64,000 nt of DNA from Gimesia algae (GTDB lineage: Bacteria; Planctomycetota; Planctomycetia; Planctomycetales; Planctomycetaceae): NCBI RefSeq assembly GCF_007746795.1, contig NZ_CP036343.1, positions 1,554,531 through 1,618,530 of the forward strand, written 5' to 3'. Below the pieces are notes generated by a model. That model saw only the letters and a program-made list of their open reading frames with translations, ran no database searches and was not told where the DNA came from. Position 1 is the stretch's first letter. The number at the start of each line of letters is the position of its first letter. Positions 1 to 64,000 of the stretch are shown here, in pieces. The position numbers were made by a program, and so were the translations under genes.

Positions 1-365
1 TGTGAAAAAAAAGCGAGCACATTCCCCATATCAAACAGAAAAGTACGTATCAATGCAGAAACTCCTGGATACAGGCTGATTATTAAGGATCGAACTGGGA
101 CATGATCCATTTCTGCTGCGAATCATAAGTATCTTCCCGCTTGACACCAGAGGAATTCTGCCCTTGGAGACTTATTTACTCAGTCAGGGAACAGGAGAAT
201 AGACCTCTTATTGACGCTATCGGGTTATTTTCTTAAATTGCCGGTAGATAAGAACTTGATGAGAGCCGATTGTTCTGGTTCCTGTCACACTGCAAGTTCA
301 GGTTCGAATGATGTTCTGTGCCATCTTTCAATCCTGATTTGTTCACATCGTGGAGAGAATAATAG
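1..365. other. Intergenic, no gene seen
   Basis: This is the left edge of the window, upstream of the ACT-domain gene. The short open frames on both strands lack a ribosome binding site and any recognisable protein pattern. A purine-rich stretch (GGAGAG) sits just before the ATG of the following gene. No repeat, tRNA or terminator was recognised. Confidence 0.5.
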
Positions 366-863
366 ATGGAATTCGAAGATCAATCTGCCTACCCTACCGG
401 AGAACCAGGTAAAGAGTGGCCCTGCCTGCGACAATTCTGTGTGTTTATGGAAAACCGCGTCGGGTATCTCCATCAACTATTAAAACTGCTGGAAAAATTT
501 GATCTCAGAATTATCGCTTTGAGTACGGTCGATTCAGTCGATGTGGCAATGAGTCGTATCGTACTAGATAATTACGAGCATGCCCGGGAAATCTTTGAAC
601 TCTCCAACTATACCTTCTTTGAAAAAGACCTGATCGGCGTCGAACTTCCCGATGACACACAGCCTTACATGCGGATCTGTCTTTCGCTGCTGCAGGCTGA
701 AGTCAACATCGATTACACCTACCCGCTGCTCTATCGCAGACACGGCAGAGGTGCAATCGCTTTATGTGTAGATGATATCGACCTCGGTATCAAAACCTTA
801 TCAGAGCAGGGGCATCGCATCATCACCGAGAAAGATCTGAAAGACGACGACGAATATATTTGA
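366..863 (+). CDS. Tandem ACT-domain protein
   Basis: This 165-residue cytoplasmic protein looks like two ACT-type ligand-binding domains in tandem. Residues about 20-90 carry the beta-alpha-beta pattern FCVFMENRVGYLHQLLKLL, and residues about 98-160 hold a second, weaker copy (ICLSLLQAEVNIDYTYPLL, then IALCVDDIDLGIKTL). ACT domains usually bind amino acids and regulate metabolic enzymes or transporters; no catalytic domain is present here. The ATG is preceded by GGAGAG at a good distance. The next gene lies on the opposite strand with only 13 bases between the stop codons, so this gene is probably monocistronic. Resemblance to stand-alone acetolactate synthase regulatory-like proteins is an inference; the ligand is unknown. 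Confidence 0.8.
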   Translation: MEFEDQSAYPTGEPGKEWPCLRQFCVFMENRVGYLHQLLKLLEKFDLRIIALSTVDSVDVAMSRIVLDNYEHAREIFELSNYTFFEKDLIGVELPDDTQPYMRICLSLLQAEVNIDYTYPLLYRRHGRGAIALCVDDIDLGIKTLSEQGHRIITEKDLKDDDEYI

Positions 864-876
864 GTAAAAACCAGTT

Positions 877-1911
877 TCAGTCTGGCGAAATCGTCTGGGT
901 CTTTCCGGATCGGGCTGCTTCATAAAAAGCATAAATCGTTCTGATGATTCTTAAACTCTCGCGGCTGGTCAGCAGCGGAGGTTGATCATTCGCGACGGCT
1001 AAAACTGCTTTCTCGACAGCGGGTGTGTAGCCACGTGGTTCAGTTGATTTGTCAAACTTCAACGTTTTGCCATTGTGATTCAGCGTCCATTCCAGAGGCC
1101 GTTCTTCGAAAGGCAGCATTTCCAGCCAGCCTTTGCTCCCCCAGATTTTAATCATCGACTGGTAGCCTTGTTTCATATAATACCCCGCTGTCAATGTTCC
1201 CAGAAAACCAGCAGCGTAACGAAATGAGAGTGTCGCTGAGTCTTCAACATCAATCGGCTGGCCGCCTACCAAAGCAGTAAACCCTGCCACATCGGTGATG
1301 GAAGACTCCGTCAGATACATCGACAAATCAAGCCAGTGAATTCCCAGCCACGATAAAAAACCACCACCTGCCTGATCCTTATGGGCATACCAGCTCTTAT
1401 GATAGGCGGTACTTTTCAGCCGTGTCTGATCTGCCAGAAGCGTCATTTCCACACCAAAGATCTTTCCCAGTGAACCTCCCTGAATCAAAGACCGGGCAAA
1501 CTGGATCTCCGGATTCGTGCGATTCGCCAGCGCCAGTGATAAATGCAGATGTTTGCTTTCCGCCTTCTGAACCAGAGGTTCAAACTGCTGCACACTTAGA
1601 CAAGCCGGCTTTTCTGAAAACACATGACAGCCATTGTCTAATGCCAGATCAATGGCCCGCGGGGCCTGCCTGGCTTGCATTGTCACCAGAACCAGATCCG
1701 GTTTTTCCTGCTGAAACAGAGTTTCGGGTTGGTCATAAACGGCAGTCAGTTTTGATCCGAGCTGACTTCGCGCCGCTTCCACCTGAGTCTGTCCGGGATC
1801 TGACAGGACCACCTCATTAACCGCCTTGATCTCCTTCAACGCCCCAAAGTAAGCACTTAAATGTGCTCCCGTCTCATTTGTCAGCACTGCCACCGTAATC
1901 TGCTTCTCCAT
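877..1911 (-). CDS. Gfo/Idh/MocA family oxidoreductase
   Basis: A 344-residue NAD(P)-dependent oxidoreductase of the Gfo/Idh/MocA type, which usually acts on sugars, inositols or related hydroxy acids. The N-terminal Rossmann half leads to the family hallmark SEKPACLS near residue 97, whose EKP lysine is normally catalytic, and the C-terminal alpha/beta substrate domain contains GGGFLSWLGIHWLDL. The nucleotide-binding loop is unusual: the start reads VAVLTNETGAHLSAYFG rather than the common GxGxxG. The start codon is preceded by GGAG. It is divergent from the alcohol dehydrogenase gene, so the two may share a regulatory region of about 100 bases. No Tat or Sec signal is visible, so it is predicted cytoplasmic. 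The substrate cannot be inferred. Confidence 0.88.
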   Translation of the reverse strand: MEKQITVAVLTNETGAHLSAYFGALKEIKAVNEVVLSDPGQTQVEAARSQLGSKLTAVYDQPETLFQQEKPDLVLVTMQARQAPRAIDLALDNGCHVFSEKPACLSVQQFEPLVQKAESKHLHLSLALANRTNPEIQFARSLIQGGSLGKIFGVEMTLLADQTRLKSTAYHKSWYAHKDQAGGGFLSWLGIHWLDLSMYLTESSITDVAGFTALVGGQPIDVEDSATLSFRYAAGFLGTLTAGYYMKQGYQSMIKIWGSKGWLEMLPFEERPLEWTLNHNGKTLKFDKSTEPRGYTPAVEKAVLAVANDQPPLLTSRESLRIIRTIYAFYEAARSGKTQTISPD

Positions 1912-2081
1912 CCGTAGGCTCCCTGAATCATCTGATGCTTTGCTGCAGCACAGCGGCTCAACATTGCAATTGAAGCTGTTTTGTATATTTTATATTACTA
2001 TACCCATTCCGCATGACAGCTTCCAGAATTGACTTATTTTTCAGGAACATTCATGGCATCTCATTTTTCAGGATCAGTTCA

Positions 2082-3071
2082 TTGTTAGCAAGCCACCTTG
2101 TCGCTCCCGGAAAGATCGAACTTATCGAGATCCCCGAACCGGTGCTGTCACCTGTCACCAGAGCCGAAGCTGGTCACGGAGAAATCATCTTCCAGCCGGA
2201 AACGACTTGTCTCTGCGGTTCTGATTTACCTTACTTCACAGGCAGCGATGAATGGGAAATCGAAATCGGTCACTCGCTTCACGAAATGATCGGGACGGTC
2301 ACAGCCACAAATGGCCGGCGCTGGAAAGCAGGGGACCGGGTTCTCGCTGTTCCCGTAATGCAGCAGGGGCTGCAGGAACGTTTCATCCTGGATGAGGCGC
2401 GGACCATTCCCATCGCCACCAATATTCCCGAAGAACATGCTTTGATGGCACAACCATTGGGAACGGCGCTGTTCGCTCTCAAAAAACTTCCCAATCTGCT
2501 GGATAAAACGATCGCTGTCGTCGGGCAGGGACCAATGGGGCAACTGATGAATGCGGCTCTCAGCAATCTGGGAGCGAGGGAGATCATCGGCATTGATCTG
2601 CTTGAATCTCGACTGCAGATCAGCCCCTCCATGGGAGCGACCGCCACCATCTGCAATCAGCACACTGATCCCATATCAGCAGTCAGAGAAATCCTGAAAG
2701 GGGAACTGCCTGACATCGTCATCGAGGCCGTCGGTCATGCCGATCAGCAGTTGAACCTCTGCATCGAACTCTGTCGGCAGGCAGGCAGTATCCTCGTGTT
2801 TGGAGTCCCGCCGGAAACAATCGACCAGGTTCGACTGCGCGATCTGGTCTTCAAAAATATCACCATTTATTCCAGTATGAACCCCGATTTCAACCGCGAC
2901 TTTCCACTGGCGATGCAATGGCTCGCGGAAAATCGTATCGACGTCACGCCGATCATCACACATCGGTTCCCTCTGGCTGATATCCAGCAGGCATTTGAAC
3001 TGTTCCGCGATCGCCGGGATGGCGTCATCAAAGTCATCGTTGAATTTCCAGCATTAAAACAATCACGTTAA
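2082..3071 (+). CDS. Zinc-type alcohol dehydrogenase
   Basis: A medium-chain dehydrogenase/reductase of about 330 residues. Catalytic zinc ligands are visible in CLCGSDLPYF and in GHSLHEMIG. The cofactor loop reads VVGQGPMGQLMNAAL, followed by an acidic IGIDLLESRL that suggests NAD preference. The structural-zinc lobe with four cysteines found in classical alcohol dehydrogenases is absent. The frame opens further upstream at an ATG (2013), but that ATG has no ribosome site. The TTG at 2082 follows AGGATC at a normal distance and gives the family-typical beginning LASHLVAPGKIELIEIPEP, so it is preferred. It lies divergent to the Gfo/Idh gene and upstream of the sulfatase, a catabolic setting. 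The substrate is unknown, possibly a polyol or sugar alcohol. Confidence 0.8.
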   Translation: MLASHLVAPGKIELIEIPEPVLSPVTRAEAGHGEIIFQPETTCLCGSDLPYFTGSDEWEIEIGHSLHEMIGTVTATNGRRWKAGDRVLAVPVMQQGLQERFILDEARTIPIATNIPEEHALMAQPLGTALFALKKLPNLLDKTIAVVGQGPMGQLMNAALSNLGAREIIGIDLLESRLQISPSMGATATICNQHTDPISAVREILKGELPDIVIEAVGHADQQLNLCIELCRQAGSILVFGVPPETIDQVRLRDLVFKNITIYSSMNPDFNRDFPLAMQWLAENRIDVTPIITHRFPLADIQQAFELFRDRRDGVIKVIVEFPALKQSR

Positions 3072-3133
3072 GACACAATATTAATCATCGATTGCACAAT
3101 CCCATTAATTATTCTCCCTGTAGCAGGTTTCCA

Positions 3134-4492
3134 ATGCTTCCTTTTACATACCCGCGACGTTTTCTGTTTTTCATTCCATGTGCTTTCCTGTTCACTCTTT
3201 TATTGACGGCATCAGCTGATGCAGCAGAGACTCCCAATATCATCTACGTCATGGCCGATGATCTCGGTTACGGAGACCTGGGCTGCTATGGGCAGAAGGT
3301 GATTCAAACCCCGAACATCGACCAGCTGGCCAAAGAGGGCATGCGGTTCACCAGTCACTATTCCGGGCATACCGTCTGTCGCCCCTCGCGACTGGTGTTA
3401 CTGACTGGTCAACACAGCGGACACACTCCCATCAGCCAGAATGAACAGTATGTTTTCCCGGCAGGTACAACGACCGTCACCACGCTTTTAAAAGAAGCAG
3501 GCTATACCACAGGAGGTGTCGGTAAGTGGGCGCTCGGGCTTCCTGAAACCAGTGGCGTTCCCAGCCAGCAGGGATTTGATTACTGGTTTGGATATCTCGA
3601 TCAGGGAAATGCTCACAATTATTATCCCGAATATCTCTGGAAGAATGAACAGAAAGTAGGCCTTCCCGGTAACAAAATCGGTCCACAGAAACGGGTCTCT
3701 GTCAATCGCAAAATCTACTCACATGATTTATTGAGCCGGGAAGCTTTCCAGTTTATCCGTCTGAAAGCAAATCAACCTTTTTTCCTGCAGGCACACTACA
3801 CGATTCCCCATGCCAATAATGAAGGGGGCCGCGCAGTCAATGATGGTATGGAAGTCCCCGAGTATGGTATCTATGCTGACAGGGACTGGCCTGCACCGGA
3901 AAAAGGATTCGCTGCCATGATCACGCGGCTGGATCGGGACATGGGAAGTCTCGTTTCGCTGCTGAAAGAATTGAAACTGGAAAACAACACCATTATTTTC
4001 TTCACATCCGATAACGGACCTCATCAGGAAGGAAATCACAAGGTTGAATTCTTCAACTCGAACGGGCCGTTGCGTGGCTATAAACGCGATCTATACGAGG
4101 GAGGAATCAGGGTCCCGTTGATCGTCAAATGGCCCGGGAAGATCCAGCCTGACACAACAACAGATCACATCAGCGCGTTCTGGGATTTTCTCCCCACAGC
4201 CTGTGATTTAGCAGGAGTCAAACCTCCCCAAAATATCGATGGCATTTCGTATCTACCTGAACTACTCGCAAAACCGCAGCGCACTCACGAAACGTTGTTC
4301 TGGAAATATCGTGGAAAAGAAGCTTTACGAGCTGGCCAGTGGAAAGCGGTTCGCGTGAAGTCAGAAAAACCGCTGGAACTCTATGATCTGGAAGCCGATA
4401 TTGGCGAAGACCACAATGTGGCAGAACAGCATCCACAAATCGTCACCCATATGCAGCAGCAGATCAAAGAGAGCCAGACTGCTTCGGATTGA
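3134..4492 (+). CDS. Exported type I sulfatase
   Basis: A type I (formylglycine-dependent) sulfatase with an N-terminal signal peptide (FLFFIPCAFLFTLLLTASADA) that directs it out of the cytoplasm. The active-site signature CRPSR is at about residue 82; its cysteine is the residue converted to formylglycine. The metal-binding N-terminal stretch NIIYVMADDLGYGDLGCYG and the C-terminal FTSDNGPH are intact, so the enzyme looks functional. Its length (about 452 residues) is usual for the family. An upstream in-frame ATG at 3092 exists, but the ATG at 3134 begins a proper signal peptide. Sulfatases of this kind in planctomycetes act on sulfated polysaccharides. The gene converges with the DUF1501 gene. 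Confidence 0.9.
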   Translation: MLPFTYPRRFLFFIPCAFLFTLLLTASADAAETPNIIYVMADDLGYGDLGCYGQKVIQTPNIDQLAKEGMRFTSHYSGHTVCRPSRLVLLTGQHSGHTPISQNEQYVFPAGTTTVTTLLKEAGYTTGGVGKWALGLPETSGVPSQQGFDYWFGYLDQGNAHNYYPEYLWKNEQKVGLPGNKIGPQKRVSVNRKIYSHDLLSREAFQFIRLKANQPFFLQAHYTIPHANNEGGRAVNDGMEVPEYGIYADRDWPAPEKGFAAMITRLDRDMGSLVSLLKELKLENNTIIFFTSDNGPHQEGNHKVEFFNSNGPLRGYKRDLYEGGIRVPLIVKWPGKIQPDTTTDHISAFWDFLPTACDLAGVKPPQNIDGISYLPELLAKPQRTHETLFWKYRGKEALRAGQWKAVRVKSEKPLELYDLEADIGEDHNVAEQHPQIVTHMQQQIKESQTASD

Positions 4493-4525
4493 AGGGCAGG
4501 TGAATTCTCAAACAGTGCCCGAGAG

Positions 4526-6013
4526 CTAAATAATCTCGTGAATTGGCTCTGTATGCTCGACTCCGACCAGCTTCTGATCCAGACCGCCATAGAAGTAGGA
4601 GAGCCGGTTAGGGTCGAGGCCCATTTGATTGAGAATCGTGGCATGCAGGCGTTTCACATGGAATGGTTTCTCCACCGCTGCCGCCCCCAGTTCGTCAGTC
4701 GCGCCGACTGAGATCCCGCCTTTAATCCCGCCGCCGGCAGTCCACATCGTGAACCCGGCGGAATTGTGATCGCGTCCGGTCCCTTTTGCATATTCCGCAG
4801 TGGGCTGTCTGCCAAATTCTCCGCCCCAGACAATGATCGTATCATCAAACAGTCCACGGGCTTTTAAATCCTTAATCAACGCGGCAATGGGCTGATCCGT
4901 GTTTCCCGCATGAAAACTATGATTTTTCACTAGGTCACCATGCGCATCCCAGTTCGCATCATTATGGTTACCCCCTGAGTAGAGCTGAATAAATCGGACT
5001 CCCCGCTCCACCAGTCTGCGTGCCAGCAGGCAGCGACTGCCGAAATCAGCCGTACGGGGATTATTCAGACCATACAATTCCTGAGTTTGCCTGGTTTCAG
5101 AAGCCAGATCAGCCGCTTCGGGTGCATGCTGCTGCATTTTGAAAGCCAGCTCATAGCTGGCGATGCGTGCCGCCAGTTCCGAGTTACCGGCTCGGGTGGC
5201 CTGATGTTTTTCATTCTCTGCTTTCAAGGCATCCAGTAATTCTCGCTGTACCGCTTTGGACATGCCTTCTGGACGACGCAGATCAATCAACGGTGCCCCT
5301 TTTGAACGCATGGTGGTTCCCTGATAAGTAGCCGGCATAAACCCGCTCGACCAGTTCTTGGCCCCGCTGATCGGCCCTCCGGTCGGATCGAGCATCACGA
5401 CATAACCTGGCAGATTCTCATTCTCGGTTCCCAGACCATAATTAAGCCACGAACCGAGACTGGGAAAACCGCTCAGGATGCGCCCGGAGTTCATCATCAA
5501 CATCGCTGATCCATGGATAGGTGAATCTGCAGTCATCGATTTCAGAAATGCAATATCGTCCGCACAGGTCGCCAGATGAGGGAACAGTTCTGAAACCCAT
5601 TGACCCGATTCTCCATATCGCTTGAACTTCCACTTGGGGCCGACCACGCGGCCTTCATTCTTTTCACCACCACGTCCCTTGGTTTTTACGGAAACAGTCT
5701 TGCCGTCCAGACCATAGAGCTTGGGTTTATGGTCAAAGGTATCGACGTGACTGGGACCACCATACATAAACAGGAAAATCACACTCTTCGCTTTCGGCTT
5801 GAAGTGAGGATCTTTAGGAGCCAGCGGATTCTGAAACTGACTCACACCGTCAGCGGCGAGCGCCTGTGAGTTCAAAAAACCATCCGCTGACATCATCCCC
5901 GTTAAAGCGACTGACGCAAAGCCACCACCGGCTTCCCACAGAAATTCCCGCCGGGTGCGACGACAAAATTGTGCATGTCCGCTCTGCTGATTTGCCTGTT
6001 GCTCTAAAGCCAT
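4526..6013 (-). CDS. DUF1501 Tat-exported protein
   Basis: A 495-residue DUF1501 protein, a family distantly related to alkaline phosphatase/sulfatase-fold hydrolases and strongly expanded in Planctomycetota. A twin-arginine signal is clear at residues about 18-50 (CRRTRREFLWEAGGG followed by a hydrophobic run). Family landmarks include SVIFLFMYGGPSHVDTFDHK, the central RCLLARRLVERGVRFIQLYSGG and TIIVWGGEFGRQPTAE. It lies about 60 bases downstream of the cytochrome/DUF1549/DUF1553 gene on the same strand, the standard partner arrangement, so the two probably form one operon and work together outside the cytoplasm. The biochemical function of this pair is not established. Confidence 0.93.
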   Translation of the reverse strand: MALEQQANQQSGHAQFCRRTRREFLWEAGGGFASVALTGMMSADGFLNSQALAADGVSQFQNPLAPKDPHFKPKAKSVIFLFMYGGPSHVDTFDHKPKLYGLDGKTVSVKTKGRGGEKNEGRVVGPKWKFKRYGESGQWVSELFPHLATCADDIAFLKSMTADSPIHGSAMLMMNSGRILSGFPSLGSWLNYGLGTENENLPGYVVMLDPTGGPISGAKNWSSGFMPATYQGTTMRSKGAPLIDLRRPEGMSKAVQRELLDALKAENEKHQATRAGNSELAARIASYELAFKMQQHAPEAADLASETRQTQELYGLNNPRTADFGSRCLLARRLVERGVRFIQLYSGGNHNDANWDAHGDLVKNHSFHAGNTDQPIAALIKDLKARGLFDDTIIVWGGEFGRQPTAEYAKGTGRDHNSAGFTMWTAGGGIKGGISVGATDELGAAAVEKPFHVKRLHATILNQMGLDPNRLSYFYGGLDQKLVGVEHTEPIHEII

Positions 6014-6073
6014 CGTAGGTCCTTTTCAAGCATAATGTCTCATGATTCAGGGTTTCAGTAATCTGAATCGCTA

Positions 6074-8557
6074 TTAATCCAGATAGACGAACTCATTCCG
6101 ATTCAAAACCGTCAGACAGAAATAATCCAGCGCCTGTTTTTCTTTCAGGAAATGTTTTTCCATCAATCTCTTAATCAGTTGTACCCCGTCATTCACTTCA
6201 CCTGCATGCGGCTCACGTCCATACGCCAGGCGAATCGCCCGTGTTACAAATGAGGGATACTCTGCTCCCGCCTCTTCAATGAGTCGGTCTGCAAACAGTT
6301 CCGCCTGTCGATTGACAAAATGACCATTGACCATCCCCAGAGCCTGAGCGGGCTGTGTGGTGACAAAACGAACCGCACAGCTGCTGTCGGTATCGGCAAA
6401 GTCAAAGTTGAAGAGCAGGGGAGTCACCAGAGAACGTTTGACATAAATATAGATACTGCGTCGAGCCCGCTCTTCTTCCGATGAATCTCCCCAGCCTTCG
6501 CCCGGACGAGACTGTCCCTGTAACACTTCTTGAGAAATCAGCGGATAAATACCAGGACCATACATCTTCAGATTCAGACGACCATTCACTGCCAGAATTG
6601 AATCGCGAACTTCTTCTGCGCTCAAACGCCGCATATTAAACCGCCAGAACAGATCATTGGCCGGATCGACGGCTGCCGCTTCTTCTGAGTACTGAGATGA
6701 CATCTGATACGTATTCGACATGAGAATCAGCTTATGAAATGGTTTGAATCGCTGACCAACTTTCACAAATTCCAGAGCCAGCCAGTCCAGCAGTTCCGGA
6801 TGCGTCGGAGGCACTCCCAGTTGTCCGAAGTTATTCGGCGACTGCACAATTCCCCGGCCAAAATGATGCTGCCAGATCCGATTCACGATCACGCGCGATG
6901 TCAGCATATTCCCTCCATCGGCAATCCACTCCGCCAGTACCCGACGTCTCCCCGAAGTCTGCTGATCCTTACCAGGCGTCGGAATTTTCGCTTCGGTTTC
7001 TCCAAAGAGTTCCGGAAAGCCGGGTTCCACCTTATCGCCACGCACATGCGGATTCCCCCGCAGCAGCACAAAAGTTTCACGGGGCTCTTTCTGACTCCGC
7101 CTGACGCTGAGAGCCGCTTTTCGGCTCGGTAGTTTTTTGCGTTCTGCTTCCAGCTGCTTTAATTTACCCTTCAAACCCTGGTAAGTCTGATTTTGTTCTG
7201 GTTCCAGATATTCGGCCAGTTTTTCTTTCAGTAGTTTTCCCCGTTCACGGGTTTCCGATCGTCTCTGATCAACGCCGGGCATTTTTTTGATCGCTGCCTC
7301 TTCGATCACATGCAGTTTTTTCTTCAACTCGTTTTTCTGTTGATCATACTTCGCATACTTAGCCGCCAGTTCTGGGGGGGTAATATCCGTCTGATTATAG
7401 GATCGTTGATCCCCACGTGTCCCGTAGGAATTCAAGCCATGAAAAAACGCCATAAATCGATAATAGTCTTCGTGAGGAACAGGATCGATTTTATGTTCGT
7501 GACAGCGGGCACAGTTTAAGGTCAGTCCCAGAAATACCTGACTGGTTGTGGAAACAATATCATCCAGTTCATTGTAATAACTCAATAGTTTATCAGCCGG
7601 CTCGTCATCCCACAGACCAAGACGGTAATAACCTGTCGCAATGATCGTGTCGTTCGTTACCTGATCCAGTTCATCCCCGGCCAGTTGCTCTTTGATAAAC
7701 TGACTGTAGGGTTTATCTTCATTGAATGATTGGATGACATAATCACGAAAACGCCAGGCATTCGGCTTGTCACCATCCCGCTCGAAACTGTTCGTGTCAG
7801 CATAACGTACCAGGTCCAGCCAATGACGCGCCCAGCGTTCTCCATACCGGGGAGAAGTCAGCAGGCGATCAACCAATTTCTCGTAAGCATCAGAAGAGGA
7901 ATCTTTCACAAACTGATCGACTTCTTCCGGGGTAGGTGGCAGTCCTGTCAGATCAAAATAAACGCGGCGGATTAACGCTACGCGATCAGCGGGAGCAGCA
8001 GGAATCAGTCCCTTTTCCTCCAGCCCGGCCAATATAAATGCATCAATCGGATTTTTGACCCATTGTCTCTGATTTGTTTCAGGCGGAGTCTTCTGCTGAG
8101 GCGGCTGGAATGCCCAGTGTTTTTTCCATTCCGCGCCCTGCTGGATCCAGTTCTTAAGAATTTCAATTTTCTCCGGCTTGAGTCGCTCCCCTTCAGGAGG
8201 CATCTGCAAACCTTCATCTATTGACGTAATTCGCGCGATCAACTCACTCTGGTCCGGATGATTGGGTACGACAGCTGTCGCCTCAGATTCCAGCTTCTTG
8301 AATGCCAGCTCACTCTGATCCAGGCGTAATCCGCCTTCCTGCACATCAGGACCATGGCAGGAGTAACAATGCTTGGCCAGCAGGGGCTGAATCTCCTGCG
8401 TGAAATCAACGGGCGTTTTCCCATTCTGATTGGCGGGGATCTTGTTCGTTTCAGCTACACTCACTGTGGTTAATGACAGACCAAACCACAGGAGTATGCC
8501 GTAAACAGCGTTGGGAAGGAATCTGAGTCTGATTCTGCAGTGAGCGAAGCATGGCAT
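6074..8557 (-). CDS. PSCyt1-DUF1549-DUF1553 (PSD1) protein
   Basis: An 827-residue exported multidomain protein typical of planctomycetes. After a signal peptide comes a cytochrome-c-like domain with one haem motif in LLAKHCYSCHGPD (about residue 62) and the distal QMPPEGERL loop. DUF1549 follows (YFDLTGLPPTPEEVDQF and the SPRYGERWARHWLDLVRYAD block). A charged coiled-coil-like linker (about residues 390-470) leads to DUF1553 (RRVLAEWIADGGNMLTSRV, NRIWQHHFGRGIV). Together with the following DUF1501 gene this is the conserved planctomycete pair. A role in redox-linked polysaccharide or sulfated-glycan handling is often suspected, and the nearby sulfatase is consistent with that, but no reaction is demonstrated. 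Confidence 0.93.
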   Translation of the reverse strand: MPCFAHCRIRLRFLPNAVYGILLWFGLSLTTVSVAETNKIPANQNGKTPVDFTQEIQPLLAKHCYSCHGPDVQEGGLRLDQSELAFKKLESEATAVVPNHPDQSELIARITSIDEGLQMPPEGERLKPEKIEILKNWIQQGAEWKKHWAFQPPQQKTPPETNQRQWVKNPIDAFILAGLEEKGLIPAAPADRVALIRRVYFDLTGLPPTPEEVDQFVKDSSSDAYEKLVDRLLTSPRYGERWARHWLDLVRYADTNSFERDGDKPNAWRFRDYVIQSFNEDKPYSQFIKEQLAGDELDQVTNDTIIATGYYRLGLWDDEPADKLLSYYNELDDIVSTTSQVFLGLTLNCARCHEHKIDPVPHEDYYRFMAFFHGLNSYGTRGDQRSYNQTDITPPELAAKYAKYDQQKNELKKKLHVIEEAAIKKMPGVDQRRSETRERGKLLKEKLAEYLEPEQNQTYQGLKGKLKQLEAERKKLPSRKAALSVRRSQKEPRETFVLLRGNPHVRGDKVEPGFPELFGETEAKIPTPGKDQQTSGRRRVLAEWIADGGNMLTSRVIVNRIWQHHFGRGIVQSPNNFGQLGVPPTHPELLDWLALEFVKVGQRFKPFHKLILMSNTYQMSSQYSEEAAAVDPANDLFWRFNMRRLSAEEVRDSILAVNGRLNLKMYGPGIYPLISQEVLQGQSRPGEGWGDSSEEERARRSIYIYVKRSLVTPLLFNFDFADTDSSCAVRFVTTQPAQALGMVNGHFVNRQAELFADRLIEEAGAEYPSFVTRAIRLAYGREPHAGEVNDGVQLIKRLMEKHFLKEKQALDYFCLTVLNRNEFVYLD

Positions 8558-8857
8558 GCGGATCTGTCTCTCCCGACTGTACAGTCTTCAGTGAAGGATT
8601 CAATCTAATCCATTATCTGTCCAGGATCTTATTTTCCTATTGTCGATGATTCACATGACTTATGTCAATTCAACAATAAACAACACTAACTTATTTCCTG
8701 TACTTGTCATGCAGTCATTCAATATATTGAAGCGGAAGGCCTCCTTTTTAAACTAGTCTGTCTGTCTCCCGGCTGATTGTGTTATAATGCCAATGCCTGT
8801 GTACGGTGATGCGCTTGATGGCAGGCACCTGTTTCTGATCTGAGGAGAATCCGCAGG
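8558..8857. promoter_or_regulatory. Divergent intergenic region with a -10-like box
   Basis: This 300-base spacer separates the PSD1 gene (minus) from the large propeller gene (plus). A consensus TATAAT occurs at 8781-8786, about 70 bases before the plus-strand ATG, but no convincing -35 hexamer is present at the proper distance, so the promoter call is tentative. A GAGGAG ribosome site lies just before the ATG at 8858. Confidence 0.35.
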
Positions 8858-11800
8858 ATGAATCGATTATTTCCTCCATTCTCGGGATGGAAGTTCCCGA
8901 AGTGTGCCTCAACCAGGATCTCTCTCTGCCTGGGTGTGGTTCTGTTTTATCCCTGTTTCTATTTACTCTCAGGTGAAAAACAGAACAGGCTACCTCTGCT
9001 GGCATTCCTTGACCCGCCAGCTCAAAAGGAAGTACCAGAACAAAGCGAGCCAGATCAGTCGATCTCAGAAGAACGCGAAGCGTTAATTCACCGAATCTAC
9101 AGGAACCGGAATCTACAGACTCAGTTTGATCGGGCGGAACAGAAATTCCAGGAACGCGAGTTTACAGAAGGAGCACTGCAGCTCGAAAAACTTCTCGATC
9201 ACCAGGAAGATTACTTCTTCTGGTCTGATGATCAGCCACGTCCCGTGAATTTCCGGGCTCGCACCCGTCAGTTGTACTCACAATTTTCGCCACGCTCACT
9301 GGCAGACTACGAACGTATCTCCGGACCTCAGGCAAACCAGTTGCTGCAACAGGCACGTCAGACGAATGATTTGCGGCTGTATGAACTGCTGGCATTACGT
9401 TTTTTTCCCCTGCAAGCCGGCTTTGAATCCCTGAACTATTTAGCCACCCATTATATGGAACAAGGGAACTTTGATTTTGCTGCACGCTACTGGGACCTGC
9501 TCCTAGAGAGCCGTCTACAACAGTCACGTCTGGAACCGGTTCATTTACTGAAAGCCGCACTGACCTACCAGCAGTCACAACAGCACGAAAAAACCACTCA
9601 GATACTGGAAACATACGGGGCAGCAAAGGTCATTGTATCCGGAAGAACGCTCTCTCTGGAACAGGCGCTGCAGAGGCTGGACACATCATTGACTGGCTCC
9701 TCATCTCAAAAGTCAACAGGCTGGTTTGTTTCGCAAGGTAATGCCAATCGCAATATGTCAGTCGATGCCAGCCTTCCCTATTTGGATCCGCTCTGGAGCC
9801 ATCCCATTGGACTGACTGACAAGGACCGTCCACTGGAAACCTTACGAAACTGGGAGACCAAACAGTTTCGTCAAAATCTCTCGACTGCGGTGGTGAATCA
9901 GCCCATTGCCGTGGATGATCTGGTTATCTATCGAGATTTCAAGGGAATCCGAGCGGTTAATCTGGATTCCGGCAAAACTGCCTGGCTCTTTCAGAGTGCA
10001 GGCAGCCTCAGCCAGTTGATTGATCAGTTGGAGGAACACACAAAGTCTCACTCAACGTATTCCCAGAATCTGCCATTGGAAAAGTTTTATAACTACAACT
10101 CGATCTATGGCTCTCTCAGCAGCAATGGTCAATTTGTATTTGCGATTGACTATCTGCCAGATACTCAGCCTTCTGCACAGATCAACATGGGGCTGCGTCG
10201 ATCGACGTTACATTTTTCTCTGGTCTCCCAGAAGGGGAACCGTCTTGTGGCACTCCCTTTAAAAAAGAAGGATGCTGCAGTCAGCCAGAATTCAGTTACT
10301 ACAGATTCACCTGCAGGTAGTGAAACGGCTGAGATGCAAACCAGGCCGGCGTGGAGTATTGAAGGCTACTATTTTCTCGGTGCACCATTGCCTGTCGGAA
10401 ATTATATTTACGCCATTGCCGAACACCACAGTCAACTCTCCATTCTGTGTATCAACCCTCAGAACGGAGCAATTCACTGGAAACAGGGAATTGCTTTCGT
10501 CAATCAACCGATTTTCACAGATCGGACTCGCGCCTATATGCATTGCCCGCTGACCAGCAGTCAGGGGGTTCTGGTCTGTACAACTCAGATGGATACCCTG
10601 GTTGCCATTGATGCGACCAATGGAGATCTCCTCTGGAACTATTACTATGGCGACGGAGACCAGTACCGCCGCATTTCGCAGAAGCGGTATTACCGGCCTG
10701 TCGCCTTTGGTCACCCCGGCCTGTCGAGTGCTCCTTTAATTGATCAGCACCGTGTTTTTTATCTCCCCACTGGTTCCCCTTATATTCATTGCGTCGATTT
10801 AAATACCGGAATCCCACTTTGGGAAGAAGTTCACCGGGAAGATGCCGAGTATGTCGCCGCGGTTGTCGATGAAACAGTGCTGATTGTCGGTTCGGACTAT
10901 TGTCGCGGCCGACACATCGAAGATGGGAGAGAACTCTGGCATCTGCACGTTGGCCCTGTGACCGGCAAAGGATTCCTGTCACAGAAAAACTATCTTCTAC
11001 CCATAAAATCAGGGAGTGTACTCAGCATTCATATCCCCACGGGAAAAGAATCGGGATTTACTTTAAGTAGTACCACCCAGATCACAGAGATCCTGAACAG
11101 GGAGTTCAAGCAAAAACTTAGAAAGGGTGCGGAATACGCCCATCAGAATCTTTCGCGGCAGGCAACTGAAAACACGGTCCAGCACAACTGGTATCCCGGA
11201 AATATCATTGCCCACCAAGGCAAATTGATTTCACTGGGGCTCTGGCAGATTGATGCATTCCCCCAGGCTGAAGCCATGTTGACCAGTTTACCTCAAATCG
11301 ATCACCAGAACCTGAATTCTCCCCGTCATCAGAGTGACCAGCTGCTAAAAGCAGAACTGGAACTGGCGCTGGGCAATTTAAGCAGTGCCCAACACAGGCT
11401 GGAAACTCTGCTTTCCATTCCCACAACAGCCAACGTAAAAACACGGTCTGAATCCCTCTTAAGAGAATTGCTTTATGCCGAGCTGAACCAATCCACTCAG
11501 GATGAATTTCAGCTACTCGCCAAACTGGAACGACTTGCCACCACCCCGCAGGAACGGGGTCGCTACCTTTCTCGTAAATCCCGGTATCTGCTCGAGCAGG
11601 AAAATTACCACGCTCTGATGGATGTCGCCGAGGAATTTAAGAAACTTGATGTCAAGTTCCCCCTCGCGATGGCGGGAGACACCGACCACCTCGTCACTAC
11701 CAAAAGTCTGGTCGCCGGGCTGATGGAGAAAGTGACTGCGAAAGCAGATCGGATAGACCGCGAAACACTTGACGCAAAAATTACCGATGATCAGCAGGCT

Positions 11801-13534
11801 GCGCTCGAAGATGGTTCCATTCCTGTATTGCAATCATTCCTCGACACGTACGGCAGTTGGTCGCAGGCAGTCGAAGTCCGCAGCAGACTGGCAGCCCGCC
11901 TGACTGAACAGGGTCAAATCCAACAGGCAGAATTCCTGTTGATGCTCAACCGCAGTCATCCCGACGAACAGATCGCAGCGAATGCTACCCACGAACTGCT
12001 GGAACTCTGGCAGACGGCAGGGCTGCCTCATGAAGCAGCCGCGTTATTAAGCGAACTTGACAAAAAATATGCTCAAGTCCCCCTCGATACCGGCATCACG
12101 GGAAAGCAGTATGTCAACCGCTTTGATCGAGGGTCCCAGACTTGGACCATCTTTCAAGCCATGCAGCCCCTGCAACATGAGGTCTCACACCTGATCATCA
12201 GACAAAGTGACCTGGGAACTCCGCCCCTGGAAACCCAAAATACATATAAAAATTATGAACGGAAGTTCCTCCCTCCGCCGGAAATCTCTCAGCTGCTGTT
12301 GAAGTCCGGTGGGCAACTGCATGTCATCAATAAACACGCTGGTCAGACGATTGGAAAGATCGAAGTTTCAGATCGCATTTCCTACCCCTATCATTCACAA
12401 AACACCCGCGTCGGTCATTTCATTCCTCTCGGCAGTAAGCGTAAGATCCATGGAGTTTCTCTGCTGCAACTGGATGGAGACATCTCCACACCGCTCTGGA
12501 CAAAGGAATTCGATGACTTAAACAATTCACAATCGCTGTTTTACGTTGGTCCTTCCGGACCCCGTGTCTGTGTGTTCCAGTGGGATAACCGCCTGTTCGG
12601 ATTAAATCCGGCCACAGGGAAGGTCTTGTGGGAACGCAAGAATATCCCTTCCAAATCAGGCTTCCTCAGTGACTCCAGTAAAGGACTGATCGGTGATCAG
12701 CAGGCGCTGGTTGCCTTTAGCATCAATCGCACGAACTACAACGTCTACAGCACGATTACCGGCGAACAGATCCGAAAAGGTGAACTGGAATTAAACAGTC
12801 GCTCCCGCCACGTCTTCGGCCGCAAAATGTTTTATGAGACGACATCGACTACTGAAAAACGAGTTCGGCTCTGGGACCCGCTGACAGATCAGCTCCTGCT
12901 CGACGAGCCCGTTTCGAATACAGGATTATCGACTCAGATCTCTGAGACAGAACTGGCTATTCTTCTGCCCCCAAATCGATTGCGGGTACTTAATGTAGAA
13001 ACAGGTGAGACCATCATCGAATCGATCATCCCCGACGACTACCTGAAAAGCCTCAATAAGTTTCTCGGGTTTAAAGATCAGGACCGCTACTACTTCAATT
13101 TCTCATACACGACGCCACGCAGGCGATCCCCTCAAAACGATTTTTATGTCAGCGACTCGTTTCTGAATGTGGTGCATCTCGACAATGATTTAATCAGTAT
13201 CGATGGGAAAACGGGGCAGATCCTCTGGAGTCGCAATCTCCCCAAACGCTCCTGGATTGACACCTCACAATATCAGCTCCCCTTCCTGATCTTCATGAGT
13301 AAAATCCGCACTGAATCTCGGACACGCAGCTATTCATTCCTCCTGGAAGTTCTGGATGCCAGAACCGGAGATACGATCGGCTTTAAAGACAATCTCCTGA
13401 AAGATACAATCCTGCAGCTGCAGATTGATCCCCGCTTTCATAAAATCATTCTACAGGGAATGCACAGCGCCATCGAAATCGACTTCAGCGATAAAGCGAA
13501 GTCTCTGGATGGTATCTTCGATAAGCCACTCTGA
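8858..13534 (+). CDS. Giant exported PQQ-propeller/TPR protein
   Basis: A 1558-residue protein with an N-terminal hydrophobic segment (SLCLGVVLFYPCFYLLSG) acting as signal or anchor. Helical, TPR-like sequence fills residues about 60-280. A first PQQ-like beta-propeller spans about 350-740, with blades such as IRAVNLDSGKTAWLFQ and LVAIDATNGDLLWNYYYG. Another TPR-like section covers about 800-1090, and a second propeller 1170-1540 (LFGLNPATGKVLWERK, LISIDGKTGQILWSRN). The repeated D-x-x-T/S-G-x-x-x-W signature identifies the blades. Such proteins are common in planctomycete cell envelopes and probably act as interaction platforms; quinone binding and dehydrogenase activity are not supported, because no catalytic motif is seen. 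The gene stands alone between a divergent neighbour and a tRNA. Confidence 0.85.
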   Translation: MNRLFPPFSGWKFPKCASTRISLCLGVVLFYPCFYLLSGEKQNRLPLLAFLDPPAQKEVPEQSEPDQSISEEREALIHRIYRNRNLQTQFDRAEQKFQEREFTEGALQLEKLLDHQEDYFFWSDDQPRPVNFRARTRQLYSQFSPRSLADYERISGPQANQLLQQARQTNDLRLYELLALRFFPLQAGFESLNYLATHYMEQGNFDFAARYWDLLLESRLQQSRLEPVHLLKAALTYQQSQQHEKTTQILETYGAAKVIVSGRTLSLEQALQRLDTSLTGSSSQKSTGWFVSQGNANRNMSVDASLPYLDPLWSHPIGLTDKDRPLETLRNWETKQFRQNLSTAVVNQPIAVDDLVIYRDFKGIRAVNLDSGKTAWLFQSAGSLSQLIDQLEEHTKSHSTYSQNLPLEKFYNYNSIYGSLSSNGQFVFAIDYLPDTQPSAQINMGLRRSTLHFSLVSQKGNRLVALPLKKKDAAVSQNSVTTDSPAGSETAEMQTRPAWSIEGYYFLGAPLPVGNYIYAIAEHHSQLSILCINPQNGAIHWKQGIAFVNQPIFTDRTRAYMHCPLTSSQGVLVCTTQMDTLVAIDATNGDLLWNYYYGDGDQYRRISQKRYYRPVAFGHPGLSSAPLIDQHRVFYLPTGSPYIHCVDLNTGIPLWEEVHREDAEYVAAVVDETVLIVGSDYCRGRHIEDGRELWHLHVGPVTGKGFLSQKNYLLPIKSGSVLSIHIPTGKESGFTLSSTTQITEILNREFKQKLRKGAEYAHQNLSRQATENTVQHNWYPGNIIAHQGKLISLGLWQIDAFPQAEAMLTSLPQIDHQNLNSPRHQSDQLLKAELELALGNLSSAQHRLETLLSIPTTANVKTRSESLLRELLYAELNQSTQDEFQLLAKLERLATTPQERGRYLSRKSRYLLEQENYHALMDVAEEFKKLDVKFPLAMAGDTDHLVTTKSLVAGLMEKVTAKADRIDRETLDAKITDDQQAALEDGSIPVLQSFLDTYGSWSQAVEVRSRLAARLTEQGQIQQAEFLLMLNRSHPDEQIAANATHELLELWQTAGLPHEAAALLSELDKKYAQVPLDTGITGKQYVNRFDRGSQTWTIFQAMQPLQHEVSHLIIRQSDLGTPPLETQNTYKNYERKFLPPPEISQLLLKSGGQLHVINKHAGQTIGKIEVSDRISYPYHSQNTRVGHFIPLGSKRKIHGVSLLQLDGDISTPLWTKEFDDLNNSQSLFYVGPSGPRVCVFQWDNRLFGLNPATGKVLWERKNIPSKSGFLSDSSKGLIGDQQALVAFSINRTNYNVYSTITGEQIRKGELELNSRSRHVFGRKMFYETTSTTEKRVRLWDPLTDQLLLDEPVSNTGLSTQISETELAILLPPNRLRVLNVETGETIIESIIPDDYLKSLNKFLGFKDQDRYYFNFSYTTPRRRSPQNDFYVSDSFLNVVHLDNDLISIDGKTGQILWSRNLPKRSWIDTSQYQLPFLIFMSKIRTESRTRSYSFLLEVLDARTGDTIGFKDNLLKDTILQLQIDPRFHKIILQGMHSAIEIDFSDKAKSLDGIFDKPL

Positions 13535-13602
13535 TCGTAAGCAGAGAGTTTTCAATTGCGCTCAACGGCAACCCAGAGAGAGAGAGCAGGGAATCTGAAA
13601 AG

Positions 13603-13673
13603 AGCGGCTGAAGGGAATCGAACCCTCGTCACCAGCTTGGGAAGCTGGGGTAATACCATTATACGACAGCCGC
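13603..13673 (-). tRNA. tRNA-Gly (CCC anticodon)
   Basis: The minus strand folds into a standard cloverleaf. The acceptor stem GCGGCTG pairs with CAGCCGC, and the D arm contains AATGG. The anticodon arm is CCAGC-TTCCCAA-GCTGG with anticodon CCC at the centre of the loop, and the T arm is GAGGG-TTCGATT-CCCTT. The discriminator is T and no CCA is encoded, with a TTTT run shortly after. Anticodon CCC reads GGG glycine codons. It resembles glyU-type tRNAs. The glycyl-tRNA synthetase gene is on the same strand about 1.7 kb away. Confidence 0.96.
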
Positions 13674-13751
13674 TGAACTCTCGAGAGACAGCGTAAACAT
13701 GACATCGGTTTGGGTCAAGTTATTCCGAGCCCAGCATCATGAGTATTTCGA

Positions 13752-15290
13752 TTAACTTTTCACTTGCTGGTTTTCATCGGAGCGAATCAAGTCCAGTTGT
13801 TTCGCGACTTCAGGGAAGGGGACTTCGTGAGGCAGTTTCTGCGTGGTCGCTGCCAGAGCAGAAGCAACTCCCGCTGCCTCTCCCATCGCCACGGCATTCC
13901 CGGTTACCCGATAGCTGCTGTGCGCGATAAAGTCTCCACTGATACAACGTCCTGCCATCATCAGACCGGTCACATCCCGGGCAATCAATGCCCGCAGGGG
14001 AATATCATAAGGTTTGGATTTGAACGGTTTCTTTTCAATGGCTTTCGTTTTACCTGGATTGGTGGAATGCACATCAATCCCAAACCGAACGTGGCAGATG
14101 CCATCCTCGAAGCGTGCTCCGTTTTTCAGATCTTCACTGGAAACATGATAACGTCCCATAATTCGGCGTCCTTCACGGGTGCCGATCTGTTCTGCGGTCG
14201 CAATGATCTCGAGGTTGGTCCAGGGGTCACCCAGTTTTTTCAGGCTGTTGACCAGTTTATGTACTTCACGCCGTGCCTGCAGAGTCGCCTCAGTCACATG
14301 AGCTGCATCGATGGCCAGCGTCCCGTATTCATGGTTGGCCATCATCGCAAACAGACCATCGCGAACACGAAAAATCGTCGGTCCGCCATAAGAAGGGTCG
14401 ATACCCGCCCGCTGAAACTCTGCCAGCAGGTTCTTCTTGGGATTCCCCAGTTTGCGAGGCTCTGCATCTCCGCGTACGAAGGGAGCGATGCCATCCAGCG
14501 TGACTCCTGTCAGCAGAACCATCAGGCTCATCGGCTGAGTTACCCCCGTACCAGGCTGACCGAATTCGTAACTGCACCCCGCCTGCGCAGCCAGATCGCC
14601 ATCGCCGGAACAGTCGATAAACGCCTTGGCTCTCCAGGCCTGCCGACCCGACTTGGATTCGGTCACAATCACAGACAGACGATTATTAATGTCAGTCACG
14701 GCACCTACAACTCGCGTATGGAGTTGAATTTTGACTCCCGCTTCCAGTAGCAGATCTTCCAGTAACAGTTTGGTCTTCTCGGTGTCGTAGGCAACAGATC
14801 CATTCGGCAGCGTATTACTGGCGCCGCGTTCTTCCAGCTTCTGCAACAGTTCACGCATGATGCCCGGCTTATTCTGAGCATCAATGATCAGTGTTAATGC
14901 GCCTGCCGTCCAGACCCCGCCGATACAGCCGTTGACTTCGAGCAAACGGGTTTTCGCTCCACTGCGGGCAGACGCCAGAGCTGCAGCGACCCCGGCAGGA
15001 CCGCCGCCGCAGACGATGACTTCATCTTCCTCGACAATCGGAATATTCCGGGCTGCTTCGTGAAATATTTTCCCGTCTGGTGATACCCAACCGCTGGTTC
15101 GAACATGTTGTGCAGAGGAATTCCAGACTGACTGACCACCACCGTCAAGTAACAGTGCATTAGAAGGACGCGTCACCCCATCTACTACCGGTTCTTTTGC
15201 AGAAGCCACATTGGCACCGGCTAAAAAAGCAGCGGTACTGCCAGCGAGGTACTTACCGAACACGCGACGGTCCATATTTTCGTTGGCCAT
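13752..15290 (-). CDS. Tat-exported FAD-dependent oxidoreductase
   Basis: A roughly 512-residue flavoprotein of the 'FAD-dependent oxidoreductase' type (FAD_oxidored), abundant in planctomycetes. A twin-arginine signal peptide (MDRRVFGKYLAGSTAAFLAG) precedes the dinucleotide-binding loop VCGGGPAGVAAALASARSG. A second flavin contact, AFIDCSGDGDLAAQAGC, lies in the middle, and the C-terminal FAD motif is GLMMAGRCISGDFIAHSSYR. The chosen ATG at 15290 has GGAG about eight bases before it; an alternative ATG at 15311 lacks a site. The substrate is unknown. It lies 56 bases downstream of the glycyl-tRNA synthetase stop, in the same direction, so co-transcription is possible although no functional link is obvious. 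Confidence 0.87.
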   Translation of the reverse strand: MANENMDRRVFGKYLAGSTAAFLAGANVASAKEPVVDGVTRPSNALLLDGGGQSVWNSSAQHVRTSGWVSPDGKIFHEAARNIPIVEEDEVIVCGGGPAGVAAALASARSGAKTRLLEVNGCIGGVWTAGALTLIIDAQNKPGIMRELLQKLEERGASNTLPNGSVAYDTEKTKLLLEDLLLEAGVKIQLHTRVVGAVTDINNRLSVIVTESKSGRQAWRAKAFIDCSGDGDLAAQAGCSYEFGQPGTGVTQPMSLMVLLTGVTLDGIAPFVRGDAEPRKLGNPKKNLLAEFQRAGIDPSYGGPTIFRVRDGLFAMMANHEYGTLAIDAAHVTEATLQARREVHKLVNSLKKLGDPWTNLEIIATAEQIGTREGRRIMGRYHVSSEDLKNGARFEDGICHVRFGIDVHSTNPGKTKAIEKKPFKSKPYDIPLRALIARDVTGLMMAGRCISGDFIAHSSYRVTGNAVAMGEAAGVASALAATTQKLPHEVPFPEVAKQLDLIRSDENQQVKS

Positions 15291-15346
15291 GACAGACTCC
15301 TCTCGATTCAATTTACAGGAAAAGTTTTCGATCCGGACCGATTCAT

Positions 15347-17014
15347 TCAGCCGTAAATTCGTTTATGGATCTCTGTAACGACATCGTCAATCGGAATCCT
15401 GACCTGTTCCAGTGTATCACGATCACGCAGTGTCACACAGTTATCCTGTTCTGTTTCCCCATCCACTGTCAAGCAGAAAGGTGTTCCAATCTCGTCCTGA
15501 CGACGATATCGGCGGCCAATGGCCCCCTGCTGATCATAAACCGCTTGAATTCCCGCGGATTTCAGACGCTGGTAAATGGAGGAAGCGATTTCCGGCATAC
15601 CCGCTTTTTTGATCAACGGGAAAACGGCGACTTTCACAGGAGCCAGTCGCGGATGAAACCGCATCACGGTCCTAGTCTGCATATTCCCCTTTTCATCGGG
15701 TTGTTCATCTTCGTAATAGGCTTCACAGAGAAATGCCAGCGTTGCTCGGTCAGCACCGGCGGCCGGCTCAATCACATGCGGAATGAACCGCTCGCGGGTC
15801 TGATCATCAAAGTAAGTCAGATCCTTACCACTCCCTTTATACTTAGGCTGACCATGCTCATTCTTCTCCACGACCAGTTGGTCACCTTCACGAACCAGCT
15901 TACCTTCCATGTGCGAACGCAAGTCGAAATCACCGCGATGGGCAATCCCTTCCAGTTCTCCATATTCATCCTCTTCCATGAAAGGGAAGGCATATTCCAC
16001 ATCAGCGGTTCCCACCGAATAATGAGCCAGTTCTTCCTGGGTATGATCGCGCAGAATCAGATTCTCTTTAGCAATCCCATGTTTGATGTACCAGGCATAC
16101 CGACGATCACGCCAGTACTGGTACCACTCAAACGATTCATCCGGATGACAGAAGAACTCCATTTCCATCTGTTCGAATTCACGGGAACGGAAGATGTAGT
16201 TTCGGGGTGTAATTTCATTCCGGAAACTTTTACCGATCTGTGCGATCCCGAAAGGCACTTTGACACGCCCGCTGTCGACCACATTTTTGAAGTTCACAAA
16301 CATCCCCTGTGCGGTTTCCGGCCGCAGAAACGCGGTTCCTTCTTCACCCGCGAGTGCCCCAATGATCGTCTTGAACATCAGGTTAAATTCGCGTGGCTCG
16401 GTCAGTTCGCCCCCGGTTTCCGGACAGCGTGCTTCCAGTTTTCCGGTGGTGGGAATATTCGCATCCGCCATTTTCTTCCGATATTCCATCAGATTACAGA
16501 CCGTAATCTGTGGCGTTTCACTCGCGTCCAGACCGTGCTCTTTTTCGTATTCTGCAATCGTTTTTTCCAGACGCTTGCGTTTGGTTTTTGAGAGTCCTTC
16601 TTCACCGATATCAGCCATATAGGTTTCACAGGCTATGGGCGTTTTGTCGGCAGCGTAGGCCACGGCCACCGAAACGTGGTCAACACGAAACCGGGCTTTG
16701 GACTCTTTAGAATCAACCATAAAATCATGAAACAGATCAAAGTGCCCGGAACTTTTCCAGACGCTGGGGTGCATGATAATCGTGGTTTCGACTCCTGTCA
16801 TGGAGAACGGTTTGGGAGCCCCTTCCGGAGCGACCAGCTCATTGTGAGTGGTAATCATATCAGACCACCAGGCCTCTCTCACATTCCGCTTGAGTTCGAC
16901 TCCCAGCGGACCATAATCCCAGAACCCCTGCAGACCGCCGTAAATTTCAGACGACTGAAAAATAAACCCGCGCCGTTTACACAACGCTACGATTTTCTCC
17001 ATCTCTTTTTTCAT
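15347..17014 (-). CDS. glyS: Glycyl-tRNA synthetase, alpha2 type
   Basis: A 555-residue class II glycyl-tRNA synthetase of the single-chain homodimeric form (archaeal/eukaryotic-like, also used by many bacteria), which charges tRNA-Gly with glycine in the cytoplasm. The N-terminal signature SSEIYGGLQGFWDYGPLG, the glycine-pocket RPETAQGMFVNFKN, motif 2 (GKSFRNEITPRNYIFRSREF) and motif 3 (VIEPAAGADRATLAF) are all intact, and the C-terminal anticodon-binding domain ends the protein. A tRNA-Gly gene lies about 1.7 kb downstream on the same strand. GGAAAG before the ATG serves as ribosome site. Function is assigned with high confidence. Confidence 0.97.
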   Translation of the reverse strand: MKKEMEKIVALCKRRGFIFQSSEIYGGLQGFWDYGPLGVELKRNVREAWWSDMITTHNELVAPEGAPKPFSMTGVETTIIMHPSVWKSSGHFDLFHDFMVDSKESKARFRVDHVSVAVAYAADKTPIACETYMADIGEEGLSKTKRKRLEKTIAEYEKEHGLDASETPQITVCNLMEYRKKMADANIPTTGKLEARCPETGGELTEPREFNLMFKTIIGALAGEEGTAFLRPETAQGMFVNFKNVVDSGRVKVPFGIAQIGKSFRNEITPRNYIFRSREFEQMEMEFFCHPDESFEWYQYWRDRRYAWYIKHGIAKENLILRDHTQEELAHYSVGTADVEYAFPFMEEDEYGELEGIAHRGDFDLRSHMEGKLVREGDQLVVEKNEHGQPKYKGSGKDLTYFDDQTRERFIPHVIEPAAGADRATLAFLCEAYYEDEQPDEKGNMQTRTVMRFHPRLAPVKVAVFPLIKKAGMPEIASSIYQRLKSAGIQAVYDQQGAIGRRYRRQDEIGTPFCLTVDGETEQDNCVTLRDRDTLEQVRIPIDDVVTEIHKRIYG

Positions 17015-17093
17015 TGCTTTGGTCTTTCCATTTTGTCTTCAGTAAGACACGCTTATAAAACGATTTTATAATACTCATTAAAACAGCAACGGA

Positions 17094-17855
17094 TCAGCCT
17101 GCTGAAGATAACATGATTTTTCCTGATTCGTGACTGAACTCAGGCAGTACCGGGTAACAATCTCGGTCAGAACATAGTTGAATATCCTCTTCAAAGCCAC
17201 GTTGAATCAGATTACGTCCCCCCTGACTGGCACGCATCGCTGTCAGCAACCCATCTGGACGGCTGACCTGCGTTTGATAATAGTCGACGACCATCCTGGT
17301 TGCATCATCCAGCGTTAGCTTATAACTGGTCATCTCCTGCAGTCCTGCAGCAATTGCCCCTGCACAGAGACAGTCTTCTCCCGTAATCGCTCCATCTGTT
17401 CCCGCACAGACCAGGTAAATCACACCCGAACTTTGACTCAATTCATTCACGACCGCAGCCAGATTCAAAAACGAACCAATCAGTATTCGATTTGCCTGAA
17501 TCGCGCGTTTCAAAGCCCGTGTTCCATTACTCGTCGTAAACACGATCTGTTTTCCAGCAACCACTTCCGTAGAATAACGGGCAGGGGAGTTATCCAGATC
17601 AAATCCCTCGATCATGATTCCCCCGCGTTCGCCCCCGAGTAATACCTCTGAATCAGCAGTTTCATTCAGTTTCCCGGCGATCTGCTGTGCTTGCTCAATT
17701 TCTTCACAGGGAATCACAGCAGCGGCACTGGAATGCAATGCAGTCGTAATCGTAGAGGAAGCGCGAAGAATATCGAGAATCACAGCAGTGCTCCCCGAAA
17801 AGTCTTCCGGTTGTGACAAGACAGGCAGTAAGCAGGTTCGAATTTCATCAGGCAT
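17094..17855 (-). CDS. comB: Probable 2-phosphosulfolactate phosphatase
   Basis: A ComB-family protein of about 253 residues. The family removes phosphate from 2-phosphosulfolactate in coenzyme M or sulfolactate metabolism, but most bacterial members outside that pathway have unproven substrates. Recognisable blocks are VILDILRASSTITTAL near the N-terminus, LGGERGGIMIEGFDLDNSP, and TTSNGTRALKRA, which include the usual Mg-binding and substrate residues. The frame opens at a TTG (17879), but the ATG at 17855 gives the family-typical beginning MPDEIRTCLLP. A repeated 86-base element lies directly upstream. No partner genes for coenzyme M synthesis were seen, so the physiological role is uncertain. 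Confidence 0.8.
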   Translation of the reverse strand: MPDEIRTCLLPVLSQPEDFSGSTAVILDILRASSTITTALHSSAAAVIPCEEIEQAQQIAGKLNETADSEVLLGGERGGIMIEGFDLDNSPARYSTEVVAGKQIVFTTSNGTRALKRAIQANRILIGSFLNLAAVVNELSQSSGVIYLVCAGTDGAITGEDCLCAGAIAAGLQEMTSYKLTLDDATRMVVDYYQTQVSRPDGLLTAMRASQGGRNLIQRGFEEDIQLCSDRDCYPVLPEFSHESGKIMLSSAG

Positions 17856-17879
17856 GACTGATCGCGGACATTCTTTCAA

Positions 17880-17966
17880 GACTAAACTGTGTCCAGTTTT
17901 ACTATAGCGTTTCCAGGGGCCTTTGGACCGAGTATCAAAGTACGAGAGGCGCTATACTAAAATGAA
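17880..17966 (-). repeat. TIR-bounded repeat element, copy 1
   Basis: About 86 bases immediately upstream of comB match a second copy at 28662-28748, at roughly four in five positions by eye, when both are read in the direction of the downstream gene. The best conserved core is TAGTAAAACTGGACACAGT, and a second shared block is ATACTCGGTCC. The ends form an imperfect inverted repeat: TTTTACTATAGCG on one side and CGCTATACTAAAA on the other. This is what a miniature inverted-repeat element or a structured regulatory leader would look like. There is no coding potential. Confidence 0.75.
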
Positions 17967-17991
17967 AAACGCTCTCGAGGGAATCCGAGGC

Positions 17992-19263
17992 TCAGCGAGC
18001 CTTATCTGAAATATCCTTGCGGCACCAGGCCCCATCCCAGCGGATACATTTGACCGCCTGATACGCTTTCAGTTTTGCCTGACTGATGCTTTCACCAATC
18101 GCAGTCACTCCCAGAACACGACCACCGTCGGTCACGACCTGATCGTCTTTCATGGTAGTTCCCGCGTGAAACACTTTGGTATCAGCCAGTTCGGCCGCTT
18201 CACCCAAGCCGCGAATGACTCGCCCTTTTTTATACTCTTCAGGATAGCCTTCCGATGCCATCACCACACAAACAGCCGGTCGCTCGTCCCACTCCAGGTC
18301 ATCAATTTCGTCCAGGCGCTCTTCCGCAGCCGCCAGCAGCAGTTGTGCCAGGTCTGTCTTGAGCCGCATCAGTACCGGCTGAGCTTCGGGATCTCCGAAA
18401 CGGACATTGAATTCCAGTACTTTGGGCCCCTGATTAGTAATCATCAGGCCAGCGTAGAGAACTCCATTAAAAGGACGGTCTTCGATTTTCATGACGTTGA
18501 CCATCGGCACGAGAATTTTCTCGATGATCTCGTCCATCAATTCAGGTGTGACCAGGGGAGCAGGGCTGTAAGCTCCCATCCCGCCGGTATTAGGACCTTT
18601 GTCACCATCGTAGGCTGCTTTGTGATCCTGTGATGTTTCCAGAGGAACAATCGTCGATCCACTGACGATTGCCAGGATACTGACTTCCTGACCGATCAGC
18701 TTTTCTTCGATGATGACGGTTCTCCCCGCATCCCCAAATTCGCGAATTTTCATCAGAGACTTGATGGCGTCAAGGGCTTCCTGTTTGGTATCGCAGATCA
18801 AAACGCCTTTACCAGCTGCCAGGCCATCGGCCTTGATCACCAGAGGTTGTTCTTCGCGTTCTTCCAGATAGGCTTCGGCTGCTTCAAAATTGTTAAATGT
18901 CTCCGACTTGGCTGTGGGAACATTGGCCTTCCACATCATCTGCTTGGCAAATGATTTACTGCCTTCCAGTTCAGCGGCTGCCTTGGATGGTCCAAATACT
19001 GAGATCCCGGCGGCGCGCAGTGCATCTGACATCCCGGCGACCAGAGGCACCTCAGGACCGACAATCGCCAGTTGGATCGCTTCTTCTTTGGCAAAAGCCA
19101 CCATCTTCGGGATATCACTGACGCTGATAGCGACATTCGTTCCGTCCAACTGGGTCCCGGCGTTTCCAGGTGCACAAAAGACCTGACTGACACTCTCCGA
19201 CTGGGCCAGTTTCCAGACCAGTGCGTGTTCGCGGCCTCCCTGACCAATCACTAAAACTTTCAT
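17992..19263 (-). CDS. purD: Phosphoribosylamine-glycine ligase
   Basis: A 423-residue GAR synthetase of the ATP-grasp superfamily that joins glycine to 5-phosphoribosylamine in de novo purine synthesis. The N-terminal domain starts with the signature MKVLVIGQGGREHALVWKLA. The ATP-grasp core has VIKADGLAAGKGVLI and the metal/ATP residues in GVLYAGLMITNQGPKVLEFN followed by VRFGDPEAQ. Length and motif order are normal, so it should be functional. It is followed by the repeat element and comB on the same strand with about 110 bases between; these two need not be one operon. Start is an ATG with no strong Shine-Dalgarno. Confidence 0.97.
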   Translation of the reverse strand: MKVLVIGQGGREHALVWKLAQSESVSQVFCAPGNAGTQLDGTNVAISVSDIPKMVAFAKEEAIQLAIVGPEVPLVAGMSDALRAAGISVFGPSKAAAELEGSKSFAKQMMWKANVPTAKSETFNNFEAAEAYLEEREEQPLVIKADGLAAGKGVLICDTKQEALDAIKSLMKIREFGDAGRTVIIEEKLIGQEVSILAIVSGSTIVPLETSQDHKAAYDGDKGPNTGGMGAYSPAPLVTPELMDEIIEKILVPMVNVMKIEDRPFNGVLYAGLMITNQGPKVLEFNVRFGDPEAQPVLMRLKTDLAQLLLAAAEERLDEIDDLEWDERPAVCVVMASEGYPEEYKKGRVIRGLGEAAELADTKVFHAGTTMKDDQVVTDGGRVLGVTAIGESISQAKLKAYQAVKCIRWDGAWCRKDISDKAR

Positions 19264-19745
19264 CGTGTAAGGTACCTGCTCGTTATCTTCTTCTTAAAAT
19301 TTCAGGCGAGACAATCTCTCTCACTGACTTGATTCCACTCCCGTGGAGTATATCAGCACTGTTTTGCCCCTAGTAGCATCGCTTCCCGAAATTTAGACTT
19401 TGCTGTTAAAAAGCTCGTGTTTTACTTCGATACCAGAATAAATCTGGTCCTGTCAGGAATAAACTTTCTTCAGTAATCACCACTCTACAGACAACACACG
19501 CTCAGCATTGGACGAATACCGCTTCAGACCATATAATGTCCCGTTCAATCGGGTTTTTGATTGTTCAGCGATCCCCGATCGTGCTCTGAACCTCTTTTCG
19601 TGTGACCTGTCACCTTCGAGAAGAACCTCGATAGAGTTAAGGTAAGAGCCGAAATTACTGTTATCGTAATCCTGCAGCATAGTAATTGACTTAAAGTCAT
19701 TCTATTAAAAGACTTTTAACCTTTTTGTTTAATGGAGAATTCAAA
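19264..19745. promoter_or_regulatory. Long leader upstream of asd, palindrome near its end
   Basis: This 480-base spacer separates purD (minus) from asd (plus). Near its right end a perfect palindrome TGACTTAAAGTCA (19687-19699) lies about 46 bases before the asd GTG and could be an operator. A GGAG ribosome site at 19734-19737 supports the GTG start at 19746. I looked for a lysine riboswitch and could not recognise one. A small open frame on the minus strand here has no ribosome site and no recognisable pattern. Confidence 0.4.
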
Positions 19746-20759
<1,014 letters not shown>

Positions 20760-20862
20760 GCTGTGTTCGCATCTTCACTATCGTCACTGCGGGCGGATTC
20801 CTGCTTGAAGAGTTCGTCCCGCCAGTGCCATTTTTCAAAGATTACATCGTAAAGGCTACGCA

Positions 20863-22134
20863 ATGTCTGCATTTCATTACCAGAATGATGAACTGTTTTG
20901 TGAAAAAGTCCCCGTCGCTCAACTAGCAGAAGAGTTTGGCACCCCGCTGTGGGTTTATTCCAAATCAGATTTTCTCGGTCGTTTGAAAGAAATTCAGGAG
21001 GCGTTTGCCGAAGTCGATCCGGTCATCTGCTATTCCGTTAAAGCCAACGGAAACCTGAGTATTCTCAAAACGATGAACGACGCCGGCAGCAGTTTTGATG
21101 TCGTGTCCGGTGGAGAACTGTTCCGAGTACAGCAGGCAGGCGCCGATACCTCGCGCGTTGTCTTCGCAGGGGTAGGCAAAACTGATGAAGAAATCCGCCA
21201 GGCATTGAAAGCGGATATCCTGATGTTCGACGTGGAAAGTGAAGCCGAACTCGATGCCATCGCTCGGATCGCCGCGGAACTGAACTGTGTGGGTCGCGTC
21301 GCTTTGCGCCTGAACCCGGATATCGACGCCAAAACACATCACAAAACAACAACCGGTAAAAAGGGCAACAAGTTCGGCATGGATATTGAACGTGCCACCG
21401 AACTGGCTGACAAAGTGCTCAAAGACGAGCACCTCGAATTAACCGGCATTCATATGCACCTGGGATCTCCCATTCTATCGACCGACCCCTATGCCAAAGC
21501 AGTCAAAAAAGGAGCTGAAGTTATCTCCCAACTGCGTGAGAAAGGTCACAACACGAACTGGCTCAACCTGGGTGGCGGCTTTGGAATCAGCTACAAAACC
21601 GACGAAGGCCCTTCTGCTCAAACTTACGCAGATGTGATCGTCCCCACGATTAAAGAAATCGGCTGTCGTCTGGCGCTGGAACCGGGCCGCTTCATTGCTG
21701 GTAATTCCGGTGTGTTGATCAGCCAGATCGTCTTTACCAAGCGGGAAGGGGGCAAACTGTTCTACATTCAGGATGGTGGCATGACCGATCTCGTCCGTCC
21801 CGCGATGTACGATTCTTACCACCGTGTCTGGCCTGTGAAACCGGCGGTTCCTATGCCTTTCGACTGCGAAGGCGAAATTGAAGGCTGTGAACCAGCTGAT
21901 GTTGTCGGCCCGGTCTGCGAATCCTGTGACTATTTTGCGAAAGACCGCTATCTGCCTCCCATGGAACGAGGCGACTATCTCTGCATGTTCAGCGCAGGAG
22001 CTTACGGCTCTGTCATGAGCAGTAATTACAACGCGCGTCCTCGGAGTGCAGAAATTCTGGTCGATGGCAGCGAGTATCATGTTATTCGTCGACGGGAAAC
22101 TTATGAAGAACTGATCGCACTGGAACAGACCTGA
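20863..22134 (+). CDS. lysA: Diaminopimelate decarboxylase
   Basis: A 423-residue fold-type III PLP enzyme that decarboxylates meso-diaminopimelate to lysine, the last step of the pathway. The PLP lysine is in [12 protein letters not shown] (about residue 59), the glycine-rich phosphate loop is [13 protein letters not shown], followed by [13 protein letters not shown], and the substrate cysteine lies in [15 protein letters not shown]-terminal residues of the dimer active site are in [19 protein letters not shown]. All hallmark residues are present and the length is typical. It follows asd in the same direction, so the two probably belong together functionally. Confidence 0.97.
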
Positions 22135-22555
22135 GTTAAGCACTATCGAGCAGATCAGTATGTCGAGTATGTTCAGAAGACCAGTTCTGTCATGGTAGGG
22201 TTATAACAGTTACCGGGTTCTTGCGCTCTGTAATACATTGGGTACAGCAAAGATACGCGCATCCCCTTTCTTCGATTGCACCGTTATCGTCGTCGGAAAC
22301 GATGATACTAGATACAGAAGCTTCTACACTGAATATGTCTATTTGAATACATACCACCTGATTTCTGTGAAGACTTGAAACGAAATAATTGAATTATGTT
22401 GTTTTGGGTAAGGTGATAAGAATAGTATATAATTTCTGTAACTGTGTATTCCCATCAGAGATATTCAATCTGTCAGGTAGACAGGCCCGAAAACGGGTCT
22501 GTTCGCAGACAGCCCCATGAATAGCCGACAACCATGACGACACGGAGTCGACTGA
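22135..22555. promoter_or_regulatory. Leader of HEAT-repeat gene, with possible promoter and hairpin
   Basis: This 420-base spacer has an AT-rich second half. TTGGGT (22404-22409) and TATAAT (22428-22433) are 18 bases apart and make a plausible promoter. Downstream, CAGGCCCG-AAAA-CGGGTCTG (22482-22501) can form a hairpin in the leader RNA. No gene was recognised. Confidence 0.4.
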
Positions 22556-24799
22556 ATGTCTTTTAATAATCGGATCCTGGCAGCATTTGCTCTGGTCATT
22601 CTCAATACCCTGAGTCCGTCTACGTACGTCTGGTCACAGGATGAAATACCTCCGCAACTTCAAAAGTCAGCTACGATTTCCAACCTGTCCGCCGATGACC
22701 TCCTGCTGTCGAAACCTGAAACGCCCGCTCAAATGCTGCAGGCTGTCATTCAGTTGACCGGACTCGGGCATGCTGCTTCAGCCAAGCCCTATCTGGAGCA
22801 ACTGTTAAAAGCGAACCTCGACCAGGTCACCCTGTTGAAACTCCGTGATGAACATGGTCCCGCGGCATTTCTGTCACTGGCGAACAATAAAGAATTACAG
22901 CCGGAATCGACCACTCTACTGAGTCAGATGGAAGCAGCCTTCCGTGCTTACGCCACAGATCCCGCCCGCATCAACGGGTTAATCAGTGATCTGTCAGGAA
23001 CTCCCACGGATCGTAACATTGCGATCATCCAGCTCAAATCAGCAGGATCAATCGTGGCGCCTCCCATTTTGAAACAGTTAAGTGTCAGCGAAGACCCTGC
23101 CAGAAATGACGAATTGGCATTCGCTTTATCCCAGCTGGGTAAACCGGTAGTCGAACCGTTGATCGCTGCCTTAAGGGCCCCAGAGAATCGGATCCGCAAG
23201 ATTGCTGCCGAAGTTCTGGGAGACATTGCTGATCCATCTGCAGCGCTTTATCTCTGGAATCCAGCTTTTTCACAAAGTCAGGAACAGAGCGTACAAATCG
23301 CAGCCCGCCAGGCCCTCTCAAAAATTCTGGGCAAAGATCCTCGAAATGTATTTGAGCTCAACCGCCACGAAGCACAGCTGGTTTTAAAAAACGCCGCATT
23401 ACGGCTTTACAAGAATCATGTTGAAGCATCGGAAAAACAGAAAATCTGGGTCTGGGATACAACACAACAGACTGTCGCACAGAAAGAGTTGCCGGCTCAG
23501 GAAGTGGGACTGATTGAAGGGCTGCGTCTGGCTAAAGAAGCCCTGGAAATGTCTCCTGACAAGCAGGACGTACAGACACTTTATCTGGCAATGGCACTCG
23601 CTTTGGAGGCCTATCAGGTCGGCTGGAATAACCCGCTGCCCGAAGGTCCGGGGACTGCCTTTAATCTAGCCTTACTATCAGGTCCCAAAGCGGTCAGCCA
23701 GGTGCTGGCGCTGGCGATGAAGCAGGGGCATACTCCCAGTGCACTGGCTGCCTTGAAAGCGCTGGGACAGATTGGTTCCCGAAACCTGCTGTATGAGAAA
23801 CTGGATCAGCATTCCTCACTGATCGCTGCATTGAATTACCCCGATCGCCGGGTACAGTTCGCCGCAGCAACCGCCATCATGCAACTTGATCCAGCCAACA
23901 CATTCCCGGGAGCGACGCGCGTCATCGCCATCCTGACCCGTGCCTTAGGGGGAGAAGGAAAACAGTCAGCTATCGTTGTCGACAGCAGCATTCCTCGAGG
24001 CCAGACAATGGCGGGCCTGTTTCATGAACTCGGTTATGAAACACAGTCTACACAGACCGGGATGGCAGGATTTAAAGCTGCCACCGATCGCATGGACGTT
24101 GAATTTATTGCCCTCGAATACAATATCATGCGTTGGGGCCTTTCCCAGACCATTGCCAATCTCAGGGCCGATTCCCGTACCGCAAATATTCCCATTATCA
24201 TCTATGGTCCACTTCGCCTGAAAAATAAAATCGAATACGTAACGCGGCATTATCCTCTAGTGCACTATATCGTGGAATCAGAAAATTCAGATGATATCGG
24301 CACTCAGGTCAAGCCATTTCTTAACAGCCTGAAAACCCCGGAGTTAACTGGCGAACTCCGCTCAGAATATCGGACTGCCGCGCTATACTGGCTGTCGCAT
24401 ATCGCATCCAGCCAGAGAGGCAGGCTCTACGATCTGACACCTGCAGAAAAACCTCTATTGCAACTGGTTTCAGACCGCACTCTGGCATCAAATGCCCTGA
24501 TCACTCTTGGCGGGATTCCCACCCGTACTGCCCAGGCAGATCTGGTGACGATTGTGACCAATAAGACGATGGATAGCGACGTCAAAGAAATCGCTGCCCT
24601 GCAACTGGCATTTCATATCCAGAAGTTCGGGTTGCTCGTTGATTCCAAAGATGTCACGTCGATCCGCGCTGCTTATCAGGCCGCCACAGAGCCCGGACTG
24701 AATACTGCGCTGGCATCAGTGATGGGAACCTTGATGCCTGATAATAAAGTGGTTGGCGAACGGCTGCAGGAATTTAAGCCTGCCACTCCACTTCCATGA
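22556..24799 (+). CDS. Secreted HEAT-repeat protein with receiver-like domain
   Basis: A 747-residue protein with an N-terminal signal peptide (ILAAFALVILNTLSPSTYVWS), so it is probably periplasmic. HEAT-like helical repeats occupy residues about 120-260 (for example ELAFALSQLGKPVVEPLIAAL and IRKIAAEVLGDIADPSAALYL) and continue at about 370-460. Residues about 465-590 fold-match a response-regulator receiver: AIVVDSSIPRGQTMAGLF, EFIALEYNIMRW, IPIIIYGPLRLK. The usual phosphoacceptor aspartate is a glutamate here and the conserved lysine is not evident, so it is a pseudoreceiver. More HEAT-like helices end the protein. The combination in an exported protein is unusual. Function is unknown; a scaffold role is a guess. 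Confidence 0.75.
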   Translation: MSFNNRILAAFALVILNTLSPSTYVWSQDEIPPQLQKSATISNLSADDLLLSKPETPAQMLQAVIQLTGLGHAASAKPYLEQLLKANLDQVTLLKLRDEHGPAAFLSLANNKELQPESTTLLSQMEAAFRAYATDPARINGLISDLSGTPTDRNIAIIQLKSAGSIVAPPILKQLSVSEDPARNDELAFALSQLGKPVVEPLIAALRAPENRIRKIAAEVLGDIADPSAALYLWNPAFSQSQEQSVQIAARQALSKILGKDPRNVFELNRHEAQLVLKNAALRLYKNHVEASEKQKIWVWDTTQQTVAQKELPAQEVGLIEGLRLAKEALEMSPDKQDVQTLYLAMALALEAYQVGWNNPLPEGPGTAFNLALLSGPKAVSQVLALAMKQGHTPSALAALKALGQIGSRNLLYEKLDQHSSLIAALNYPDRRVQFAAATAIMQLDPANTFPGATRVIAILTRALGGEGKQSAIVVDSSIPRGQTMAGLFHELGYETQSTQTGMAGFKAATDRMDVEFIALEYNIMRWGLSQTIANLRADSRTANIPIIIYGPLRLKNKIEYVTRHYPLVHYIVESENSDDIGTQVKPFLNSLKTPELTGELRSEYRTAALYWLSHIASSQRGRLYDLTPAEKPLLQLVSDRTLASNALITLGGIPTRTAQADLVTIVTNKTMDSDVKEIAALQLAFHIQKFGLLVDSKDVTSIRAAYQAATEPGLNTALASVMGTLMPDNKVVGERLQEFKPATPLP

Positions 24800-24817
24800 C
24801 TCAGTTGCTTCTCACAG

Positions 24818-24855
24818 AAAAAAAAGCTCCGAAGATTCTCTGAACCTGCGGAGCT
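24818..24855 (-). terminator. Rho-independent terminator
   Basis: On the minus strand AGCTCCGCAG pairs with CTTCGGAGCT around an 11-base loop and is followed by a run of eight T. It lies 28 bases past the stop of the TlpA-like lipoprotein gene and also between two convergent genes. Confidence 0.85.
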
Positions 24856-24882
24856 CCCATCATTCAGCCTGTTTCTTTTCAC

Positions 24883-26250
24883 CTACTGCGCGTTGGCAGC
24901 GGTCTTCTTTCGCAAGAGTGATCGCAATGGCTCTTCCAGGTCTTTCGCCTCCGATGTCACCAGCTCCGTAACTCCTGTATGATCCACCAGCATCAGCATC
25001 GGCACGGTGCGAACGCCGTAAAATACCGCTGCGGGATTGTTCCAGCCACGCTTGTCGCGGGAAGAATAAAAGATCTGACGCCAGTCCAGAGGTGTCTTTT
25101 CCTGAAAGGCATCAATGGCAGGTTCTTCCAGATCCAGATTCACACCGACAATTTCAAATCCATACTTACGGTACTTTTGTGATAACGCCTGAATCTCGGG
25201 TAGTTGTTCGATAAAGGGCCGCGCTGTCGTTGCCCAGAAGACAACCAGAACCACACTTCCTTTATAATCATCAATCGAAACAAATCCCCCCTCAATGGTT
25301 TCTCCTGCCAGCTGCAGAGGATGACCTTTCAGCTTCAGACGACGGGACAAGCCGAGCACCTGCGCGGCCTCATTACTCTTGGGGAAGCGTGCTTCCAGAT
25401 CAAGACAGCAATCCAAAGCCTGTTTATTCAAACCGTATAACTGACTTGTTTCTGCGGCTGCCTGCAGCAGTTGGGGAGCACGGACAGTTTCCTGTGGAAA
25501 CCGTGACGCAAACAGACGCGACTGCTTGACAAACTCTTCAATCCAGCGAGGATCCTGTTTAGCAAATCGCTGTGCGCTCGTATTGGCAAACTTAGCCACA
25601 GAGAAACCGGCATCTGCAGCAGACTGTGATTTGGGATCGCGTTTATACAGGGACTCAGAATGATCGTATAACGCATCAATGCTTTCCTGATCGCCTTGTA
25701 ATGCCAGTTGCAGATGGGCGTCCAGAAGATGTTTAATACAAACAGCGAACAGGCGTTGCTTTTCTTGATCAGCATGCGTCTGTTTGACCGCTTCCATCGC
25801 CAGTTGAATGATTTTCTTATTCCGCTCTACACGGGCAGATCTCAGCTCTTCGACATTCTCCGTTTTTGGAAGTGCCTGAACTTTCAGTCGGGTAATCTCC
25901 CGCACATTCCATTCGGCAGAGCCTGCTTTCAGTTCCTGAATTTTTATTTCTTCATCCACCAGGGAAGCTTCATCTCCATCCAGATCGTCGAGGTCGCGCT
26001 GCTCGCGTTCCAGGCTGGCGGTCTGCACCATATTCGGTGTTAACGCAGGACCAGACCCTGTCTGAGATACTTGAGTGATAGAAGCTTTGGGCACGGATTC
26101 CAGTTGCGTGTCTGCGGGGGCCCCGTCCAGCTTCCCGTCTGTGAGATTTCCAGCTGCCTGTGGTGCTGTAGAATCTCCACCGCCACAACCGAACTGAGTG
26201 ATTAACAGCAAACCTGCTGCGATCGAAAGGATTTGATGTGGATACCTCAT
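24883..26250 (-). CDS. Lipoprotein with cysteine-less thioredoxin fold
   Basis: A 455-residue predicted lipoprotein: signal peptide LSIAAGLLLITQFGC, with cysteine as the lipid site, then a low-complexity acidic linker. A helical middle (about residues 130-300) precedes a redoxin/TlpA-like domain at about 310-440 (LAGETIEGGFVSIDDYKGS, then VVLVVFWATTARPFIEQLP). In active TlpA proteins the last segment reads WATWCGPC; here both cysteines are replaced (WATTARPF), so disulphide chemistry is not expected. The cis-proline loop TVPMLMLVD remains. It is convergent with the HEAT protein gene. A structural or binding role in the envelope is likely; the partner is unknown. Confidence 0.8.
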   Translation of the reverse strand: MRYPHQILSIAAGLLLITQFGCGGGDSTAPQAAGNLTDGKLDGAPADTQLESVPKASITQVSQTGSGPALTPNMVQTASLEREQRDLDDLDGDEASLVDEEIKIQELKAGSAEWNVREITRLKVQALPKTENVEELRSARVERNKKIIQLAMEAVKQTHADQEKQRLFAVCIKHLLDAHLQLALQGDQESIDALYDHSESLYKRDPKSQSAADAGFSVAKFANTSAQRFAKQDPRWIEEFVKQSRLFASRFPQETVRAPQLLQAAAETSQLYGLNKQALDCCLDLEARFPKSNEAAQVLGLSRRLKLKGHPLQLAGETIEGGFVSIDDYKGSVVLVVFWATTARPFIEQLPEIQALSQKYRKYGFEIVGVNLDLEEPAIDAFQEKTPLDWRQIFYSSRDKRGWNNPAAVFYGVRTVPMLMLVDHTGVTELVTSEAKDLEEPLRSLLRKKTAANAQ

Positions 26251-26588
26251 CGTTTATTGCTCTCCTTCCTTTGAGAGTCTGTCGTTATCTGAAGAACCGA
26301 GGTCGCGAAATGTCTGGTCCCGAAGTAGGGCTTTTGTAATGTTTGGCCCGCGTCAATTTGAATGATGACCGTTACAGTTCTGCGGAAGACGCCCTGAAGC
26401 GAAGTCTGCCACTCCCTCAGCAAAATTCCTGTGTATAACACTTTATGCCGCGAGTTTTACGCGAAAAACCACATTGAAAGCAAGACGAAGCTGGAAAAAT
26501 TTACAATTCGGAGACCGATTTCAGATAGTTTTCGGCGTCACTGCTCAGTGCAGGGGAGGTTTCACTTAACAGGCTTCATCAAATCGGA
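26251..26588. other. Intergenic, no gene seen
   Basis: About 340 bases between the NagB-LmbE stop and the start of the TlpA-like lipoprotein gene, both on the minus strand. It should hold the promoter of the lipoprotein gene. I saw no convincing -35/-10 pair, RNA structure or repeat. Confidence 0.4.
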
Positions 26589-28487
26589 TCAAAGCTCGCC
26601 GTGATAATGTTTAAAGGCTTCGATCGCAAAATATTCGGGAAGTCCCAGATCATTGTAAATTCGGGCTGTATTTCGAGTTCGATCTTCCGCCCGCACCCAG
26701 AATTCCCGTTTGTCCCCCCCCGGATAGAAGGCACTGTCCTTTTGTGACTCATGCTTAAAAATGGCTTCCCGTTTTCGGAGAACCACCTCCGGGCTCAGCG
26801 GAACCGCCCGCTCAATTTCATGCGGTTCATACTCTTCCCAGGCCCCGCGATACATCCAGAACTCGGGAGCCACTCCTTCTTCCACAACCACATTCACAGC
26901 ATTAATCACTGCTTCTGCACAAACCCGGTGAGTTCCATGCGGATCGGACAGATCGCCGGCCACATAAATCTGATGCGGATTCACTTCCCGCAGCAGGTCT
27001 GCCACGATGGCAATATCTTCTTCCCCGATTGGCTTTTTGGAAACCTGCCCCGTGCGATAGAACGGTAAATCCAGAAATCGCAGGCGTTCCTCAGGCACTC
27101 CCGCGACATCCGCACCGGCGGTTGCTTCTGTTTTTCGGATCAAACCCTTAATTCCCAGCATCTCTTCCGTATCCAGGTCGCCGGCTTTTTTATTTTCAAT
27201 ACTTGTTTTCAGGTTCTGTAAATGTTCCAGCACAGTACGATCATCGGCGTGAAACAGCTGATGAAACTCACAGACGAAATCGATATGCCGTAATGCATCA
27301 TGATCGAACACGGCTATATTTCCACTGGTCATATAAGCGATATAAACTTCATGCCCCTGATCGGCCAGTGTAATCAGAGTCCCCCCCATCGAAATCACAT
27401 CGTCATCAGGATGCGGACTGAACACAATCACGCGCTGAGGTTCGACGCCCGCTGGTTTGGTACAAATCCCTTCCAGCAGAGAATCAAAGACACTCTCTCG
27501 AATCTGAGCCACCGAACCGTATTTATGCAGCATCTGATGCAGGTGATTATGCAGAAAGTCTTCTTCTTCCAGCTTCAACAATGGCTTTCCCACCTCTCTG
27601 GAGAGCCAGATAACGGCTTTTTTCTCCAGTATCGGGGTCCATTCAATATTTCCGACAATCCAGGGAGTTCTCACCGCAGTCAACTCCGCAGCAGCTGCAC
27701 TGTCAACCACGAATACAGAATTGGTATGGGTCTGCAGAAAGCTGGCGGAAACATCATCAGTCACTTCGAGTTCAGCCGCTTTTTTGACGACTTGTGCTTT
27801 ATGCTCGCCCAGAGCCATGATGATAATTTTCCGGGCGGACAGAATACTGCCCACACCCATCGTGATCGCGTGATGAGGTACATTATCTTCGCCGAAAAAG
27901 CCACTCGCAGCATCACGCCGCGTAACAGGATCCAGGTTCACCAGGCGTGTCAGACTGTTCCGGGCACTTCCCGGTTCGTTAAAACCAATATGCCCCGAAC
28001 GACCGATCCCCAACAGTTGTAAATCCAAACCACCATACTGCTCAATGGCTCGTTCATACTCTTCACAGAACAGATCCACTCCCTCAGCGGGAATATCACC
28101 ACGGGGAATATGAATGTTCTCCGGCTTCACATTCACGTGATCGAAAAAGTTCTCCTGCATGAATTTGTGATAGCTGTGGATCGAATCCGGCTCCATCGGC
28201 CAGTATTCATCCAGATTGAATGTGACCACATTGGAAAAATCCAGTTGCTCGTCATTGTGCAGGCGAATCAGTTCACGGTACACACCTAGCGGAGTCGAAC
28301 CAGTGGGCAGCCCCAGAATGGCCGGATCGCCGGCATTGTTTTTCTTACGAATCAGATCTGCCACCACCCCGGCCACATATTTGGCCAGCTCAGATGACGT
28401 TTCGAAAATAACCGTAGGTACTTTCGTATGTCGCACAAATTTGGACTTGGGGGTAACATGAACAGAACGTGAAATATCGATAGCCAT
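26589..28487 (-). CDS. NagB-like deaminase fused to LmbE deacetylase domain
   Basis: A 632-residue two-domain protein. Residues about 25-290 are a glucosamine-6-phosphate deaminase/isomerase domain (LGLPTGSTPLGVYREL, TFNLDEYWPM and LGIGRSGHIGFNEPGS carry the sugar-phosphate and catalytic residues), which converts glucosamine-6-phosphate to fructose-6-phosphate and ammonia. Residues about 365-600 are a LmbE/PIG-L zinc deacetylase domain with the metal motif SPHPDDDVISMGGTL and the distal DPHGTHRVCAEAV. Similar fusions are known in other bacteria. The two activities could deacetylate and then deaminate an amino-sugar phosphate in sequence, which is inference. A second, separate LmbE gene lies 315 bases away in divergent orientation. 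Confidence 0.88.
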   Translation of the reverse strand: MAIDISRSVHVTPKSKFVRHTKVPTVIFETSSELAKYVAGVVADLIRKKNNAGDPAILGLPTGSTPLGVYRELIRLHNDEQLDFSNVVTFNLDEYWPMEPDSIHSYHKFMQENFFDHVNVKPENIHIPRGDIPAEGVDLFCEEYERAIEQYGGLDLQLLGIGRSGHIGFNEPGSARNSLTRLVNLDPVTRRDAASGFFGEDNVPHHAITMGVGSILSARKIIIMALGEHKAQVVKKAAELEVTDDVSASFLQTHTNSVFVVDSAAAAELTAVRTPWIVGNIEWTPILEKKAVIWLSREVGKPLLKLEEEDFLHNHLHQMLHKYGSVAQIRESVFDSLLEGICTKPAGVEPQRVIVFSPHPDDDVISMGGTLITLADQGHEVYIAYMTSGNIAVFDHDALRHIDFVCEFHQLFHADDRTVLEHLQNLKTSIENKKAGDLDTEEMLGIKGLIRKTEATAGADVAGVPEERLRFLDLPFYRTGQVSKKPIGEEDIAIVADLLREVNPHQIYVAGDLSDPHGTHRVCAEAVINAVNVVVEEGVAPEFWMYRGAWEEYEPHEIERAVPLSPEVVLRKREAIFKHESQKDSAFYPGGDKREFWVRAEDRTRNTARIYNDLGLPEYFAIEAFKHYHGEL

Positions 28488-28801
28488 CAGACGAATTTTA
28501 CCTGTAAAGCAAGAAAGAAGCGGAAACCATTCTCCATCAGAATCACATCTCTATTTTTAACGATTTCACCGGACTAAACCACGAATTTAAAGTAACCACG
28601 CGAACAGTAGCCCCGGTGTGCGTGTTTTTTTTATGAATGTTTATTATAACTAGAGCACATCACATTTTACCATAGCGTCTTGCGAACTAATATACTCGGT
28701 CCCAATTCCCAGGGAGACGCTTTAGTAAAACTGGACACAGTCTAGTCTGATGAAAACCTCACTATCAATAAATTGACCTAAATGTACAGAGAGAAATTTC
28801 C
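28488..28801. other. Divergent spacer between the two LmbE-type genes
   Basis: This spacer of about 310 bases is AT-rich in its first half and contains copy 2 of the inverted-repeat element (28662-28748). It must carry the promoters of both divergent genes. No gene is recognised in it. Confidence 0.5.
28662..28748 (+). repeat. TIR-bounded repeat element, copy 2
   Basis: This copy matches the element at 17880-17966 in the same orientation relative to the downstream gene. It starts CATTTTACCATAGCGTC and ends with GACGCTTTAGTAAAACTGG followed by ACACAGTCTAGTC, so the two ends are imperfect inverted repeats. It lies about 55 bases upstream of the PIG-L deacetylase ATG. Confidence 0.75.
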
Positions 28802-29566
28802 ATGGCAAATCAGGCAGAATCTCCACGAATTCTCGCGATTCACGCCCATCCTGACGATATTGAAATCCAGTGTGCCGGTACGTTAGCCCGGCTGAAAAGT
28901 CTGGGATGCCACATTACGATTGCCACCATGACCGCCGGCGACTGTGGCAGTGCGGAAATGGGACCGGTGGAAATTGCCAATGTCCGCCGCGCCGAAGCGA
29001 AAAAAGCCGCCGATATGCTGGGAGCCGATTACATGTGCCTTGAGTTCCGCGATCTGTCTATCATGATTGATCAGGATTCCCGCCAGCGGGTCACCGAAGC
29101 CGTCCGTAAAGCACGTCCGGACATCGTCATCACCGCTCCTCCGGTTGACTATATGAGTGATCACGAAATGACCAGCCGCCTGGTTCGGGATGCTTGTTTT
29201 GGCGCTTCTGCCCCCAACTACACCACCCATCAGTTTCAGCCCGCTCCTCCCACGGAAAAGATCCCGCATCTGTACTATGTTGATCCCATCGAAGGTTGCG
29301 ATTACTTCGGGAACCCAATCGAACCGCAGTTCATCATCGATATCTCAAAAACATTCGACCTGAAAATCAAAATGCTGGCCTGCCATGAAAGCCAGCGGGC
29401 CTGGCTTCGAAAACAGCACGGTCTGGATGAATATCTCGACGGAACCGAGCGCTGGTCAGCAGCCCGCGGCAAAATAATTGGTGCTGCTTACGGCGAAGCC
29501 TTCGTCCAACATTGCGGTCACCCGTATCCTTCAAGTAACCTGTTACAGCAACTCCTCGAGAAATAA
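28802..29566 (+). CDS. PIG-L/LmbE family deacetylase
   Basis: A 254-residue zinc-dependent N-deacetylase of the LmbE/PIG-L family, related in sequence pattern to bacillithiol-pathway BshB and GlcNAc deacetylases. The metal motif is [20 protein letters not shown] near the N-terminus, with [17 protein letters not shown] and a downstream [12 protein letters not shown] histidine region. No signal peptide is present, so it acts in the cytoplasm on a soluble substrate. The position beside the NagB-LmbE fusion suggests an amino-sugar substrate. A 56-residue membrane protein follows closely and may be co-transcribed. The start is an ATG; the exact substrate is unknown. Confidence 0.88.
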
Positions 29567-29605
29567 CATTCGAACTCCACACAGTTAGAGATAGAGAAAA
29601 CCAAC

Positions 29606-29776
29606 ATGAATGATCCACAACCCAGCCAGGAACTGCCATATACCGAGACGGAAATCGAAACGATGGCGACCGAGGATGCCAGCGCGGGAAAATTTCTCAC
29701 CGTATTAATGGTTTGCACCTTCAGCTATACCGTGATTGTGGGTGCGTATGTCATTTACTGGAGTCTGAAGAATTAG
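29606..29776 (+). CDS. Small single-pass membrane protein (56 aa)
   Basis: A short frame of 56 codons begins 39 bases after the PIG-L stop. An acidic N-terminal half (MNDPQPSQELPYTETEIETM) is followed by one hydrophobic helix (FLTVLMVCTFSYTVIVGAYV) and a short basic tail, IYWSLKN. The weakly purine-rich sequence GAGATAGAGAAAA lies upstream. The protein composition, the clean transmembrane segment and the tight position behind the deacetylase support a real gene; no family is recognised. It may anchor or modulate the neighbouring enzyme, which is speculation. Confidence 0.6.
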   Translation: MNDPQPSQELPYTETEIETMATEDASAGKFLTVLMVCTFSYTVIVGAYVIYWSLKN

Positions 29777-29849
29777 TTCCGCTCTGCCTGGAATAACGAA
29801 TGTCATTTCGACTCTGACCAGCTTTGGCTCGTCAGAGTTTTTTCGTCTG

Positions 29850-31211
29850 TTACCGGGAGCGATTTTCTTCAAACACGGTCCCGTTGGGATTCAGCAGCAT
29901 CCAGCATAACGCGGCACTTACATAAATGCCCGCCATCAGAACCAGGACTAATCCATACAAGCCGGCATCGAACATCACACCCACAATAATCGGGAGCAAG
30001 GCGGCTCCCAGGTTTCCCATCATATTCATCATCCCGAAGATCGGTGCCACATGCTGACCTCCTTTGTCAATTGTCACCGTGTAACCGCAGGCACCACCCA
30101 GTCCGGCAAAAAACATACTGACTGAAATCAGTGTCATCGCCAGCGTCATCTCCTGCACGAAGTAGGCACACAGAGTACAAAACCCACACCCCAGCATGGC
30201 TACAATCGCAACTCCCTGCCGGCTCCAGCGGCGGCTTCCTGTACGCTGCAGCACCCAATCCACAACAATACCTCCCAGAAAATTCCCGACGACAAAAGTC
30301 AGTAGCGGAAGACTCGTCAAGAGCCCGGAAGAGGCCAGGCTGATACCCCGCGCCTCCTGTAAATAAACCGGAAACCAGGTCATGTAAAAAATATTCCCCG
30401 CAGCCCGAAAGAACTGCTGGCCGCAAATCATCCACATCGAGAAACTTGTCAGGATCTGATCCCAGGGCGTCGGCTCGACATGTTCTTCTTTTTCCTGGCC
30501 CTTTGTCTGTTCCGCTGGCGTTAAGGCTTCGTCACCACGAATGAGCTCCAGCTCTGCCGCATTCACACCACGATGCTTTTCAGGTCGGTCGCGGAACCAG
30601 TAATAGAATACTATCGCCCACACAACTCCCGGCACCGCACAGAGGTACATAATCGTTCGCCAGTTCAGACCCGGAATCTGGTTGCCACCAATCTGAAATC
30701 CCTGCAACAGCAAACCGATGCTGAACGCTCCGAAGGCACTGCCGATCGACATGAAACTTCCCAAGAGACCACTGGCGAGCCCCCGCCGTGCATGAGGCAG
30801 CCACCTGGAAATCGTACTCGCACAACAGGGAAAGATTCCCGCCTGCGAAATTCCAAAAATCAACCGCACGCCAATCAACATCCCGAATCCGGTCACCATT
30901 CCCGTCAATGCTGTCGCAATTGACCACAGAACAGCAAACGCGGTCAGCGAACGTCGCGTCCCCCAGACATGAGCCACCCAGCCACTCGGTATCTGTGACA
31001 GGGCATAGCTCCAGAAGAAGGCACTCATCACCCAGCCCATCTGTGTCTGGCTGATATCCAGTTCTTCCTGGATCAGTTTCGCAGGCACAGAAATCGCATT
31101 GCGACTGACATAAGCCACCGCTGCCACCAGGCACAATAGTGTCAGCACCTTGAAACGTGCTCGCGTGGGCGTTTCTTCGGAAATGAGTTTCGGCTCGTCC
31201 TGATCAGTCAC
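29850..31211 (-). CDS. MFS transporter, anion:cation symporter type
   Basis: A 453-residue major facilitator with about 12 hydrophobic helices. The loop 2-3 signature GWVAHVWGTRRSLT and the overall pattern (VAYVSRNAISVPAKLIQEEL at helix 1) resemble the ACS family that carries hexuronates, galactonate and glucarate. A charged central loop (residues about 215-250) separates the two halves. The start is GTG with GAGGGACG before it. It is the last gene of a four-gene minus-strand operon with a dehydratase, a ceramidase-like hydrolase and a DapA-like aldolase, so a sugar acid is the likely cargo. Confidence 0.85.
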   Translation of the reverse strand: MTDQDEPKLISEETPTRARFKVLTLLCLVAAVAYVSRNAISVPAKLIQEELDISQTQMGWVMSAFFWSYALSQIPSGWVAHVWGTRRSLTAFAVLWSIATALTGMVTGFGMLIGVRLIFGISQAGIFPCCASTISRWLPHARRGLASGLLGSFMSIGSAFGAFSIGLLLQGFQIGGNQIPGLNWRTIMYLCAVPGVVWAIVFYYWFRDRPEKHRGVNAAELELIRGDEALTPAEQTKGQEKEEHVEPTPWDQILTSFSMWMICGQQFFRAAGNIFYMTWFPVYLQEARGISLASSGLLTSLPLLTFVVGNFLGGIVVDWVLQRTGSRRWSRQGVAIVAMLGCGFCTLCAYFVQEMTLAMTLISVSMFFAGLGGACGYTVTIDKGGQHVAPIFGMMNMMGNLGAALLPIIVGVMFDAGLYGLVLVLMAGIYVSAALCWMLLNPNGTVFEENRSR

Positions 31212-31238
31212 AAAGATCGTCCCTCTCGGCTCATGGTC

Positions 31239-32150
31239 TTATTCGTCTAATGATTCCATCAACAGTTCATACAAGCGGTCCACTTCCACTCGAGTCTCTT
31301 CATCCAGACTCCACGCGTTGGGTTCACAGCGCCGATCCGAACTGAAAATCCCCCGCTTGACCAGCAGATACTTTTCAATCGCCAGAAAACCGTCCAGCCC
31401 CGCCTGCAACTGCAGCGCCACGATCGCACAGATCGGAAAATAGATCCGATAGACGGCCGCATCATCGCCCGCCTGCAGCGCCTTCCACAAAGCCATGATG
31501 CCATCCAGCAGATCCACGCCCGGCATCGTACCGCTGATCCCACGCCGATAAGCATCCACCAGCAGAATGCCCCCCGATCCATCAAAGATCCGGGCCTGTC
31601 CCGCCGTCGCATCCCGCAGCGCAGACAGATTGGGGCCGATCGGCGAAGCTTCCGGTTTGAACAGAATCTTTTCCGGACCGAACTCATCCAGCAGTCGTTT
31701 ATAAAACTCGATCGAAATCGCCCGACCGACGTAAGACGAAGCATCTTGCACCACCAGCGGCAGACTGCATTGTTTTGCCAGCGTCGTAAAATAATCCCAC
31801 AGCGCCCCGTCGGGCAGGGCAGTTGTCACCGGGGGAATCGCCATCACTGCTGCACAACCAGCATCCTCAGCCTGACGCGCGAAGGCAACCGCCTGCCGCG
31901 TACTCTCTGCTCCCACACTGGCAATCACCGTCCCACGCCCCGCCGTCAGTTCCACCATCAGCTGCGTGAGATTCAGTCGTTCCTCATAGGTCAGTCGCAG
32001 CACTTCTGAAACCATCGCGCCGCACACACCATCCGCGCCCCGTTCGAAACACCAGTCAATTTCCCGCGCGAACGCGTCCCCGTCAATCGTCTCGTCCTCA
32101 CAAAGAGGCGTATGCAGAACCGGTAACACACCCTGAATCAATGTCGCCAT
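31239..32150 (-). CDS. DapA-like (DHDPS/NAL family) aldolase
   Basis: A 303-residue TIM-barrel class I aldolase of the dihydrodipicolinate synthase / N-acetylneuraminate lyase family. Family features are GVLPVLHTPLCEDETIDGDA at the start, ADGVCGAMVSEVLRLTYEE (equivalent of the GTTGE loop, here altered), and the Schiff-base lysine in ILFKPEASPIGPNLS. The GTTGE-like segment is changed, so the substrate is probably not aspartate semialdehyde. In its operon with an MR/MLE dehydratase and a carrier, a 2-keto-3-deoxy sugar acid aldolase or dehydratase role is the best inference. Start ATG with GAAGAAGAG upstream. Confidence 0.83.
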   Translation of the reverse strand: MATLIQGVLPVLHTPLCEDETIDGDAFAREIDWCFERGADGVCGAMVSEVLRLTYEERLNLTQLMVELTAGRGTVIASVGAESTRQAVAFARQAEDAGCAAVMAIPPVTTALPDGALWDYFTTLAKQCSLPLVVQDASSYVGRAISIEFYKRLLDEFGPEKILFKPEASPIGPNLSALRDATAGQARIFDGSGGILLVDAYRRGISGTMPGVDLLDGIMALWKALQAGDDAAVYRIYFPICAIVALQLQAGLDGFLAIEKYLLVKRGIFSSDRRCEPNAWSLDEETRVEVDRLYELLMESLDE

Positions 32151-32194
32151 CTATCTCTTCTTCCCGTCTGGAAATTCAATTATTTTTCGCGAAC

Positions 32195-33595
32195 TCAAAC
32201 CGTTTTCGTTTCGATGATCTGCCCGATCGCATCCGCCATCGCTTCGATGACCTGCTCCAGTCCGCCGCGTTCAAACGGTGTCTGCCATACCTGGTACAAG
32301 TCCAGATCATACAGTTCCGCCGATGCCAGATATCCGGTCGTTCCATTGATCAGATTCAGACAGGCAATCGTCCGCTCGGGATACCGTCGCCGCAGTTCCC
32401 GCTGCAGAATTGAATATGCTTCCGTCGGGCTGCCAATCAGAATCGTCTCTCCCATCTGCCACACCCAGATCGGTAATTCCAGCGACTTGCCGTCTCCGAT
32501 TCCCCGACGAATATTCCTGCGTCGCCGTAACCGTTCTTCCAATGCGCGGTCCGTACACGCCTGTCGCTGCGCTTCCAGTTCATCTGCAGTCGGCCAGTCT
32601 TTCAATGGAATTTCCACCTGTGTCTGTAATGTCTTCAGCTTCAGCCCCGGCTTGTCCACTACATGCTTCCAGACCGCCAGCGGCGCCCCGGATTCCATTA
32701 CCCCCGAATATTTCAGACACGTTCCCGGCGGTTCCATATCTTCCAGCGTTGCCATCACAGCATACGCCAACTGTCGCCCATGCCGATCTGCGACTGCCAC
32801 ATCTCCCACATATTGATAGCGGGGTGAAAGCTCTCCCGAAGCCCCTTGCATGAACAGCGCGGGTACCTCTAATGTCTCCTTGATCGTGTCCCGCATCGCA
32901 CCCGGATAGTCGGGTGAGATCGCCGTATTCTCCCAGGCCAGCGTCGTCGGGTGACAGGCGTAATTCACAATCACGGCCTGCAGCGCTCCCTCCAGATCCG
33001 TGATCCGCCCCACAACCAGGGTATCGTCGGCCCGTTCATTCGGGTTCCAGCCACAAATGATCCGCTCCGCATCCGGATCAGGATCCGGCAGGTCCCGCAT
33101 TGATGCCAGTCCGCAGCGCCCGGTTTTCCACTCCAGTACTGCTTCCTTTGCATTCTTCATCGCGGCCCGTGTGACTTTGACTGCAGCCAGGTAAACCGTC
33201 TCCAGGTACTCTGCCAGTGAGGCACTCGCGGGCAGATCCGGGTCAGGGTCAGTCAGTGGCGGCGAAGCATGTGTATGACTCACGCCGAAAATCAGCGACG
33301 CTTCATCCAGTCCCAGCTCTTCCAGCAGTCTGGACTGGAACCGGCGAAATGTGGGCAGCGAACGCCACCACCCAAGATCTGCATCCAGAAATATCAGTGG
33401 CCGTTTGGAATTTGTCTCACTCAGAACCAGCGCATTCAGCGTCAGACGACGGTGAATCCAGTCAGCCACATCATGTTTGGCGGCCCCCCAGTTGCGGGCA
33501 TAAATTCCAATCGGCGGCGTGATATCAACGGTCGCCACTCCAATCCGTCCCCGAAAGGCAGACTGTGTTTTCGCCTGTAGAGTTGATTCACTCAT
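32195..33595 (-). CDS. Neutral ceramidase-like hydrolase
   Basis: A 466-residue protein that resembles the N-terminal domain of neutral/alkaline ceramidases and related planctomycete proteins. Recognisable stretches are IGVATVDITPPIGIYARNWG near the N-terminus, SLIFGVSHTHASPP with a His pair typical of the zinc site, VNYACHPTTLAWENTAISPD, and LFMQGASGELSP. No signal peptide is visible, unlike true secreted ceramidases, so the substrate may be a small soluble amide or ester. It sits between the dehydratase and the aldolase genes in the same operon (gaps of 61 and 44 bases), which points to a role in the same catabolic route. Confidence 0.8.
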   Translation of the reverse strand: MSESTLQAKTQSAFRGRIGVATVDITPPIGIYARNWGAAKHDVADWIHRRLTLNALVLSETNSKRPLIFLDADLGWWRSLPTFRRFQSRLLEELGLDEASLIFGVSHTHASPPLTDPDPDLPASASLAEYLETVYLAAVKVTRAAMKNAKEAVLEWKTGRCGLASMRDLPDPDPDAERIICGWNPNERADDTLVVGRITDLEGALQAVIVNYACHPTTLAWENTAISPDYPGAMRDTIKETLEVPALFMQGASGELSPRYQYVGDVAVADRHGRQLAYAVMATLEDMEPPGTCLKYSGVMESGAPLAVWKHVVDKPGLKLKTLQTQVEIPLKDWPTADELEAQRQACTDRALEERLRRRRNIRRGIGDGKSLELPIWVWQMGETILIGSPTEAYSILQRELRRRYPERTIACLNLINGTTGYLASAELYDLDLYQVWQTPFERGGLEQVIEAMADAIGQIIETKTV

Positions 33596-33656
33596 GAGTC
33601 GTTCCGTTCATCGAATGAAAATTGAAATATTGAGAGAGCCAGGCGTGAGCCGCGCC

Positions 33657-34835
33657 TTACCAGTCCCCGACTGCGCCATCCTGATAGAAGACGCGCTGCA
33701 CGGTTTCCTGCTGAAACGGATGCTTCTTGACTTCCGCTTCGTTGATGGAAATCCCCAACCCGGGCTTCTGGTTCGGTTTGACCGTCCGCGTTTTGGGATC
33801 GATCACAAAACCCTCTTCCACCACATCCTGTCTCCAAGGTACATCGTCGTGAACCGATTCACATATGATATAGCTTGGCTGCGAGAATCCAAATTCCAGC
33901 GAAGCAGCCGTGCTGACAGGCCCCTGTGGATTATGCGGTGCCAGCGAAATCCGGTACGCGTCCGCCAGCGCAGCGATCCGGCGTGCTTCTGTAAAACCGC
34001 CGCAGTGAGTCAGGTCCAACTGACAGATTTCACAACCCCGTTTCTCAAACAGGTCACGAAACGCCGCCAGATGCGTCAACCGTTCGCCTGTTGCAATCGG
34101 CGTCGTCACCGCGGCATTGATCGTCGCCAGGCTGTCCATCGATTCCGGCCAGCAGGGCTCTTCGAAGAAATACAGACCGTAAGGATCCAGCGCCTTCGCA
34201 AACTGCAGTCCCATCGCCGGTGAAGGACGGGCATGACAGTCCACCATAATATCCACGTCATCACCCACCGCATCCCGCATCGCCGCCACACAGTCTTCGG
34301 CTGCTTTGATCGGTTTCAATCCCTCGATCGGCATCGTCGGCGGAACCGCCATCGATTTGAACGCCGAAAACCCATCGGCGACCGCTGCCTGCGCCAGATC
34401 TGCAAATTGAGCCGCATTGTCGGTCGAAGTCTGGTAGAACGACTCCATGTTCCCGCCACCCAGGTGACAATACAACCGGATGTAATCGCGAACCGGTCCG
34501 CCCCACAACTGATGGCAGGGCACTCCATGAACTTTCCCCAGAATGTCCCACAACGCCAGGTCAATTCCCGCAATCGCCGTCGATCGCGTCACGCCGCTCC
34601 CATGCCAGAAATGCTGACGCCACATCATCTGCCACAGATATTCGACCCGCCGCGGATCTTCGCCGATTAACAACTGGGAAAGATCTTCAATCGTCCCCGC
34701 GACGCCCCGCGTATGCCACTCCAGCGTCGCTTCTCCCCAACCATACAGGCCGGGCTGATCGGTGATTACTTTGACAAACACCCAGTTTCGCATCCGGGCA
34801 TAACACACCAGAGTTTCGATGCGTTCTATTTTCAT
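33657..34835 (-). CDS. MR/MLE family sugar-acid dehydratase
   Basis: A 392-residue enolase-superfamily enzyme of the mandelate racemase/muconate lactonising type, closest in pattern to D-galactonate dehydratase-like members. Metal ligands appear in [15 protein letters not shown] (Asp), [13 protein letters not shown] (Glu) and [10 protein letters not shown] (Glu), with a general-base histidine in [15 protein letters not shown]. The N-terminal capping domain starts [14 protein letters not shown]. Length and order are normal. It is the first gene of the operon, followed by the ceramidase-like, aldolase and transporter genes. The expected reaction is dehydration of an aldonate to a 2-keto-3-deoxy acid; the exact sugar is not determinable here. 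Confidence 0.87.
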
Positions 34836-35062
34836 CGGGAATTGGTTCCAGTCTTCCAGGGTTTTATTTTGGCGTCAAAATAACAACATAACCCGAAAGC
34901 ATTTTGGAAGCAAGCAATTATGCCAAAGAACTGAGTAACAATTGTAAGGAGGGGCGCAGCGGGCAATAGATGAATATCAGACGTACAGACTTTTTCTCTG
35001 AACGAAACAGTGCCAGACATTCACTGCCGCCAAATCCTGCCGCTCACTCAGCAGTTCATCCG

Positions 35063-36337
35063 TTACGGGAACTGCAGATCTTCGCCGTCGTCGTATTCCT
35101 GCAGTCGCTGTCGCGCGAGGTCTGCCCACGGGCCCATCTCATCGAAGTCCAGGTAGATCTTCCAGTGAGGAACCGCTTCCTCAACCCGATTCAGTTGATG
35201 CAGCACTTCCGCTTTATGCAGATGCGCATCCGGATAATCGGGGTGAACCTGCAAAGCGATCTCAAACGCCTGCAGCGCTGCTTCCGGATCGCCGAGCTCG
35301 TTATGCAGGCAACCCAGTTGCGTCCACGCTTCGATGTAATCGTGATCCCATTCCACCGCCGCGTAATAGCGCTCCAGCGCCCCTTCGGTATTTCCCTTAA
35401 GATACAGCGCCTCAGCCAGATGCAGATGCGCTTCGGGCATATCGGGTTGCCCCAACAGCGCCAGGCGAAATGCTTCGATCGCCGGCTTCGCTTCGCCGGC
35501 ATCCAGCAGCTGGCAGCCTTCATCGAACCATTCGTCCGCACTCCGCTCCACCGGTTCTGCTGGTTTCAGATGTTCCGTGAACTCAATTGTTCCCTCGAAC
35601 GTTTCCTCGTCCGCCAGCTCAGGCACTTCGGTCTCGGCAGTCTCTGCGGTTCCAAAGTCGAACACCCGCTGCCCCTGTCGCGGATCGATCAGACCCCGCT
35701 CATCTTTTAACAGCAGTTGTGCATCCTGCGCCAGCAAAGTCAGCTGCGACAGTGGTGCGTCGATCTCGTTGAAGAATTTCCCCAGGTGCTGCAGGCTGCT
35801 TTCCAGCTCCCGCGGATTCACTCCCGATTCCAGCAATTGAGACAACCGCCGAACACTCGCCACTTCCTGAAAGGAAAAGTAGGGCAGACGAAAAATCTTC
35901 CGCGCCGGCTTGATCAGTCCCTGGCGTTCCCAGCGGCGAATCGTCCCCACGGGCACATCCAGCATCTGCGTCAGCATCGCCGGCGTGTAGAGCTGATCCA
36001 CATTCACGCCCGGCTCGCGGAGTTCAATCAGCGCCAGCCAGTCCGATTCCTTAATGATCTGAATCGTCACTCCCTCGGCAATCAGCTCCTGGGCATGCGT
36101 CAGATTCACCGAAGGCGATCCGTCCGCTTCCAGCGGCCACCCCTCTTCGCCCACTACCAGCAGCGTCGTCTGGCGGCTCACATGTTGAGCGGCCTGCCCC
36201 CCATGCTGCTCGACGAACTCGCCCGCCTTCTGATGTGTCATCGAAGCGAGCGTGCCCGTAAACACCACGCGTTCTCCCTGCAGAGCAGGGGAACCTTGCA
36301 GCAGTTGATCAGGTTGTTCTTCGTCAGTCTCAGACAT
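35063..36337 (-). CDS. BRCT-MerR HTH-TPR fusion protein
   Basis: A 424-residue protein of unusual architecture. Residues about 18-95 resemble a ligase-type BRCT domain (GERVVFTGTLASMTHQKAGE, then VSRQTTLLVVGEEGWPLEAD). Residues about 115-185 are a MerR-type winged helix (YTPAMLTQMLDVPVGTIRRW, ERQGLIKPARKIFRLPYFSF). After a linker, tetratricopeptide repeats run from about 270 to 405 (DEGCQLLDAGEAKPAIEAFR, AHLHLAEALYLKGNTEGALE, AWTQLGCLHNELGDPEAALQ). The parts point to a DNA-associated regulator with a protein-binding scaffold. No signal or membrane segment is present. It is divergent to glyA. The target DNA and ligand are unknown. Confidence 0.85.
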   Translation of the reverse strand: MSETDEEQPDQLLQGSPALQGERVVFTGTLASMTHQKAGEFVEQHGGQAAQHVSRQTTLLVVGEEGWPLEADGSPSVNLTHAQELIAEGVTIQIIKESDWLALIELREPGVNVDQLYTPAMLTQMLDVPVGTIRRWERQGLIKPARKIFRLPYFSFQEVASVRRLSQLLESGVNPRELESSLQHLGKFFNEIDAPLSQLTLLAQDAQLLLKDERGLIDPRQGQRVFDFGTAETAETEVPELADEETFEGTIEFTEHLKPAEPVERSADEWFDEGCQLLDAGEAKPAIEAFRLALLGQPDMPEAHLHLAEALYLKGNTEGALERYYAAVEWDHDYIEAWTQLGCLHNELGDPEAALQAFEIALQVHPDYPDAHLHKAEVLHQLNRVEEAVPHWKIYLDFDEMGPWADLARQRLQEYDDGEDLQFP

Positions 36338-36599
36338 AGATCAAGTAATAATGCATTAATTCAGAAATATCGAGTAAAAAGGGGGTTATCAAATGCCAGT
36401 TGCAAAAATATCATACCCCCACAGCCGTAAACTGACGGTATACCAGCAGTAAACTTTCTCCGAGGATAATGATACGGGAATCCGTTGGGTAGCTTTCAGG
36501 GCAATCCTTCATTATAAGGGAGCAAAATAAGTTTTTTCCTGCTGAAGGTACCGTTTGTACCCCCCAAATTTGACCATATATCCATGGGAGTTGATTGGA

Positions 36600-37841
36600 A
36601 TGTCCGTGCTCGAGTCGTGTGATCCCGAAATCTGGAAATGTATTCAGTCTGAAGCCCAGCGCCAGAAGAATGGCCTGGAGCTGATCGCCTCTGAAAATTA
36701 CACCAGCGCCGCCATTATGGAAGCGGCCGGCTCGATCCTCACGAACAAATACGCCGAAGGCCTCCCCGGTCGTCGCTATTACGGCGGATGCGAATACGTC
36801 GACGTCGTCGAGAACCTCGCCCGCGATCGTGCCTGCAGCCTCTTCGGAGCCGAATACGCCAACGTCCAGCCGCACTCCGGTTCCCAGGCCAACATGGCCG
36901 TCTACTTCACCGTGCTGAAACCAGGCGACACCTTCCTCGCCATGGACCTCGCGCACGGCGGTCACCTCACTCACGGCATGAAATTGAACTTCTCGGGAAC
37001 CCTCTACAATCCCGTCCCCTACGGCGTGCGTGAAGACAATCACCAGATCGACTACGACCAGGTCGCCAAACTCGCCCGCGAACACAAACCCAAAATGATC
37101 ATCGCCGGGGCTTCCGCTTACCCGCGTGAAATCGATCACCCCAAGTTCGCCGAAATCGCCGCCGAAGTTGGCGCGGTCCTCATGGTCGATATGGCACACT
37201 ATTCCGGCCTCGTCGCAGGCGGCGTACACAACAACCCCGTCGAAGTCGCCGACTTCGTCACCTCCACCACTCACAAAACCCTGCGTGGCCCCCGGTCCGG
37301 CTTCGTTCTCATGAAAAAGAAATACGCCAAAGACCTCAACCGCGAAGTCTTCCCCGGCATTCAAGGCGGTCCCCTCGAACACGTCATCGCCGGTAAAGCG
37401 ATCTGCTTCCAGGAAGCCAATACCGACGACTTCAAAGCCTACGCCCGACAGATCGTCGCCAATGCGAGAGCCCTCGCCGAGACCCTGATGGCAGGCGGCA
37501 TCAAACTCGCGTCCGGCGGAACTGACAACCATCTCATGCTCTGTGATGTTACCGCGATCGACCTCTCCGGTAAAATCGCCGAAGAAGCACTGGACAAGGC
37601 CGGCATCACCGTCAACAAAAACATGATCCCCTACGATCAGCGCAAACCGCTCGATCCCAGCGGCATCCGCATCGGAACCGCCGCCCTCACCACCCGGGGC
37701 ATGAAAGAAGACGAAATGAAAAAGGTCGGTGCCTGGATCCTCAAAGTCCTCGGTGCTCCCGAAGACGAAGCCAACATCGAAACCGTCAAAGGGGAAATCG
37801 CGGAATTCGCACAGAGCTATCCCGTGCCCGGCATCGCGTAA
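36600..37841 (+). CDS. glyA: Serine hydroxymethyltransferase
   Basis: A roughly 413-residue PLP enzyme that interconverts serine and glycine while loading tetrahydrofolate with a one-carbon unit. The motifs are the N-terminal [20 protein letters not shown], the substrate loop [20 protein letters not shown], and the PLP lysine within [14 protein letters not shown]. The ATG at 36600 follows GGGAG by nine bases; an upstream in-frame ATG at 36555 is less likely. hisD follows 18 bases later. The gene is rich in C-ending codons compared with many neighbours, as expected of highly expressed genes. It should be fully functional. Confidence 0.97.
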
Positions 37842-37859
37842 CAGACTGATACCCGACTC

Positions 37860-39236
37860 ATGACACAGCACAGCGAACTCGACATCACCACCATCGACTG
37901 CACCCGCGACGACGCCACCGCGCTCTTCAGCGAACTCCGCGAAAAGCTCAGCCCGCGCGGCAATGTCGTCTCGGAAGCCGGCCGTCAACGTACGATCGAA
38001 CTCTTCGGCGCACCCCTGTCTCCGCAGGAGGTCGTCGAACGCATCTGCAACGATGTCCGTGACAAAGGTCGCGCCGCGCTGCTTGATTACTCGGAAAAGC
38101 TCGACCGCAAGCAGCTCACCCCCGAGACCATGCGCGTCTCGGCTGAGGAACTCAAAGAAGCCCACGCCAAGGCCGATCCCGAGTACCTCGCCACGCTGCG
38201 TCGCATCCGCGAGAACATCATCGAGTTCCAGTCCGCTCTGCTGCCCGACGACGTCAAAGTCCTCCGCGAAGCAGGGGAGTCCCGCGTCGAACTCCGCCAG
38301 CGTTATCTCCCATTGAAACGGGTCGGCGTCTGCATTCCCGGCGGTGCCGCCGCGTATCCTTCCACACTGCTGATGACCGCGATTCCCGCACAGACCGCCG
38401 GCGTCAAAGAGATCGTCGTCGTTGTCCCCCCCACCGATTTCGGGGGCTACAACACCGACATCCTCGCCGCCTGTCAGGAACTGGGCATCACCGAAATCTA
38501 CCGTGTCGGCGGCGCCCAGGCCGTCGCCGCCCTCGCGTACGGCGTCGAAGGCATCGAACGCGTCGATAAAATTGTTGGCCCCGGTAATCTGTTCGTCGCC
38601 CTCGCCAAGCGTCACGTCTTCGGCGAAGTCGACATCGACAGCATCGCCGGTCCCAGTGAAGTCATCGTACTCGCCGACGAAACCGCCAACCCCGCGTTCA
38701 TCGCCAGCGACCTGATCTCGCAGGCCGAACACAGCCCCGGTTCCGGCGTCCTCATCACCTGGCACGCGCCACTGATCGAAGCCGTCCGCGACGCACTCAT
38801 CAGCCAGCTTAATGAACTCCCCCGCGGCGATCTCGCCCGTCAGAGTCTGCTCGACTACGGCGCGTTGATTCTCACCCGTGACGAAGACGAAGCCGCCCGC
38901 TATACCGATCTGCTGGCTCCCGAGCATCTGCACATCTCGACCGCCAACCCCGATCAGCAGCTCGCCAAAATCCAGAACGCCGGCGCGATCTTCATGGGCC
39001 ACTATACTCCGGTCGCCACAGGTGACTACTACGCCGGCCCGTCTCACGTCCTCCCCACCGGAGGCACCGCCCGCTTCGCCAATGGCCTGTGTGCAATTGA
39101 TTTCCTCAAACGGTCCTCGGTCATCTACTACAACCAGCAGGGACTCAAAAACGACGCGCCCGGCATCACGCTGCTCGCCGAAAAGGAAGGCCTCACCGCC
39201 CACGCCGCCAGCGTCACCATCCGCCTCGAGGACTGA
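37860..39236 (+). CDS. hisD: Histidinol dehydrogenase
   Basis: A 458-residue zinc-dependent enzyme that oxidises histidinol to histidine in two steps with NAD. The nucleotide-binding half has VCIPGGAAAYPSTLLMTAIP, and the catalytic block is GPSEVIVLADETANPAFIAS with the downstream SQAEHSPGSGVLITW, which contains the zinc-ligand Gln/His. The C-terminal VLPTGGTARFANGLCAIDFL is typical. It starts 18 bases after glyA, so the two are probably co-transcribed; folate-dependent one-carbon supply and histidine/purine metabolism are loosely linked. Codon use is strongly GC-rich at third positions, like glyA. Confidence 0.97.
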   Translation: MTQHSELDITTIDCTRDDATALFSELREKLSPRGNVVSEAGRQRTIELFGAPLSPQEVVERICNDVRDKGRAALLDYSEKLDRKQLTPETMRVSAEELKEAHAKADPEYLATLRRIRENIIEFQSALLPDDVKVLREAGESRVELRQRYLPLKRVGVCIPGGAAAYPSTLLMTAIPAQTAGVKEIVVVVPPTDFGGYNTDILAACQELGITEIYRVGGAQAVAALAYGVEGIERVDKIVGPGNLFVALAKRHVFGEVDIDSIAGPSEVIVLADETANPAFIASDLISQAEHSPGSGVLITWHAPLIEAVRDALISQLNELPRGDLARQSLLDYGALILTRDEDEAARYTDLLAPEHLHISTANPDQQLAKIQNAGAIFMGHYTPVATGDYYAGPSHVLPTGGTARFANGLCAIDFLKRSSVIYYNQQGLKNDAPGITLLAEKEGLTAHAASVTIRLED

Positions 39237-39657
39237 ACGTCCCGCACCAGTAGCGACACATTTCCGCACTCCCACTGCATAGAATGCACTTGACCGCGGC
39301 GTGCCAATCGAGATAAGCGTTGTTTTGGGTCGCGCGCGTGCCCAGTTTACAGAGCACTGAAACACGCGACACAGGTTCCCGATCTTCACTGGAATCCATA
39401 GTGAAAATCGCCGGAATTTACCGGCACAAACGGCAGTAGTTCGCGCTGTATGCCTGCGGGTCGCCGCACTTCGCAGACCCTCGCCCCGGGACCGACCGGC
39501 GCCCGCCTCAGATCGCCCCGGTATCGACTCATATCGACCACTCGTTTTCTTCAGATGCCCCTTGACCCGAGCGCGCCCTTCGCGAAGATCCTTGACACCC
39601 CCGGGCAGGCACGGCACGCGATCACCCGACCAGAAATTACAGAGAGGAATGAAACTC
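39237..39657. other. GC-rich intergenic region, no gene seen
   Basis: About 420 bases after hisD, forming the left edge of the accessory island. GC-rich with several short inverted patterns (for example GCGCGCCCTTCGCGAAG near 39576). Open frames here show no protein pattern. It ends with AGAGAGGAA, a ribosome site for the following gene. Confidence 0.4.
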
Positions 39658-40041
39658 ATGACCGACTCCCTTCTTAAAACCCGCCAGCGTCTGAGCCTCG
39701 AACAACGGACCCAACTCATCAATATGATCATGCTCCAGCTGGAGTTGAACGCGCGCGTTTGTGACATCAAAACCGAGTGCGCCGCCGAAACCGGCCTCAA
39801 GCCACGCTCCATCGAACGTTACATCCAGAAAGCCCGCCGTGAAATCGCAGCCCGTGACAGCAGCCAACAAACCGCCGCCTGCCTCGAACTGCTGATGATC
39901 CTGGAAGAAAAACGGACCGAACAACTCTTCGCCGATTCAGTAAACTTCTACCAGAACATCATCGCGGACCCCAATACAGGCACCCGCGAACAACTCCAAG
40001 CCCGCGAACGCCTGGACAAACTCCTGGGCCTCTACAGATAA
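39658..40041 (+). CDS. Small HTH-like protein
   Basis: A 127-residue protein of unknown function. The sequence suggests an N-terminal helical segment (LKTRQRLSLEQRTQLINMIM), a helix-turn-helix-like stretch (CAAETGLKPRSIERYIQKAR) and a helical tail rich in Arg and Glu. The layout is reminiscent of small terminase subunits or other phage DNA-binding proteins, but the match is by pattern only. The ATG at 39658 has AGAGAGGAA upstream and is preferred over a start about 95 bases earlier. It lies just before a solitary DNA methyltransferase, a phage-like association. Confidence 0.6.
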   Translation: MTDSLLKTRQRLSLEQRTQLINMIMLQLELNARVCDIKTECAAETGLKPRSIERYIQKARREIAARDSSQQTAACLELLMILEEKRTEQLFADSVNFYQNIIADPNTGTREQLQARERLDKLLGLYR

Positions 40042-40156
40042 CCAACCCCACCAGCCCACCAAATCAGACCAGCAGAGAAACAGAAAGGAATCATAAGAAT
40101 CGGCACGGGGAAGGGGAGGTGAAGATTGAGAAGTAGTGGTGTATGAGTACCCAACC

Positions 40157-40187
40157 ATCGGGTGGCACTGTTGGCTTGACAACAGTG
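40157..40187 (+). repeat. Hairpin repeat, left copy
   Basis: GGGTGGCACTGTTGGCTTGA followed by CAACAGTG: the segment folds on itself (CACTGTTG pairs with CAACAGTG), and together with the right copy it forms a long inverted repeat. Similar GTGGCACTG-type hairpins are, as far as I recall, common in planctomycete genomes. Confidence 0.7.
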
Positions 40188-40322
40188 ATCAGAAAACACT
40201 CCCAATTCAGATAAAAAATGATGAGAGAGACCACCTGCTGGAAGAAAGACTTTAACACCTTCTCACCAAGTAATGGTACCCATATTAGAGAAGCGGAAGA
40301 ACTGAGAGCATCACAACACATT

Positions 40323-40353
40323 CACTGTCGGACAAGCCGACAGTGCCACCCGA
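40323..40353 (-). repeat. Hairpin repeat, right copy (inverted)
   Basis: CACTGTCGGACAAGCCGACA followed by GTGCCACCCGA: the reverse complement matches the left copy at nearly all positions, and the stem CACTGTCGG/CCGACAGTG is perfect. The pair with its 135-base interior resembles a non-autonomous inverted-repeat element. Confidence 0.7.
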
Positions 40354-40411
40354 CAAACGATCTAAAATCGAAGCCACAAGTTAGATTTCAACACATGGAG
40401 AACAGAAGCTA

Positions 40412-41239
40412 ATGGCTCGAAAACAATCGAACCGCAGAAAGAACAAACAATATGAAGCGGCTAAGAAAAATCTGGGGAAGCCTTTTTTTGAATCTAAAGA
40501 AATTGCCATTTATCAAGGTGATACACTTGAACTAAGCAGCAAGCTCCCAGCTAATGCAATTGATGCCTTGATCACAGATCCTCCGTATTGCTCAGGTGCA
40601 GCAGGCTGTGCTGTAATGGCTGATCCCTCTAAAAAATATTGCCAGAGTGGTAAAACCCTCGGCCGTCCTTCCTTTGGCGGCGACTTCCGAGATCAAAGAT
40701 CATTCAAATATTGGTGCTCACTTTGGATCAGCCAGGCATTCAACGCCTGTAAAGACTCAGCATACTGTCTGGTTTTCATCGACTGGAGACAGTTGGCGAC
40801 AATGATTGATGCAATCCAGGCAGGCGGTTTCTGTTATAAAGGGTTGATCAGTTGGGACAAGGGAGGTTCTGCACGAGCACCACACAAGGGATACTTTCGG
40901 CACCAGTGTGAATTTATCCCCTGGGGCACAAAAGGAATCGTACCCCGACTGACCGATCGGGGACCGTTTGCAGGCTCATATTCAATCGGTGTAAAGCAGA
41001 CAGACAAACATCACATGACAGGCAAGCCCACGCCACTGATGCAAAAGCTGGTACAGTGTGTTCCATCTGGCGGCCTGGCCTTCGATCCGTTCTGCGGATC
41101 AGGAACAACTTTGGTCGCCTCGGTTCTAGAGGGACGCTATGCCATCGGCTTCGAGGCATCAGAGCAGTACTGCGAAATTGCCGCAAGAAGAATCGAAGCC
41201 GCCCAGCGGGGTGAACTGCTCAAGTTTCAGAAGCAGTAA
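40412..41239 (+). CDS. Beta-class DNA methyltransferase (N6-A or N4-C)
   Basis: A 275-residue site-specific DNA methyltransferase. The catalytic motif IV is ALITDPPYCSGAAGCAV near residue 50, and the AdoMet motif I lies near the C-terminus (FDPFCGSGTTLVASVLEGRY). This order (IV before I) is that of the beta class, which modifies adenine N6 or cytosine N4. The N-terminus is very basic (MARKQSNRRKNKQ), which may help DNA binding. No restriction endonuclease gene is adjacent, so this looks like an orphan or phage-derived enzyme. Base composition is more AT-rich than that of glyA-hisD, consistent with acquisition by transfer. Confidence 0.87.
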   Translation: MARKQSNRRKNKQYEAAKKNLGKPFFESKEIAIYQGDTLELSSKLPANAIDALITDPPYCSGAAGCAVMADPSKKYCQSGKTLGRPSFGGDFRDQRSFKYWCSLWISQAFNACKDSAYCLVFIDWRQLATMIDAIQAGGFCYKGLISWDKGGSARAPHKGYFRHQCEFIPWGTKGIVPRLTDRGPFAGSYSIGVKQTDKHHMTGKPTPLMQKLVQCVPSGGLAFDPFCGSGTTLVASVLEGRYAIGFEASEQYCEIAARRIEAAQRGELLKFQKQ

Positions 41240-41449
41240 AATTTTGACAATACATCTCGATATATCCGCTGCGGAAATGGGGGACAGTCACCCGCGTTAA
41301 GAATCTCGAATTTCTCTTCGTTTTAATTCCTAGATAGATCTAGGTGAGCTAAAGCATAAAGAAATCAGTGCATCCTATCATCGAACAAAAGCCACTTTTC
41401 ATACTTGTCTGCTTTCTATCGATTTCACCTCGGTCTCGGCTGAATAATG

Positions 41450-42952
41450 TCATCCAACGTCTTTGACTTGAAAAACACCATCGGCGTCTTTTTCCAGTTC
41501 GTAGAAAAACCAGCGACTCAATCCAGGCTTTTCTTTGCGAAATGCAATCACGGCTTTATGACCGTCCGTCCGTAAATTGATGGCGCCGTAGACGCCCACA
41601 TTGCGTTTGAACAGTTCGTCCAGAATTTTGGCACGTTCTTTCAAAAGCTGCGACTTAAGTACCGGATTAGTCTCCTTTTGAATCTTCTTTACAAGTCGGT
41701 CCAGCTTAAGTCGTAGCTTCGGATCTTCCTTCTCACGCGTCGAACGCAATATCTCGGTACACAGTACCAGCGGACGGAAGCCGCGTCCTTTCTTTCCCAG
41801 CAGACCCAACAAATCAGGCCGCGGGTGAACGTGGCTCTCGTTATCTCCCGAGGATACTACATAGGCGGCCGGCGCAGTGGCTTCCAGAAATTCATCCGTT
41901 ACATCCGAAGAACCATGATGACAGCACTTCATCAGATCGACGGCAAACCGGGACCGTGATTTCTCGATCATCCGTTTAGTGTCCGCCAGCGTCGTCGGGG
42001 CCTGACCATCGTTCCCATAGTGACGCATCAGAAAATGTTCAGCTGGAGAATTCAGATCTCCTCCAAATAGAATCGAAAAATCCCGATACTGCAACCGAAG
42101 CAATACCGAATGACCGTTTTTCGTTTTTCCTTTATTCATTGAGCGGGAGTTGATGTTTGATCCAAACGTCCGCAGCCCTTTTTGCCCATCAGGGCTCCGC
42201 TCTACAACAGGCCCCAACACCTCAATCGTCAGGTCCGCCTGATTTGAAGGAGCAAAGCCGGGCATCCAAGTACTGCCATCCTCATCCTGACCATGTTCGG
42301 TAGACAGCATCGAAACATCGTCAAATCGATCACTTGATAGTGCAGTCCACATCAGTTTGGGATACTGCATTCCGCCCCGCACTGCAACTCGGGAATATAG
42401 TCTCCGCGCAGATGCATTCGTGGGACGAATGTCTGTTAGAAACCCTTTTTTCACCGGCCCCAATGGATCACTGCCGGTCCTCTCCATGATGCCGTTATGA
42501 TACACATGCTCAAATGAGATCTGTTCGTTATCAAAGATGGGCTGAAACCCTTTATAATGATCAGTATCAGGGTGCGTCGCGATGGCAGCGTGAAATTTGA
42601 ACTTCTTCTTGAAATCTTTAAAACGGTATTTGAGATAACCGTTCATATTCGATCCCACACCAGCATCGATGATCACGATCTTCTCTCTACTTCCAACCTG
42701 TGGCATCGTCAGAATACAGCCATCCCCCTGGCCAACATCCAGAAAGATCATTTCCAAGAGCCGTTCCTCCTGAAAATCTCTGTTGCGGATCGCAAACTCA
42801 TCACGGCCCCAGCGTATTTCAGACCAGTCATCATTGATCGGATCTCCGATCCGTAACCAGTCTCCCCAAAGTAGTTGCTTTTTCTTCGTCCGTAAGTTGT
42901 CTTTATCATATAGATAAATGACCGGTCCCTTTGCATATCGGATTAGTGTCAT
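41450..42952 (-). CDS. ComEC-like metallo-beta-lactamase fold protein
   Basis: A 500-residue protein whose core (residues about 60-400) resembles the soluble metallo-beta-lactamase domain of ComEC/Rec2. The opening MIFLDVGQGDGCILTMP, the metal motif THPDTDHYKGF (a variant of HxHxDH), FSILFGGDLNSPAEHF, and VSSGDNESHVHPRPDLL are all present. Unlike ComEC it has no membrane helices. The N-terminal 50 residues and the charged tail (about 420-500) are not recognised. Such stand-alone proteins may be nucleases or phosphodiesterases, but no substrate is known. GGGAG precedes the ATG. It converges with the DNA methyltransferase, and both sit in an accessory island. Confidence 0.8.
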   Translation of the reverse strand: MTLIRYAKGPVIYLYDKDNLRTKKKQLLWGDWLRIGDPINDDWSEIRWGRDEFAIRNRDFQEERLLEMIFLDVGQGDGCILTMPQVGSREKIVIIDAGVGSNMNGYLKYRFKDFKKKFKFHAAIATHPDTDHYKGFQPIFDNEQISFEHVYHNGIMERTGSDPLGPVKKGFLTDIRPTNASARRLYSRVAVRGGMQYPKLMWTALSSDRFDDVSMLSTEHGQDEDGSTWMPGFAPSNQADLTIEVLGPVVERSPDGQKGLRTFGSNINSRSMNKGKTKNGHSVLLRLQYRDFSILFGGDLNSPAEHFLMRHYGNDGQAPTTLADTKRMIEKSRSRFAVDLMKCCHHGSSDVTDEFLEATAPAAYVVSSGDNESHVHPRPDLLGLLGKKGRGFRPLVLCTEILRSTREKEDPKLRLKLDRLVKKIQKETNPVLKSQLLKERAKILDELFKRNVGVYGAINLRTDGHKAVIAFRKEKPGLSRWFFYELEKDADGVFQVKDVG

Positions 42953-43307
42953 GACGTGACTCCCTGATAGAAAGGTTTGAACTTAAATTATTACTGAGAA
43001 AAGCAGATCAACCAAATTAGCAGAAACACTCAGTAAACGAATGATAGCTGAGATCTCAGCAACATGAACAAGATAGTATATATTGTTTCATATTATTATC
43101 ATTCGTCAACGAAAAACATACCTTCGTACAGTTAACTCGTAATTAAGCGCGTACGATATAGAAACCTGTTTGTCGGCGTGTGGCCCCGTTCGCTTGTCGA
43201 ACAGTGCGCGAATCTAAAGCCTCACATCATCAAATAGGTGAGTCTCAAAACACGTAGTACTCACATCAGGAAGCAGGAACCAGGGGCAGGACCGTTATTC
43301 ATTTTCA
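42953..43307. other. AT-rich intergenic region
   Basis: About 355 bases between the metallo-beta-lactamase gene and the broken transposase. It is markedly AT-rich in the first half and should hold the promoter of the minus-strand gene. No gene, RNA or clear terminal repeat of an insertion sequence was found. Confidence 0.4.
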
Positions 43308-43946
43308 TTGTCGGACAAGCCCAATACTGTTCGGCACGATATTTGTGCACTGCAGTTACTGTACCTGCTCAATCCAATCGTGACCTCTTTACGTGAGTTG
43401 CAGCAGGCCAGTGAGCTCAAAAAAGTTCAGCGAAATTTGGACTGCCTGCGGTCTTCTCTGGGATCACTTTCCGAAGCAGTTCGGGTCTTTGATCCTGAGG
43501 TACTGCGGGAAATTGTAGGCGAATTGACTGAAAAGCTACCTACCCAAGAGCCTCAGGATCGGCGACTCCAGGATCTGGCTCAGAAGCTGACTGCCGTGGA
43601 TGGTACGTTCCTCAAAACACTGCCACAGATCACTCAAGCCTGTTTTTCAACCCGCCAGTATAAAGGCTGGCAGCTATACACTCATTTTGAAATACTGAAA
43701 GGAATTCCCGTGCGCATGGACCTGACGGATGCCACCGGCCTCAAAGATGGCAATGAAAAATCCGTACTGACCAGAGTACTGGAAAAAGATCGTTGCTATA
43801 TTTTGGACCGTGCTTATGAAAAATATGCCCTGTTTAATGCGATTGTGAATGCCGGTAGCAGCTACGTGTGCCGAATTCGCGGGGATCATATTTTTGTGGA
43901 ACAGGAATCCCGTGAACTAACCGCAGAGGACGAGCCCCATGCATGC
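43308..43946 (+). pseudogene. Truncated IS4-type transposase
   Basis: A remnant of a DDE transposase of the IS4 type. Readable blocks are NTVRHDICALQLLYLLNPIV, SLRELQQASELKKVQRNL, the first catalytic aspartate in TAVDGTFLKTLPQI, and the second in YILDRAYEKYALFNA, then SSYVCRIRGDHIF. The third catalytic residue region (Y-x2-R-x3-E-x6-K) is missing: similarity stops near 43946 where a tandem repeat array begins, although the frame stays open to 44030. The N-terminus is also short and lacks a good start. The element is therefore dead. Neighbouring terminal inverted repeats were not found. Confidence 0.8.
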
Positions 43947-43949
43947 TCA

Positions 43950-44740
43950 CCCGGTGGTACCGGATATAATCTGGTATTGCCGCAGGCAATAGGAGGTCGC
44001 AGGGAAATCGATCAACAAAGAAACAACTGACCTGACTTGCTTCTGCAGGAAGATCGCTCTCTCCCCACAACGTTCGTCACCGGCAGCTGAGACCTCCTGC
44101 TCGCTTCGCTCGTCCCGGATTCCATCCGGGAGCACCCCTGGTTTCTGATCTCACCCGCCAGAAACGTTCGTGTCATTTCGTGTTTTTCGTGGTAGAAAAA
44201 AAAGAACCTGACAATTTTCTCCGGGTGGCCTCGAATGTAATTCGAGGTTGCCGCAGGCAACAGGAGGTCGCAGGGAAATCGATCACAAAGAAACAACTGA
44301 CCTGACTTGCTTCTGCAGGAAGATGCCTCTCTCCCCAAAACGTTCGTCACCGGCAGCTGAGACCTCCTGCTCGCTTCGCTCGTCCCGGATTCCATCCGGG
44401 AGCACCCCTGGTTTCTGATCTCACCCGCCAGAAACGTTCGTGTCGTTTCGTGCTGTTCGTGGTAGAAAAAAGAGTACCTGACAATTTTCTCCGGGTGGCC
44501 TCGAATGTAATTCGAGGTTGCCGCAGGCAACAGGAGGTCGCAGGGAAATCGATCAACAAAGAAACAACTGACCTGACTTGCTTCCGCAGGCAGATCGCTC
44601 TCTCCCCACAACGGTCGTCACCGGCAACTGAGACCTCCTGCTCGCTCCGCTCGTCCCGGATGACATCCGGGATCACCCATTGCTAGCTTTCGTGTCGTTT
44701 CGTGCTTTTCGTGGTAGTAAAAAAGAACCTGTCAATCTCC
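43950..44740. repeat. Tandem array of about 270-bp hairpin-rich units
   Basis: Three units with periods of 271 and 270 bases (the block TTGCCGCAGGCA recurs at 43977, 44248 and 44518) are nearly identical; the third is shortened and ends near 44740. Each unit holds hairpins: CCTCGAAT-GTA-ATTCGAGG (in the first copy the variant TACCGGAT-ATA-ATCTGGTA), GTTGCC-GCA-GGCAAC, and TCCCGGAT-TCC-ATCCGGGA. Each ends with a CGTG-rich stretch such as TTCGTGTTTTTCGTGGTAG. The array starts exactly where the transposase similarity ends. The antisense open frames over it are repeats of the same artefact. Confidence 0.9.
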
Positions 44741-44767
44741 CCTCCCGCGTGGGGAACCATTGCGATG

Positions 44768-45691
44768 TTACCTGAGCGGGACGCCGGCGATGAGGACCAG
44801 GTCTTCTTTGTACCAGGTGATCTTGCGACCGCCGGCGGACTGTTTTGCTTCCAGGCCGCGGATCATCAGTTTCTTCTGCCTGCCGACTTGTGTGAAATAC
44901 CAGTTGAAGGTCGTCTGGTAATGGGGCGTGTAACGCGGGGCATGCGCACGATTATTCGTATACAGCACCAGATCCTTATTATCCTGGGAGCGATAGATGG
45001 CCAGTCGCTGCACGCGGGTAAACTTCAGGTCCCAGCGTTTGCGGTTCACCGCTTTCCCTTTTCCCGAAAGTACGTTGTCCGGCTTCTCTGCAAACACAAC
45101 GCTGCCAAATTGCGGATCGACGAAGTTCACCACCACCGCCGACTTCTGAAATTCGTACGTACCGATTTTACGGTCGCCGTCCATCACCAGTTTGTTGGGT
45201 GTGAAGTCGCAGGTCAGCCTGATGAAACTGTTCGTTCCCGGCAGGATCGCCACGAACTCCCAGACATCGACAATCGAATCCTGCAGGCCGGGCGCGGGTT
45301 TGGTACCAATCATACTTTCCCCGGCTTCCTTGGGCATCGTTTCCGGAGCGACGATTTCCGTCTTGAGCGTGGCGTTATTCATGATGACACGCGCATCAAT
45401 GTTCCAGCCGCCTACCCAATTCCCTTTATAAAACGCGCCGCCCGCACGCGGATCGGCTTTTCCCTCCTGGCCGAAATCGACGGTATCGCGGATCAGAGTC
45501 CAGGGGAGTCCCTTATCGGTCTTGCCGTCCGACATCAATGTGAGCCGCCCGTCAGTCAGGTGCTTGCGATACGTGGTAACCACTTCCCACACACAGACCG
45601 GTTCCGCCGCCTGCACGGTTGCCGTTCCCCAGACGAGCAGAATTCCCCATAGGATTACTGTTTGTCTCGTCTTCGAAATCATGCCGGTCAT
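44768..45691 (-). CDS. Exported planctomycete hypothetical protein
   Basis: A 307-residue protein with a signal peptide (TVILWGILLVWGTATVQA followed by AEPV). The remainder is rich in beta-type sequence with many aromatic residues (for example GAFYKGNWVGGWNIDARVIM and QTTFNWYFTQVGRQKKLMIR), suggesting a secreted jelly-roll or lipocalin-like binding protein, but I do not recognise a family. Two internal methionines near the start make the exact N-terminus uncertain (ATG at 45691 or 45682). The gene lies directly beside the tandem repeat array. No operon partner is evident. Confidence 0.75.
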   Translation of the reverse strand: MTGMISKTRQTVILWGILLVWGTATVQAAEPVCVWEVVTTYRKHLTDGRLTLMSDGKTDKGLPWTLIRDTVDFGQEGKADPRAGGAFYKGNWVGGWNIDARVIMNNATLKTEIVAPETMPKEAGESMIGTKPAPGLQDSIVDVWEFVAILPGTNSFIRLTCDFTPNKLVMDGDRKIGTYEFQKSAVVVNFVDPQFGSVVFAEKPDNVLSGKGKAVNRKRWDLKFTRVQRLAIYRSQDNKDLVLYTNNRAHAPRYTPHYQTTFNWYFTQVGRQKKLMIRGLEAKQSAGGRKITWYKEDLVLIAGVPLR

Positions 45692-45833
45692 CGGGTCGGT
45701 CCTCGTGTCTGTCTGTGAAAGGTCTTCTGTTATTGTGTCAGCCCTGATTCATTATATTAACGGCAGCATGGCCCCACATGCAACGCCCGTATAGTTAAAC
45801 AGCATCTACTCATCTAAAATACAGTCGTTTTCA

Positions 45834-46229
45834 TCAGCCCCCAGCCTGAACCGTCTGCCTCTGATAATAAAACCACCACCAGAGTGAACTAATGCCGGCT
45901 CCCACGCAGTACCAGAGAATATCCAGGGGATCGCCGGTGACCCACTGCGACCAGAAGGGGAGCTGCGGAAAGATCAACTCAAACTGAATCGACCAGACGA
46001 GCAGCGGCAGCAGGATCTCATACCATGTGGGCGGCCCGTCATGCGGCCGGGCGCGACAGAGGCGTGCGAAGTACAGAACGACCGGTACAAACAGGGGAAT
46101 GCAGAGCAGGTCATTGAAGTGGTTGTGAAAGAACCCGCCCGTCACCAGCGGCTTGATCAGGAACCGATTTCCCACGTACAGTCCCAGCGCTGTCAGAAAC
46201 AGTGGATCGCGCAAATATCGAAATGGCAT
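45834..46229 (-). CDS. Small polytopic membrane protein
   Basis: A 131-residue protein with three to four hydrophobic helices (PLFLTALGLYVGNRFLI, LLCIPLFVPVVLYFA, WYEILLPLLVWSIQ, ILWYCVGAGISSLWWWFYY). The stretch GGFFHNHFNDLLCIPLF is a conserved-looking motif with two histidines and an Asp in a membrane context. No named family is recognised. It starts only three bases after the stop of the GspG-like gene on the same strand, so the two form an operon and may act in the same membrane complex. Confidence 0.72.
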   Translation of the reverse strand: MPFRYLRDPLFLTALGLYVGNRFLIKPLVTGGFFHNHFNDLLCIPLFVPVVLYFARLCRARPHDGPPTWYEILLPLLVWSIQFELIFPQLPFWSQWVTGDPLDILWYCVGAGISSLWWWFYYQRQTVQAGG

Positions 46230-46232
46230 GCG

Positions 46233-46883
46233 TCAGTGTCCGTTCGGAATGTGAACCGGCAGCAGGAAAACACCCACCACAGAGGAAATCACAATCACTA
46301 CCAGGGCAAACCAGATATAACGGCCCGCTGTCATCTTATCTCCTGCTTTACTGGTATCCCTGAGCGAAAGCAGCGTGAAAAACACCACCAGGCAACCCGC
46401 CATCAGCCCCGCACTGAGAAAGCTGTTCCTGGCGACCTCACTCTCATCGTTGGTCAGGAAAAACTGCTGGAACGTGGGACGCGCCAGCTTGCGATTGCGC
46501 TGGTCATGGTACAGATCCGCATTAAGACCAATCCCGCCTAGCTGCCCATCGCGTCCATAGGAGAAGAGTTCGAACGTTTCCCCCTGCCGCCGATACTGAA
46601 ACGGATTGCCCCAGCTGTCCAGCAACGGCTCGCCAGGCTGCTGCAGCATCGCCTTCGCACCGGGAATCTCAGCCAGATCAGCCGGCAGCACACCGTGTGC
46701 TTCATGATAGTCGACGATCTGTGTCCGTAAACTCCTTAATCCGTAAAGGCGCGTCTGGTCTTGATTTCGGCACATATTCCACTCACCACGCAAATTGTAC
46801 CACGCCGCCACGATCAGAATTAAGAAGACCGCGAACCCGCAGAGCAGGGCAATCAACAAATGGCGGAGCAGTCGTCGCAGCAT
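46233..46883 (-). CDS. Membrane protein with GspG-like domain
   Basis: A 216-residue protein with an N-terminal helix (LLIALLCGFAVFLILIVAAW) and two further C-terminal helices. Between them, residues about 55-125 match the C-terminal half of type II secretion major pseudopilins: LDSWGNPFQYRRQGETFELF followed by SYGRDGQLGGIGLNADL, which in GspG binds calcium. The classical prepilin cleavage motif is absent, so this is not a standard pilin. The gene is upstream of the small polytopic membrane protein, with a three-base gap. Role unknown; possibly envelope-associated. Confidence 0.75.
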   Translation of the reverse strand: MLRRLLRHLLIALLCGFAVFLILIVAAWYNLRGEWNMCRNQDQTRLYGLRSLRTQIVDYHEAHGVLPADLAEIPGAKAMLQQPGEPLLDSWGNPFQYRRQGETFELFSYGRDGQLGGIGLNADLYHDQRNRKLARPTFQQFFLTNDESEVARNSFLSAGLMAGCLVVFFTLLSLRDTSKAGDKMTAGRYIWFALVVIVISSVVGVFLLPVHIPNGH

Positions 46884-47207
46884 CGCATGTTCCAGATCAC
46901 ATTAAGAAAGGCTGAACCGCATATCAAAACACAGCGGCTCACTCTTAAATTATCCCATGAAAGGTCAATGTCAATCCAATTCTCTCTGTGCCTGGCCCAG
47001 TTGGTTTACCCACAGGCATTGAACAACCAAATTGGAGAACATCTATTTGCGAACGCCCCCGCTTTCGTGCCTTGCGTGGCAGCAAATGAAGATCAAATGA
47101 ATCATACCATTTCCACAGAATCAATACTGGCATCCCAAATCCGACCAGAGTACAATCGCACAGTAAGACTATTCTGTTCTTCTTGAGCTTTATAGAAGGG
47201 AACCTTC
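46884..47207. other. Divergent intergenic region
   Basis: About 320 bases between the GspG-like gene (minus) and the 132-residue gene (plus). A CGTG-rich piece (TTTCGTGCCTTGCGTGGCAG at about 47065) weakly resembles the end of the tandem repeat units and may be a remnant. GAAGGGAA precedes the plus-strand ATG. No gene seen. Confidence 0.35.
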
Positions 47208-47606
47208 ATGTCTGCGACCACTTTGACCATTCGTGATGAAACCATGGCCGGGAAAATTACCGGCGAAATCACGCTCGAATTCCTGACGGAAAACATCACC
47301 GTCCGCGAACTGATCCGCAGCCGCGTCTACCAGGAAGTCAAAGACTTTAACACTAAGCAGACTGAACATTTCCGGGGACTGATCCAGCCCACCGCTACCG
47401 AAGAAACGCTCAACGGTTTCAAGCTGAAAAAAAGCCGCGAGATCGACTGGAACAAACAGTACGAAAAAGCACTCGCAGCCTTCGAACAGAACCAGATCCT
47501 GATTCTGATCAACAAGCGGCAGGCCGAATCGCTGGACGAACAGATTACGATCACGCCACAATCAGCAGTCTCGTTCCTGAAGCTGACGCTGCTGGTCGGC
47601 GGCTGA
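47208..47606 (+). CDS. 132-residue protein paired with DUF4132 gene
   Basis: A small soluble protein of unknown function. It begins MSATTLTIRDETMAGKITGE and has a beta-rich N-terminal part (EITLEFLTENITVRELIRSR), a helical charged centre, and a conserved-looking end (ITITPQSAVSFLKLTLLVGG). No signal peptide or membrane segment. GAAGGGAA is positioned before the ATG. The gene is 64 bases upstream of the DUF4132 gene start, so the two are probably co-transcribed. I do not recognise a named family and infer only that it partners the large protein. Confidence 0.75.
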   Translation: MSATTLTIRDETMAGKITGEITLEFLTENITVRELIRSRVYQEVKDFNTKQTEHFRGLIQPTATEETLNGFKLKKSREIDWNKQYEKALAAFEQNQILILINKRQAESLDEQITITPQSAVSFLKLTLLVGG

Positions 47607-47670
47607 TCGCTGAATTCGCTTGCTGGACCGTTCACCTGACGCCTCACTACCCGGAACAGACACGACTCCC

Positions 47671-50256
47671 ATGCAATATTCCCCCCGCGCTGATGAACTC
47701 TACCGACGGTTACTGATCGCCACAGAAGACAAGGATGTCTGCGACTTCTTGGAAATTGCCAGCATCCCTTGCGTGAAAGAAATCATGGCAGAGCAGAAAG
47801 CCATCCAGCGGGACTTCGTCTTTCTGGCATTCGGTCTGCGATATCTGCCGTACGATGATCGGTATAACAATAACTGGCCCGAAAGCTTCCAGGAACTGTA
47901 TGATTCACTGCCGAATCAGAGACCCGAGTTTTCCAAAGTCCCCGTCCACGTCGCAGCCCGGCTGATCAGTCGCAATCTCCCCTTTACGATGCCGGAATAT
48001 GTCTGGCTGGCGGATTGCTGTGCCCGCACCAGGGCCCTCGATGAATGGAGCCATCCCCATATTGAAGCGTTCGTCAAGCGCATCAAAAGTTATCTGGATA
48101 AATCCGAAGAACAGCCAGACCACCAGCTCAAACAATCACTGTCCGGACTGGCAGAAGCTCTGCTCAAATTGAACGACGAAGATGCCTTCCCGCTCATCAG
48201 AACTCTGCAGGCTCTCAGTGACAATCATACCCGGTTTCCGCTCAAAGCGGGGGAAGCCTGGTCGGACAGAGCCTTGGCCGACGCCGCACAGATGCCAGGC
48301 CCGCTGCAAAATGCCTGGGGTGCCTTACTTGCTCACTGCCAGACCGCCTCGGCCGGCAAGCCCTCCGCTAAATGGGTGAAGACAGCCACACCCCTGGTTG
48401 GCGAGATCGGCGAAGAACAATTCACCAAAACTCTGCTGGAGTGGTTCCCCCTGGTCGACAAGCCCCGCACCCAGCCCTTGAATCCCCGCCGCTGGGGTCC
48501 CGACCCGAATATGATGCTCATCGACCTGCACACTGACACCCTCAAAGGCCTCGCCTGGTGCTGCAGCCTGACTGATGATCCTCGACTGGCCCGCGCCCTG
48601 TCAGCTCTGGCGATCTCCGCTTACAAAAAAGTTCCCGGCGTCGGTCCCCGTGCGATCAAAGTGGGCAACGCCTGCGTCTGGGCGTTGGGACAGATTTCCA
48701 ATGAGACGGCGCTCGGTCAACTGGCATTTCTGAAGGTGAAGGTCAAGTTCGGCACCGCCCAGAAGGGGATCGAAAAAGCACTCAACGAAACCGCCGAACG
48801 CATGCAAGTGCCCCGGGAAGAGATCGAAGAAATGGGCGTCCCTGCTTACGGTCTGACGGAGGTCGGCCAGCTCGAAGAGCCATTAGGCGACTTCACCGCA
48901 CAACTCACCATCACCGGCACTACGACGACGCAACTGACATGGCTCAAACCGGACGGTAAGCCGCAGAAATCTGTTCCCGCGGCCGTCAAGAAAGAGTTCC
49001 CCGAAGAGTTGAAAGAACTCAAGGTCAGCGCCAAAGATATTCAAAAGATGCTCCCCGCGCAGCGCGAGCGCATCGACAACCTGTTCCTGGAACAGAAAGT
49101 CTGGCCGTTCGAGATCTGGAAAGAACGGTATCTCGATCATCCCCTGGTCGGCACGCTCGCCCGGCGGATCATCTGGAGCTTCAAATCAGGTGATAACATC
49201 GTCGACGGGATCTGGCTCGACGGTCAGCTCGTCGACTGCAACAGCAACCCGATTGAGAACCGGGACACGAGCACAACCGTCACACTCTGGCATCCGATTG
49301 AACATGCAACCGAGGAGATCATCGCCTGGCGCGACTGGCTGGAAGAACACAAAATTCAGCAACCCTTCAAACAGGCACACCGGGAAGTCTATCTACTGAC
49401 TGATGCCGAACGGAACACAGGCATCTATTCCAACCGCTACGCCGCCCACATCATCAAACAGCATCAGTTCAACGCGCTCTGCGGTGCCCGGGGCTGGAAA
49501 AACCAGTTGCGGCTGATGGTCGATGACTTCTATCTCCCGGCCAGAAAACTGCTCCCCAAATGGAACCTGCGGGCCGAATTCTGGGTGGAAGGGATCGGCG
49601 ACAATTACGGAGTCGACACCAATGATGCGGGCACGTACCTCTATCTCGCGACGGACCAGGTCCGCTTTTATCCACTGGAAGCAGCCGCGCGTGTGTCCCA
49701 CGCCGGTGGAGGCAGCTATGGCACCTGGGGAGAAGAGGGGAGCGACACCCCGATCAACCTGGAAGAGATCCCGCCGCTGGTTTTCAGCGAGTTGATGCGC
49801 GACGTCGATCTGTTTGTCGGCGTCGCTTCGGTCGCCAACGATCCGACCTGGTCCGACGGCGGACCGGAAGGACGTTACGTCGATTACTGGCAGAGCTTTT
49901 CGTTCGGCGATCTGAGCGAGACCGCCCAGACCCGGAAAGAGATCCTGCAGCGGTTGGTGCCCCGGCTCAAAATCGCCAGCCAGTGTTCGTTTGAGGAGAA
50001 ATTCCTGCTGGTTCAGGGAACCCTGCACACCTACAAAATCCACCTGGGTAGTGGTAATATCCTGATGTCTCCCCACGACGCCTATCTCTGCATCGTGCCC
50101 AACCAGTCCCTCGCCGGTAAAAGCACGAACAATCTGTTTCTCCCCTTTGAAGGAGACAACATGCTCTCGATCATCCTCAGCAAAGCCTTTCTGCTGGCGG
50201 ACGACACCAAAATCACTGACCCGACAATCATCAGTCAGATCAAAACGCGAGCCTGA
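47671..50256 (+). CDS. DUF4132 domain protein
   Basis: An 861-residue cytoplasmic protein. The N-terminal 400 residues are helical and HEAT-like (for example GLAWCCSLTDDPRLARALSA). DUF4132 covers about 435-560, with the family pattern KDIQKMLPAQRERIDNLFLE and WPFEIWKERYLDHPLVGTLA. The conserved C-terminal region 560-720 includes YSNRYAAHIIKQHQFNALCG, LRLMVDDFYLP and RAEFWVEGIGDNYGVDTNDA. DUF4132 proteins include E. coli MolR-like proteins whose biochemical role is not settled. The ATG at 47671 is preferred over an earlier TTG at 47620. A strong hairpin terminator follows the stop. Transcribed with the 132-residue partner. Confidence 0.85.
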   Translation: MQYSPRADELYRRLLIATEDKDVCDFLEIASIPCVKEIMAEQKAIQRDFVFLAFGLRYLPYDDRYNNNWPESFQELYDSLPNQRPEFSKVPVHVAARLISRNLPFTMPEYVWLADCCARTRALDEWSHPHIEAFVKRIKSYLDKSEEQPDHQLKQSLSGLAEALLKLNDEDAFPLIRTLQALSDNHTRFPLKAGEAWSDRALADAAQMPGPLQNAWGALLAHCQTASAGKPSAKWVKTATPLVGEIGEEQFTKTLLEWFPLVDKPRTQPLNPRRWGPDPNMMLIDLHTDTLKGLAWCCSLTDDPRLARALSALAISAYKKVPGVGPRAIKVGNACVWALGQISNETALGQLAFLKVKVKFGTAQKGIEKALNETAERMQVPREEIEEMGVPAYGLTEVGQLEEPLGDFTAQLTITGTTTTQLTWLKPDGKPQKSVPAAVKKEFPEELKELKVSAKDIQKMLPAQRERIDNLFLEQKVWPFEIWKERYLDHPLVGTLARRIIWSFKSGDNIVDGIWLDGQLVDCNSNPIENRDTSTTVTLWHPIEHATEEIIAWRDWLEEHKIQQPFKQAHREVYLLTDAERNTGIYSNRYAAHIIKQHQFNALCGARGWKNQLRLMVDDFYLPARKLLPKWNLRAEFWVEGIGDNYGVDTNDAGTYLYLATDQVRFYPLEAAARVSHAGGGSYGTWGEEGSDTPINLEEIPPLVFSELMRDVDLFVGVASVANDPTWSDGGPEGRYVDYWQSFSFGDLSETAQTRKEILQRLVPRLKIASQCSFEEKFLLVQGTLHTYKIHLGSGNILMSPHDAYLCIVPNQSLAGKSTNNLFLPFEGDNMLSIILSKAFLLADDTKITDPTIISQIKTRA

Positions 50257-50863
50257 GCGCAGGGGAGCGAAACCTCATTGGCTCGTCAGGAGAGTCGGGC
50301 TGAACCCCCGGAGAACGAACAGGGTTCGCCTTTTCTTTACGATCCACAAATAATTCATAATTTATTTGGTCCCGGTCCACCGAACGTCAGTCCTTTTCGA
50401 GCTGTCAAAACCACCTTTTATGAATCTTTCCTGTGATTTTCATTAAGATAACGTGTACCTGAATCTATCTCGGCAAACACCTGTTTTTTGCAGCATCCTG
50501 GAATGCCAAAGCTCGTCTTCCCATGGATTTGACACCTTGAAATCGCTCCCAAAAAACACGATTTAAAAACGAAGCCCAGATTCTTCATAAACTCTTAACC
50601 ATAAAGATTTACATCTGAGTGCACTTACCCCTTGATAACATCACGCTCCCCTCACGAAATCTTCACATTTCTGCAGTAGACTCGCTGCAAACCCGTCAAG
50701 AGAGAACTCTTCTCATCAATCTTTAAATCCCTGGAAACGCGCTTCAAAGCTGACTTTTCCAGTTCTCTATATGTCTATCTGTTTTGATGAAGAATTCCAT
50801 CTCAACCCATTTATTTTCTATCTCACAAAATGTTCCTGTCTATTTCTATTAAGGGGGAGACGA
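50257..50863. promoter_or_regulatory. Long leader of first DUF1559 gene
   Basis: About 600 bases after the DUF4132 gene. It begins with a terminator (50298-50337) and contains, at 50700-50716, the 17-base motif GAGAGAACTCTTCTCAT, which recurs at nearly the same distance upstream of the second DUF1559 gene. A very good ribosome site (AAGGGGGAGA) precedes the ATG. No other gene seen. Confidence 0.55.
50298..50337 (+). terminator. Probable terminator after DUF4132 gene
   Basis: GGCTGAACCC pairs with GGGTTCGCC (one bulged T), followed by TTTTCTTT. It is about 40 bases past the stop codon. Confidence 0.65.
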
Positions 50864-51811
50864 ATGAAGAACCGAAGAGCGTTCACATTAATTGAGCTGC
50901 TGGTAGTCATCGCGATTATTGCCATCCTGATTGCACTGCTGCTGCCTGCAGTCCAGCAGGCCCGGGAAGCCGCCCGCCGCAACAGCTGTAAAAATAACCT
51001 GAAACAGATCGGTCTGGCTTTACACAACTATCACTCCAGCTTCAACTCCCTGCCCTCGGGCAGTATCGTTTACCACAACGGTACCAAATACTACGGTCAT
51101 GGCTGGACGTGGCACGCCACGATTCTACCATACCTCGACCAGGCCAATATGTACGACCAGATCCAGGGTCCCGATTCCAGTGGCATGGGCGCCGAGTCCG
51201 GCGGTTCCACCAGCGCCAAACAGCGGCTGGCAGGTCAGACCGTGCTCTCTGTCTTCTGGTGCCCTTCGCAACCGGATGTCACCACCGGCGTCCAGAAGGG
51301 TGGCTACTCTCCTTCCAACTACAACGGCAACATGGGGACGCTCATCGGTAACTCGGGGGATAACTGTTACGGCGGATCGATTACCACTCCCGCTCAGATG
51401 GCAGCCAAGGGCGGATGTATGGGCGCTGACGGTATCTTCTTCATCAGCAGTAGCGTGGCCTTCCGTGATGTCACCGATGGCCTGTCCAACACGATCTTCG
51501 TCAGCGAGGTGATTGACTCGGGTGGAGATGCCGACCGACTGGGTGGTGGTGGCAGTGACCGCAAGCACTGTTTCTCCGGCGGTGCCGACAGTAACCCGCC
51601 GACAGAAATGAGCGAATACCTGATCGCCGCGGAAAGTAACGACCCGATCAACGGCTATGCAGAGGAAGCAGCCGGCAGCTACCACACCGGCGGTGCGCAG
51701 TTCGTGTTCGGTGATGGCCGCGTTCGCTTCCTCTCTGAAAACATGGACATGACCCTCTATCGAGCCATCAGCACCAGGGCCAAGCGGGAAACGCTGGGAG
51801 CTGATTTTTAA
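50864..51811 (+). CDS. DUF1559 pseudopilin-like protein, first copy
   Basis: A roughly 315-residue protein of the planctomycete DUF1559 family. The N-terminus is a type IV prepilin-like signal ([20 protein letters not shown]), normally cut after a short basic leader and methylated, then a hydrophobic helix and [20 protein letters not shown]. The C-terminus carries the H-X9-DG motif ([20 protein letters not shown]). The ATG at 50864 has AAGGGGGAGA upstream. It is very similar to the gene at 53756 over nearly all its length, which indicates a recent duplication. Such proteins are exported and linked to type II secretion-like machinery, but their task is not known. Confidence 0.93.
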
Positions 51812-52247
51812 GCTGAAATACTACGAAAACCCGGGTTTTGGTGAGAACAAAAACAACACTCGGAGCAGTCAGTCAGACCAGGCGGGCGGACCTATAAATC
51901 CGCCCGTGACTGGTCTCGCTGGACGAGAGCCGTCCCTGTTTTCACACGACTGTCCGAACAAGTTTTCGCTTCTCGGATGGCTGAAGCGGACGCCTGTTTT
52001 TTCAAGCAGAGTGTATCAACAGAGCAGGGGAGAGTTCCTCTCAGAACCACCGACAGCGACAGTTTTTCGTTGCTGCGATGCCCGGTGAGAGAGACGCGAA
52101 AAAGTCCGCCAGAAATATTCTTCACAAATATTTAAAAATTGTGAACTCTGATATTTCAAATTCTGCAAAGATTGGTAACTTACGCGTCGATATGAATATC
52201 TTAGTTCATACCTGTTTCTTTACCTCCTTACTACTGGAGAACGAGTG
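51812..52247. other. Spacer between DUF1559 gene and small basic gene
   Basis: About 435 bases. It starts with a strong hairpin terminator (51875-51916). The later part is AT-rich (52120-52210) and probably contains the promoter of the 35-residue gene; GGAGA lies seven bases before its ATG. No other gene recognised. Confidence 0.45.
51875..51916 (+). terminator. Hairpin terminator after first DUF1559 gene
   Basis: AGACCAG pairs with CTGGTCT and, inside it, GGGCGGA with TCCGCCC around the loop CCTATAAA. A second small hairpin TCTCG-CTGGA-CGAGA follows immediately. The T tract is weak, so it may act as processing or attenuation structure. Confidence 0.65.
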
Positions 52248-52355
52248 ATGGCCAAATCTACTTCTAAGATTGGGCAAGGTGCCAAAAAGCAAACTGGCAA
52301 AACTGTTGAGCCAACAACCAAAACTGCCAAAGGTAAAACCAGCAAGAAGAAATAA
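52248..52355 (+). CDS. 35-residue Lys/Thr-rich basic protein
   Basis: A tiny gene with its own ribosome site (GGAGA seven bases before ATG) and a strong terminator directly after the stop. The protein begins MAKSTSKIGQGAKKQTGK and ends in SKKK; it is almost entirely Lys, Thr, Gly, Ser and small residues, with no acidic residue except one Glu. It is highly basic and probably disordered, reminiscent of histone-H1-like or nucleoid-associated tails. The tight promoter-to-terminator packaging argues for a real, well expressed gene. No family is named. Confidence 0.65.
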   Translation: MAKSTSKIGQGAKKQTGKTVEPTTKTAKGKTSKKK

Positions 52356-52387
52356 TCTTGCTGTCTGACTCCAAGGCAGACTTCCAG

Positions 52388-52436
52388 CCCCCCGTTTTTG
52401 CTGTTTTTTCAACGCAAGAATGGGGGGAATTTTTTT
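52388..52436 (+). terminator. Strong rho-independent terminator
   Basis: CCCCCCGTTTTTGC pairs (with two G-T wobbles) with GCAAGAATGGGGGG, followed by a run of seven T. It ends the transcript of the 35-residue gene. Confidence 0.85.
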
Positions 52437-52594
52437 GGCATCCTGCGCCTGTCACTCACATCAAATCAGTGAAAAGCCCGCTGAAATCCAGTTTGAAAAG
52501 AATCGTCCCTTCCAATAACCGGCATGCGAATCTTTAACCGAACCGTTCAGAAAGTGACGCTGTTCCCTGCAGGCCTCAATACACCCCCCGAACC

Positions 52595-52924
52595 TCACTC
52601 CAAAGCTTGAAGCCAGCCATCGTAGTCTTCCAACTCGTCGACGACGTACGACTTCAGGTCGTCTTCGGAGAGAGGCGTCTCATACAGTTCCAGTGCCGCT
52701 TTCCCCCAGCCTCCGCCCCAGATGCAATCCAGAACATCGCCAATCATCTCTGCGAAGGGATCGTCGTCTGGACACCTCTGATAGTAACTCACAAAAATCC
52801 GGTAGAGGTCCGGGCGCGGCAGACCCCGATCACGGAGTGACTTGGCCAGCGCGTAGAGCACCTGGAAGGGATCAGCGTCCGCTTCCGCCGCTGTGAACTG
52901 TGAGGTCAAAGTCTGATGGGACAT
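52595..52924 (-). CDS. Small acidic protein
   Basis: A 109-residue soluble, acidic protein beginning MSHQTLTSQFTAAEADADPF. The centre LYRIFVSYYQRCPDDDPFAE and DVLDCIWGGGWGKAALELYE is followed by a very acidic tail. I do not recognise a named family, but the layout resembles small immunity-type or SUKH-like proteins in general character only. The ATG at 52924 is chosen over a GTG at 52969. It begins 31 bases after the receiver-domain gene stop on the same strand and is probably co-transcribed with it. Confidence 0.7.
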   Translation of the reverse strand: MSHQTLTSQFTAAEADADPFQVLYALAKSLRDRGLPRPDLYRIFVSYYQRCPDDDPFAEMIGDVLDCIWGGGWGKAALELYETPLSEDDLKSYVVDELEDYDGWLQALE

Positions 52925-52955
52925 GGGATCTGATTTTCCAGGATAAGCGAACGCG

Positions 52956-53252
52956 TCAATCCGCGCCACAACAACACTCCGTCATCAGTTGAATGGTGCG
53001 GATACCATTAGTCAGTCGATTGCGGGCAGCGGGATTGACCGTGTGCACCACAATCACGGGGGGATCAAAATCGCAAGTCGAGACGGCTTCCTGAATCCAA
53101 CGCAGCACTTCATCGCCTGTGCCACGGGCGTCATTACCCAGGCTGAGTTCCCTGACGGCGCCGATCTTTAAGAATTCGATTGCTTCCTGAGGTCTGCGTA
53201 CCTGTTGCCAGCCCGTGGGGGCACGTCGTTCGTCGTCTACATATATCCGCAT
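52956..53252 (-). CDS. Cyclic-phosphate processing receiver-type protein
   Basis: A 98-residue single-domain protein that matches the cREC family, a receiver-like fold proposed to handle cyclic phosphates or nucleotides. It starts MRIYVDDERRAPTGWQQV (conserved acidic pair DDE), continues with ISLDHD-like RELSLGNDARGTGDEVLRWI, in which the usual DHD is changed to GND, and ends with VVHTVNPAARNRLTNGIRTI, whose histidine and asparagine are typical. The start at 53252 gives the family-typical N-terminus; a longer frame upstream is unlikely. It pairs with the small acidic protein downstream. The altered central residues leave its activity in doubt. Confidence 0.78.
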   Translation of the reverse strand: MRIYVDDERRAPTGWQQVRRPQEAIEFLKIGAVRELSLGNDARGTGDEVLRWIQEAVSTCDFDPPVIVVHTVNPAARNRLTNGIRTIQLMTECCCGAD

Positions 53253-53755
53253 TGATCCGTTCTCTGTGTTTGGAGTGTTTTGAATTGTCCATGACAGTTC
53301 TCTTAACCACTTTGGACACGCAGAACGGCAAATAGTTCGCATTTGCCGGTAATTTCTATGCGATCTGCTGATCAATTCCTGAAACAGCACCCGGACAAGA
53401 TGTACAAAACCGACTGTCGATCAAAGAGTTTTGAGAAACCTTCCGGACAGTCGCTTCCCTTCCTTCATCATTCTTTCATAAGGATTTTATGCGATCCACT
53501 TCTCTGGTTCACAATCTATTTTGAAGCTCACGCCCTCTTCATATTGACTTAACAATTGAGAATTAGAATCCCGCTCAATCTGATTGAGAGAATTCTTCTC
53601 ATACATACCTGTTAGACGTAATAAGGTCATTAACCAGAAATAAACTCATCTGACTACATTAATATTTTCTCACAATAGAAGAATCCTCTGAAACCAGATG
53701 GGATTCATTTTTAATCGAACAAATTCCTGGAAGTCATTTTAAAGAAGAGGTCATT
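53253..53755. promoter_or_regulatory. Divergent leader of second DUF1559 gene
   Basis: About 500 bases between the receiver gene (minus) and the second DUF1559 gene (plus). A hairpin CGGCAAAT-AGTTCGC-ATTTGCCG lies at 53326-53348. The 17-base motif GAGAGAATTCTTCTCAT lies at 53586-53602, about 154 bases before the ATG, as upstream of the first DUF1559 copy. AAGAAGAGG precedes the ATG. AT-rich, no gene recognised. Confidence 0.5.
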
Positions 53756-54709
53756 ATGAAAAATCGAAGAGGATTCACTTTAATTGAGTTACTGGTAGTC
53801 ATCGCAATTATTGCGATCCTGATTGCCCTGCTGCTGCCTGCCGTTCAGCAGGCTCGTGAAGCCGCTCGTCGCAACACGTGCAAAAACAACATTAAGCAGA
53901 TCGGCCTGGCGATCCACAATTATCACGAAGCCTTCAACTCATTGCCACCCGGCAGTATCGTTCTGCTCAATAGCTCGGGCACAACTTACAATGGTCATGG
54001 CTGGACCTGGCACGCCAGTCTGTTGCCTTATCTTGATCAGGCCAACCTGTACGATGCCATTCAGGGACCGGATTCAAGCGGAATGGGAGCCGAATCTGGA
54101 GGGGTCAATGATCCCAAACAGCAATTGGCCGGACAAACGGTTCTTTCCGTCTTCTGGTGTCCGTCCCAACCCGATGTGACCCAGGGAGCCCAGAAGAATG
54201 GATATTCTCCCTCTAATTACAACGGTAATATGGGTACGCTCATCGGCAGTTCAGGCGATAACTGCTACAGCGGTGGTATTACCGATGCCGCCGGGATGGC
54301 TGCTAAGGGTGGATGCATGGGTGGCGATGGCGTATTCTTCATCAGCAGTAGCGTTGCCTTTCGCGATGTCACCGACGGCCTTTCAAACACTATCTTCGTC
54401 AGCGAAGTGATTGACTCAGGTGGCGATGCCGACATGCTCGGTGGTGGCGGCAGCGACCGCAAGCACTGCTTCTCCAACGGAGCAGACAGCAATCCTCCTA
54501 CCGAAATGACAGAGTACCTGATTGCCGCTGAAAGCAACGACCCGATCAACTCCTACGGCGAAGAAGCGGCCGGCAGTTATCACACGGGTGGTGCCCACTT
54601 CGTGTTTGGTGACGGCAGAGTGAAATTCCTCTCCGAGAATGTCGACATGACCCTCTATCGGGCCCTCAGCACCAGAGCCAAACGGGAAACCTTAGGCTCT
54701 GACTACTAA
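53756..54709 (+). CDS. DUF1559 pseudopilin-like protein, second copy
   Basis: A 317-residue paralogue of the gene at 50864. It has the prepilin-like start [40 protein letters not shown], and the C-terminal H-X9-DG motif [20 protein letters not shown]. Most of the sequence matches the first copy, but its codons differ (third positions are more A/T here), so the duplication is not very recent at DNA level. GAAGAGG lies before the ATG. A hairpin terminator follows. The lipoprotein gene that comes next may be a functional partner, because the third DUF1559 gene of the window is also followed by a small lipoprotein. Confidence 0.93.
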
Positions 54710-54726
54710 GTCAAAACGTGATATGA

Positions 54727-54765
54727 ACTGCGTCGCTACACAGCGCGACGCAGTTCTCTTTCATT
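54727..54765 (+). terminator. Rho-independent terminator
   Basis: ACTGCGTCG pairs with CGACGCAGT around CTACACAGCG, followed by TCTCTTTCATT. It lies about 20 bases past the DUF1559 stop. Confidence 0.75.
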
Positions 54766-54937
54766 CGGATCATGACCGTGATGATTCGAGAGCAGACACG
54801 CTCAAACAGTCTCAGGCAACTGAAAGGCAAACTGTAATGCCACGCAGTCAGATTCTGAAACGTCTTTCATAACAAAATTTTTACTGAGCTTTGAGCGTCC
54901 CAGGCAAGATACTTCTTATTAGAGAGTGAGCAAAACC

Positions 54938-55381
54938 ATGAAATTGAAACCGAATGATATTTTGATGATCACACTGCTGTCACTGAGCCTCAGCTTAACA
55001 GGCTGTGGAGGCGGTGCCGGTGACCAGCCCACATTGGGACTGGTCAAAGGAACCGTCACTATGGATGGCAGCCCCCTGGCCGGCGTAGCTGTGACGTTCT
55101 CCCCAGACAGCGGCCGTCCCGCCACAGGAAAAACAGACGTAGCTGGCAACTATGAATTAATCTACATCCGCAACACTCCCGGCTGTAAGCTGGGGCATAA
55201 CACTGTGATGATCAGCAATTCCGGTGAAGAGGATGAGATGGAAATGGAAGGGGACGACGCCGTCATGCCCAATTCGACTGAAGAGAATGAAATTCCGGCG
55301 AAATACAACAGTAAGACAACACTCGAAGCCGATGTGCAACCAGGTGAAAATACCTTCAACTTCGATTTGAAGAAAAAATAA
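54938..55381 (+). CDS. Small lipoprotein with carboxypeptidase-regulatory-like domain
   Basis: A roughly 147-residue predicted lipoprotein. The signal peptide ends in LSLSLTGCGGG, with cysteine as lipidation site. The mature part GTVTMDGSPLAGVAVTFSPD followed by GRPATGKTDVAGNYEL is a transthyretin/carboxypeptidase-regulatory-like beta-sandwich, common in planctomycete lipoproteins. A very acidic insert (EEDEMEMEGDDA) separates it from a final beta segment. The start is taken as ATG 54938, with a GTG 12 bases earlier as alternative. It follows the second DUF1559 gene by about 230 bases, beyond a terminator, so it probably has its own promoter. Confidence 0.82.
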   Translation: MKLKPNDILMITLLSLSLSLTGCGGGAGDQPTLGLVKGTVTMDGSPLAGVAVTFSPDSGRPATGKTDVAGNYELIYIRNTPGCKLGHNTVMISNSGEEDEMEMEGDDAVMPNSTEENEIPAKYNSKTTLEADVQPGENTFNFDLKKK

Positions 55382-55462
55382 TTGCGTTTCACCATTTTTC
55401 ATCTCACAATCACTGCAGGGTGGACCTGTGTGTCTGCCCGCAGTGTGAGAGCAGGCTTTCTT

Positions 55463-56200
55463 TCAGGAACGCCGTTCCTGCCTCAGGAATGCCAGCACAT
55501 CGCGGCAGCCGCGCTGTATCTGGGCACTCATCACTTCGCGGGCCAGGGGACCATTTCCATCGCGCAGCGCCTGCAGCAGCTCTTTTTTGCTGTCACAGGT
55601 TTTCTCTGCCAGGTCAACAGTCAGAATTTTGGAACTGTTGCGCTGTGATTCAAATACGGTCGAAACCGCGCGATGTTCGCGAATGACTTTGGCGATCAGA
55701 CGATTCCGCGAGGCCTCAATCACGGTCTCATGAAAGGCTTCTTCCAGATCCAGCCAGCGATGAAACTGGGCCGGTGTGGCGTGGCCAGCACTTCGTTCGC
55801 GTATCAGATCTCGAATTGCGTAGAACGCGTCCAGCATCGTGTTGAGATCATCCAACTGATGCGGGGTAATATACCGCGATGCTTCTGCTGCTGCACAACT
55901 CTCCAGAGCATCCCGCAACATATACAGTTCTTCCAGATCCTCGCGATTCGGATTCCGCACAAAAGCGCCCGCACCCGGCACATGCTCGACCAGTCCTTCT
56001 GAAACCAGGCGGTGAATCGCTTCCCGAACCGGAATGACACTCACGCCAATCTCTGCAGCCAGTTTGCGATTCACCAGTTGCGTCCCCGGTAACAGCTTCC
56101 CTTCCTGCAGTTCCTGCTTGAGGAATTGGTAAGCACGATCCCCCAGATTTTTGCTGACTTCATACATAACTGGCTTTCCGGTTGACAGACAGACGCTCAT
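55463..56200 (-). CDS. GntR family regulator, FadR/FCD type
   Basis: A 245-residue (or about 234 from the ATG at 56167) transcriptional regulator. The N-terminal winged helix contains LVNRKLAAEIGVSVIPVREA followed by IHRLVSEGLVEHVPGAGAFV. The helical FCD effector domain (about residues 90-230) has metal-ligand-like residues in LEEAFHETVIEASRNRLI and AREVMSAQIQRGCRDVL. Members bind acidic sugars or carboxylates and usually repress catabolic genes. It is divergent from the sialidase-like gene, and a palindromic operator candidate lies in the shared region, so autoregulation together with control of that gene is likely. Confidence 0.88.
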   Translation of the reverse strand: MSVCLSTGKPVMYEVSKNLGDRAYQFLKQELQEGKLLPGTQLVNRKLAAEIGVSVIPVREAIHRLVSEGLVEHVPGAGAFVRNPNREDLEELYMLRDALESCAAAEASRYITPHQLDDLNTMLDAFYAIRDLIRERSAGHATPAQFHRWLDLEEAFHETVIEASRNRLIAKVIREHRAVSTVFESQRNSSKILTVDLAEKTCDSKKELLQALRDGNGPLAREVMSAQIQRGCRDVLAFLRQERRS

Positions 56201-56217
56201 TTCTCACAATCAAGTGT

Positions 56218-56234
56218 ATGTTATAACATGTTAT
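56218..56234. promoter_or_regulatory. Probable GntR operator (overlapping palindromes)
   Basis: ATGTTATAACAT (56218-56229) and ATAACATGTTAT (56223-56234) are two perfect, overlapping 12-base palindromes just upstream of the GntR gene. GntR/FadR regulators typically bind such AT-rich inverted repeats. The site also faces the divergent sialidase-like gene. Confidence 0.6.
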
Positions 56235-56361
56235 CACACAGTGTCAATTTCTGCAGCCGCGGTCCTGAACTCTGATTACCTTTCGATCGTGCCTCAGTCC
56301 TGGCGTTGTGTAGAGCAAGAGTTTTCCCCTGGTTCCAGTCCATTCAACAGAAACGCGTACT

Positions 56362-57495
56362 ATGAAAATCCCGTTGAATCTCATTCCCCTGTTCCTGATC
56401 GCGTTTACATTTTCTGCAAACCTGGACGCCGCCGATCAACTGCCGCTCATTAATCTCTCGCAGCAGACTGACCGCCAATCTGTTATCGTCGCTGGCACGC
56501 CTCAGGTCTACCAGGGACACCCCACGACGTTACTGCTGCCCGATCAGAAAACCATCCTCGCCGTCTGGTGCATCAACCACGGAGGTTCAGCCGGCCCGAT
56601 GGCTCGAAGTGAAGATGGCGGCAAAACCTGGTCCCGCATTGATGAACGCCTACCCGCCGGTTACGCGACACATCAGAACTGCCCCAGTATCTACCGCATG
56701 ATTGATCCGAAAGGGAAAGCCCGCCTCTGGGTCTTCTCTGCGGCCCTCGGTAAACGCGGTGGCCCCGGGATGCCCAGCATCATGAGCGAAGACAACGGCG
56801 CCACTTGGAAAGAAATGCCCCCCCTCGGGTTCCCCTGCGTAATGACCTTCAGCAGCATGGTCCGCCTGAAAGATGGGCGCTACCTGGGTCTCTATCATAA
56901 AGGTCCTGATGGTAAAGACCGCGCCCCGCTGGTCGTGCTGCAGACCATCTCCGCTGATGGCGGCTTCAGCTGGTCGAAACCGCAAGTGGTCGCCGAAGTC
57001 GAAGGCAAAAACCCTTGTGAACCCTGTGTCTTCCGCAGCCCGGATGGCAATCAGCTCTGTTGCCTGCTACGCGAAAATACTCACAAAGGTAATAGCCTGA
57101 TGATGTTCAGCAACGACGAAGGCGACACCTGGACCAAACCCGTCGACACCCCCTGGGGCTTAACCGGCGACCGTCACAAACAGGTTTTCACTCAGGACGG
57201 ACAACTTGTCATCTGCTTCCGTGACCAGGCGCCCGGCAGTTCCAGCCGCGGACACTTCGTTGCCTGGGTCGGCACATACGACGACATCGTCAACGGCCGC
57301 GATGGCAAGTACCGCGTCAAGCTGCTGCATCATCATGGACGCACCGGTGATTGTGGCTATCCCGGTATAGAATTGCTGCCAGATGGCACCATCGTCGCCA
57401 CCACTTATGTGAAATACCGTGACAACAAAGACAAAAACTCCGTCGTCGCCGTACGGTTCAAACTTGATGAGTTATCGAAACCGGAAGAAAAATAA
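56362..57495 (+). CDS. Exported sialidase-like (BNR/Asp-box) protein
   Basis: A 377-residue protein with a signal peptide ([17 protein letters not shown]) and four Asp-box repeats of the sialidase beta-propeller: [24 protein letters not shown] and SNDEGDTW. The arginine triad and FRIP motif of true sialidases are not clearly visible, so hydrolytic activity on sialic acid is not assured; many planctomycete members act on other acidic sugars. It is divergent from a GntR regulator and shares its operator region, which suggests inducible carbohydrate use. Start ATG with weak upstream purines. Downstream is a GC-rich hairpin. Confidence 0.82.
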
Positions 57496-57529
57496 ATGAG
57501 ATTCTTCTGAATCGGCTCTCTCTCCTGTG

Positions 57530-57554
57530 CCCCTGTCGGCTCGCCCGGCAGGGG
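57530..57554. terminator. GC-rich hairpin between convergent genes
   Basis: CCCCTGTCGG pairs with CCGGCAGGGG (one mismatch-type wobble) around CTCGC. It lies between the convergent sialidase-like gene and the gene at 57559. It lacks a T tract, so the terminator call is tentative. Confidence 0.5.
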
Positions 57555-57558
57555 AGGC

Positions 57559-58113
57559 TCAAGGGTACTCAGGCGTATCAACGAAGCCTTCGCCTACTTT
57601 TTCCATGATGTAACCCAGTCCCACGGCGCCCCCTTCCAGAACCGCGAACAGTATCACCAGCCACAGTCGTTCCGAGAAAGTAAACGCGACTACAGCGAAG
57701 AAATTCGGAATCTGTCGGAATGTATTCCCGATAAAGTCCATCAGCGCAACAAAGGCGGTCTTGATCATGGCACTCCGGGCAGCGCGTCGTCGCGTCAGAT
57801 GGAGATCCGACTCCAGTTCGCCGCCATTCTCCGCGGCAAAGCGTTCGGTTTCGTTACTGCGCCAGCCTTCCTTCGCATGTGCATAAGCGGCAGCGGCACA
57901 CGCCCAGCCAAACAGTGCAATCCCCAGCATCACCAGCGCGATCAGTTTATGCGTGGAAGGCTCGTCATCCTGCGACTTCGATTTCTTTTTCTTACGCTTC
58001 GGCGTGGCATCCGCTTTCACGCCCGTTGACTTTTTCTTCTTCGTTAACTTTTCTTCAGAAACCGGTTTTAGCTTCCGCTTACGACGCGGCCTTTGATACT
58101 CTGCTTCTGACAT
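57559..58113 (-). CDS. Lysine-rich membrane hypothetical protein
   Basis: A 184-residue protein. The first 55 residues are extremely basic (for example KPVSEEKLTKKKKSTG and TPKRKKKKSKSQ), then two or three hydrophobic helices follow (LIALVMLGIALFGWACAAAA, FFAVVAFTFSERLWLVILFA). The basic tail probably lies in the cytoplasm and could bind nucleic acid or acidic partners. No family is recognised. Start ATG next to an AT-rich leader. Converges with the sialidase-like gene. Confidence 0.72.
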   Translation of the reverse strand: MSEAEYQRPRRKRKLKPVSEEKLTKKKKSTGVKADATPKRKKKKSKSQDDEPSTHKLIALVMLGIALFGWACAAAAYAHAKEGWRSNETERFAAENGGELESDLHLTRRRAARSAMIKTAFVALMDFIGNTFRQIPNFFAVVAFTFSERLWLVILFAVLEGGAVGLGYIMEKVGEGFVDTPEYP

Positions 58114-58432
58114 GATTACTGCTCACTTCAGTCATTTTTCAACATCACATTTCCCAAATCCAGAGCGTCTCCGGCAGTACACACTGACCAGAAGAACAGA
58201 TATTATGACGGGGTATTTTTCGATGTCAACCACACGTTGAACAGTTAATTCAAGACTTCACATTCACTCGAAAATGAACTGATCACACACCAGCAGAGAA
58301 TTTCTATCCCCCTATTAATGCAGAACGCCCTGCAACAGAAGTATCAAGAAAATACTCCCACTGCAGGGGTCGTCCTGGCATGTGACTCTCGGTCCAGCTT
58401 TCGAGAAAATGAACCGGGCTGAACCAAATTAT
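58114..58432. other. Intergenic, no gene seen
   Basis: About 320 bases between the lysine-rich membrane protein and the PfpI gene, both on the minus strand. No repeat, RNA gene or convincing promoter recognised. Confidence 0.4.
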
Positions 58433-58999
58433 TCATGCAGTCTGTTTCGCGTGTTTCCCTTCGGCAAATTCTTCCAGCATTTTATTACAGAACGCAGGCA
58501 GGTCATCCGGATTACGGCTGGTCACCAGGCCTTCATCGCAGACACATTCCTCATCCACCCACGTCGCGCCGGCATTTTTGAGGTCGGTCTTCAGACTCGG
58601 CCATGACGTCAGACGGCGGTCAGCCACTACATCCGCTTCCACCAGCGACCAGGGGCCGTGGCAGATTGCCGCTACCGGTTTTCCCTGTTTAAAGAAGTCG
58701 CGCACAAAGTCCATTGCGGTCTCGTTCACCCGCAGCGCATCAGGGTTGAATACGCCACCCGGCAGCACCAGCCCCTGATAATCCTCCGCGCTCACTTCAT
58801 CCACAGTTTTATCGACGGCGAACTGATCTCCCTTTTCGTCGTGATGCACGCCCTGAATCTTGCCTGATTTTAGCGAGACCAGTTGCACTTCCGCGCCCGC
58901 TTTCAGGGCAGCCTCCCACGGCTCTGTCAGTTCGACCTGCTCAAATCCATCTGTTGCGAGAAATGCGATTGTTTTACCCTGCAAATCAAATTTCGTCAT
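58433..58999 (-). CDS. PfpI/DJ-1 family type 1 glutamine amidotransferase-like protein
   Basis: A 188-residue member of the DJ-1/PfpI superfamily (YhbO-like). The catalytic cysteine and histidine sit in PVAAICHGPWSLVEADVVAD, the acidic partner is in TDGFEQVELTEPWEA, and the central VLPGGVFNPDALR is typical. Members are stress-related and have been proposed as deglycases, chaperones or proteases; the exact activity is disputed. The C-terminal tail is charged. No signal peptide. The ATG at 58999 starts MTKFDLQGKTIAFLATDGF. It seems monocistronic. Confidence 0.92.
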   Translation of the reverse strand: MTKFDLQGKTIAFLATDGFEQVELTEPWEAALKAGAEVQLVSLKSGKIQGVHHDEKGDQFAVDKTVDEVSAEDYQGLVLPGGVFNPDALRVNETAMDFVRDFFKQGKPVAAICHGPWSLVEADVVADRRLTSWPSLKTDLKNAGATWVDEECVCDEGLVTSRNPDDLPAFCNKMLEEFAEGKHAKQTA

Positions 59000-59157
59000 G
59001 TGATTGAATCCTTTATTGTTTGTTCTACCTTTATTGTTTTTTTAAATCTGTCATCTGGCTCCACTGAACCAGGAGAGTACTTTCTCAATTCCCTCTGCAG
59101 CCGCCGTGGGTACAGAAGCGAATCAGATTTCGATGCTCCCCTGGAATTCTACGGTCA

Positions 59158-59475
59158 TCAGACAGATACAATTTCCTTGCATTCCGCTGCACACTTCCGA
59201 CAGGAGGCAGCACACGCCTGACAGTGATAATGTTCGTGTGCCTCACACTGTTCTGCACACCAGGTACAGATCTCCGCACATAGTTGACTGATCTGTGATG
59301 AATACTTGCTGTTACGGGCTAATGCCTGAGCGGTATAAAGACAGATGTCGACACACTCGCGGCAGCAGTGGGGACAGTCATTATCACTTTCTTTGCCGAT
59401 CATGGCATCCAGACAGAATTCACAGTCAGTGGCACACTTCAGACAGGCGTCGATACAGGATTGTTTGAGACTCAT
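59158..59475 (-). CDS. Cysteine-rich four-helix copper-binding protein
   Basis: A 105-residue protein with 19 cysteines arranged in CxxxC and CxxC spacings along predicted helices (ACLKCATDCEFCLDAMIG, CPHCCRECVDICLYTAQAL, QLCAEICTWCAEQCEAHEHY, CQACAASCRKCAAECKEIV). This is the pattern of the Csp/DUF326 copper-storage four-helix bundles, where the cysteines line the core and bind many Cu(I) ions. No Tat signal is present, so it is the cytosolic form. The ATG at 59475 follows GGAGAA by seven bases; the frame is open for 495 bases further upstream but that part looks non-coding. Confidence 0.87.
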   Translation of the reverse strand: MSLKQSCIDACLKCATDCEFCLDAMIGKESDNDCPHCCRECVDICLYTAQALARNSKYSSQISQLCAEICTWCAEQCEAHEHYHCQACAASCRKCAAECKEIVSV

Positions 59476-60016
59476 TTTATTTCTCCATAAAATCGATTGT
59501 TGGGAAAATTGAATGTGAGACGACAGGTGACGTTGCCCATACACCTGCCACAGAGACCAATACGCTGCCTGATGAGTGATCCAGCGCAGTGACGTATTTG
59601 TTTTGTAATCCTGAATCACTGAAATGCAAAATGCATGCCAGCCTGCTCGATTGAGAGAAGAAACTGTAAACCAAGGAGACAGCAGACGAATTTGCGGAGA
59701 GTGGTGGTCGCGGGACCGACACACTGAACGGTGAACGCGCGGAAGATATTCAGTGTGAGCAGCCAACACTGCGGCGTTCTGATTCTGAACTGCGACAGAA
59801 TGGCTCACAAGAGCAGGGCAGCATCGATTCCCGCTGAGCGAAGTACTGACATTCAGTCTTCCCTGCAGCGGGTCATCGACTGCGGAAACAGCGGTGACTG
59901 GAAATCGAACCGCCCACCAATGGAAGGTCGATCCAATTTCGCAGAACGTCGTCCCGACCTGGTTGCTCATGCCAGTTGAGGATTCGGGAGACGCGTCGCT
60001 TAACCTGAAGTTCAGG
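59476..60016. other. Intergenic, open frame without protein pattern
   Basis: About 540 bases between the copper-binding gene and a lipoprotein gene, both on the minus strand. The frame of the copper protein remains open here, but its translation has no recognisable domain and the true start is downstream. A perfect 21-base palindrome sits at the right edge (60000-60020). Confidence 0.45.
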
Positions 60017-60020
60017 TTAA
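60000..60020. promoter_or_regulatory. Perfect 21-base palindrome at a stop codon
   Basis: TTAACCTGAA and its reverse complement TTCAGGTTAA are separated by one base. It overlaps the stop codon of the lipoprotein gene. The length and perfection resemble operators of MerR-type regulators, but no -35/-10 pair fits around it, so it may instead be an RNA hairpin at the transcript end. Confidence 0.5.
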
Positions 60021-60313
60021 TGTTGTGGTCGAATCGGCATCTCTGCTTTCATTTTCGGCCCTACGACTTCTTTCATAAACTGATTCCAGCCCTTTTCACT
60101 TTCCAGTTGAGGATCACTGGCCCTCAGTCGCTCCAGGGTCGCAATATCATATTTCTCATTTACATCAGTGATCGCATTCCACTCTTCCAGTGAGAGAGGA
60201 GCGGCTGGGGGAATATCCGTAGGAACCCCCACCTGTACCTCAGCTTCAGAACCGCCACAACCGGTCAGTATCACTGGCCACAATACGAACAACATACACA
60301 CTACACGAAACAT
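60017..60313 (-). CDS. Small lipoprotein
   Basis: A 98-residue predicted lipoprotein. The signal MFRVVCMLFVLWPVILTGC ends in the lipobox LTGC, followed by the common planctomycete GG spacer. The mature part is short and charged (LSLEEWNAITDVNEKYDIAT), with no named domain. GGAGAGAAG precedes the ATG. It lies 71 bases downstream of the third DUF1559 gene on the same strand, so the two are probably one operon, as in the DUF1559-lipoprotein arrangement at 53756-55381. Confidence 0.75.
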   Translation of the reverse strand: MFRVVCMLFVLWPVILTGCGGSEAEVQVGVPTDIPPAAPLSLEEWNAITDVNEKYDIATLERLRASDPQLESEKGWNQFMKEVVGPKMKAEMPIRPQH

Positions 60314-60384
60314 GCTTCTCTCCTGAAAACAGGCACGCGGCCACAGCTGCACAAGCGGACCGCGTCCTGATAAATCACTTACTA

Positions 60385-61356
60385 CTATGGAAACTCAACG
60401 ATTTCACCACCAGCGCGGGTGGAGAGGGCCTGGTACAAATCATAATTAATATTTTCTGAGAGGTAGTGGACTGAACCATCCACCATTGCAAAGTGGGCGC
60501 CACCGGGATGCTGACTGCGAAAAACCCCATAGGTTGTGGTCCCGTCATGCAGATTCAATCGCGCACTGGTCGTTCCCCAAGTGTATCCAACGTAACCATA
60601 GGCCCAGACGCTTCCTACAACTGAGGTTCCCGTTTCAGGTGTTCCCGTCGGAGATGAATCAATCTCTCCCATCAGAAAAGTGTTGGTCGTACCATCAGTA
60701 ATGTCACGCATTTTCGTTTTTTTGTCGTAATTGGCACTTGTGGAATCTTCCAAAATCCGAGGGACAATCGCACCATCATAGGCAGGTTCTGGTACTCCAT
60801 AATTTGTATAATAATGCAAATATTTTGTACTCGGTGTGCCAGCAGAAAAAATGTAACTGCAGGGTGCCCGGTTATCCGCTACGGGTCCAGGTAATGGCAT
60901 GGAAGGACACAGGAATGTGGGCACGATCATCTGCACCAGCATCGCATTCGTGAAGCCATCTCCATCAGCATCGTTCGTGCTGTTGCGTGGTTCTTCTTTA
61001 TCCCAGCGTCTGGCGACAGCATCCTGCTCCAGGTAGGGCAGGATTTCAATATGTCCCGTGATCCAGGTAGTAGCAGGAGTCGGGCTGGCAGACAGATCTG
61101 CGGTCTCCGCGTGATCCGATGTCCCAAATGGAAACCGCAGAAAGGTATCGTGGAAATTATGAGTCGCCAGTGCAATCTGCTTCAGATTATTCTTACACTG
61201 CGAACGACGAGCGGCTTCACGAGCCTGTTGGACGGCCGGTAACAGCAAGGCAATCAGAATTGCGATAATCGCAATCACGACCAGCAGTTCGATCAAGGTA
61301 AATCCAGCGCGCTGCGGAGCGCGGAAACGGGGACGTTGTGTTGTGCGAGACAACAT
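60385..61356 (-). CDS. DUF1559 pseudopilin-like protein, third copy
   Basis: A roughly 323-residue DUF1559 protein. It has a longer basic leader ([15 protein letters not shown]) before the prepilin-type cleavage site and hydrophobic helix [19 protein letters not shown], then [20 protein letters not shown]. The C-terminal H-X9-DG motif is [20 protein letters not shown]. It is clearly diverged from the two copies at 50864 and 53756. The ATG at 61356 has GGAGA upstream. Followed by a small lipoprotein gene. Confidence 0.93.
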
Positions 61357-61721
61357 GGTGGGTATCTCCTTCAGTTGGAAACCAGTAAGGGGGTCATTCA
61401 CTTCCCACAAGGGAGTGAAACTCGCCGGAGCGATTGGCTGGCTACTGAGGAGACCTCTAATTCAGAAGAACAGGGGAGCAATCAAATACTCTTAACACTG
61501 CCTTCGCGATGGTCCTGATACCTTTTGCGGGCTAATCCGGAAACGAAACATTAATTCTTATTGAGCCCAGACACCTACCTGACACTGAGTCTCAATATCA
61601 ACAATATAGTGAGATGGAAAGCAAAACGTCAAGTCGCTTCCAGAGAAAGAACAAAAAAATCCAGAAATGAATTTCGGTCTACTCTCCATTGATATAAGTC
61701 ACATCTAAATTATTACTTACG
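61357..61721. other. Leader region of third DUF1559 gene
   Basis: About 365 bases between the pyrrolidone-carboxyl peptidase stop and the DUF1559 start, both on the minus strand. AT-rich in the half near 61550-61720, probably holding the promoter. The 17-base motif found upstream of the other two DUF1559 genes was not seen here. Confidence 0.4.
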
Positions 61722-62390
61722 TCATATCAGCAGACGGGAGGGGCTGGCTTCTTTGATATCTTCGGGATTTTCCAGAGCCGCCTGAATCCCGGCTTTGACT
61801 CCTGTCACAGCAGTCTCAACAGACATACTGGGAGCCCCCAGATTCTCATCCCGTGCCGCCACTTCAGGTAGAAAAGGGAGATGAATCCAGCCTGCCCGGA
61901 TGGGTAACTGCTGCTGAGCGATATGATGCAGGACGCCATACATCAGGTGATTGCAGCAGAATGTTCCCCCTGCATCAGAAATGTCTGCGGGAACGCCAGC
62001 CGCCCGCATTGATTTGACCATGGCACGCAGCGGGAGCGTTGCATAATAGCCGACCGGTCCCTCCTCAGCCGTCAAATCCCCCTGCAGCGACTGGCCAGCA
62101 TTGTCGGTTAAACCGTATCGCGTCCCATCATTCAGGTTTTGTGCCAGTCGTTCCACGGTGATCATTGACCGTCCCCCGTATTCGCCCATCATCACCACCA
62201 GTTCCGGCTGGACTTCCTTAATCGCTGCGGTGACGAAATCAATACATTTGAAAAACGTATTTGGCACAATCCGCGAGACAATCTCCACGTCTCCAACTGT
62301 TATCCCCTCCAGCGACCGCGCCACCGATTCAGCGGGATTGATGGGCGTATAACCATAGGCTTCAAAACCGGTCAGCAAAACTTTTTTCAT
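61722..62390 (-). CDS. pcp: Pyrrolidone-carboxyl peptidase
   Basis: A 222-residue cysteine peptidase (family C15) that removes N-terminal pyroglutamate from peptides. It begins MKKVLLTGFEAYGYTPINPA. The catalytic Glu lies in GGRSMITVERLAQN, the cysteine in SDAGGTFCCNHLMYGVLHHI, and the histidine in GWIHLPFLPEVA. Compared with many homologues the spacing is normal. The ATG at 62390 is preferred over a start 12 bases upstream because GAGG lies before it. It probably acts in the cytoplasm in peptide recycling. Confidence 0.92.
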   Translation of the reverse strand: MKKVLLTGFEAYGYTPINPAESVARSLEGITVGDVEIVSRIVPNTFFKCIDFVTAAIKEVQPELVVMMGEYGGRSMITVERLAQNLNDGTRYGLTDNAGQSLQGDLTAEEGPVGYYATLPLRAMVKSMRAAGVPADISDAGGTFCCNHLMYGVLHHIAQQQLPIRAGWIHLPFLPEVAARDENLGAPSMSVETAVTGVKAGIQAALENPEDIKEASPSRLLI

Positions 62391-62492
62391 GAGTTGCCTC
62401 ACGTCAGAGTGGATAATTGCGCTGTCTGCAGTTTACTGAGTCATACAACAGGCAGTCTGCCGAATACTCTAACGCAAATGAGAGCAGGGAAG

Positions 62493-63992
62493 CTACCCGA
62501 TTTCTGCAGAACCTGTATCACGTTCTGGAATCGCTTCTGCAGCAGTCGCGATGTTGTGAATCATCCCGGAAAACACAAAATGATGCAGCGGGCAGACCGC
62601 ATACCAGTACAATCGCCCCCACAGCCCGACGGGATCAAAGATCGCTGTCTGCGTGATTGTTGATGTCTCACCCGTGCCGGTCACTTCAAATTCCAGCCAC
62701 GCACGACCAGGCAGCTTCATCTCCGCCAGCAGTCGCAACCGCCGATTCGGTTCATAAGCTTCAACCCGCCAGAAATCGACCGTATCGCCCACACGCAGCG
62801 TCTCAGCATTCGCCCGTCCCCGTCTAACACCAATCCCGCCGACCAACAGGTCCAGCCAGCCACGCAGATGCCACAACCAGTTGCAGGCATACCAGCCCGT
62901 ATCGCCGCCGATCCTGCGAATCGGCTGAAACGTTATCTCTGCAGGTCGCGCGACATCAACGGAACGGGAATCGATAAACCGCGTTCCAAAATGGACTCCG
63001 GTCCAAGTGGGCAGGGAACCCGACGAAGACAGCGAATCCGACCAGCGCGTCTCTGCAAACGCCTGCTCTTCATTGATGAGTGCACGCTGAATCGCAGCTT
63101 CAATGCCCATCGGTTTGATATCGAACGCCTGCAACGCACTCTGATCCTGCACGACCGTTGAATGCACGATACTTTCAATAAGCTTGCGACCAATGCGGGC
63201 ATAGAGCGGCGTCACCAGACCCAGCCACAGACTCGACAGGTAAGGCGTCAAAACGGGAACCGGAATCATACGCAAGCGAATCTCGCGACAGCGGGCATAC
63301 ACGCGCATAATTTCCGCGTATGAAACTTCGTTGGCTCCGCCAATCTCATACACTCGGCTTTCCGGTAACGACACATCCAGCGCTGCAGTCAGATAAGCGA
63401 TGAGGTCCTCAATCGCAATCGGCTGTGCCGACCGCATGACCCATTTGGGTGTAATCATAATCGGCAGACGTTCCACCAGAGAGCGGATCATCTCAAACGA
63501 CAGGCTGCCCGAACCGATCACAATCGACGCCCGAAATTCCAGTACCCGCACGCCCGATTCCCGCAGGATCTGTCCCACTTCCTGGCGGCTCCGCAGATGT
63601 GGCGAGAGTGTTTCCGCTTCATTCCCCAGTCCGCCCAGATAGATGATCCGCTCGACACCCGCATCCCGGGCTGCGTTGGCAAAATTCTCAGCAGCACGGC
63701 GGTCATTCTCTTCAAACGAACCTTTCTCACCCATGGAGTGAATCAGGTAATACGCCACCTTCACGCCCTTCAGCGCCGGGGGCAGTGTCTCCGCATCCAG
63801 CACATCGCCGGCTACGACTTCAATATTTTCTCCCACCCGCGCACGCAGATTTTCAGGCCGCCGCGCCAGGCACCGCAGTCGTACCCCACGCTGTTCCAAT
63901 GCCTGTAGTAACCGTCCTCCCACATATCCCGTCGCACCGGTCAATAAAACCAGATCCGCTGTGGAATTCGCTGCCTGTTCATTATCAACCAT
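62493..63992 (-). CDS. SDR-type NAD(P)-binding protein with DUF2867
   Basis: A 499-residue two-part protein. The N-terminal 300 residues are an atypical short-chain dehydrogenase/NmrA-like Rossmann domain (VLLTGATGYVGGRLLQALEQ, YYLIHSMG, VERIIYLGGLGNEAE, IEDLIAYLTAALD). The C-terminal part from about 320 matches DUF2867, often fused to such domains, with GGIGVRRGRANAETLRVGDT. A role in envelope lipid or quinone-type reduction has been suggested for related proteins but is not established. No signal peptide. The gene begins eight bases inside the window edge, so its promoter is not visible. Confidence 0.87.
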   Translation of the reverse strand: MVDNEQAANSTADLVLLTGATGYVGGRLLQALEQRGVRLRCLARRPENLRARVGENIEVVAGDVLDAETLPPALKGVKVAYYLIHSMGEKGSFEENDRRAAENFANAARDAGVERIIYLGGLGNEAETLSPHLRSRQEVGQILRESGVRVLEFRASIVIGSGSLSFEMIRSLVERLPIMITPKWVMRSAQPIAIEDLIAYLTAALDVSLPESRVYEIGGANEVSYAEIMRVYARCREIRLRMIPVPVLTPYLSSLWLGLVTPLYARIGRKLIESIVHSTVVQDQSALQAFDIKPMGIEAAIQRALINEEQAFAETRWSDSLSSSGSLPTWTGVHFGTRFIDSRSVDVARPAEITFQPIRRIGGDTGWYACNWLWHLRGWLDLLVGGIGVRRGRANAETLRVGDTVDFWRVEAYEPNRRLRLLAEMKLPGRAWLEFEVTGTGETSTITQTAIFDPVGLWGRLYWYAVCPLHHFVFSGMIHNIATAAEAIPERDTGSAEIG

Positions 63993-64000
63993 CTATAACC

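Follow-up and report, generated by a model that had tools for sequence, protein, structure and literature searches.

Two similar segments upstream of comB and a PIG-L gene of Gimesia algae are very probably copies of one abundant miniature inverted-repeat element

Two related segments and their gene context

The window, a 64,000-nucleotide stretch of the Gimesia algae genome, contains two similar intergenic segments, which a repeat finder paired as reverse complements (positions 17879-17975 and 28652-28748; 97 nt, 77% identity). A first-pass annotation of this DNA had noticed both this similarity and the imperfect inverted repeats at the ends of the segments, and both observations held. In an alignment of the family described below, each segment had an 89-bp core, at 17886-17974 on the plus strand (copy 1) and 28653-28741 on the minus strand (copy 2), and the two cores aligned without gaps, with identical bases at 68 of 89 positions. 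Copy 1 matched the family consensus at 72 of 89 positions and copy 2 at 75 of 89.

Copy 1 lies between purD, encoding phosphoribosylglycinamide synthetase (17992-19263, minus strand; PF01071, E 1e-79), which is upstream, and comB, encoding 2-phosphosulpholactate phosphatase (17094-17855, minus strand; PF04029, E 2.4e-69), which is downstream. It is flanked by TAA on the left (17883-17885) and TCG on the right (17975-17977). Copy 2 is located between a gene for a PIG-L family protein (28802-29566, plus strand; PF02585, E 2.1e-27), downstream of it, and a divergent isomerase/PIG-L gene (26589-28487), and is flanked on each side by TAG (at 28742-28744 and then at 28650-28652 when read in the direction of the element). 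The distance of copy 1 from comB is about 30 bp when measured to the likely ATG at 17855, which was read from the sequence (the listed open reading frame starts at a TTG at 17879), and that of copy 2 from the likely ATG of PIG-L at 28802, also read from the sequence, is about 60 bp. These values are close to the 25 and 55 bp first proposed, and the two copies do have the same orientation relative to the gene that follows.

Alignment of 14 orthologous upstream regions from the genus detected a conserved intergenic block (28592-28651, plus strand) that separates PIG-L from the divergent gene and ends in TTATTATAACT, a −10-like sequence; the block has a presumed promoter role. Copy 2 was inserted immediately 3′ of it and, since it directly follows the block ending in TTATTATAACT, is probably in the PIG-L leader, where it may have an effect on PIG-L.

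The comB gene was found in 14 of 17 Gimesia genomes, and 13 of these loci lacked the element; the site of copy 1 was empty in the related genomes G008 and G012. A close PIG-L orthologue was also found in 14 genomes, three of which carried the element at this position (this genome, G008 at L203 and G012 at L202), the other eleven being empty.

Copy number, boundaries and empty sites

The best conserved core noted in the first-pass annotation, TAGTAAAACTGGACACAGT, is the conserved left end of the family read on the opposite strand. A 17-mer from this left end, with up to two mismatches, was found 240 times in the 7.93-Mb genome (110 and 130 by strand), while the same pattern reversed was found twice (0 and 2), so that the similarity is far beyond chance. 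A BLAST search of this genome with copy 1 yielded 228 first-look candidates, of which 40 were scored, and at least 43 matches. A profile search of 1.29 Mb, comprising the window and 62 further stretches of this genome, yielded 66 matches with E ≤1e-4, of which 65 covered at least 60 model positions; provided that the sampled density holds, the genome contains about 400 copies. The profile was built from copies selected for a conserved left end and, therefore, strongly diverged copies are under-counted. Hundreds of copies thus exist beyond the two in the window, and the outcome of a genome search returning only these two sites did not arise.

The consensus core is ACTGTGTCCAGTTTTACTGTAGCGTCTCCAGGGCCATTTGGACCGAGTATAATAGATTGAGAGACGCTATGGTTAAATGTGATGCGCTC. 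It has no coding capacity, its length was exactly 89 bp in 132 of 157 end-to-end copies and its terminal inverted repeats are imperfect (19 of 29 positions by our own count). Copies arranged in tandem, repeating about every 92 bp, were present in at least three places.

The distribution of the family was examined in 59 genomes, consisting of 17 Gimesia genomes, including this one, and 42 others from the family and class. All 17 Gimesia genomes had a match with E ≤1e-3, as against one weak match (E 2.3e-5) among the 42 others. The number of first-look candidates per Gimesia genome was highest in this genome (306), followed by 218 and 212, and fell to 7-10 at the lowest; such strong variation among species is as expected for bursts of copying. 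When a named collection was searched for an exact 25-mer, 28 stretches were returned, each of which came from a Gimesia or an unclassified planctomycete record; the flanks of one G012 copy recurred in a Gimesia record (L126 and L165), which identifies the genus. We interpret the element as a genus-specific miniature inverted-repeat transposable element (MITE) of about 90 bp without a gene. A literature search on mobile elements of Gimesia gave no papers, and among the titles listed for planctomycete MITEs or intergenic repeats and for IS5 MITEs none named this family, which is an ordinary kind of element, abundant and not found described in the literature searched.

The boundaries were constant. 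Among the 157 distinct end-to-end copies, the left triplet was TAG in 115, CAG in 13, TGG in 7 and TAA in 6; the right triplet was TAG in 90, CAG in 16, TAA in 13, TCG in 10 and TGG in 9; and the base preceding the left triplet was T in 84, C in 58, A in 12 and G in 3. The 17 best-scoring copies all had TAG on the left and 16 had it on the right, so that 16 were flanked by TAG on both sides. Copies are positioned as YTA|G...C|TAR, and the triplet counts agree with YTAR as the insertion site and with a TA or TAG at each side of the element. Another repeat, about 110 bp long and bordered by CTAG, has the ends TGGAGTGTCATTTTTAAA...GACAAAGCA and was observed at L041, L038, L055 and L011 of this genome and at L162; each end occurred five times in the 1.29 Mb with up to three mismatches, and MITE copies were seen at its end CTAG.

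Whether the triplet is duplicated on insertion was examined at sites differing from TAG. Right-hand CAG was present in 3 of the 13 copies with left-hand CAG and in 13 of the 144 others, a difference that was not significant (p = 0.13). Six of 21 selected copies were examined for empty sites: two fitted duplication (L104, with CAG on the left, on the right and in the empty site; L031, with TAA on both sides and in the empty site of G006), one was against it (L029, with CAG on the left and in the empty site and TAG on the right), two were uninformative (L009 and L048) and one (L032) had no spanning match. A second site against duplication came from the G008 block comparison described below, in which one G008 copy had GAG on the left and in the empty site and TGG on the right. 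The four informative non-TAG sites are, hence, evenly divided between duplication and an element-borne TAG. The first-pass annotation had remarked that random position together with target duplications would make the element simply a MITE: placement is indeed untied to gene starts (see below), and duplication is not proved.

Comparison of a 410-kb block of this genome with 400 kb of G008 covered 24 copies here, of which 10 had empty or near-empty sites (projected gap of −14 to 4), several of the latter aligning loosely, and 5 were shared (90-121). Four more had no flank match, and five had a projected gap near −100, their flanks being, by our own reading, repeats. In the reverse comparison, 8 of 17 G008 copies had empty or near-empty sites here, 5 were shared and 4 were not interpretable. 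These empty sites demonstrate the mobility expected of a MITE. One further copy, L182, sits within a repeat that was seen uninterrupted, in a comparison by eye, in an array at 4.96 Mb. L105:1-1300 (4960001-4961300 of this genome's contig) is occupied by tandem repeats whose period is 230 bp, and the units of this array contain a stretch weakly resembling the right end of the MITE in reverse (E ~0.015).

Folding, decay and position of the copies

In the one-strand consensus fold the ends of the element pair with each other. There is also a 4-bp hairpin at the left tip (core pairs 1-12 to 4-9; ACTG-TGTC-CAGT at 17886-17897 on the plus strand in copy 1 and, on the same basis, 28730-28741 on the minus strand in copy 2), and a central hairpin at core positions 16-73 (17901-17958 on the plus strand and 28669-28726 on the minus strand, respectively; counted on 126 copies). 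The z score of the fold was −1.8 for copy 1 on its own strand and −1.2 on the opposite strand, and copy 2 folded better than shuffles (z of −2.6 and −2.5, respectively). The consensus fold contains seven G-U pairs that can form on one strand only. The left-tip hairpin was paired in 95.6% of cells in 126 copies. Its pair 1-12, which was A-U in 111 copies, C-G in 8, G-U in 2, U-G in 1 and of another type in 4, provided the sole clear double change (A-U to C-G); the C-G form lies largely within one subfamily and perhaps represents a single event.

Over the 24-pair structure, the cells paired, the doubly changed cells and the covariation score exceeded those of 500 out of 500 shuffles; 64 of the 500 shuffles reached the observed count of doubly changed pairs, and 52 of them that of pair types. 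The covariation score was 0.095, compared with 0.034 to 0.046 for slid versions of the structure, and the 37 doubly changed cells in 126 copies fell within the range of 29 to 55 for the slid versions. End-to-end pairing contributed 3 doubly changed cells, and the apical helix in another register had 26, a number reached by 5 of 500 shuffles. Little weight was placed on these counts, as related copies inflate them. Single changes at Watson-Crick pairs led to G-U in 107 cases, A-C in 131 and other combinations in 162; the excess of A-C over G-U indicates that pairing was not favoured during decay.

These folds bear on a reading in which the element moves as a single strand, a HUH enzyme of the Y1 type cutting beside a YTAG target and reading the left-tip and central hairpins; the right TAG would then be borne by the element and no duplication would occur. 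L029 and the G008 copy flanked by GAG and TGG fit this reading, as do the joint change at pair 1-12 and the one-sided G-U pairs. L104 and L031 fit duplication instead, the joint change may be one event in one subfamily, and none of the 31 Y1_Tnp loci examined, out of 53, bore the element at its ends, although a half copy lay about 375 bp past the stop codon at one of them. We regard this reading as unlikely. Its fuller form, in which the family would be a new non-autonomous single-strand element whose folded strand is moved by a HUH-type enzyme recognising the tip and central hairpins at YTAG targets, and which is distinct from the RAYT-like genes of the genus and their palindrome, appears about equally unlikely. 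Those Y1 transposase genes (L183-L185 and L282-L285), which are RAYT-like, adjoin a palindromic repeat, AAGGTGTCAGGAACCTTA, that is unrelated to the MITE.

The positions of the copies were assessed with a home-made gene prediction, according to which coding sequence makes up 76-81% of the DNA sampled. None of the 63 copies classified was inside a predicted gene. By type of gap, 65 copies (tandem ones counted singly) were distributed as 39 tandem, 10 convergent and 16 divergent, compared with 38.6, 5.8 and 20.5 expected from gap length. Relative to random placement inside the same gaps, the median distance to gene starts was high (224 bp versus 178 bp expected; 1.3% of 2000 simulations were as high) and that to gene ends was low (68 bp versus 95 bp; 1.8% of simulations were as low), while copies no more than 60 bp from a start made up a fraction of 0.15 versus 0.20 expected, which was not a significant difference. 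Placement is, hence, not tied to gene starts. With respect to the gene that follows, the copies are randomly oriented (36 versus 32 overall and 9 versus 9 within 120 bp).

Conservation was examined in the five copies common to this genome and G008. Identities within the element were 50/84, 68/94, 67/89, 66/93 and 80/93, and those of the testable flanks were, in the same order, 67/108 (with many gaps), 116/146, 61/72 and 80/89, with 144/149 and 45/57 for the two flanks of the PIG-L copy. The element was less conserved than the testable flank in four of the five cases, and the PIG-L copy was intermediate between its two flanks. No match to Rfam 15 was detected in the window at gathering scores or in a permissive search around one near-consensus copy.

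These data also concern the other proposal of the first-pass annotation, a structured control element common to two genes, whether as a transcribed RNA or acting in cis, retained upstream of chosen genes. Both window copies do precede genes in equal relative orientation; copy 2, which probably lies in the PIG-L leader, has a better fold than shuffles and occurs in three genomes; and the whole structure exceeds all shuffles in cells paired and covariation score, with 21 of 47 doubly changed cells being Watson-Crick. However, the placement bias runs in the opposite direction, orientation is random, single changes do not favour pairing, most shared copies are less conserved than their flanks, Rfam gave no match and nearly all comB loci are empty. 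A control element is, accordingly, highly improbable. An origin as a REP or BIME palindrome that a RAYT has spread, to which the intergenic location, palindromic form, high copy number and presence of GTAG and CGTC in the central stem would correspond, is the least probable reading, as the element is about 90 bp long, whereas REPs measure 20-40 bp according to PMC3733652, its GTAG is inside the stem, and several RAYT-like genes of the genus adjoin a different palindrome, with the element at the ends of none of the 31 loci examined; a RAYT parent was not supported.

Mobilisation and relation to known elements

The two window segments are, we conclude with a probability of about 0.93, copies of one MITE rather than a shared control element, because there are hundreds of copies, with empty sites, a YTAR target, intergenic location and random orientation, and because decay does not favour pairing. 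The initial guess of a miniature mobile element was thus correct, given the high copy number, constant ends, target and empty sites in relatives. The chemistry of movement that we infer is as follows: a copy would move as DNA, with a transposase supplied in trans recognising both ends, and would enter a YTAR site (TTAG or CTAG in most cases), giving TAG or TA on both sides. After insertion the copy, having no detectable function, would decay, and copies in coding sequence or near promoters would presumably be removed by selection.

The likeliest mobiliser, and probably, though by no means certainly, the actual one, is an IS5-type (DUF4096) insertion sequence of this genus, because a similar tip and the same kind of site occur together in the genus. 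DUF4096 (PF13340) transposases are ones that we take to belong to the IS5 family. Both tips of the MITE, GACTGTGTC and GAGCGCATC, fit GANNNNRTC. In the sampled DNA, this pattern follows 256 of 85,815 TA dinucleotides. Among 68 DUF4096 loci in the genus, 34 were examined with an end search that demanded TA on both sides, so that TA at these tips is present by construction. Twelve of the 23 distinct 12-base tips started with GA and ten fitted GANNNNRTY; among the remainder are mis-called ends, two with a three-base shift, and a further subgroup. The DUF4096 element that is most repeated in this genome is bounded by CTAG sites. The likeness extends to 5 of the first 9 positions, ends after nine bases and was a post hoc observation. 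While these insertion sequences resemble the MITE in having TA on both sides within YTAR and tips of the form GANNNNRTC/T, they differ in being about 0.9 kb long, in bearing a transposase and in their inner terminal sequence.

No DUF4096 locus of the 34 examined had the MITE ends as its own tips, the tips being evidently mis-called in three. Among these loci a DUF4096 element as direct parent was rejected, as tips and site agree but the full ends differ; at L321, L322 and L330, 19 bases left over from the MITE right end lay outside the insertion sequence. A search of the 1.29 Mb, 16% of the genome, for an autonomous element with MITE ends was also negative: all 58 left ends with up to four mismatches overlapped profile matches. 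Two profile matches consisted of left-end fragments alone, and a scan of six neighbouring genes detected no transposase. An IS630-type parent was rejected, as there were two DDE_3 matches in the genome and the MITE was at neither locus. At L312:856-1959 an IS5-type element is located between a whole MITE copy and a partial second one in opposite orientation, and the same IS5-type element also interrupts an IS630-type (DDE_3) transposase gene at L061:125-2163.

Like other bacterial MITEs, for example Nezha, NEMIS, RUP and ERIC (PMC3733652), the Gimesia element is small, lacks a gene, has imperfect terminal inverted repeats, occurs in high copy number between genes and can form hairpins. It differs from them in having a sequence of its own, a distribution that, in the genomes searched, covered Gimesia and one weak match outside, and no parent insertion sequence found. 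It shares with REP/RAYT systems the character of a high-copy intergenic palindrome, whereas REPs are shorter, carry the tag at the foot of the stem and have RAYT genes alongside.

The MITE family accounts for a very abundant intergenic repeat of Gimesia. It also provides a caution, in that pairs of similar upstream segments need not mean shared regulation. With insertions of differing ages, and with copy numbers that run from a few to several hundred per species, the family offers material on MITE bursts in planctomycetes.
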